A stretch of DNA of 28,219 nucleotides, from positions 10,202 through 38,420 of the forward strand of contig NZ_LATL02000096.1 in assembly GCF_000972705.2 (NCBI RefSeq), written 5' to 3'. A model generated the notes under the pieces. It searched no databases. It worked only from the letters and a program-made list of their open reading frames with translations, and was not told the DNA's origin. The DNA is from Limnoraphis robusta CS-951 (GTDB lineage: Bacteria; Cyanobacteriota; Cyanobacteriia; Cyanobacteriales; Microcoleaceae). The translations under genes were made by a program, and so were the position numbers. Positions 1-28,219 of the stretch are shown here, piece by piece. Within the stretch, counting starts at the first letter, position 1. Every line of letters begins with the position of its first letter.

Positions 1-24
1 ACGCTGCTGTAAGGTTGTTGTCAT
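1..24 (-). CDS. psbA: Photosystem II D1 protein, N-terminal 8 codons only (off left edge)
   Basis: Read on the minus strand from base 24, the sequence is ATG followed by codons for T-T-T-L-Q-Q-R, and the frame is still open at base 1. MTTTLQQR is the well-known invariant start of cyanobacterial D1 proteins (established knowledge). D1 is the reaction-centre subunit of photosystem II in the thylakoid membrane. Only eight codons are visible, so the isoform cannot be judged; cyanobacteria usually carry several psbA copies. The region to its right has the form of a leader plus promoter for this gene. Confidence rests on a short but very characteristic peptide. Confidence 0.8.
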
Positions 25-118
25 GTTAGGTATGATTGCTATGTATTTTTCGAGGTTCGTCGGTAGGTGTTTGTTCCTGCCGTTATTACTATATTAATCT
101 AATTTTGAGTTTTGTAAA
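25..118 (-). promoter_or_regulatory. psbA leader and probable promoter
   Basis: On the minus strand, a TTTACA hexamer (bases 118-113) is followed after 16 bases by TAATAT (96-91) or after 19 bases by TATAGT (93-88), a plausible -35/-10 pair. The transcript would then carry a leader of roughly 60 bases. Inside it is a hairpin: CGGTAGG (61-67) pairs with CCTGCCG (76-82) through one wobble pair, with an 8-base loop. psbA genes are known to be strongly light regulated, partly through the leader; that this hairpin takes part is inference. Confidence 0.45.
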
Positions 119-228
119 GGAGTTTAACGAAAGTTTTTTTAATGTAAACTATCAGGAAAACTAATCTAACTGTCTCAGAAGCCTACAGAACGGAATAGTC
201 AGCGATCGCATTAGCAGATGATCGGACA

Positions 229-318
229 ATGCCAATACAGGATATCCTGAAAGCTGAACTCCAACTCGAGAACGACAACTTAATCGTTACTTATATTCAT
301 AGAGACTATCCCCAGTAA
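229..318 (+). CDS. Possible 29-residue small ORF overlapping the next start
   Basis: An ATG at 229 opens a 29-codon frame beginning MPIQDILKAE and ending in TAA at 316-318. The stop shares its last A with the ATG of the large gene at 318 (TAATG), the arrangement seen in translationally coupled genes. A HIP1 octamer lies just upstream at 202-209. No clear Shine-Dalgarno sequence and no recognised family; it may be chance. The rest of the 25-317 interval holds only the psbA leader and promoter and AT-rich sequence. Confidence 0.2.
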   Translation: MPIQDILKAELQLENDNLIVTYIHRDYPQ

Positions 319-3300
319 TGACAGACACATCACTATCCTTATTTTGGCAACTGGTGGGATGGGTATTTGCCCTAAATGCTGAGGCTTTCCGGGTCGTCAG
401 CACAATTGGCCAAGGCTTAAGCATCGCCCTATTTATCGTTTTATTTGCGGGACTCTCCCAAGCGATCGCCCAAAGCATAATCTTATTTATCAACCAAGTT
501 CAGCCCATTCGGTATGTCTTCAGCCTGCTGATCAACACCATTTTGTTTGTAGCGGGTTTTTTATTCTTGGTTTTCAGTACGTGGTTAATTACCCTCTTAC
601 CCGGATCAGTCAAAGTTAGCTTAATCACCTTGATCACCGTTTTAGGAATTAGCTACGCGCCCTTAGTCTTCAGCTTCTTAGGAACCTTGCCCTATCTCGG
701 AGTTCCCCTACTCTCATTACTCTCGGTGTGGCATTTGCTAGCGATTGTAGTCGGGTTTGATGCGATTACTGGGATCGGAGTTGAGAAAGCCTTGGGTTAT
801 GTCGTCTTCGGGTGGATTATGTTGCAGGTCTTGCAACAAACGCTAGGACGCCCACTCGCGAACTTTGGTCGATGGTTAACAGATACTGTAGCTGGTGTCG
901 ATCTGTCCACTCGTCGTCAAGACGTTGCTCATATTGTTCAAACCCGCGCCCAAGAGTCCTCATCCGTTTGGCAAGAACAACTACGAGAACGAATTACAGA
1001 AATTCGACAACCCAACAATTTATCAGAATTCACCGCACAAACGACAGGAACAAAAAACAGACCCGTAAAATCGTCAACCTCAACAACAACAGCAACTCTT
1101 TCTCGACCTCCAGAAACAATAGAAAACCCTAAAACCCGGATCAACAGAACCCTAAACACGATTCTCGGTCTATTGGGAATAGCCGTGTTAACCTATGTGA
1201 TCATCGTCTTTCTGCGGCCTGTGCGTGAATGGTGGTTTGGCTGGTACAGTAGTCTACCGACTGTGTTCAGGCTGACTTTCAAACTGTTCTGGATTGGGAT
1301 GATCGCCCTTGTCGTCGCTGGAATACTCGCCCCCTTAGAAACCCTGGGTTGGTGGGCGGGTTGGTATGATGATCAAGTTGATACTATTGATAATGTAGGA
1401 GAACTCGCTGAACCTGTTGCTGATCCTAAAAACATCTCTCGCTACATTGTTTATTTGGATGGCATTGGTAAATCAAACTATGAATACTTACCCGATATTG
1501 AAGAATTTTTAAACACTTTAGCCCCAGCCTTACCCGATGATATTGCTCTAATTCGGGGAATCTTGCCCTATTCTGTTCTCAGTAAACCCCTTGATCAAGA
1601 TAGACCTTTAGCTTTTTTCTGGAAACTCGCTGACCAAGCCAGAATTGCCAATCCCGCCAGTTTGCTGGGGTTATTAATTAATATCCGTAATGTTTTAATT
1701 GTCGGGGTTTCAGCCGATCAACGTTACGGGCCTCTCTATAATCAAGGAATTGCTCAAGTTGTCTACAACGGCTTAGTTAAAAACGGCTATCCGCTTAACA
1801 GCAGCATTCCCATTACCTTAATTGGTTATAGCGGTGGCGGTCAAATGTCTTGTGCTTGTGCTACCTTTTTAAAACGAGCCTTAAGCGCACCTATTGATGT
1901 GATTTCCTTGGGCGGTGTGATTAGTGGCAATTGTAATATTCTCAAACTCGAACATCTCTATCACCTCGTCGGAGACAAAGATGGAGTCGAACAAATAGGG
2001 CCTATCATGTTTCCCGGACGTTGGAAACTCCTTCTGTTATCCTATTGGAATCGAGCCAAACGACGGGGAAAAATCTCTATTTTCTCAATGGGGCCTGTCG
2101 GACATCAAGTTCCCGGTGGTATTCTTGACCCTAACGTGATTTTATCGGATGGTCGGAGTTCTCTCCAACAAACTATCGACTATATTAAAAAGATTGTACA
2201 AGGTGATTTACTTCCGCCCATAGATTTAAGTGCGGTTCAACCCAGCAATTATCAACTTTATCGCCAAGCTGATTTTAATCATCCTGATTACTATCCCATT
2301 GATCAAAGCGTTAATCCCAATCTCTACAAACCTATCGGGACTTGGATGGGACGGTTAATTTTACCAAAACTCGAAGAACGTCAACAGATCCGAGGGGTTT
2401 TATTTGAAGTTCATCATGGGGATGCTGACCATCAACATCTTATCGGACAAGTGGTTAAATTACGGTGGGTTGCTCATCGGGAAGTTCAAAAACTGGTTCA
2501 AGCGGTCACTCAAGATGTTCACTTCAGTGCTGATGCTGAATATACCAGCAAATATGGTGGACTGGTTCATCCTGTCCGTCTCAACCATTGGCAGCAAGTT
2601 GATCCGTTAGAATCTTTAGCGGGTTCTCATCCGGTTGATGATGTCATCGTCATGTTGGAGGGTGCAGTCAGCGTCGAAGAAAACCCCACAACGACTTCTA
2701 AATATCCAGTTACACTACGAACTTATCACACTCCAATTCAAATTACTGGACGTTACTATGGTTTAATTCAATTTGTCGAACCTATTGCTGATACCGATCA
2801 ATTTCGAGTCATTCACTTTAACCGGATTTCCCGTCAGTTTGACGGCCCTGAAGAACGGGTGCGTTTACCACAAGTGGTTCTCGGGAAAGATTCTGCAAGT
2901 TATCCCTCTACAACCCATGACATTGAACGATCGCCTTTAAACGAAACAGGTTGGTATATCTACGGGGCTAAAGATAAAAATGGACAGTTTGTCGTGCAGT
3001 CCCTCGCTCCGCGATCTCTGTTGCGTCTGCAACCAGAGCAAGTAATATTTGGCAAAGCGGCTTCTCGCTACATTCGCTCACAGGCTTGGGATAATATTGT
3101 CGCGCAAAAAGGACGAATTTCTTCTGTATTGTGTTTAAATGGCGAGGATGAGTCTTCATCGGCGATTCAAAATGCAATTGATGCTTGGCAAGAAGGCGAT
3201 CGCGCTCTTTTACTTCATACTTATGGGGGTATTGGGGGTAAAAACAAAGAACCTGCGGCATCTACGCCGATTTTCTTTGGACATTTTGCCTATGGGGTGG

Positions 3301-4034
3301 CGCAAGTGGTTCGTGATCCATTAGCCGATGAATTGCGCTTCGAGATTAGTTATCATCAGGTTTACACCCACAACACCGATGGATTAATTGCCGGAACCCT
3401 ACATTGGTCAAGGTATTTAGGCGATCGCCAATTCGGTTGGCTGGGAAGTCGTCCGGTTTGCGATATCTTGGTTAAACTGGATGCCTTTACCGGAGATTAC
3501 GATTTAGAAGGTTTACAGCGATCGCCTCTAACAAGGATGTTGGCACAGTTGCAAGTAATGACTGCCCGTTATCGGATTGGAGATGGCACCGGAGGAACCT
3601 ATGTTGGGCCTGCGAATAATTGCGCTCAAGACTCTAACCAAGCGTTATTTGCCAGTATTCAAGACACAAAAGCTATCATTCAATCGAATCAGGATTGGTT
3701 GCAAAATTGGGGAAGTGTTTATCCTCAACAAGCTGAACGTTTTGGACAGTTGATCAAGTTGGGCGCAGATCTCAAGCGTGAACTGCAACCGTTTGATAAA
3801 CCTCGTCCCGACTGGGAGAATCAGGAGTATAATCTCGGCAGTACCTTAGAAGATGAACCCCTGAGAAATTTGGCGATGGGACTGGGGAGTTGGCGAACTT
3901 TGCTTCCCCGCAAAGCTAGTGATACGGTTGTTCAAATTTTCCTCAAGTACAACGCTTGCGTGTGGGTGCTACGAACTAATCAAGTTGGCGGATATGACCC
4001 GGATATTGAACCTGTTGCGCCGATGACGTTTTAG
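318..4034 (+). CDS. Large multi-pass membrane protein with alpha/beta-hydrolase-like domain
   Basis: A 1238-residue protein. Residues 1-185 hold about five hydrophobic segments, then a polar Thr/Ser-rich linker (200-275) and two more membrane segments (about 278-300 and 320-345). Residues 375-630 look like an alpha/beta-hydrolase core: strand-like IVYLDGIG, a nucleophile elbow G-Y-S-G-G-G with S505, an acid candidate D553 or D555 in VGDKDG and a histidine candidate H596 in PVGHQVPGG. The remaining 600 residues are soluble, with no family I recognise; they contain a conserved-looking NCAQDSNQAL segment with C1102. The most likely location is the plasma or thylakoid membrane with the hydrolase on one face. 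The hydrolase fold and the triad are inferred from motif spacing; substrate unknown. It stands alone on the plus strand beside psbA, with HIP1 sites inside, so it looks native and not recently transferred. Confidence 0.85.
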   Translation: MTDTSLSLFWQLVGWVFALNAEAFRVVSTIGQGLSIALFIVLFAGLSQAIAQSIILFINQVQPIRYVFSLLINTILFVAGFLFLVFSTWLITLLPGSVKVSLITLITVLGISYAPLVFSFLGTLPYLGVPLLSLLSVWHLLAIVVGFDAITGIGVEKALGYVVFGWIMLQVLQQTLGRPLANFGRWLTDTVAGVDLSTRRQDVAHIVQTRAQESSSVWQEQLRERITEIRQPNNLSEFTAQTTGTKNRPVKSSTSTTTATLSRPPETIENPKTRINRTLNTILGLLGIAVLTYVIIVFLRPVREWWFGWYSSLPTVFRLTFKLFWIGMIALVVAGILAPLETLGWWAGWYDDQVDTIDNVGELAEPVADPKNISRYIVYLDGIGKSNYEYLPDIEEFLNTLAPALPDDIALIRGILPYSVLSKPLDQDRPLAFFWKLADQARIANPASLLGLLINIRNVLIVGVSADQRYGPLYNQGIAQVVYNGLVKNGYPLNSSIPITLIGYSGGGQMSCACATFLKRALSAPIDVISLGGVISGNCNILKLEHLYHLVGDKDGVEQIGPIMFPGRWKLLLLSYWNRAKRRGKISIFSMGPVGHQVPGGILDPNVILSDGRSSLQQTIDYIKKIVQGDLLPPIDLSAVQPSNYQLYRQADFNHPDYYPIDQSVNPNLYKPIGTWMGRLILPKLEERQQIRGVLFEVHHGDADHQHLIGQVVKLRWVAHREVQKLVQAVTQDVHFSADAEYTSKYGGLVHPVRLNHWQQVDPLESLAGSHPVDDVIVMLEGAVSVEENPTTTSKYPVTLRTYHTPIQITGRYYGLIQFVEPIADTDQFRVIHFNRISRQFDGPEERVRLPQVVLGKDSASYPSTTHDIERSPLNETGWYIYGAKDKNGQFVVQSLAPRSLLRLQPEQVIFGKAASRYIRSQAWDNIVAQKGRISSVLCLNGEDESSSAIQNAIDAWQEGDRALLLHTYGGIGGKNKEPAASTPIFFGHFAYGVAQVVRDPLADELRFEISYHQVYTHNTDGLIAGTLHWSRYLGDRQFGWLGSRPVCDILVKLDAFTGDYDLEGLQRSPLTRMLAQLQVMTARYRIGDGTGGTYVGPANNCAQDSNQALFASIQDTKAIIQSNQDWLQNWGSVYPQQAERFGQLIKLGADLKRELQPFDKPRPDWENQEYNLGSTLEDEPLRNLAMGLGSWRTLLPRKASDTVVQIFLKYNACVWVLRTNQVGGYDPDIEPVAPMTF

Positions 4035-4145
4035 GGAACAGGTTACAGGGAAAAGGCTATCTTGCAAGAGGTGATGGGGTTACTTTTCACTTTTGACTGT
4101 CTCCTCTACTCCATGCACAGGAAAGCTAGATACATTAACCTATAG

Positions 4146-5366
4146 ATGAAAATGCGTCCCGACAGATTTCTAAAAAACATGGTGAAACAGCTTACCTCGC
4201 CCTATTCTGCAACTTGGATTAGCAATCTGGCCGAAATCCCCAAATCTGAATGGGATACTTTGGCAATACCGTTAAAAACGCCTTTTTTTGAATGGGATTG
4301 GCTGCACAACATGGAAACCTCTGGAAGTGCAACCGGACGTGCGGGTTGGCTTCCGCATCATCTAACAGTCTGGCGTGAGGGTCAACTGGTGGCAGCGGCG
4401 CCGTTATATATTAAAGGTCACAGTCGGGGTGAATTTGTTTTTGATCATCAATGGGCAGATTTAGCCTATCAGCTTGGGATTCAATATTATCCGAAAATGT
4501 TAGGAATGTCGCCGTTTACTCCGGCTGAAGGCTATCGATTTTTAATGGCACCAACGGAAGATGAAGAGGAATTGACGGCTTTTATGGTGCATGAAATTGA
4601 TCAGTTTTGTATTCGTAATAATATTTCGGGGTGTAATTTTCTCTATGTTGATCCGCAGTGGAAAGCGTTAATGGAACGCCAGGGATTTACGGCTTGGTTA
4701 CATCATAGCTATATTTGGACGAACCAAGGCTTTAATTCTTTTGATGACTATTTGCAGGTATTTAATGCCAATCAGCGTCGAAATATTAAACGAGAACGCA
4801 AAGCCATTGAGAAAGCGGGATTACAGTTAAAAACATTAACGGGAGATGAAATTCCCAAGTCTTTGTTTTCTTTAATGTATCATTTTTATGCGGATACTTG
4901 TGATAAGTTTGGCTGGTGGGGAAGCAAATATTTAACCAGAAATTTTTTTGAACAACTCCATCACGACTATCGCCATCGAGTGTTATTTGTTGGGGCTTAT
5001 CGTGAACAAGATGAACGGGAACCGATGGGAATGTCATTTTGTTTGACTAAAGGTGATCGCTTGTATGGTCGCTATTGGGGAAGTTATCAAGAAATCGATT
5101 GTTTACATTTTAATGCCTGTTATTATACACCGATTGAATGGGCAATTCATAACGGGATTCAAACCTTCGATCCCGGTGCAGGTGGACGACACAAAAAACG
5201 TCGGGGTTTTCCGGCGATGGATAATCATAGTTTACATCGATTTTACGATAACCGTCTGAGTAAGATTTTAAAGTCTTATATCGACAAAGTGAATGCGATG
5301 GAAGAGCAAGAAATTGAGGATGTTAATCAAGATTTACCGTTCCGTCAGGAGGAGGAAAATCATTAG
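4146..5366 (+). CDS. GNAT-superfamily (COG3146/DUF482-type) acyltransferase
   Basis: A 406-residue soluble protein resembling the COG3146 family, often labelled 'peptidogalycan biosynthesis/recognition' or GNAT N-acetyltransferase, a relative of FemAB-like aminoacyl transferases. Features that fit: a WxxLA start region, FFEWDWLHNMETSGS, an APLYIKGHSRGE(F) strand, FNANQRRNIKRERK in the middle and a C-terminal segment with FDPGAGGRHKKRRGF, a hallmark of this family. The length is close to the family norm of about 380-400. The real acceptor is not known. Start taken at the first ATG; a second in-frame ATG is two codons later and another at 4179, and no Shine-Dalgarno sequence separates them. It follows the large membrane protein by 111 bases, which contain an irregular GGGAACAG-like repeat, so co-transcription is possible but not shown. 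Confidence 0.88.
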   Translation: MKMRPDRFLKNMVKQLTSPYSATWISNLAEIPKSEWDTLAIPLKTPFFEWDWLHNMETSGSATGRAGWLPHHLTVWREGQLVAAAPLYIKGHSRGEFVFDHQWADLAYQLGIQYYPKMLGMSPFTPAEGYRFLMAPTEDEEELTAFMVHEIDQFCIRNNISGCNFLYVDPQWKALMERQGFTAWLHHSYIWTNQGFNSFDDYLQVFNANQRRNIKRERKAIEKAGLQLKTLTGDEIPKSLFSLMYHFYADTCDKFGWWGSKYLTRNFFEQLHHDYRHRVLFVGAYREQDEREPMGMSFCLTKGDRLYGRYWGSYQEIDCLHFNACYYTPIEWAIHNGIQTFDPGAGGRHKKRRGFPAMDNHSLHRFYDNRLSKILKSYIDKVNAMEEQEIEDVNQDLPFRQEEENH

Positions 5367-5383
5367 GATTTAGAATTTAGTGA

Positions 5384-5439
5384 GGGCGGGTTTATGTTGG
5401 TTGTTTGTGGGAAGAGATACATCTAGGCGGAACCCGCCC
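5384..5439. repeat. Inverted repeat in a convergent gap, probable dispersed repeat and terminator
   Basis: GGGCGGGTT (5384-5392) is the exact reverse complement of AACCCGCCC (5431-5439), with a 38-base spacer. It sits between the convergent ends of the acyltransferase and exbD. GC-rich repeats of this kind with AACCCGCCCC-type ends are scattered through many filamentous cyanobacterial genomes (established, from memory). It may act as a terminator in either direction. Confidence 0.5.
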
Positions 5440-5458
5440 CTACAGCACTGGTGAGAGT

Positions 5459-6067
5459 TCACGGATCTAAAGGGGCTATTTCACCTCCCAAGTTGGGAGT
5501 CACTGGATTAGCCCCAGGTGTGTCTGAAGGCGGAGGAGACAATAAAAAGGGGTTGGGGGGTGCGTCTGAACCTTCTGGGAAAGCGGGAAGCAGAGGATTT
5601 TCAGCATCCGGTGAACCGGGAGGAACTAAATTCGTGGGATTGCTTTGAGTGGGGAGTTCCGCCGAACTCGGTAAGGTAGCCAGGGCGACTCGTTCACCGC
5701 CAACCGCCCGCAACTTATCTAAGACTTGAACGACATCATTATACCGAGCATCTTTGGGTGCATATAATACCATTAATCCATTGGGATTCCAACGCCGAAA
5801 TCGCTGTAGCGCCCGATCTAATTGTTGATCATTAACGGCTTGCTGATCAATATAGGTTCTTCCCTGATCATCAATTCCGACAATCAGCATTTTTTGTATC
5901 TGAGTTTCCCCTGTCGTCGCCTTGGGTAAATCCACATTAATCGCTTGCTGGCGGGTTAACTGAAGGGCTGCCAAAATAAAAAAGGTCAGAATACAAAAGA
6001 CCACATCAATCAAGGGCAGGAGTTCAATCCGAGCGTCATCGGGGGAAGAATCAAAATTCAATTTCAT
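5459..6067 (-). CDS. exbD: ExbD/TolR-family biopolymer transport protein
   Basis: A 202-residue protein with a short cytoplasmic N-terminus, one membrane helix (about 17-38) and a periplasmic domain (about 50-140). The helix opens with LLPLIDVVFCILTFF: the aspartate D21 is the position that carries protons in ExbD, TolR and MotB. The periplasmic part has the usual YIDQQAVNDQQLDRAL and VVQVLDKLRAVGGERVALAT layout. It is unusual in its last 60 residues, a Pro/Asn/Ser-rich tail (SPPPSDTPGANPVTPN) that ordinary ExbD proteins of about 140 residues lack. It follows exbB on the same strand after 85 bases, so the two most likely form one proton-driven complex that energises an outer-membrane or envelope process. 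No tonB or receptor gene lies nearby, so the client is unknown. Confidence 0.9.
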   Translation of the reverse strand: MKLNFDSSPDDARIELLPLIDVVFCILTFFILAALQLTRQQAINVDLPKATTGETQIQKMLIVGIDDQGRTYIDQQAVNDQQLDRALQRFRRWNPNGLMVLYAPKDARYNDVVQVLDKLRAVGGERVALATLPSSAELPTQSNPTNLVPPGSPDAENPLLPAFPEGSDAPPNPFLLSPPPSDTPGANPVTPNLGGEIAPLDP

Positions 6068-6152
6068 AGGTCGCTCTTGGCTGGGTTTGTAGAGAAGTGT
6101 GCTGAAAATTGTCAGAGAAGCAAGTCTCCGCTTTCAAAAAGTGGATCAAATT

Positions 6153-7028
6153 TTAGTTGATCCGATCTTCTTCTTCGTCGGGTTTTTCATCATCTTCTAG
6201 ATGTTCAGAAGTTTCAACGGATTGAATTTCAGTATTTCTCTGAATTTCTGTGTTTCTATGATTCAAAGAACGTTCTTCTGATTCTTCGGATTTGTCTAGG
6301 TCGATTGTAGAAGCATGGCTGTTATTATTAAAAGCATGATTCCTGTCTGCTTCATACTCAAGTTGTGCTTCTTGATTGCGAATCACTTGTAACTGAGATT
6401 GCACCTGGGGCCAGTCTTGACGATAGAGTAACTCTAACTCATTACCAACTTTACGAAACACCTTAATCTGACTGAAAGAGAGTGCTTGAAATAAACGATA
6501 AAACGTTAAGCTGACAATTGCCACAATCAAACCGGTAGCGGTAGTAATTAACGCTTCACCAATCCCCAAGGTTACATCCGAAGCTGAAGAAGTTCCAATA
6601 TCACCCAAGCGAATGGAACCGAGTGAGTTAATCAAACCTAAAACCGTACCCAACAAGCCTAACATCGGAGATAAAGCAATGACCGCTTCTAAAATTTTGT
6701 CACCTCGTCGCATTGAGGCGAGTTCATCGTCGGCGGCGGCTTCTAACGCCAGTCGAAACAACTCCGGATCTGGATTATTCAGGCGTAACGGGGCATACAG
6801 AAATCGACCAACGGGTCGGTTACTCGCCTGTCGGGTGGCTTGATAAGCGACTCCCCACTGTCCTCGACGGGCTGCATCCACAACTCTGTTGACAATTTGC
6901 TGTTCCCGAGTCAGGGTATTTCCCCAAAACCACAATCGTTCAATAATGGTACTAACAGATAAAATCGATAATACCAATAGCGGCCACATCGCGGGGCCAC
7001 CTTTCGCAAAGATTTCTTGAATATCCAT
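6153..7028 (-). CDS. exbB: MotA/TolQ/ExbB proton channel family protein
   Basis: A 291-residue protein with the three-helix ExbB layout: helix 1 near 14-34 ([20 protein letters not shown]), then a cytoplasmic segment, helix 2 near 113-138 with the family signature [14 protein letters not shown], and helix 3 near 155-178 ([17 protein letters not shown]). It should pentamerise around an ExbD dimer and use the proton gradient. The last 60 residues form an unusually acidic tail rich in Glu, Asp and Asn, including a doubled RNTEIQ hexapeptide. The first gene of a two-gene unit with exbD. No strong Shine-Dalgarno sequence distinguishes the start, but it matches the normal ExbB N-terminus. Confidence 0.92.
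6223..6258. repeat. Two tandem 18-bp units inside the exbB tail
   Basis: The unit TGAATTTCAGTATTTCTC (6223-6240) is followed directly by a second 18-base unit with three differences (6241-6258). On the coding strand this doubles the six residues R-N-T-E-I-Q. The length is a multiple of three, so the frame is kept; this points to slippage-type growth in a disordered tail. Confidence 0.7.
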
Positions 7029-7258
7029 TGATTAGCACTCCTCTACAACAGACTGAACCCCAGGTTTGAACTTCGCAACAGCAAACAGCATTCAAGCAAA
7101 GCCGTCTCAATTTTAATCGCTTGCAAGCAATTGGCAAGTCTAAAGTAGCGATCGCTCTGTCTAGAAAGGCTACCATTACTTGAATCTGGCAAAATTGCAA
7201 ATCTTACGCTAAACTTTAACAGCATATCAGTTGATTATTTATATCTACACTTACTATC
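7029..7258. other. Divergent intergenic region upstream of exbB
   Basis: No gene is supported here. Several open stretches on the minus strand lack start signals and homology. A near-HIP1 sequence is at 7147-7155. The region should contain the exbB promoter (minus strand) and once contained the promoter of the broken RTX gene (plus strand). A stop codon at 7232-7234 closes the RTX frame upstream. Confidence 0.4.
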
Positions 7259-7633
7259 TTGACTGGTATTAATCCCGATGGGTTCTTTGATCTGACCCCT
7301 AACCCAGATATTTTTCAGATACAGGCGGATTTACTGACGAATCTTCCCGGTGGGTTACGCGGTTTAGAAGGTGATCAGCAGATTGTGGGGTCGGAAGTTG
7401 CAGAAATCATTAACGGCAATCAAAATAACGATACAGTAGTTGGTAATCAAGGCAATGATACCTTATTTGGCGGAAAGGATTCTGATGTCTTAAGTGGAGA
7501 GGAGGGAGAAGATCAACTCTTGGGAAATTTGGGAGACGATCAACTCTTGGGGAACTCGGGGAATGATACCCTGTGGGGCGGAAAACAAAACGATATCTTG
7601 ACGGGAGACGAAGGAAGGGTTACAATTTTATGA
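7259..7633 (+). pseudogene. RTX (hemolysin-type calcium-binding repeat) protein fragment
   Basis: The frame starts at TTG 7259 with TGINPDGFFDLTPNPD and runs through about six RTX-like nonapeptides (GNQGNDTLFGG, GEEGEDQLLGN, GNSGNDTLWGG), the Asp/Gly turns that bind calcium in secreted proteins. It ends artificially as TGDEG-RVTIL-stop, because the frame is lost near 7611-7619, where sequence for a sugar dehydrogenase begins in another frame. Without a plain ATG or Shine-Dalgarno sequence, and with the break, this is most likely the 5' part of one degraded gene. RTX domains fused to PQQ sugar dehydrogenase domains are plausible in cyanobacteria, so an internal deletion of one fusion gene explains both halves. 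Confidence 0.7.
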
Positions 7634-7916
7634 TCGGGAAACGTTCCCCGAAAAATATCAAAATGGGGCGTTTGTCGCGTTTCGGGGAAGTTGGAACCGT
7701 GACCCTGGAACGGGTTATAAATTGGTGTTTGTTCCCTTTGATGAAAACGGTCAACCGACGGGAGAATATGAAGATTTTCTCACAGGTTTTTTGATTGATC
7801 CTTCTGTTCCGAAAACTTGGGGGCGCCCGGTGAGTGTGTTGACAATGCCGGATGGTAGTTTACTGTTTACCGAAGAAGCGAATGATCGCATTTATCGGGT
7901 TCAATATCAAAATTAG
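7617..7916 (+). pseudogene. C-terminal fragment of a PQQ-dependent sugar (sorbosone/glucose-type) dehydrogenase
   Basis: In the frame beginning near 7617 the translation reads GLQFYDRETFPEKYQNGAF, then VAFRGSWNRDPGTGYKLVF, then PTGEYEDFLTGF, VPKTWGRPVSV and DGSLLFTEEANDRIYRVQ to a TAG at 7914-7916. These are the last blades of the beta-propeller in PQQ-dependent sorbosone/glucose dehydrogenases (GSWNR, TGEYEDFLTGF, WGRPVGV, DGSLL are family landmarks). About 100 residues remain of an enzyme normally above 350; the earlier blades with the catalytic His and PQQ sites are missing. The upstream boundary falls inside an RTX repeat in another frame, so the reading frame is broken there. No function is expected from this remnant. 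Confidence 0.75.
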
Positions 7917-7962
7917 AACGCTCTAAAACCCGACCCTAACCCGATCTTTGAAGGAGAGAAAT

Positions 7963-9459
7963 TTGGTAGGATCTATGTCTACAGAAACTCAAAACTTAAA
8001 GCAAAAAGCCGTTATTGTTGGTGGGGGGCCAGCAGGTTTTGCCACCGCATTAATGTTAGCAAAGCGGGGTTGGTCGGAAATTACAGTATTAGAAAAACGT
8101 CCCTCGGCTGATTTTTATGAACCGGATAAATCCTTTAATTATTTAATTGATGGTCGGGGGCAAAAATTTACTGATTTATTGGGTTTTACTGAAAAGTTAT
8201 CAAAAATTGGTGTTCCCAATACCGAGTTTTACTTAACAGAAATCAAAGCGGATGGCACTTGTAAAACTTCAAAAGTACCCGTTGTAGACCCCAACCGAAA
8301 AACGGCTTATTGGTTGCCACGTCGAGCATTTTTGCAGTTGCTTTATCAAGAAATAGAGGAAAATTGGCAGGGTTGTATTCAGGTTTTATTCAATACAAAA
8401 TGTGTAAAACTTGACTCAAGTGTTGAAGAAAATTTGGGGAAATCTAAACTAACCGTTTTTGCTCAAGAAATTAATAACGAAAAAGTTGTCACATTTGAAG
8501 CCAATCTCTTAGTTGGTTGTGATGGGATTAACTCTGTTGTTCGGGAAACTTTAGATCGCTGGGAAAACTCGGAAACAAATCAATTTAAAATGCAGTTGTT
8601 TCCCTCTGCAAGTTCGGGTTTGAAATACAAAGTTTTGACTCTATCGCCAAACTTTCCCCTCGATAATAATAAGTCTAAACGGGCAGTTTGTACAATGGCT
8701 TATGCGATTCGTTCGGCCTTTACAGACCCTCAGCGTTGCTTATCTCTGGGTATTTTACCTTTTGCTGACCCCAACGAACCGAGAACCGCAAATATTATCA
8801 GACCACCCGATCATCAAATTTGGAAAATACAAGACGGCGAACAGTTGTATACATTCCTAGAAACCGCTTTCCCCCAGTTGCCAATACCTGAAATTGTATC
8901 GCCCGAAGAAAGCGAACGTTTTGCAAAAAGTGAAGGTGGATTTTTTCCCGTCCCTCAATATTGTTCTGGGTTGCATTGGTTAGTATCGGCTAAAAATTAT
9001 TCAAGTGGTGTGGTATTATTGGGGGATGCTGTGCATTGTTTTCCCCCGGATATTGGACAGGGGGTTAACTCGGCATTGGAGGATGTTTGTATTCTCAATC
9101 AAGCCCTATCTCAAAGTAATGATAGAATCTCCGATGCTTTGCCATTATATCAGTCTTGGCGTTCTCCCGATTTGAAACCTTTAATCCGTCTGGCTCAAAC
9201 GGCTTTTCCCTGGCAATATAATCAAGATATTCTTCGGAAACGACTGTGGATGATTAACTTTTTGCTCCGGTTATTGTTGAGCCGAATTTTACCTTTTATT
9301 TTCAGCCCTCCCGCTTTTATTTTAATACAGAATCATCAACTCAGTTATCGTGAAATCTGGAATAGGACGGAAAAAACCACCAAAATTCTTTATCTATTGC
9401 TTGGGTTGATATTGGTGGGGAGTTTATTGATTTTATCTTTCGGCTATATCATAAATTAA
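7963..9459 (+). CDS. FAD-dependent monooxygenase, kynurenine 3-monooxygenase-like, membrane anchored
   Basis: About 498 residues of the flavin monooxygenase (PHBH/UbiH/KMO) fold. The N-terminal FAD-binding motif is VIVGGGPAGFATALMLAKRGW (about 18-38), the DG motif is LVGCDGINSVVRETL (about 183) and the second FAD motif is VVLLGDAVHCFPPDIGQGVN (about 350). The last 25 residues are a hydrophobic helix (LYLLLGLILVGSLLILSFGY), as in tail-anchored kynurenine 3-monooxygenase. The reaction is probably NAD(P)H-dependent hydroxylation of an aromatic or similar substrate; identity unknown. Start choice: AAGGAG at 7951-7956 lies 6 bases before a TTG at 7963, which I adopt; ATG 7975 is the alternative but has only a weak, too-close GTAGGA. 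It is followed by a long intergenic region with a hairpin, so it is probably monocistronic. Confidence 0.88.
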   Translation: MVGSMSTETQNLKQKAVIVGGGPAGFATALMLAKRGWSEITVLEKRPSADFYEPDKSFNYLIDGRGQKFTDLLGFTEKLSKIGVPNTEFYLTEIKADGTCKTSKVPVVDPNRKTAYWLPRRAFLQLLYQEIEENWQGCIQVLFNTKCVKLDSSVEENLGKSKLTVFAQEINNEKVVTFEANLLVGCDGINSVVRETLDRWENSETNQFKMQLFPSASSGLKYKVLTLSPNFPLDNNKSKRAVCTMAYAIRSAFTDPQRCLSLGILPFADPNEPRTANIIRPPDHQIWKIQDGEQLYTFLETAFPQLPIPEIVSPEESERFAKSEGGFFPVPQYCSGLHWLVSAKNYSSGVVLLGDAVHCFPPDIGQGVNSALEDVCILNQALSQSNDRISDALPLYQSWRSPDLKPLIRLAQTAFPWQYNQDILRKRLWMINFLLRLLLSRILPFIFSPPAFILIQNHQLSYREIWNRTEKTTKILYLLLGLILVGSLLILSFGYIIN

Positions 9460-9546
9460 ACTAATCAATAACTGGGTTTAGCTTCTAAAGTTTCTATCAA
9501 TACCCCAAAATTTACAAAACTTAACTCAAGAATAATTCTCAATAAG

Positions 9547-9563
9547 CAACGAGCTTGCGTTGT
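9547..9563 (+). other. Small hairpin after the monooxygenase gene
   Basis: CAACG pairs with CGTTG across a 6-base AGCTTG loop, followed by TTTC. This is a weak terminator-like structure about 90 bases past the monooxygenase stop. The longer hairpin downstream at 9597-9627 is the better candidate. Confidence 0.25.
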
Positions 9564-9596
9564 TTCAGCCTTTATGGTATTCTAATCTGTGAAAAT

Positions 9597-9627
9597 AATT
9601 CCTGATTGGTGTGACCAATCAGGAATT
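9597..9627. terminator. Perfect 13-bp inverted repeat, probable bidirectional terminator
   Basis: AATTCCTGATTGG (9597-9609) and CCAATCAGGAATT (9615-9627) are exact reverse complements around a 5-base TGTGA loop. A-rich sequence precedes it and TTTT follows the outer arm, so it is terminator-like on either strand. It lies 137 bases past the monooxygenase stop. Confidence 0.6.
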
Positions 9628-9990
9628 TTGCTTGGGTATAACGCCTCAAACCCTTATTTTTCCGTTAGTTTATCCCGTCGCACCCCCCAAATTAACACCC
9701 TCATCTCAACCGACGACGCACCAATTTTTACCTCTCTCTTTTCACTAGCCTTGACAAAAATCTATAAATGTGCATACTCGCAGTCTGATTTGATAATTTC
9801 CGGAATATTTTGTCTGAAGTTTCGGGAATTCTCGATTCCGATGATGTAGGGCTTTTTAGCCAATTTGGGTATTTCTCTATTCATTCTAACCTTTAGGGGT
9901 GCAAAAGGCTAGCACCCGAAATAAATAGATTTCGCGGAATTGAAATCTGGTGTAAATTTACCCGTTTACAACATTAATCGAGGGGAACCA
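9628..9990. other. Intergenic region with a second hairpin, no supported gene
   Basis: I see no convincing gene. An open frame crosses the region but includes the terminator hairpin and lacks homology. GGGTGC (9897-9902) pairs with GCACCC (9912-9917) around a 9-base loop, about 73 bases before the next start, so it could lie in that gene's leader. A short GGCT-TTTT-AGCC hairpin is near 9850-9861. Confidence 0.35.
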
Positions 9991-10665
9991 ATGAACTCTT
10001 TTGCAACAGTAATGAATTTGCTGCGAGAAAGACAGCAATTTTTAGAAGATATTCGTCTGGGCGTTAAACTCAAGCCAAAACTTGTAAATTTATTCATTTC
10101 AAGCTCGGTTTTTTTTGGAATTTACGGTTTAATTATAGGTTCGTCGAGTAGCTTTTTACAGGCTATTTTTTCTGCGTTTAAACTTCCCGCTCTTTACTTG
10201 TTAACCCTAATTATCTGTTTTCCCACATTATACTTTTTCAATGTGATGTTTGGGTCCAAACAAACCTTTGAACAGTATTTAACGCTATTAATGACAGCGA
10301 TGGCTGAAATTAGTGTTTTACTTTTGGGGTTTGCGCCTGTCACGTTCTTTTTTATGTTGAGTACCCAAGATTATCAATTTTTTAAACTTCTCAATGTGGC
10401 AATTTTTGCTCTGACGGGATTTTTAGGGATAAAATTCTTTTATGATGGAATGCAATTTATGTCTGAAAAAGATGAAGAAGGTCATAAGCTGCGTTTAAAT
10501 ATTTTGCGCTTTTGGTTAATTCTCTATGCTTTTGTGGGGAGTCAACTGGGATGGACGTTAAGACCTTTTTTTGGTGCGCCGGGAGAACCTTTTCAACTGT
10601 TTAGAGAACAAGATAGTAACTTTTATGTGAATGTTTTAGAATCCTTAAGTCAACTCTTTCAATAA
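9991..10665 (+). CDS. Conserved cyanobacterial five-helix membrane protein (sometimes labelled WH2-domain protein)
   Basis: A 224-residue integral membrane protein with about five hydrophobic segments (about 32-52, 62-85, 98-122, 128-150, 172-195). The start at ATG 9991 follows GAGGGG with correct spacing; an upstream in-frame TTG at 9940 is rejected for lack of such a site. I recall close relatives across cyanobacteria that databases name 'actin-binding WH2 domain-containing protein'; nothing in the sequence itself shows actin binding, and the label should be treated as nominal. Distinctive segments are GSSSSFLQAIFSAFKLPALY, NVMFGSKQTFEQYL and GSQLGWTLRPFFGAPGEPF. Two bases separate its stop from the next gene, so they form one operon. 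Function unknown. Confidence 0.85.
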   Translation: MNSFATVMNLLRERQQFLEDIRLGVKLKPKLVNLFISSSVFFGIYGLIIGSSSSFLQAIFSAFKLPALYLLTLIICFPTLYFFNVMFGSKQTFEQYLTLLMTAMAEISVLLLGFAPVTFFFMLSTQDYQFFKLLNVAIFALTGFLGIKFFYDGMQFMSEKDEEGHKLRLNILRFWLILYAFVGSQLGWTLRPFFGAPGEPFQLFREQDSNFYVNVLESLSQLFQ

Positions 10666-10667
10666 AC

Positions 10668-11390
10668 ATGAATTATGACTTCAATTGTTTGATATTTTCT
10701 GAAGAAGAACTGGATGAATTAACAGGTTTATCTCGGGAGAGTTTAACGGGTACTCTTTGTCAAAACAAGGGAATTAGACAAGCTGTTTTAAGGAAGATTT
10801 GGTGCGATCGCCAAAAACTATTTTCCTTCATTTCAACAGAAATAATCGCATTATTTCTCAGTCTAATTCTCGCTTTTCCTCTGACATTACTGCTACTCGA
10901 TAGAACAATAACTCCTGATCTTCAAACAACCATCCAGTTTTTACTCAAAGCTATTGCTTTATCTTTTGTTCTCACTCTAGTTGTTAATTTAGGAGTTTGG
11001 TTGAAGTTAAAACCTCTGCGAAATGTCTTGCATTTAATGGATGAAGTGGAAAAATACAATGATACAGTCAAATCGGTTGAAATTTTAGATCAGTTAAGGA
11101 GAACCGGAAACGTACAAGAAAATCTCGTTAACCGAGAAGAAGTCATTCAAGCCTTAAAAATTACTCGAGAGAGTTTAGAGAGTGCCTTTCAAACTGAACG
11201 AATACTTCGAGAACATCAAGACTTTATTGATCGCCGTTATGAATTATTCGCTCATTTAGAAAACAACTTAACCGCTTTAATGACCTTCAACATGACCAAC
11301 CAAGCCAATGAATATGGAGAGTTACTCAATGAAGCCTTACAAATTGGGATCAGTGTTCATCGAGAAATCCAAAAAATGAAACGAAATTAA
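10668..11390 (+). CDS. Two-helix membrane protein with coiled cytoplasmic tail, partner of the preceding gene
   Basis: A 240-residue protein of no family I can name. Residues 1-50 are soluble (FSEEELDELTGLSRESLTG), followed by two membrane helices (about 56-77 and 92-113) and a 125-residue charged, helix-forming tail rich in Glu, Arg and Leu that probably forms a coiled coil (EKYNDTVKSVEILDQLRRTG, TRESLESAFQTERILREHQD). It starts two bases after the upstream stop, so the two proteins are probably made together and may form a membrane complex; that is inference from spacing only. It ends in a convergent gap carrying a dispersed repeat and a terminator. Confidence 0.8.
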   Translation: MNYDFNCLIFSEEELDELTGLSRESLTGTLCQNKGIRQAVLRKIWCDRQKLFSFISTEIIALFLSLILAFPLTLLLLDRTITPDLQTTIQFLLKAIALSFVLTLVVNLGVWLKLKPLRNVLHLMDEVEKYNDTVKSVEILDQLRRTGNVQENLVNREEVIQALKITRESLESAFQTERILREHQDFIDRRYELFAHLENNLTALMTFNMTNQANEYGELLNEALQIGISVHREIQKMKRN

Positions 11391-11410
11391 AAAAGACTCA
11401 AAAACTTTCT

Positions 11411-11443
11411 GTCTATGTCTTTGTGTCGAGCGTGTTTTTTTTC
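11411..11443. repeat. Half copy of a dispersed repeat
   Basis: TGTGTCGAGCGTG at 11422-11434 is identical to 22380-22392, and flanking bases on both sides also resemble each other (TCTATGTCTT versus GGTATTCTC upstream; T-rich downstream). Both copies lie in gaps between convergent genes. Confidence 0.55.
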
Positions 11444-11456
11444 ACCTACAAGCAAA

Positions 11457-11487
11457 AACAAGAGGCTTCAGCCTCCTGTTTAGTTTT
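11457..11487. terminator. Terminator between convergent genes
   Basis: AACA-A-GAGGC (11457-11466) pairs with GCCTC-C-TGTT (11471-11480) with one A/C mismatch and a TTCA loop, then TTTAGTTTTT. It fits a rho-independent terminator for the plus-strand membrane operon and, read the other way, for the PEP-CTERM gene. Confidence 0.65.
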
Positions 11488-11529
11488 TATGAGTTTTTAT
11501 TAATTTGAGGGCTAACTTTCGCTGTAAAA

Positions 11530-12147
11530 TTAGCTTTTGCGACTGATAACCTTCTTTCCGAAAACTACACCACCGAGAGTTAATAATCCTAACAGAGTTC
11601 CGGGTTCAGGAACTTCTTGAGAATCAGGAGTATCTTGAAATTGATTGGGAGCTACAAACAGAGAGATATGAGAGATGGCTTGAGCGTTACCGTTGCCGTT
11701 AACAGAAGTACCAATTGTGTTCCAAAGACCCTCTAAAGCCGATCCCGCTTCAAAGAAGTAAGCACTGTATTTGTTACTGGCTTTCAGGCTAATCACGAAG
11801 GCAGAAGAATTGTCTAATCCGGTGATAGACCAATTTCCAGTAGTCTGTCCTTGATCGGTAGTCATGTTTAGGGTAATTCCCTCGATAGAAGATCCCTCAT
11901 CTGATTTATCAGCTAATTGCCATTCGTAATCACCAAACAAACCACCATTAAGCGTAGTCAGAAAATTACTGCTGTTTCCAGTATCGTTCCCTTGGATGGG
12001 GCCATAAACATCTGCTGCTTCAACGCCACCTGCGGTTACATTCGATGTCGAGGTGAATAATGCAGCGTTAGCGTCTAATGTGGATAAGGATAAAACACTA
12101 ACAGCTACAACAGAAGAAGTCATTACGCCTGCGAATAAGCTTTTCAT
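11530..12147 (-). CDS. PEP-CTERM sorting-domain surface protein
   Basis: A 205-residue exported protein. Residues 1-28 form a signal peptide (MKSLFAGVMTSSVVAVSVLS, cut after DANA). The C-terminus has the PEP-CTERM signal: VPEPGTLLGLLTLGGVVFG followed by a basic KKVISRKS tail, the substrate of an exosortase in bacteria that make extracellular polymer. The central 150 residues are Gly/Asn/Ser/Thr-rich with the segments GDYEWQLADKSDEGS, TGNWSITGLDNSSAFVISLK and SKYSAYFF-type patterns typical of small beta-rich PEP-CTERM proteins; no enzyme motif. AAGGAA upstream of the ATG supports the start. No exosortase gene is in the window. Probable role: cell surface or sheath component. Confidence 0.9.
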   Translation of the reverse strand: MKSLFAGVMTSSVVAVSVLSLSTLDANAALFTSTSNVTAGGVEAADVYGPIQGNDTGNSSNFLTTLNGGLFGDYEWQLADKSDEGSSIEGITLNMTTDQGQTTGNWSITGLDNSSAFVISLKASNKYSAYFFEAGSALEGLWNTIGTSVNGNGNAQAISHISLFVAPNQFQDTPDSQEVPEPGTLLGLLTLGGVVFGKKVISRKS

Positions 12148-12644
12148 TTGAACAGTTTCCTTTAGTAAAGTTGGACTTATCAGCTTGGGGAACTCTGCTC
12201 TGCGTTTAACTGTGGTTGCTTCCGTTCCCTCATCTGTTAACTATATTACTTCCTTTCTTGTGGGACTGTCTAGTTTTTTTTGATACTTTTACGGTATCTT
12301 TACACCGAATTTATAAGAGATTTAATTTTACCTAAAACCTATGTAAAATTAGGGTTTACGGCTTGTTTAAAACACTTTTTAATCTCTATAAATTACATAA
12401 GTATTGAATGAATTGATTCTTGAATATAGTCAAATTCAGTAGAAATTCTGAGGATACAAAGTATTATTTATTACAACTGTACTTAAGTAGACTAGGAAAA
12501 GCCAAAAATAGCGATAAACAGATCCTTTGTCTATCCCCAGAATTTTCGGAGTCAATTTTGAAAAAATAGGTAGATTTGCTCTATATTTCAAACAAGTTCA
12601 AGGGGTTTTTTGATTAGCTGACCCCTAAGCCTGAGTCCTGAATT
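12148..12644. other. AT-rich intergenic region upstream of a PEP-CTERM gene
   Basis: No gene is visible in these 497 bases. The right-hand part of the minus strand should hold the promoter of the PEP-CTERM gene. An imperfect hairpin (AAACCTA with TAGGGTTT) is near 12335-12358. AGGGGT (12601-12606) pairs with ACCCCT (12621-12626) just past the stop of the next minus-strand gene, but no T-run follows, so it is a weak terminator candidate. Confidence 0.35.
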
Positions 12645-13190
12645 CTAAAAATCTGGACTATGTTCTGTATCCCAACACTCTCCGTGCAACCAAATTCTTC
12701 CCGTTTTTTGGCAGTCGGCTTGATTTGTTAGCCAAGGAATAGATGTCGGCGCCACCATACCGGAAGGTGAACTCCATTTTAAAATAAGATAGATAGACAT
12801 GGCGATGGTAAAGGCGAAGCTTCCCAAGGTAATCGCCATAACGAGAATATTCAAGGGAGTCCACAGGCGATGTTTGTGACGTTCAAGTTGGTTGCGTTGA
12901 CCTGAGCGACGTTCTCGACCGGCTAACAGGACCAAATAAAACTTTAAACCCGGAATGGGAACGGTTAGACGCAGGTTAACAGCATGATTATTTTGCCAGG
13001 GTTGAACCGTTCGGGCTGTTACCAACGCTTGAGTAATTGCCATCACTTGTTCTTCGTTTAAATTAGAATTGATAAGTGCCTGGGTAATCACAGCAGCCTG
13101 TTCTGGAGTCAAAACCGTAGAAACTTCCTGAGATAATCTCAGAACCTGTTTTCTATATTGATATTCTTCTTGCGGTTGGTCGGGTTCCAT
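12645..13190 (-). CDS. Hypothetical single-pass membrane protein with repeated ITQAL helices
   Basis: A 181-residue protein with no family I recognise. Its N-terminal part has two related helices, LTPEQAAVITQALINSNL and LNEEQVMAITQALVTART (about 27-60), which look like an internal duplication. Residues 60-108 are basic. One membrane helix follows (about 112-137, NILVMAITLGSFAFTIAMSI), then a short C-terminal domain with two cysteines (C160, C172) in NQADCQKTG and HGECWD, which could form a disulfide outside the membrane. It lies 91 bases after the PlsC-like gene on the same strand, so co-transcription is possible. Confidence 0.75.
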   Translation of the reverse strand: MEPDQPQEEYQYRKQVLRLSQEVSTVLTPEQAAVITQALINSNLNEEQVMAITQALVTARTVQPWQNNHAVNLRLTVPIPGLKFYLVLLAGRERRSGQRNQLERHKHRLWTPLNILVMAITLGSFAFTIAMSIYLILKWSSPSGMVAPTSIPWLTNQADCQKTGRIWLHGECWDTEHSPDF

Positions 13191-13281
13191 TGGGAATTAA
13201 ATTTTAAAGACTACAAGATCTTTCTTATCAAAAAAGTTGGTGATTGAGAAGAAATTTAAGCTTTTAATTGTCAGATTTTGA

Positions 13282-14631
13282 CTAAGGTTGACTCATCTTT
13301 TCTAAAGCCACTTGTAACGCTTGAGTCAAATTCTCCACCGCTTGACGCCGACTTGCTTTATAATCTGACCATCGTTGAGAAATAGAAATCGGTTCCCCGA
13401 CGGTCATTTGCACTCGTCGCTTTCCTAAGTAGGGGGTTTTGCAGGGGTTTGCACCTTTGAGTCGGGCAATCATCGTCCAAACAATTGTAGTAATTTCTGC
13501 GAAACGCTCATAAGTAGGATTTTCCTGCACGTATTTCCCACTAACAGCAACAAAACTTTCAACTAATCTCATATGCCACATTCGTAGACTGGCTTCTTCT
13601 GCTATGCGATTGGCTAATCCTCGTTCGACAGGTGACAACGCTTCCACATCTTTGATATCTTCTCTATAAATATAATCCCATCCGGTTTGTTCGATGCGAC
13701 GACAACGCTCTGTTAAACTGCCTTTGGGTTTAATCCCAAAGTAACTTTCTGCTACTTGTAAAGCAATATCTAACAGTCTTTGTAACCGCACGGGTAATTC
13801 TTCGCTACTCTCTTTGGGGATATGTTGATGGTAATATTGACGATAGAAATTCTCCATCAAATCTAACAAATAATTCCCTAAGTTAATCAGACGGGGATAG
13901 AGTGAACTGGGTGTCGCTTGAGAATTAGAAGTCCTTAAACCACAGTCACTTTCCATTTCAGATAAAAGTTGGGCGAGTGCTTCCCAGTTATCTTTAATAT
14001 AATGATATTGAATGCCTAATGGCACCATGAAAACTTCTTCTGTTCGGTTGGCTTTTTGCAGATCTTCGACACACCAAAACCCCAATTGTGCAATTCCGGG
14101 TTCTAGAGGACTAACCCGATAATTATGACCATTTGTGGCACCTTCGGGGGCGGCTGCTATTGGAAAGCGACCATTTACAAATAAATCTCGGGCTGATCTT
14201 AACCCTTGACGATCCAGTTTTCCCCGTAATATTGAAGTTCCGCCCAATTTGGGAAATAACCAAGTTACATAGTTTCCCGCCCATAACGGAATACCCCGAT
14301 CATACATAAAATGAGCATGAATGGGAGGTTTTAAAGAAATTCCTTGTTTTTTTGCCTGTTGGGGAATGTGACGCCACAATAACTGAGAAATCGGTAAAGG
14401 ATCGTCAGGGTTGGGATGACGAAAGGCTAACATAAACCGAATTTTTTCCTGTTGGAATTGTTGATAGAGTTCAACTAATTGTTCGACGTTTTCGGTTTGA
14501 ATTTCGGTGATTGGGGTTCGGAAACGTATCCACCAAGGAAATACCCATTGGCAGACTTGCAAAACTCCGGGTTGAAAGTCTGGAGGGATAAATGCTAAGG
14601 GGGGTTGTATGTTAATCATTTCATTGGACAT
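13282..14631 (-). CDS. PlsC-family glycerophosphate acyltransferase (1-acyl-sn-glycerol-3-phosphate acyltransferase-like)
   Basis: A 449-residue protein of the glycerolipid acyltransferase superfamily. The catalytic H-x4-D motif is at H72-D77 (AFRHPNPDDP), and the phosphate-binding PEG motif is at about 162-168 (AAPEGATNG). The spacing fits PlsC. A hydrophobic stretch near 115-130 could hold it to the membrane. It is longer than standard PlsC (about 240) because of a 250-residue C-terminal extension typical of a cyanobacterial subfamily. Likely role: transfer of an acyl chain to lysophosphatidate or a related acceptor in membrane lipid synthesis; the exact acceptor is inference. It lies downstream of mnmE on the same strand after 164 bases that contain a strong inverted repeat, so it probably has its own promoter. 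Confidence 0.85.
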   Translation of the reverse strand: MSNEMINIQPPLAFIPPDFQPGVLQVCQWVFPWWIRFRTPITEIQTENVEQLVELYQQFQQEKIRFMLAFRHPNPDDPLPISQLLWRHIPQQAKKQGISLKPPIHAHFMYDRGIPLWAGNYVTWLFPKLGGTSILRGKLDRQGLRSARDLFVNGRFPIAAAPEGATNGHNYRVSPLEPGIAQLGFWCVEDLQKANRTEEVFMVPLGIQYHYIKDNWEALAQLLSEMESDCGLRTSNSQATPSSLYPRLINLGNYLLDLMENFYRQYYHQHIPKESSEELPVRLQRLLDIALQVAESYFGIKPKGSLTERCRRIEQTGWDYIYREDIKDVEALSPVERGLANRIAEEASLRMWHMRLVESFVAVSGKYVQENPTYERFAEITTIVWTMIARLKGANPCKTPYLGKRRVQMTVGEPISISQRWSDYKASRRQAVENLTQALQVALEKMSQP

Positions 14632-14659
14632 TTTTCGGTTTCTCTTGTTATTTTATTTA

Positions 14660-14718
14660 CCCTATTCCTGTTCGGTCTTTTTGTATAGCCTGAAAAAGGG
14701 AACAGGGAATAGGGAACA
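14660..14718. repeat. Inverted repeat with heptamer tandem repeat (STRR)
   Basis: CCCTATTCCTGTTC (14660-14673) is matched by GAACAGGGAATAGGG (14700-14714) with one bulged base and a 26-base loop. The right arm is part of three tandem heptamers GGGAACA, GGGAATA, GGGAACA (14698-14718). Such short tandemly repeated repetitive sequences are known from filamentous cyanobacteria. It may also terminate mnmE transcription. Confidence 0.65.
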
Positions 14719-14795
14719 GAGGTAAGATTTTTCGGCTTTTTATCTCTTTTGGGATTTCTGACAAATCATTCCTGATTGTTATCGCTGATTCTGTC

Positions 14796-16205
14796 TTACT
14801 TCCCAATACAAAACCGACTGAATATTCGATCTAAAACAGACTCGGTGACTTCTTCTCCGGTGACTTCTCCTAATGCTTGAATCGCTTCTCTTAAGTCTAT
14901 TGTCCAAAAATCAAGAGGCAGTTCATTCTCTATTGTTGTTTTCATTTGGTCTAAGGCAATTTTAGCACGAGTAATCGCAGCAGCTTGACGTTGGTTGATG
15001 GCAATCTCTAAATTTGAGGCTTGCACGTTTCCCGCGTTAATTGTCGTTAAAATGGCTGTTTCTAATGAGGGAATTCCTTTGTTTAACGCGGCGGCTGTTT
15101 TGACTATTAACAATTCTTCTCGGTTGAGTTTGGATTGAACTTGCTGGAGTTTTGACTCTAATTCGTTCTCGGAAACTTGATCAATTTTATTCAGGATTAA
15201 TATTAAGGGACGATCTTGAACCTGTTGATAAATTTCTTGATCACTGTCTGTCCATCCGGCTTCTGCATCTATGGTTAATAAGACTAAATCCGCAGATTTT
15301 GCCACCGTTCGCGATCGCTCTATGCCGATTTTTTCGACTTGATCTTCTGAGTGACGAATTCCAGCCGTATCTAATACTTGCACGGGAATTCCACCAACAA
15401 CTAATTGTGATTCTACAATATCCCGAGTTGTACCGGGAAGATTAGTCACAATGGCGCGATCGCTTTGACTCCAAGCATTTAATAAACTTGATTTTCCCAC
15501 ATTTGGACGACCCACAATTGCCACCTTTAAACCACTTCTTAAACGCTCACCTTTTTCGGCTGTTTCTATTAGTATTGACAATTCCGCAGAAATATGGTTT
15601 ACTTGTGATACAATGTCTGGAACGTTTAGTGGCGGTAGGTCTTCCTCGAAGTCAATCCGGGCTTCTATTTCGGCTAAAACATCCAAACAAGCCGCCCGAA
15701 ATTGGCGAATGGGCGTGGCGAGTTTTCCCTGTAATCCCGCTAAAGCAGCTTGAGATGCCGCTTGAGATTGAGAACCGACCAACTCTGCCACACTTTCGGC
15801 TTGAGTCAAGTCTAGACGGCCATTGAGAAACGCCCGCAGTGTAAATTCTCCGGGTTGAGCGAGTCTGGCTCCGGCTTCCAAACAGAGTTGTAGCACCTGT
15901 TGAACCGCGATAATTCCGCCATGACAGTGAAATTCCACCACATCTTCGCGGGTATAAGAACGGGGTGCCAACATCAACAAGAGCAAGACTTCATCGATGA
16001 TTTGTTGAGTTTGGGGATGGCGAATATAGCCGTAGAGAATGCGATGACTTTCCCAGCGTTGACGTCCGGGCGCATCAAACAACAGTTTAGCGATCGCTTG
16101 GGCTTGACATCCCGACAGACGCACAATACCAACGCTCCCCTGTTGAGGAACAATCGCTGTTGCGATCGCTGCAATTGTTTCACCGCCTGTCCGAATTTCA
16201 GACAT
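14796..16205 (-). CDS. mnmE: tRNA uridine-5-carboxymethylaminomethyl modification GTPase MnmE
   Basis: A 469-residue protein that, with MnmG, installs the cmnm5 group on wobble uridine 34 of certain tRNAs. The N-terminal tetrahydrofolate-binding domain begins [20 protein letters not shown], followed by [10 protein letters not shown] and [16 protein letters not shown]. The inserted G domain has the P-loop [14 protein letters not shown], the switch [14 protein letters not shown] and LNKIDQ. The extreme C-terminus CIGK is the invariant MnmE tail with its catalytic cysteine. I start at ATG 16205, which gives the normal N-terminus; an upstream in-frame TTG at 16247 would add 14 unlikely residues. 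The upstream region is shared with the divergent copper ATPase. Confidence 0.97.
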
Positions 16206-16519
16206 GAGCCGCCCATTAAACAAATCTAGTCTTGATTTTACCAGCAAAGATGTATGTTTCCCAGTAGTAACTGATAAAAACCCGCCCTTGATCAGATGAG
16301 GGGGCGGTTTGATTTACGGTTGTGGGTGAGATTATTGTTAAGCGAACCGGCCCCGACCTCAGAAAGAAACAATCACAAATCTAAAAACTTAATAGAATTG
16401 AAAACAGGTTCAAAACCTCCCGAAGCCTTTAAATTTATTCATTTCGGGGGTAGACCTGAGAACAAAGGAATTGCTAAGATAATCAGCATTATAAGATTAA
16501 TTGTCCATAATTGTTATCT
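16206..16519. promoter_or_regulatory. Divergent promoter region of mnmE and the copper ATPase, with two structured elements
   Basis: These 314 bases hold no supported gene; an open frame over them has no homology and runs into the ATPase in another frame. One hairpin pairs CCGCCC (16282-16287) with GGGCGG (16302-16307), flanked by A and T runs, giving a terminator-like form. The second element is a two-step stem at 16405-16458, listed separately. A hairpin of terminator shape between two divergent genes is unusual and may act as attenuator or insulator. Confidence 0.4.
16405..16458 (+). promoter_or_regulatory. Candidate structured leader of the copper ATPase gene
   Basis: CAGGT (16405-16409) pairs with ACCTG (16454-16458), enclosing CTCCCGAA (16417-16424) pairing with TTCGGGGG (16443-16450), one wobble pair included. 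An alternative small hairpin AGGTT-CAA-AACCT uses 16406-16418 and would compete with both outer stems. The element ends 62 bases before the ATG. A switch between two folds is possible, but no known riboswitch class is recognised. Confidence 0.3.
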
Positions 16520-18856
16520 ATGCAACTTGCTTCCCAAAACGATGTTCAGGTTGAGTCTACTCCGCCGACTCAGGCAGAAACCATTATCTTAGATGTAGGT
16601 GGAATGAAATGTGCTGGCTGTGTCAACGCCGTTGAACGTCAGCTAACCCAACAAACCGGGGTACTTTCCGCCCGGGTTAATTTAGCGACTGAAGTGGCAA
16701 CCGTTGAATGTCAAGTTGATCGCGTCAATGCAGAAGAATTAGCCCAAAAATTAACAGCAACAGGGTTTCCGTCTCAACCTCGGAGTGGGAGTAGCAAACG
16801 TGCAGAAGCGAGTGCAAGTTTAGCAGAACGTCACCGCCAAGAAGTTCGCCAACAAATTCGTCGAGTCATCACTTGTGGCTTATTAATTTTACTCTCCGGT
16901 TTAGGGAATTTACACCATTTTGGGTTCGGACATTTACCGATTTTAAATAATATTTGGTTTCACTGGGGGTTAGCAACGATCGCGTTATTATTTCCCGGTC
17001 GAGCTATTATTATAGATGGGATGAGGAGTCTGCTGAGAAATGCGCCGAATATGAATACGCTTGTTGGGTTGGGAACATTAACCGCTTATACAACCAGTTT
17101 TGTCGCGTTGTTGTTTCCGCAACTGGGTTGGGAATGTTTCTTTGATGAACCTGTGATGTTGTTAGGGTTTATATTGTTAGGGAAAACATTAGAACAACAA
17201 GCCAGACATAGGGCGACAAATGCGCTGCAATCTTTAATCGCTCTACAGCCAACAATAGCCCGTTTAATTCCGCCACCGCAACCGGAACAAGAGCAAAATA
17301 TTGCCCAAGCTGTAGAAATTCCTGCTGAACAAGTCAGAGTTGGGGAATGGTTACAAGTCTTACCGGGGGAGAAAATTCCCGTTGATGGCGAGATATTTTC
17401 CGGGAAAACAACGGTGAATGAATCGATGTTAACAGGTGAGTCTATGCCTGTGGTGAAACAAGTGGGAGATTTCGTTTCAGCCGGAACAATAAATCAGTCT
17501 GGTGCGATGATTATTCAAGCCACTCGTACCGCAGAAGAAACAACTTTAGCTCAGATTGTGAGTTTAGTTGAAAATGCCCAAACTCGTAAAGCCCCTATTC
17601 AAAATTTAGCGGATCAAGTAGCGGGATATTTTACTTATGGGGTGATGAGTTTGGCGGCGTTAACGTTTCTATTTTGGTACGGAATAGGCACGAAAATATG
17701 GCCCGATGTGATTAGCTTTGGCGCGTCAGAAATGGCAACTCAAGCTACACTATTATTAAGCATGAAATTAGCGATTGCGGTTTTAGTGATTGCTTGTCCT
17801 TGTGCGTTGGGTTTAGCAACGCCGACTGCTATTTTAGTCGGTTCGAGTATTGGTGCGGAACGAGGATTATTAATTAAAGGCGGCGATATTTTAGAACGGG
17901 TTCATCAACTCGATACGATTGTTTTTGATAAGACGGGAACTCTGACAACAGGTCATCCAACGGTAACAGATTGTTTAGCGATCGGTGATCAAAATTCAGA
18001 TCATATATTACAACTTGCTGCTACCGTTGAACAAGGTTCAAGTCATCCGATTGCGAAAGCGATAATTAACCAAGCCAAACACCAACAATTATCTCTCCTC
18101 CCCGCAGAAGATTTTCAAACCGAAGCAGGTTTAGGAGTTTCTGCAAATGTGAACAATCAACGAGTTTGGGTGGGAAACAAATCGGGGTTATCTCAGCAAG
18201 GAATTGAGTTTCTTGAAAATACTCCCGATGTTGCTGGAAAAACGGCGGTTTATGTGGCGCTTGAGAAACAGTTAGTTGGTTTAATTGGTGTCAGTGATCC
18301 TTTAAAAGAGGATGCCAAATCGACGGTTAAACAGTTGCAAAAAATGGGATTACGAGTGATAATATTAACAGGCGATCGCTCTGATGTTGCTACCTCTATT
18401 GCTGAACAATTGGGGTTAGAACCCGAAAATGTCTTGGCAGAAGTGCGACCGGATGGTAAGGTAAAAGCGATTACTGATTTACAACAGCAAGGTCAGCGAG
18501 TGGCAATGGTCGGTGATGGGATTAATGATGCGCCTGCACTCGCTCAAGCCGATGTGGGAATTGGGTTACATACGGGAACCGATGTGGCGATGGAAACGGC
18601 TGATATTGTATTAATGAGAGACTCGCTGATGGATGTGGTTGAGTCTATTCGTCTGAGTCGTTCAACCTTTAATAAAATTCGCCAAAATCTATTCTGGGCG
18701 TTTGGTTATAATACGTTAGGAATTCCTGTCGCTGCGGGTTTGCTATTACCGAGTTTGGGGATTATTCTCAGTCCTGCTGCTGCGGGAGCATTGATGGCGT
18801 TTAGTTCGGTGAGTGTTGTGACAAATTCGCTCTTATTGCGGCGTAAATTTTCCTGA
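16520..18856 (+). CDS. ctaA: Copper-translocating P1B-type ATPase, CtaA/PAA1-like
   Basis: A 778-residue heavy-metal P-type ATPase. One N-terminal HMA domain carries GMKCAGC (about 28-34). Membrane helices follow, then the actuator TGES (about 303), the intramembrane metal site CPC in [14 protein letters not shown] (about 427), the phosphorylation site DKTGT (about 470), the SSHPIAKA nucleotide-domain motif and the hinge [16 protein letters not shown] (about 666). In cyanobacteria the CtaA and PacS copper ATPases supply plastocyanin and cytochrome oxidase. The [12 protein letters not shown] start and [13 protein letters not shown] sequence resemble CtaA and its plastid relative PAA1, hence the symbol; separation from PacS is a judgement from recall. 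I use ATG 16520, not the in-frame TTG at 16511. No copper chaperone or CopR-type regulator is adjacent. Confidence 0.93.
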
Positions 18857-18876
18857 TATTGAAGTGAGTTTGTTAA

Positions 18877-18909
18877 CCCCTTCTTCTAGAGATTATAGCA
18901 CAGAAGGGG
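18877..18909. terminator. Terminator-like hairpin between convergent genes
   Basis: CCCCTTCT (18877-18884) pairs exactly with AGAAGGGG (18902-18909) across a 17-base loop. It lies between the stop of the copper ATPase and the stop of the convergent PEP-CTERM gene. The T-run is weak, so the assignment is moderate. Confidence 0.5.
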
Positions 18910-18922
18910 CTTGATTTCAAGA

Positions 18923-19546
18923 TTAACGTTGTTTTTGTGGAAATAGAATACCGAAACCAAACACTGCAATTAAACCGAATAAAGTAGCGGGTTCGGGGAT
19001 CGGTTTAGCTACCCAAGTTCCCGATGAATACACTTTATAATAACCGTATTCAGCCTCATCAAAATCTTCGTTGAAGAAATCGTAACTTAAAGCATGAGTC
19101 CAAGTTCCCGATCCTTGGGTGCCATTCATTCTGAGGAAATATTCTGCAAAGTAGGGATCGCCAAAAAACCAAGAATCATCGCTGAAAAAAATTCCATAGC
19201 GAGAAATCGTTGCATTATTGGGTGATTTGGTTTCTTCATTCCACCAATAATAACCCGCAGAATCTCCTAAACTCCAGTTATATTCTGGCAGATTGGCGTT
19301 GAAGCTGTCAAGCCCCGTTTGAACATAGAAACCATCATCAGTATAGAAGTTGTCTGGTACAAAAGTCTCCGTATCGAGATCGTAGCTAAAACTTCCTTCT
19401 CCGACTAACTCTCCTGAGTCACCAAAAAAGTCAATTTGCCATTTTTTAATATTAGTCGCTTGTGAGGGTTCTATGGCGATCGCACTGCATACACAAGCAA
19501 GACTAACTGTTGTCAGGGTGAGTTGAGAAATATAGTTTTTATTCAT
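18923..19546 (-). CDS. PEP-CTERM sorting-domain surface protein, Tyr/Trp-rich
   Basis: A 207-residue exported protein. Signal peptide about 1-31 (MNKNYISQLTLTTVSLACVC, then cleavage near PSQA-TN). The C-terminus is IPEPATLFGLIAVFGFGILF followed by PQKQR, a PEP-CTERM signal for exosortase sorting. The body begins KKWQIDFFGDSGELVGEGSF, a pattern common in cyanobacterial PEP-CTERM proteins, and is rich in Tyr, Trp and Phe (AGYYWWNEE, DDSWFFGDPYFAEYF, EYGYYKVYSSGTWVA), implying a beta-sandwich surface domain. No catalytic motif. It differs from the first PEP-CTERM protein of the window outside the signals. The start has no Shine-Dalgarno sequence but fits the signal peptide. Confidence 0.9.
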   Translation of the reverse strand: MNKNYISQLTLTTVSLACVCSAIAIEPSQATNIKKWQIDFFGDSGELVGEGSFSYDLDTETFVPDNFYTDDGFYVQTGLDSFNANLPEYNWSLGDSAGYYWWNEETKSPNNATISRYGIFFSDDSWFFGDPYFAEYFLRMNGTQGSGTWTHALSYDFFNEDFDEAEYGYYKVYSSGTWVAKPIPEPATLFGLIAVFGFGILFPQKQR

Positions 19547-19661
19547 TTTTTGATATTGTCATAGCGTTAAAACAGCTTGTTTCTAAAATACATCGCATCT
19601 TTCCTCCTTGATCGTAATAACCGGAGACTTTATCAACTCTTTACAGCATTCCTTCACAAAA

Positions 19662-19690
19662 GAGGAGTGAATGTAAAGCCATCACCCCTC
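19662..19690 (-). terminator. Terminator of the 115-residue protein gene
   Basis: GAGGAGTGA (19662-19670) pairs with TCACCCCTC (19682-19690) with one mismatch. Read on the minus strand the hairpin is followed by TTTT, and it lies 56 bases past the stop of the gene ending at 19747. Confidence 0.6.
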
Positions 19691-19746
19691 CTGTTAATTT
19701 TTATCAACAATCAACCCTGAGTTTAGATTGATATTTTAAGATATAT

Positions 19747-20094
19747 CTACAATGCAATACTTTCTAAAAGTTCCCATTCACGGTTATCAATAATCAGCTT
19801 ACTAATATAATCAAACATCTGACGACAGTGGTTATTCACTTTTAAGGGGAGTTCTTCATTTTTGATCACGAGTGTCATTTTGGTTTCTGAGTCGGTAGAA
19901 GTCGCCGTGTCAAATACAACCTCAACGGTGACTAATTGAGGAACGGGAACTCGTCCAATCACTTCTCGACAAATAATTGAACTCGGGGTTTCATACATCA
20001 TGTCTAAATTACAAGTTTCTAATATCTCAATTAACATCAGTCGTAACTCTTCAATGGGAGTAGCAATCACGAAAAAACCAGTGTAGCGAGCCAT
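19747..20094 (-). CDS. Small conserved cyanobacterial protein of unknown function
   Basis: A 115-residue soluble protein starting MARYTGFFVIATPIEELRLM. No signal peptide and no membrane helix. Alternating hydrophobic strands (CREVIGRVPVPQLVTVEVVF, KMTLVIKNEELPLKVNNHCR) and a C-terminal helix (QMFDYISKLI) suggest a compact alpha/beta fold. I recall similar short proteins in many cyanobacteria with the NEELPLxxNNHCRQMF segment conserved, annotated as hypothetical. A TGGAG Shine-Dalgarno sequence six bases before the ATG supports the start. It has its own terminator and a long upstream region, so it is probably transcribed alone. No function is proposed. Confidence 0.85.
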   Translation of the reverse strand: MARYTGFFVIATPIEELRLMLIEILETCNLDMMYETPSSIICREVIGRVPVPQLVTVEVVFDTATSTDSETKMTLVIKNEELPLKVNNHCRQMFDYISKLIIDNREWELLESIAL

Positions 20095-20431
20095 ACAAAA
20101 CTCCAGACTTTTTTAACAATAAACAAATGGATTCAGTGGGATTAACGTTGTCAAAAGGCTTGCTCTAAATTGAGAGTGAGGAACTTTTTTTCATCTCGTT
20201 AAAATTCTGATCATCAGATGAAAGGGTTTCAGCTAGCTCGTTGGATATAAAATGATATTAGCCAGTTAATGCGGAACTTTTTATGTCCAAACAAAGTTGA
20301 GTAAATAACTTACTCTAGCTCTGTCTCACCGATTGAAAGTTTGAGCTTTACTGCTTTGCGGCTAGGCTACTAGAATTGTTCTTCAAATCATTTCTCCCAA
20401 TATCAGAGCATTTTTTTTCAAATCTCCGAAG

Positions 20432-20530
20432 ATGAATGATTTGATCCCCACAGAGGCTGAACAGATGCCTCCCTTAACCCTCAAAAATCTTGATCACTCT
20501 ATCAATCCGTCTGCAAAATCTATTGTGTGA
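20432..20530 (+). CDS. Possible 32-residue small ORF
   Basis: ATG 20432 opens a frame reading MNDLIPTEAEQMPPLTLKNL and ending at TGA 20528-20530. No Shine-Dalgarno sequence and no family recognised. The composition is protein-like, but chance cannot be excluded. It lies within the long gap before tmk on the same strand. Confidence 0.22.
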   Translation: MNDLIPTEAEQMPPLTLKNLDHSINPSAKSIV

Positions 20531-20648
20531 ATTATATCAAAGTCTAGCCGTTTTCTTCTGTGGGTCAGGTAAAATAGCTAGCTTAGATTTAAACAGGGTG
20601 AGCGAGTTATACTAGAGGACAACAAAAACAAGTATCAAGAAGGCCTTG

Positions 20649-20672
20649 AACCTGAGAAAATAACTTCAGGTT
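20649..20672 (+). other. Hairpin directly before tmk
   Basis: AACCTGA (20649-20655) is the exact complement of TCAGGTT (20666-20672), with a 10-base A-rich loop. It ends 15 bases before the tmk ATG, which has no Shine-Dalgarno sequence. It could influence ribosome access; that is inference. Confidence 0.35.
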
Positions 20673-20687
20673 TAGCAAAAACAGTCA

Positions 20688-21347
20688 ATGGACGGAAAAT
20701 TAATTGTATTTGAAGGGATCGAAGGTGGCGGGAAAACAACCCAGATCCAACAAACTTGTGATTGGTTACAGAAGCACCTGGGATCATCTGCACCTGCAAT
20801 CTTGACAACGAAGGAACCAGGAGGAACGGCTTTAGGGCGATCGCTGCGGAAAATTCTACTCGATAGCCGTCTCGAAGAACCCATCGCCTCCCAAGCTGAA
20901 TTGTTGCTGTTTGCAGCCGATCGCGCCCAACACGTGGAAACTTTTCTCAAACCGCATCTCGAACAAGGCGCAATTATCCTCTGCGATCGCTTTACCGATT
21001 CTACCATCGCCTATCAAGGTTATGGTCGGGGTTTGGATCAAGATTTAATTGTACAACTCAATCAGATTGCGACAGGAGGTTTACAAAGTGATTTAACCTT
21101 GTGGTTCGATCTCGAGGTTGAAAAAGGGCTAGCGCGTACTCAAACCCGAGGTGAGATGGATCGGATGGAACAAGCAGATTTAGCGTTTCATCAACGAGTT
21201 AATCAAGGGTTTTGTGAATTGGCCTCTCAAGCAGGCGATCGCATCATCCGCATTGATGCCCATCTTAGTTTAGAACAAGTCAGCGAAAAAATCCAGAGGG
21301 TTTTGAGTGAACACTTAAAACAATGGGGATTTCTCCTAAAATCATGA
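20688..21347 (+). CDS. tmk: Thymidylate kinase (dTMP kinase)
   Basis: A 219-residue cytoplasmic enzyme that phosphorylates dTMP to dTDP with ATP. The P-loop is GIEGGGKTTQ (about 10-19), followed by TKEPGGTALG (dTMP-binding), the DR(F/Y) motif CDRFTDSTIAYQGYGRG, and a LID region TRGEMDRMEQ. The length is normal for bacterial Tmk (about 210). The stop at 21345-21347 overlaps the ATG of holB (ATGA), so the two are translationally coupled; tmk-holB pairing is common in bacteria. Confidence 0.97.
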   Translation: MDGKLIVFEGIEGGGKTTQIQQTCDWLQKHLGSSAPAILTTKEPGGTALGRSLRKILLDSRLEEPIASQAELLLFAADRAQHVETFLKPHLEQGAIILCDRFTDSTIAYQGYGRGLDQDLIVQLNQIATGGLQSDLTLWFDLEVEKGLARTQTRGEMDRMEQADLAFHQRVNQGFCELASQAGDRIIRIDAHLSLEQVSEKIQRVLSEHLKQWGFLLKS

Positions 21348-22318
21348 CTTCAGAAAATGCCTTTTCTCCTCTAATCTCCCAAAAAAAAGCGGTTGAGTTG
21401 CTAACTCAAACCGTTCTCCAAAATCGCATTGCACCTGCTTACTTATTTGTCGGCAGTTCAGGAATTGGGCGGAGTTTAGCGGCTCGTTGTTTTATAGAGT
21501 TTTTATTTGGTCATACGAGTACAAAACCCCTCAATTCTCAACAGCTAAGACATCGCATTCATCTGGGAAATCATCCCGATTTACTCTGGGTTGAACCGAC
21601 TTATTTACATCAAGGAAAACGTCTCTCCGCCCAAGAAGCAGCAGAAGCTGGAATCAAACGTCGTTCCCCGCCTCAAATTCGCTTAGAACAAGTTCGAGAA
21701 ATCGGTCAATTTTTGAGTCGTCCGCCCTTAGAAGCCAGTCGTTTAATTGTGGTATTAGAACAAGCGGAAACAATGGCAGAAGGGGCGGCTAATGGGCTAC
21801 TCAAAACCTTAGAAGAACCGGGGAATGCTACAATAATTTTAATCGCCCCAGGAGTCGATTCATTGTTATCAACCTTAGTCTCCCGTTGTGCAAAAATCCC
21901 CTTTTATCGGTTAGATGAACAAGCCATGAAACAGGTGTTAAAAACCGAGAGACAGGAAGAAATATTAAATCATCCTGAAATCATCGCCATGTCTCAAGGA
22001 AGTCCGGGTGAAGCAATCGTTTGTTGGCAACAATTACAAGCGATGTCACCGGAGTTTTTAGACAGCGTTAAACAACCGCCTAAAACTCTCTATGATGCTT
22101 TGATTTTAGCGAAAGAAATCAGCCAGACATTAGAGATAGAAGCACAACTTTGGTTAATAGATTATTTACAACATTGTTATTGGCAACAGCAACAAAAAAC
22201 CGGAAAAATTCATCCTTTATTGTTCCAAAAGTTAGAAAAAGCGCGACAATCTTTATTGAGTTTTGTCCAACCCCGATTAGTTTGGGAATGCACATTTTTG
22301 GCTTTTTGTCAAACTTAG
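21344..22318 (+). CDS. holB: DNA polymerase III clamp-loader subunit delta prime
   Basis: A 324-residue AAA+ protein of the clamp loader that places the beta clamp on DNA. The N-terminal FSPLISQKKAVELLTQTVLQ and APAYLFVGSSGIGRSLAAR match the family; the P-loop lysine is replaced (GSSGIGRS), as expected of the non-hydrolysing delta prime subunit. Further motifs: ANGLLKTLEEPGNATIILI and the sensor STLVSRCAKIPFYRL. The zinc-binding cysteine cluster of E. coli delta prime is absent. I start at ATG 21344, which overlaps the tmk stop; ATG 21323, seven codons earlier, is also in frame. The gene ends in a convergent gap with a dispersed hairpin repeat. Confidence 0.93.
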   Translation: MTSENAFSPLISQKKAVELLTQTVLQNRIAPAYLFVGSSGIGRSLAARCFIEFLFGHTSTKPLNSQQLRHRIHLGNHPDLLWVEPTYLHQGKRLSAQEAAEAGIKRRSPPQIRLEQVREIGQFLSRPPLEASRLIVVLEQAETMAEGAANGLLKTLEEPGNATIILIAPGVDSLLSTLVSRCAKIPFYRLDEQAMKQVLKTERQEEILNHPEIIAMSQGSPGEAIVCWQQLQAMSPEFLDSVKQPPKTLYDALILAKEISQTLEIEAQLWLIDYLQHCYWQQQQKTGKIHPLLFQKLEKARQSLLSFVQPRLVWECTFLAFCQT

Positions 22319-22330
22319 GAAAGGGTGAAA

Positions 22331-22398
22331 GAAAAACCACAAAGATACCAAGACACGAAGATTTTCTCCTGGTATTCTCTGTGTCGAGCGTGGTTTAT
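22331..22398. repeat. Imperfect palindromic dispersed repeat in a convergent gap
   Basis: AACCAC near 22335 and GTGGTT near 22390 form the outer arms, with AGACAC and GTGTCGAG inside and a T-rich centre around 22361-22367. The right arm shares 13 identical bases, TGTGTCGAGCGTG, with 11422-11434. AACCAC-rich palindromes of this form are scattered in cyanobacterial genomes. Position between holB and the convergent OmpA-like gene suggests a terminator role. Confidence 0.6.
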
Positions 22399-22399
22399 T

Positions 22400-23179
22400 T
22401 TATCGTTCTTCTGCGGGGGGAGTAAAGCGAATTTCAATCCGGCGTCGGTTGGGATCTTCTTGTCGATTTGGGGGTGCATAGTTTCCCGATGTATCATAGA
22501 GTTGCGCCGCAGAATAGGCTTTAAATTTTAAGCCTAATGCTTGCAATTCTTGGTTTTCTTGCAGTTTTTTAACGACTGCTAACGCTCGCATTAACCCTAA
22601 GTCAGCATTAGAACCCGGTATTAATTGATTGAAAGATTCATTTCCTTGGATAATTTGTTCTAAGTTCCCGTCTAAATTGCTATAATTTCCACTATTAATT
22701 TGACCATCTGTATGTCCGATAACCTCAATAAGATATCCTTGATAATCTTGAGAAAGTGTTTTGATTTGTGCAATTAACTCGTTTTCAACAAATTGATTCA
22801 ACGGTTCGGATAATTCAGCACTTCCTGACTCAAATCTGCGTTCAGTCGAATCTCTTAAAACAATAATTGGTGGAGATTTTAAGCGTTCTATTTCTTGATT
22901 CAGTTCAGTAATTCGGCTACTGCGTTGTTGTAATTCGCCTCTCATTCGGGCGATTTCTCCTTCTAAGTTATTCACCCGATTTGAACGTTGTTGTAATTCC
23001 CGTTCAAGCTGTTCGGAACGAGAGGCGTTGGCTTCAGAAACCGATTGCACAAAAACCGATTTAATAATGGCTAAAATTAAAAATAAACTCAAAATCATAA
23101 AAGCATTTGACATTAAATCGGTAAATGCTGGCCAAACATTTAATTCTTCTTCTTCTGTTTTGAAACGAGAATGACGCAT
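22400..23179 (-). CDS. MotB/OmpA-family stator-like protein (ZorB-like)
   Basis: A 259-residue protein with a short acidic N-terminus, one membrane helix (about 19-42) opened by WPAFTDLMSNAFMILSLFLI, whose D21 sits where MotB and ZorB carry the proton-conducting aspartate. Residues 48-100 are a coiled coil (LERELQQRSNRVNNLEGEIA). Residues 105-255 are an OmpA-type peptidoglycan-binding domain with LIEVIGHTDGQ, NADLGLMRALAVVKKLQ and RRRIEIRF. It should be anchored in the plasma membrane and bind the cell wall. GAGGAAAA before the ATG supports the start. It follows the MotA-like gene on the same strand after 121 bases, as its evident partner. Whether the pair drives defence, envelope or other work is not shown. 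Confidence 0.9.
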   Translation of the reverse strand: MRHSRFKTEEEELNVWPAFTDLMSNAFMILSLFLILAIIKSVFVQSVSEANASRSEQLERELQQRSNRVNNLEGEIARMRGELQQRSSRITELNQEIERLKSPPIIVLRDSTERRFESGSAELSEPLNQFVENELIAQIKTLSQDYQGYLIEVIGHTDGQINSGNYSNLDGNLEQIIQGNESFNQLIPGSNADLGLMRALAVVKKLQENQELQALGLKFKAYSAAQLYDTSGNYAPPNRQEDPNRRRIEIRFTPPAEER

Positions 23180-23228
23180 TTGAAATTTTCCTCATTGATT
23201 TTATATTTTGAAGTTTTAACAGCCTTAT

Positions 23229-23243
23229 GGGGTATAAATCCCC
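23229..23243. other. Intercistronic palindrome between the two motor genes
   Basis: GGGG-TATAAAT-CCCC (23229-23243) plus an outer T/A pair forms a short hairpin in the 121-base gap. Downstream, GACTCCTGA/TCTCCTGACTCC-type short repeats span about 23256-23286. This could adjust the ratio of the two proteins, as stator subunits are needed in unequal amounts. Confidence 0.35.
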
Positions 23244-23300
23244 AACCAATTGATTCTGACTCCTGATTCGGTGTCTCCTGACTCCTTCTTCAACTTCAAT

Positions 23301-24659
23301 TCACAGTTTAGGATTGTTAGTGGTAGAATGAATTGTCCCTTGAGTGAGGCGATCGCCCAGTTGATCAAGTCCTGAACGAAGCGTTTCTGTATACCGTTCA
23401 ATTGCAGTTACCAGTTTAGTTAACTCACTTTGAATGTCTTCTAAACTTTCGGTGCGTGTTACCATTCGTCGTTGTAAAATATCTAAAGTATTCATCGCCA
23501 GTTGGAAGCCTTGAGTCGCATTTTGAAGCTGTTGAGTCATCTCTCCTAAAGACTGTTGATTGATGCGGTGAACTTCCATTAACTCTTGGGAGGTTTGAGA
23601 ACTTTGATTCATTTGTTCCCCTATTTTAATTAACCGTTTGCTATAATTTTGTAGCTCAATCATCGCTACATCAACGGATTGAACAGAAGCGGCTAAACTG
23701 GTAGCAGATTGAGAAAAACCGCGTTGAGTATTTGCCAGATTTGTGCTTGCACTCGAAAGAGTTTGGGGAAACTGGCTGCGTTCAAAGACTTGTGCAGCTT
23801 CCATAAACCGATCTGTTGTCTGTTGAAAATTCTGGGAACTTTGAATCACTTGATTAGAGGCTTCTATTAATCGACTATAGACTTGTTCTGAGAGTTGATT
23901 AGTTTTGATTTGTGCGGCGGAAACTTCTTGAATTTTGTCTTGCAGTGCGGATTCTATAGACGTTTGAATACTGCGACTAAATTGATGTAAAAACTGCTCA
24001 AAAGTATTGACCATTCCCTGAACAACTCTATCGAGATGGGTTTCTCCTTTGAGACTCGGTTGGTAGATATTATCGAGATAATCTTCTAACGCACTCAACA
24101 GTTTATTTTTAGCTAAATTTGTATTAAACATAAAGTTAACAATCGTCAGAAAGGCACTAAATAAAATAGCCGTTAAACTGGTAATAAAAGCAATCCCCAT
24201 CCCTTGTAGCGGTTGTTGAATTTCTTGTAATAAACTGGTAATATCCGTTCCACTGGTTGCACTCACGGCTTGACTCAAAGCCGCTAAATTTATCGTAATT
24301 CCGACAAAGGTTCCTAATAATCCAAACGATAATAATAAATTGGGTAAAATCCGAGTGAAATGGTCAACTTGTTCGCAGGAAATGAAGAAAACGCGCTCTA
24401 AACTGTAAATATGATCAATTAATGCACCTGTATTCACCTGTTCTAACTCGCGTCTGGCTTGTGCTAAACGGCTTTCTAACTCCTGTACCAATCTGGGTTT
24501 ACTTCCTGAAACTTTCCCGTAAATTAATCGCCAAACTTGATTTCCTTGACTGGTCAGATAATAGTGAAGTACCATTCGTAAGAAGACCGAAACGATAGCG
24601 GGAACAATCACTAAAGCAACAATCAGGATAATTAAATAATCCGGGATGATAGACAACAT
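23301..24659 (-). CDS. MotA/TolQ/ExbB-like proton channel protein with long coiled tail (ZorA-like)
   Basis: A 452-residue protein with three membrane helices (about 7-30, 105-127, 153-178). Helices 2 and 3 bear the MotA/TolQ/ExbB signature: LPNLLLSFGLLGTFVGITIN and GMGIAFITSLTAILFSAF. Residues 180-452 form a long Gln/Ser/Thr-rich helical tail with heptad-like spacing and almost no Pro or Gly, projecting into the cytoplasm. Ordinary ExbB/TolQ (about 230) lack it; ZorA of Zorya defence has three helices plus such a tail (established). The first gene of the pair with the OmpA-like gene. There is no strong Shine-Dalgarno sequence, and the end of an IS element lies only about 47 bases before the start. 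Function is inferred as an ion-driven motor; defence role unproven. Confidence 0.88.
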   Translation of the reverse strand: MLSIIPDYLIILIVALVIVPAIVSVFLRMVLHYYLTSQGNQVWRLIYGKVSGSKPRLVQELESRLAQARRELEQVNTGALIDHIYSLERVFFISCEQVDHFTRILPNLLLSFGLLGTFVGITINLAALSQAVSATSGTDITSLLQEIQQPLQGMGIAFITSLTAILFSAFLTIVNFMFNTNLAKNKLLSALEDYLDNIYQPSLKGETHLDRVVQGMVNTFEQFLHQFSRSIQTSIESALQDKIQEVSAAQIKTNQLSEQVYSRLIEASNQVIQSSQNFQQTTDRFMEAAQVFERSQFPQTLSSASTNLANTQRGFSQSATSLAASVQSVDVAMIELQNYSKRLIKIGEQMNQSSQTSQELMEVHRINQQSLGEMTQQLQNATQGFQLAMNTLDILQRRMVTRTESLEDIQSELTKLVTAIERYTETLRSGLDQLGDRLTQGTIHSTTNNPKL

Positions 24660-24714
24660 GGCAATGACGGTGAGATGGGGTCAGCCGTAGAGGCTATATT
24701 CTATTTTGACATCC

Positions 24715-24736
24715 TCTCCGTCGTAAACAACGGAGA
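24715..24736. other. Right-end hairpin of the IS element
   Basis: TCTCCGT (24715-24721) pairs exactly with ACGGAGA (24730-24736) around an 8-base loop. In IS200/IS605 elements such subterminal hairpins are bound by TnpA and, on the tnpB 3' side, overlap the guide (omega) RNA. About 43 bases lie between it and the tnpB stop. Confidence 0.6.
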
Positions 24737-24857
24737 TTCCAAACATCACTATTTGGGCTTCCTCTTTCTATGAGTTGACTTACAAGGGTTGGGTTTCCCC
24801 GCCCAAGCAGAGATCAGTCTCTCGGGAGGCGTTAATTTCCATCTGCCCGACGGTATT

Positions 24858-24967
24858 TTCAAAACAGATATTAAGCGGAAAAACGGATTAAGCTACGTGT
24901 GAGAAGCCTAGATTTATGCGTTTTACAGTCAAGTTAATCCGTTAATCTATTTCTTATCCGTTTCTTG
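24858..24967. mobile_element. 110-bp MITE-like element, copy A, near the tnpB 3' end
   Basis: Flanked by the direct repeat ATT (24855-24857 and 24968-24970). Deleting the element and one ATT restores LKQLSN-TVGQMEINAS, the normal TnpB C-terminus. Ends share the core AAAC(A/G)GATA in inverted order, and an inner inverted pair, AACGGATTAA (24882-24891) and TTAATCCGTT, gives a nested hairpin. It has no coding capacity. Confidence 0.8.
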
Positions 24968-25838
24968 ATTTGATAACTGTTTAAGTGCAGATTTTAGAAT
25001 GTTTTTGGCGGCATTTTCATCTCGGTTGGATGTGTATCCGCAGTGAGGGCATTTATGAGTTCTCGTACTGAGAGTTTTCACAACCTTTTCACCGCAATTT
25101 GAGCAGTTTTGAGACGTGTATGCGGGTTCAACGGCAATCACCGGAACCCCATAAATCCTCCCAAAATACTCCAACCATTCTCTAAATCTGTACCAAGCAG
25201 CATCATTAATTGATTTAGCTAAATGATGATTTTTAACCAAATTGCGTATCCGTAGGTTTTCAATCGCTACCAAGTCGTTAGACTGTATGACGTGTCGCAG
25301 CTCATTTACAAACCCAATCATTACGCCTGCGTGAAACTCTTAGATACGCTTTCCCTAACCGATTTCTGGCTTTTGTACGGTTTTGACTTCCCTTTTTTGT
25401 TCTCGATAACCGACGTTGCAGCTTTTTAATGCGCTGTTCGTCTTTCCTGAAAAATCTTGGGTTTTCTATTTGATTGCCACAAGAATCGGTGTAGAAATGG
25501 TTAAGACCTACATCTAGCCCAGTTATTTTTCCTGTTAGTTCTTTATTTTCCTCTCTGGTATGATCGATTAAAAATTGAGCATAATACCCATCATGTCTTC
25601 TAATCACTCTCACTCGTTTGATTTGTTGGAGTTGATAGAAGTGGAGATTTCGACTGCCCCAAAGTTTAAATGTACCTGCTTGAAACTTGTCAGTAAACGT
25701 TAAATAGCGTCTATCCTCTGAAAGTTTCCATCCCGATGTTTTGTATTCAACAGATGCTCTAACTTGATATTTTTTAAACTTGGGAAATCCTTTTCTACCA
25801 GGTATTTTTTGCCGACAATTTTGATAAAATCGTTCAAT

Positions 25839-25948
25839 TTAAAACAGATAGGATAAGGATTTAACGGATTAAGCTATCTGTGAGATGCCAAGATCTATGC
25901 GTTTTACAGTTAAGTTAATCCGTTCTTCCGCTTCTCTATCCGTTTTTA
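25839..25948. mobile_element. 110-bp MITE-like element, copy B, in the tnpB 5' third
   Basis: Flanked by the direct repeat AAT (25836-25838 and 25949-25951). Terminal inverted repeats TTAAAACAGATAG and CTATCCGTTTTTA match at 11 of 13 positions. Over the central 62 bases it differs from copy A at only 6. Its end supplies the TAA that truncates TnpB after AERAWASI. Same orientation and same length as copy A. Confidence 0.82.
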
Positions 25949-26244
25949 AATGGATGCCCATGCTCTTTCTGCGTGTGCTTGTCGAGCCATAGAGTTGAGT
26001 TGGTTTACCCAGGGAAAACTCGGGTTGTCTGACAGCAGTTTGCAGTAGGCATAAGCATCGTTGCGGCTTTTAACTTGACCATTTATCCATGCTTTGATGA
26101 TGCTGTTACGAACAAACCTACCAGTACGGATAGCTTCGTCTAGCTTTCTGTACTGGTATTGGGTTCCTTGCAGCTTCATTTCATACACAAGCATAGATTA
26201 TCGGCATCGAGCCACGATAAACTTATGTTAGCATAAAATAATCC

Positions 26245-26256
26245 GTCGTGAACGAC
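26245..26256. other. Left-end hairpin of the IS element
   Basis: GTCGT (26245-26249) and ACGAC (26252-26256) form a short hairpin about 50 bases before the tnpB start, the expected place for the other IS200/IS605 end. The GA loop of two bases is tight, so the real pairing may be shorter. Confidence 0.4.
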
Positions 26257-26293
26257 CTTGCTCTAAACCTGCTTCTCTTGGTAATCATCGTAA

Positions 26294-26311
26294 AATCTCA
26301 ATCAGGAGATT
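26294..26311 (-). terminator. Terminator of the tlyA operon
   Basis: AATCTC (26294-26299) pairs with GAGATT (26306-26311) around a 6-base loop. Read on the minus strand the stem is followed by TTAC within GAGATTTTAC, giving a short T-run. It lies just past the stop of the membrane protein gene at 26321. Confidence 0.5.
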
Positions 26312-26320
26312 GTCAGCCAA

Positions 26321-27013
26321 TTAATAACGTCCGACAATTTTTAACCCATCTTTGAAATGAGCAACTGTGGTTACAACGGCGACACAAAAGTAAAAAATAC
26401 GAATTCCCCAAAAACAAATTCCCATTAACCAAGTGACAACGGTTGGCGGAATACCACTGACTTTTACAAATCTAGAGTTGACTTGTTTTTCCAGTTTGGT
26501 TAAATCTTCCATTTGAGAAGCTTTCGTCGGAATCATGGGAAACTGACCCGTGTAGAGATAAAATCCAAATACACCCGGATGATTCACCCGACTTTCTAAA
26601 AAAGAGTCTCCTAGACTAATCGCAGCACTTTGGGAAATTTGATCTTCTGTAGAAATATCTTCAATCCACAGATTGTATCTAACATATTGAGGAATCGCTA
26701 AAATCAGAGGAACAAGAATCACTAAAAATGCAGCACTAATTTTTCGACCCGCCTGAGAAGGAAGTAAAGCCGTCGCTAAACCAAACCCCATCCCGACAAC
26801 CGCAAAAACCAATAAATTTAACAAATCGATTAGCTCTAGTCCTCGGAGTAAATCACCAAATATAAAGATGGGATATAAATATCGATGAGCTAAAGTGAGT
26901 GCAATAATTTTAATGGCAATTGCAATCCCAAATAGAATCGCTCCACAAGCCACATAGCCTAAAGCACTAATGATGTATAGACCGACACGCCCTAGTTGGT
27001 GAATCAACTGCAT
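26321..27013 (-). CDS. Hypothetical multi-pass membrane protein, operon partner of tlyA
   Basis: A 230-residue protein with about four or five hydrophobic segments: about 13-40 (YIISALGYVACGAILFGIAI), 62-84 (LLNLLVFAVVGMGFGLATAL), 92-110 (ISAAFLVILVPLILAIP) and 190-218 (TWLMGICFWGIRIFYFCVAV). A loop of some 75 residues between the third and fourth (NLWIEDISTEDQISQSAAIS) is polar and probably lies outside the membrane. No family recognised. Its start is four bases after the tlyA stop, so the two genes are co-transcribed; nothing in the sequence ties it to rRNA methylation. Confidence 0.8.
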   Translation of the reverse strand: MQLIHQLGRVGLYIISALGYVACGAILFGIAIAIKIIALTLAHRYLYPIFIFGDLLRGLELIDLLNLLVFAVVGMGFGLATALLPSQAGRKISAAFLVILVPLILAIPQYVRYNLWIEDISTEDQISQSAAISLGDSFLESRVNHPGVFGFYLYTGQFPMIPTKASQMEDLTKLEKQVNSRFVKVSGIPPTVVTWLMGICFWGIRIFYFCVAVVTTVAHFKDGLKIVGRY

Positions 27014-27017
27014 GGAA

Positions 27018-27959
27018 CTACGAGCGAATTGAGGATTTAGAGGAGGAATGAGAAAATTCTAGTTGGGTTGATTGAACGATTTGCAGGATTTGATCTCGTT
27101 GGGGAAACGCTTCACCCTCTACACTGAGCCAAAGCAGGTATTCAATGTTACCTGCGGGGCCTTGGAGGGGTGATCCGGTTAAACCCCGGTATTTCCATCC
27201 GAGTGTTTCTGCTGCACAATTGACTTCAAAAATGGCATTGGCTTGATCAACCGGATCACGCACAACTCCCTTTTTGCCAACTCGTCCCTTCCCGACTTCA
27301 AATTGGGGCTTGACTAACAGTACGCTTTCACAAGGCGGTTGCAGAAGATGCCAGAGCGCGGGAAGAATCTTGGTTAAAGAAATAAAGGACACATCAACAA
27401 CTGCCAAATCCGCGTAGCTTTTCTTAGTATCTAGTTCGATGGGATTTTCCGCAAGGGGAGAAACAGATAAATCACCAGCATTATACAATTGCTCAGGAGT
27501 CAGATAGCGTAGATTCGTGCGTTCTAGCAGAATAACTCGCGGATCATTACGCAGCCGCCAGTCTACCTGTCCATAACCGACATCAATCCCATAAACCTGC
27601 TTGGCGCCTGCTTGTAGAAGACAGTCTGTAAAGCCTCCGGTAGAGATACCGCCATCAATACAGATGCGTCCGGCAACGTTGAGTTTAAAATAATCTATTG
27701 CTTTGCTGAGTTTTTCTCCGCCCCGAGAGACAAAAGGCGATCGGTGTTTAACTTGGATCTGGGCTTGGGTGTCTATCTCAGTACCCGGCTTGTCAATCAC
27801 CTGCTGATTAACCATCACCTCTCCAGCCCGAATCAAGCGCTGGGCCAATTGTCGGGAAGAACACAAGTTGCGTTCAATCAAGAGGGAATCGAGCCGTTGT
27901 TTTGCCAAGAGAGGGGTTTGAGAGAGATCTCTAAGAATTAACGTGATTGATTCTAGCAC
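27018..27959 (-). CDS. tlyA: TlyA-family rRNA 2'-O-methyltransferase
   Basis: A 313-residue protein. An S4 RNA-binding domain (about 20-80: KQRLDSLLIERNLCSSRQLA, then RLIRAGEVMVN) precedes an FtsJ-like methyltransferase domain (about 80-290) with the SAM-binding motif CIDGGISTGGFTDCLLQAGA, YGIDVGYGQVDW and LAVVDVSFISL, and the catalytic lysine region LLVKPQFEVGKG. Relatives methylate ribose of 16S and 23S rRNA and have also been called hemolysin A. The start is GTG 27959; a TTG at 27908, just before AKQRLD, would match the shorter N-termini of many homologues (about 296 residues), and neither has a clear Shine-Dalgarno sequence. Confidence 0.92.
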   Translation of the reverse strand: MLESITLILRDLSQTPLLAKQRLDSLLIERNLCSSRQLAQRLIRAGEVMVNQQVIDKPGTEIDTQAQIQVKHRSPFVSRGGEKLSKAIDYFKLNVAGRICIDGGISTGGFTDCLLQAGAKQVYGIDVGYGQVDWRLRNDPRVILLERTNLRYLTPEQLYNAGDLSVSPLAENPIELDTKKSYADLAVVDVSFISLTKILPALWHLLQPPCESVLLVKPQFEVGKGRVGKKGVVRDPVDQANAIFEVNCAAETLGWKYRGLTGSPLQGPAGNIEYLLWLSVEGEAFPQRDQILQIVQSTQLEFSHSSSKSSIRS

Positions 27960-27999
27960 AATAGTTCGAGCAAATCGCCGCTATGACCAATCACAAATA

Positions 28000-28021
28000 G
28001 GGGTGAGCAAAAATTCACCCC
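28000..28021. other. Perfect 7-bp hairpin upstream of tlyA
   Basis: GGGGTGA (28000-28006) pairs exactly with TCACCCC (28015-28021) around an A-rich 8-base loop. It lies between the tnpB remnant and tlyA, both on the minus strand. It may be a terminator or a leader element; there is no strong T-run. Confidence 0.4.
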
Positions 28022-28047
28022 CAATGATTGAACCCAATTGACATACT

Positions 28048-28068
28048 CCCCATTTCTAAAGAAAGGGG
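28048..28068. other. End hairpin of a second IS200/IS605-type element
   Basis: CCCC-A-TTTC (28048-28056) pairs with GAAA-GGGG (28061-28068), one base bulged, preceded by TTGACATACT. This has the same layout as the end at 24706-24736 and marks the boundary of an element that continues beyond the window. Confidence 0.55.
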
Positions 28069-28219
28069 ATTCTCCAAGCCTCACGGCTTTGGATTACTGA
28101 TTCATTGACAACCCTTACAGCAAGCTAGTTTCCTGACCTACTCTTTGAGGGGTTCGTCTCCCCAGTCGTTCATCCCATTTCAGAGATAGTTTCGGTATGC
28201 CCTACCGTACTTGAGAAAA
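28056..28219 (-). pseudogene. tnpB: 3' remnant of a second tnpB (off right edge)
   Basis: In one minus-strand frame from the window edge the translation is FSSTVGHTETISEMG-stop-TTGETNPSKSRSGN-stop-LAVRVVNESVIQSREAWRIP and so on to TAG at 28058-28056. STVGHTET, GETNPSKSRSG and VNESVIQSREAWRIP are familiar pieces of cyanobacterial IS200/IS605 TnpB C-termini (from memory). The two in-frame stops (TGA and TAG) interrupt otherwise recognisable sequence, so this copy looks degraded, though the essential nuclease part lies outside the window and cannot be judged. Confidence 0.65.

Follow-up and report, generated by a model that had tools for sequence, protein, structure and literature searches.

Two foldback elements in one tnpB gene

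The window analyzed here, a 28,219-nucleotide stretch of DNA from Limnoraphis robusta CS-951, contains two units of 110 bp lodged inside one IS200/IS605-type tnpB on the minus strand, which raises the question of what these units are and how they came to lie there. Both are symmetrical, precisely inserted and members of a family, and one of the two sites is also occupied in a relative, Lyngbya aestuarii BL J (hereafter BL J). The best explanation is probably that they are non-autonomous foldback mobile units of a MITE-type family, inserted separately and precisely in one tnpB. The features concerned are as follows.

24858–24967, plus strand: element 1, a MITE-like foldback in the 3' end of tnpB, splitting LSN from TVG (site 1); empty counterpart, BL J C66
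24882–24943, plus strand: core of element 1, flanked by AACGGATTAA / TTAATCCGTT
25839–25948, plus strand: element 2, a foldback of the family of element 1, splitting S-I-E-R at about residue 81 of TnpB (site 2); empty counterparts, BL J C116 and C147
25863–25924, plus strand: core of element 2, flanked by AACGGATTAA / TTAATCCGTT
24947–25321, minus strand: C-terminal fragment of tnpB (PF07282), ending within element 1 with the tail ..NQETDKK
25302–25613, minus strand: middle fragment of tnpB (PF01385), in a frame different from that of the C-terminal fragment
25946–26194, minus strand: N-terminal fragment of tnpB, truncated by element 2, with no Pfam match alone, identified by aligning it with the tnpBs of BL J

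An earlier note on this DNA had described two 110-bp units in the same orientation with 56 of 62 core bases identical. Re-measurement by script gave the same figures, and 88 of 108 aligned positions were identical over the full length. A 26-base core pattern, with as many as three mismatches allowed, matched twice in the window and never in 100 shuffles. No transposase gene was found inside the elements, where the open reading frames of at least 80 aa were pieces of tnpB; the elements thus resemble MITEs in their size (110 bp) and in carrying no transposase gene. The Rfam search gave no match to the elements; in searches against plasmids and phages, the matches fell on tnpB and on one end of the transposon, with none to the elements.

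Element 1 substitutes only the last 24 codons of tnpB. An additional frameshift lies between the two elements, where the frames at 25302–25613 and 24947–25321 are out of register, and the window tnpB is broken by element 2 together with this frameshift. Elsewhere in the window, the gene at 14796–16247 was 84% identical to its match in BL J, while the other long matches reached at most 75% (60 of 61 genomes of the family matched). A sub-threshold Rfam match to HgcC RNA (24693–24821, minus strand; 25.7 bits against a cut-off of 50, E 0.002) covered the transposon end, which is the expected place of the TnpB guide RNA.

Inverted repeats and conserved letters

The earlier description of each element as a nested double hairpin held for the outer and inner repeat pairs and was incomplete: a third, central pair was present, and the whole 110 bp formed an imperfect palindrome. 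When each element was aligned to its own reverse complement, all three pairs were common to six elements. The inverted repeats were real, in that both window elements on both strands folded better than 200 of 200 shuffles (z-scores of -3.2, -3.2, -6.8 and -5.2 for two elements on two strands). Among four BL J copies that were folded, L008 likewise exceeded all 200 shuffles and L002 was matched by 2 of 200, while L001 and L005 folded less clearly (matched by 16 and 48 of 200, respectively).

Each arm carried the conserved repeats AAACRGATA and AACGGATTAA, which makes the element a near-symmetrical foldback. The outer AAACRGATA pair constituted an imperfect terminal inverted repeat with 78.6% of cells paired. 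The seven aligned rows had AAA..GATA in common, together with almost the whole inner AACRGATTAA / TAATCCGTT, and inverted pairing in the alignment comprised 79.7% of cells compared with 30–45% after a slide of one to three columns. In helix 2, eight of the 10 pairs were invariant. No covariation was detected in the aligned family rows, the score being equalled by 291 of 500 shuffles. The repeat letters were therefore conserved and not compensated, which favors putative DNA-binding sites in the arms rather than a selected RNA fold.

The order of the parts within the foldback may vary among copies. The spacers of element 2 fitted the site-1 elements L001 and L002 better with the arm order reversed, a weak signal (z of 3.6 versus -0.4 and -0.3), and its core, unlike its spacers, fitted the site-1 elements in the same order; C52 (L005) also fitted the other copies better when reversed. 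These patterns possibly reflect core inversions within the foldback. We make no claim that the core of element 2 is inverted with respect to its arms, since such an inversion is not tracked by the diagnostic base in the outer repeats.

Precise insertion, empty sites and target duplication

The earlier note took the restoration of TnpB codons upon removal of each element with one repeat copy as proof of precise insertion with 3-bp duplications (ATT and AAT). Excision indeed yielded an open frame at both sites (..LKQLSNTVGQM.. and ..AWASIERFYQN..), as in the natural empty sites that alignment with the BL J tnpBs supplied for both positions. At site 1, C66 reads ..ACGGTATTTGATAGCTG.., and at site 2, C116 reads ..TTCAATTGATGCCC.. 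and C147 reads ..TTCGATTGATGCCC... Insertion was demonstrated by these empty sites, whereas the 3-bp duplications alone are ambiguous and no proof. The absence of element 1 from C66 and of element 2 from C116 and C147 contradicts the possibility that the elements are an integral part of the IS, and the claim of two separate insertion events was supported. The direct repeats beside the elements are listed below.

24855–24858: left direct repeat of element 1, ATT(T), the fourth base falling in the element as first drawn
24968–24971: right direct repeat of element 1, ATTT
25836–25838: left direct repeat of element 2, AAT
25949–25951: right direct repeat of element 2, AAT, followed by G in place of the T of the two BL J empty sites

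The duplication at site 1 is accordingly 4 bp (ATTT) instead of 3 bp, and that at site 2 is AAT only under the assumption of a silent change at 25952 (G), because T stands there in the two empty sites of BL J. At site 1 of BL J, the direct repeats were TTTG...TTTG in C9 and TTTG...GTTG in C116 (TTG). Inserts simulated without any duplication gave apparent repeats of at least 3 bp in 5.9% and of at least 4 bp in 1.9% of cases; if the ends are left free, repeats of this length often arise by chance. The intergenic BL J copies C52, C50 and C4 showed at best 3-bp repeats at chance level, in a test that covered these three of the five intergenic copies. Target duplication at the tnpB sites is likely rather than proven.

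A separate palindromic insert of about 51 bp was observed within the tnpB frame of BL J (L045:1546–1597 and L043:325–376), near the place matching element 2. It adds about 17 residues, KKRCDLAASQAARGSAPR, to the intact C116 TnpB, and one similar stretch was found, in a Stanieria plasmid.

Distribution of the family

The exact 20-base core pattern occurred at two places in the genome-contig collection, both in BL J, and the double arm motif occurred at seven places in the BL J genome compared with none for the reversed-pattern control. Two of these places (C9 and C116) are at site 1 of tnpB, three (C50, C4 and C52) are intergenic and well kept, and two (C73 and C129) are intergenic and decayed. 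Judging from their translations, the genes on either side of the C50 copy are what we take to be nrdA and nrdB, and those beside the C4 copy are presumably coxB and coxA. With two copies in the window and seven places in BL J, five of them between open reading frames, the claim of a MITE-like multicopy family was supported. BLAST with element 2 recovered four of the seven BL J places.

We then searched with a covariance model, R1, whose seven source elements include five from BL J (C9, C116, C52, C50 and C4); these five match by construction. Beyond these five, R1 matched C129 (E 0.01), C26 (E 0.35) and C73 (E 0.72) in BL J. C26 was dropped by eye, as it had no motifs, and C73 was retained despite its worse E-value because the double arm motif was present. 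Among 388 sampled genomes of the order, five were matched: the match was strong in BL J (E to 4e-20) and weak (E 1.4e-5 to 8e-4) in G380, G354, G211 and G074. Among 386 sampled genomes of the phylum, the two matched were BL J and, weakly, G211. The two samples overlap, and both searches were strictly filtered. Matches of the core pattern in three viral contigs (L040–L042) were attributed to chance, since they had one common surrounding sequence and no arms, as was L009, which had only 26 bases in common and no arms. Among the open-licence literature, including a text search of repeat strings, no paper on this element family was found. The elements form a narrow new family of small mobile elements in Lyngbya-like cyanobacteria, of a kind already known.

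The weakly matched genomes contained foldbacks of their own. A two-unit AACGGAT pattern gave 185 + 293 (478) matches in G380 and 100 + 150 (250) in G354, counts that include nested matches and both arms, compared with none for the reversed-pattern control. About a dozen places read in these two genomes were foldbacks with mostly two to three AACGGAT units per arm, very variable middles and overall lengths of about 60 to 970 bp; loci with such foldbacks are L102–L110, L061, L062, L065 and L067–L071. The first and last units are about 20 bp apart, which resembles the window family in spacing and does not imply homology, and R1 matched these genomes weakly (E 1.4e-5 to 5.4e-4 in G380 and 1.2e-4 in G354). 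Unlike the window family, these foldbacks are far more numerous and have clean units, and no duplication was seen by eye in those read. No Y1 transposase gene was found beside them in the loci scanned, and the 971-bp unit L102 of G380 had no internal open reading frame longer than 109 aa. In the foldbacks L063 (G211) and L064 (G074), the arms consisted of repeated units of the ACGGATTA and GGATTAACA types, which may point to a wider class of iteron-armed repeats.

Recurrence at site 1 of tnpB

The C9 and C116 tnpBs of BL J hold an element at the same codon as element 1, which is thus not unique to the window locus. The C116 TnpB had an intact frame of 398 aa with both Pfam domains, its last residues being supplied by the element, so that insertion at site 1 need not break the tnpB frame; the C9 and C66 tnpBs were frameshifted. 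The three filled tnpBs (window, C9 and C116) had different neighbors as far as seen, C9 stopping at a contig end, and so seem not to represent a single orthologous locus.

We compared the identity of the elements with that of the tnpB 3' bodies, using tests that were chosen after the data had been seen and that excluded gap columns. C9 and C116 were identical at 104 of 108 element positions (96%) and 365 of 436 tnpB positions (84%; Fisher p = 2.7e-4). The corresponding values were 98/106 and 363/435 for window element 1 and C116 (p = 0.02), and 96/106 and 371/436 for window element 1 and C9 (p = 0.16, not significant). The empty C66 tnpB was identical to the filled C9 tnpB at 410 of 436 positions (94%). 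The site-1 elements (n = 3) were mutually 91–96% identical, and only they were close to each other: element 2 showed 76–81% identity to these three and at most 77% to an intergenic copy, in reversed orientation, and the intergenic copies reached up to 79% identity to the site-1 elements. Given these distances, the statement that young copies all lie in tnpB holds for site 1 only.

Two readings account for this recurrence. In the first, to which we give an even chance, one ancestral insertion at site 1 was carried by the IS and homogenized by gene conversion, and was lost in C66 by precise excision or conversion. The shared codon in three tnpBs with different neighbors, as far as these were seen, is consistent with such a history, and so is the GCTA (not GATA) beside the element in both C9 and C116, where C66 looks mosaic. 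However, the conversion tract would need to stop no more than about 6 bp to the right of the element, a side on which C9 and C116 differ immediately, and the duplication register in the window differs from that in BL J.

In the second reading, which we consider unlikely, these small mobile repeats prefer tnpB, with site 1 as a hot spot where separate insertions have occurred in at least two copies of the gene; the report on SMR-A offers a precedent (PMC3119063). Independent hits would explain why the C9 and C116 elements, and likewise those of the window and C116, are more alike than the adjoining tnpBs, although the comparison of the window with C9 was not significant. They would also suit the direct-repeat register (ATTT in the window versus TTTG in BL J), the emptiness of C66 despite its near identity to C9, and the fact that the three known copies with the highest mutual identity lie at site 1 of tnpB. 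The common GCTA flank of C9 and C116 and the mosaic C66 are instead expected from one converted insertion. Moreover, element 2 resembles the site-1 copies no more than it resembles some intergenic ones, and thus gives no sign of recent activity aimed at tnpB; five of the nine copies are intergenic; and genic insertions survive mainly in dispensable genes, which alone would enrich for tnpB. We lean tentatively towards conversion over repeated insertion at site 1, where the data give no more than a hint of a favored landing site.

Nature and mobilization of the elements

Each arm would present two ACRGATWA-type motifs about 21 bp (two helical turns) apart, and these paired motifs may be the binding sites of a transposase supplied in trans. 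This transposase would probably be a DDE enzyme that leaves a duplication of 3–4 bp, and an autonomous partner would carry TTAAAACRGATA ends. The earlier note had proposed looking for a full IS with matching ends; two limited pattern searches in BL J found none. All seven places with the double motif were family members, none of them an autonomous element. The single motif occurred at 35 places versus 28 for the control, with no inverted pair within 10 kb, under a pattern that required extra flanking bases and, being stricter than real ends, loses true ends.

Movement by a Y1 (HUH) transposase as a REP/REPIN-like repeat, with no target duplication, would agree with the 26 Y1_Tnp matches in BL J and with the uncertainty of the duplications. 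A single arm of the family is not a tagged hairpin, however, and the 30 Y1 places scanned out of 33 in three genomes (23 in BL J and seven in G380 and G354) showed isolated AACRGAT heptamers only and no arm arrays. This route is less likely than a DDE-type transposase acting in trans, and we regard it as quite improbable.

Guide RNAs of IS200/IS605-type elements lie at the 3' end of tnpB. Site 1 adjoins this end and both window elements form a strong hairpin, but the idea that they belong to the transposon as a conserved component with a regulatory or guide-RNA role, and are not mobile inserts, is contradicted already by the naturally empty C66 tnpB and by the intergenic copies elsewhere in the BL J genome, and with neither covariation nor an Rfam match it is highly improbable. 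The elements are probably MITE-like and moved in trans.

Comparison with known systems

MITEs such as the cyanobacterial Nezha (PMC10969869) are like the window elements in being short and multicopy, in having terminal inverted repeats and no transposase gene, and in inserting precisely into genes. Unlike them, the window family has second and third internal repeat pairs that make the whole unit a foldback, and its duplication is uncertain. REPINs and REP-BIME (see PMC3733652) share the organization of short inverted-pair repeats in intergenic DNA; in contrast, the arms of the window family are not tagged hairpins, and no scanned Y1 gene was flanked by arms.

SMR-A of Haloquadratum walsbyi is a repeat of about 110 bp with prominent inverted repeats and unknown mobilization that occurs in IS605-type transposons (PMC3119063). 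It was reported there without target duplications and mostly outside the transposase frame, in near-terminal palindromes. Of 192 element-in-element events in Haloquadratum, 104 were SMR-A in PATE or IS605-type elements, and in the same table 30 of 31 MITE-in-element events were in these targets, so that these targets are not specific to SMR-A (PMC3119063).

The window family is a narrow cyanobacterial addition to the very small mobile repeats, and both filled and empty sites of it occur naturally. It may be a bacterial counterpart of the haloarchaeal SMR-A, a foldback that repeatedly enters IS200/IS605-type tnpB with a hot site at the 3' end and either restrains or rides along with a transposon that codes for an RNA-guided nuclease. 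We hold this to be doubtful, and our estimate was lowered slightly because element 2 resembled the copies at site 1 no more than it resembled some intergenic ones. If the preference for tnpB is true, IS605-type transposons would be parasitized or silenced by small repeats in bacteria as in haloarchaea, and insertion at the 3' end would provide a natural test of how much of this end TnpB and its guide RNA need.

Like SMR-A (PMC3119063), the window elements are about 110 bp long, have prominent inverted repeats and lie inside an IS605-type transposon. Unlike the archaeal repeats, both window sites are within the tnpB reading frame rather than in near-terminal palindromes, and five of the nine copies are intergenic. 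SMR-A of Haloquadratum is the nearest published parallel that we have seen.
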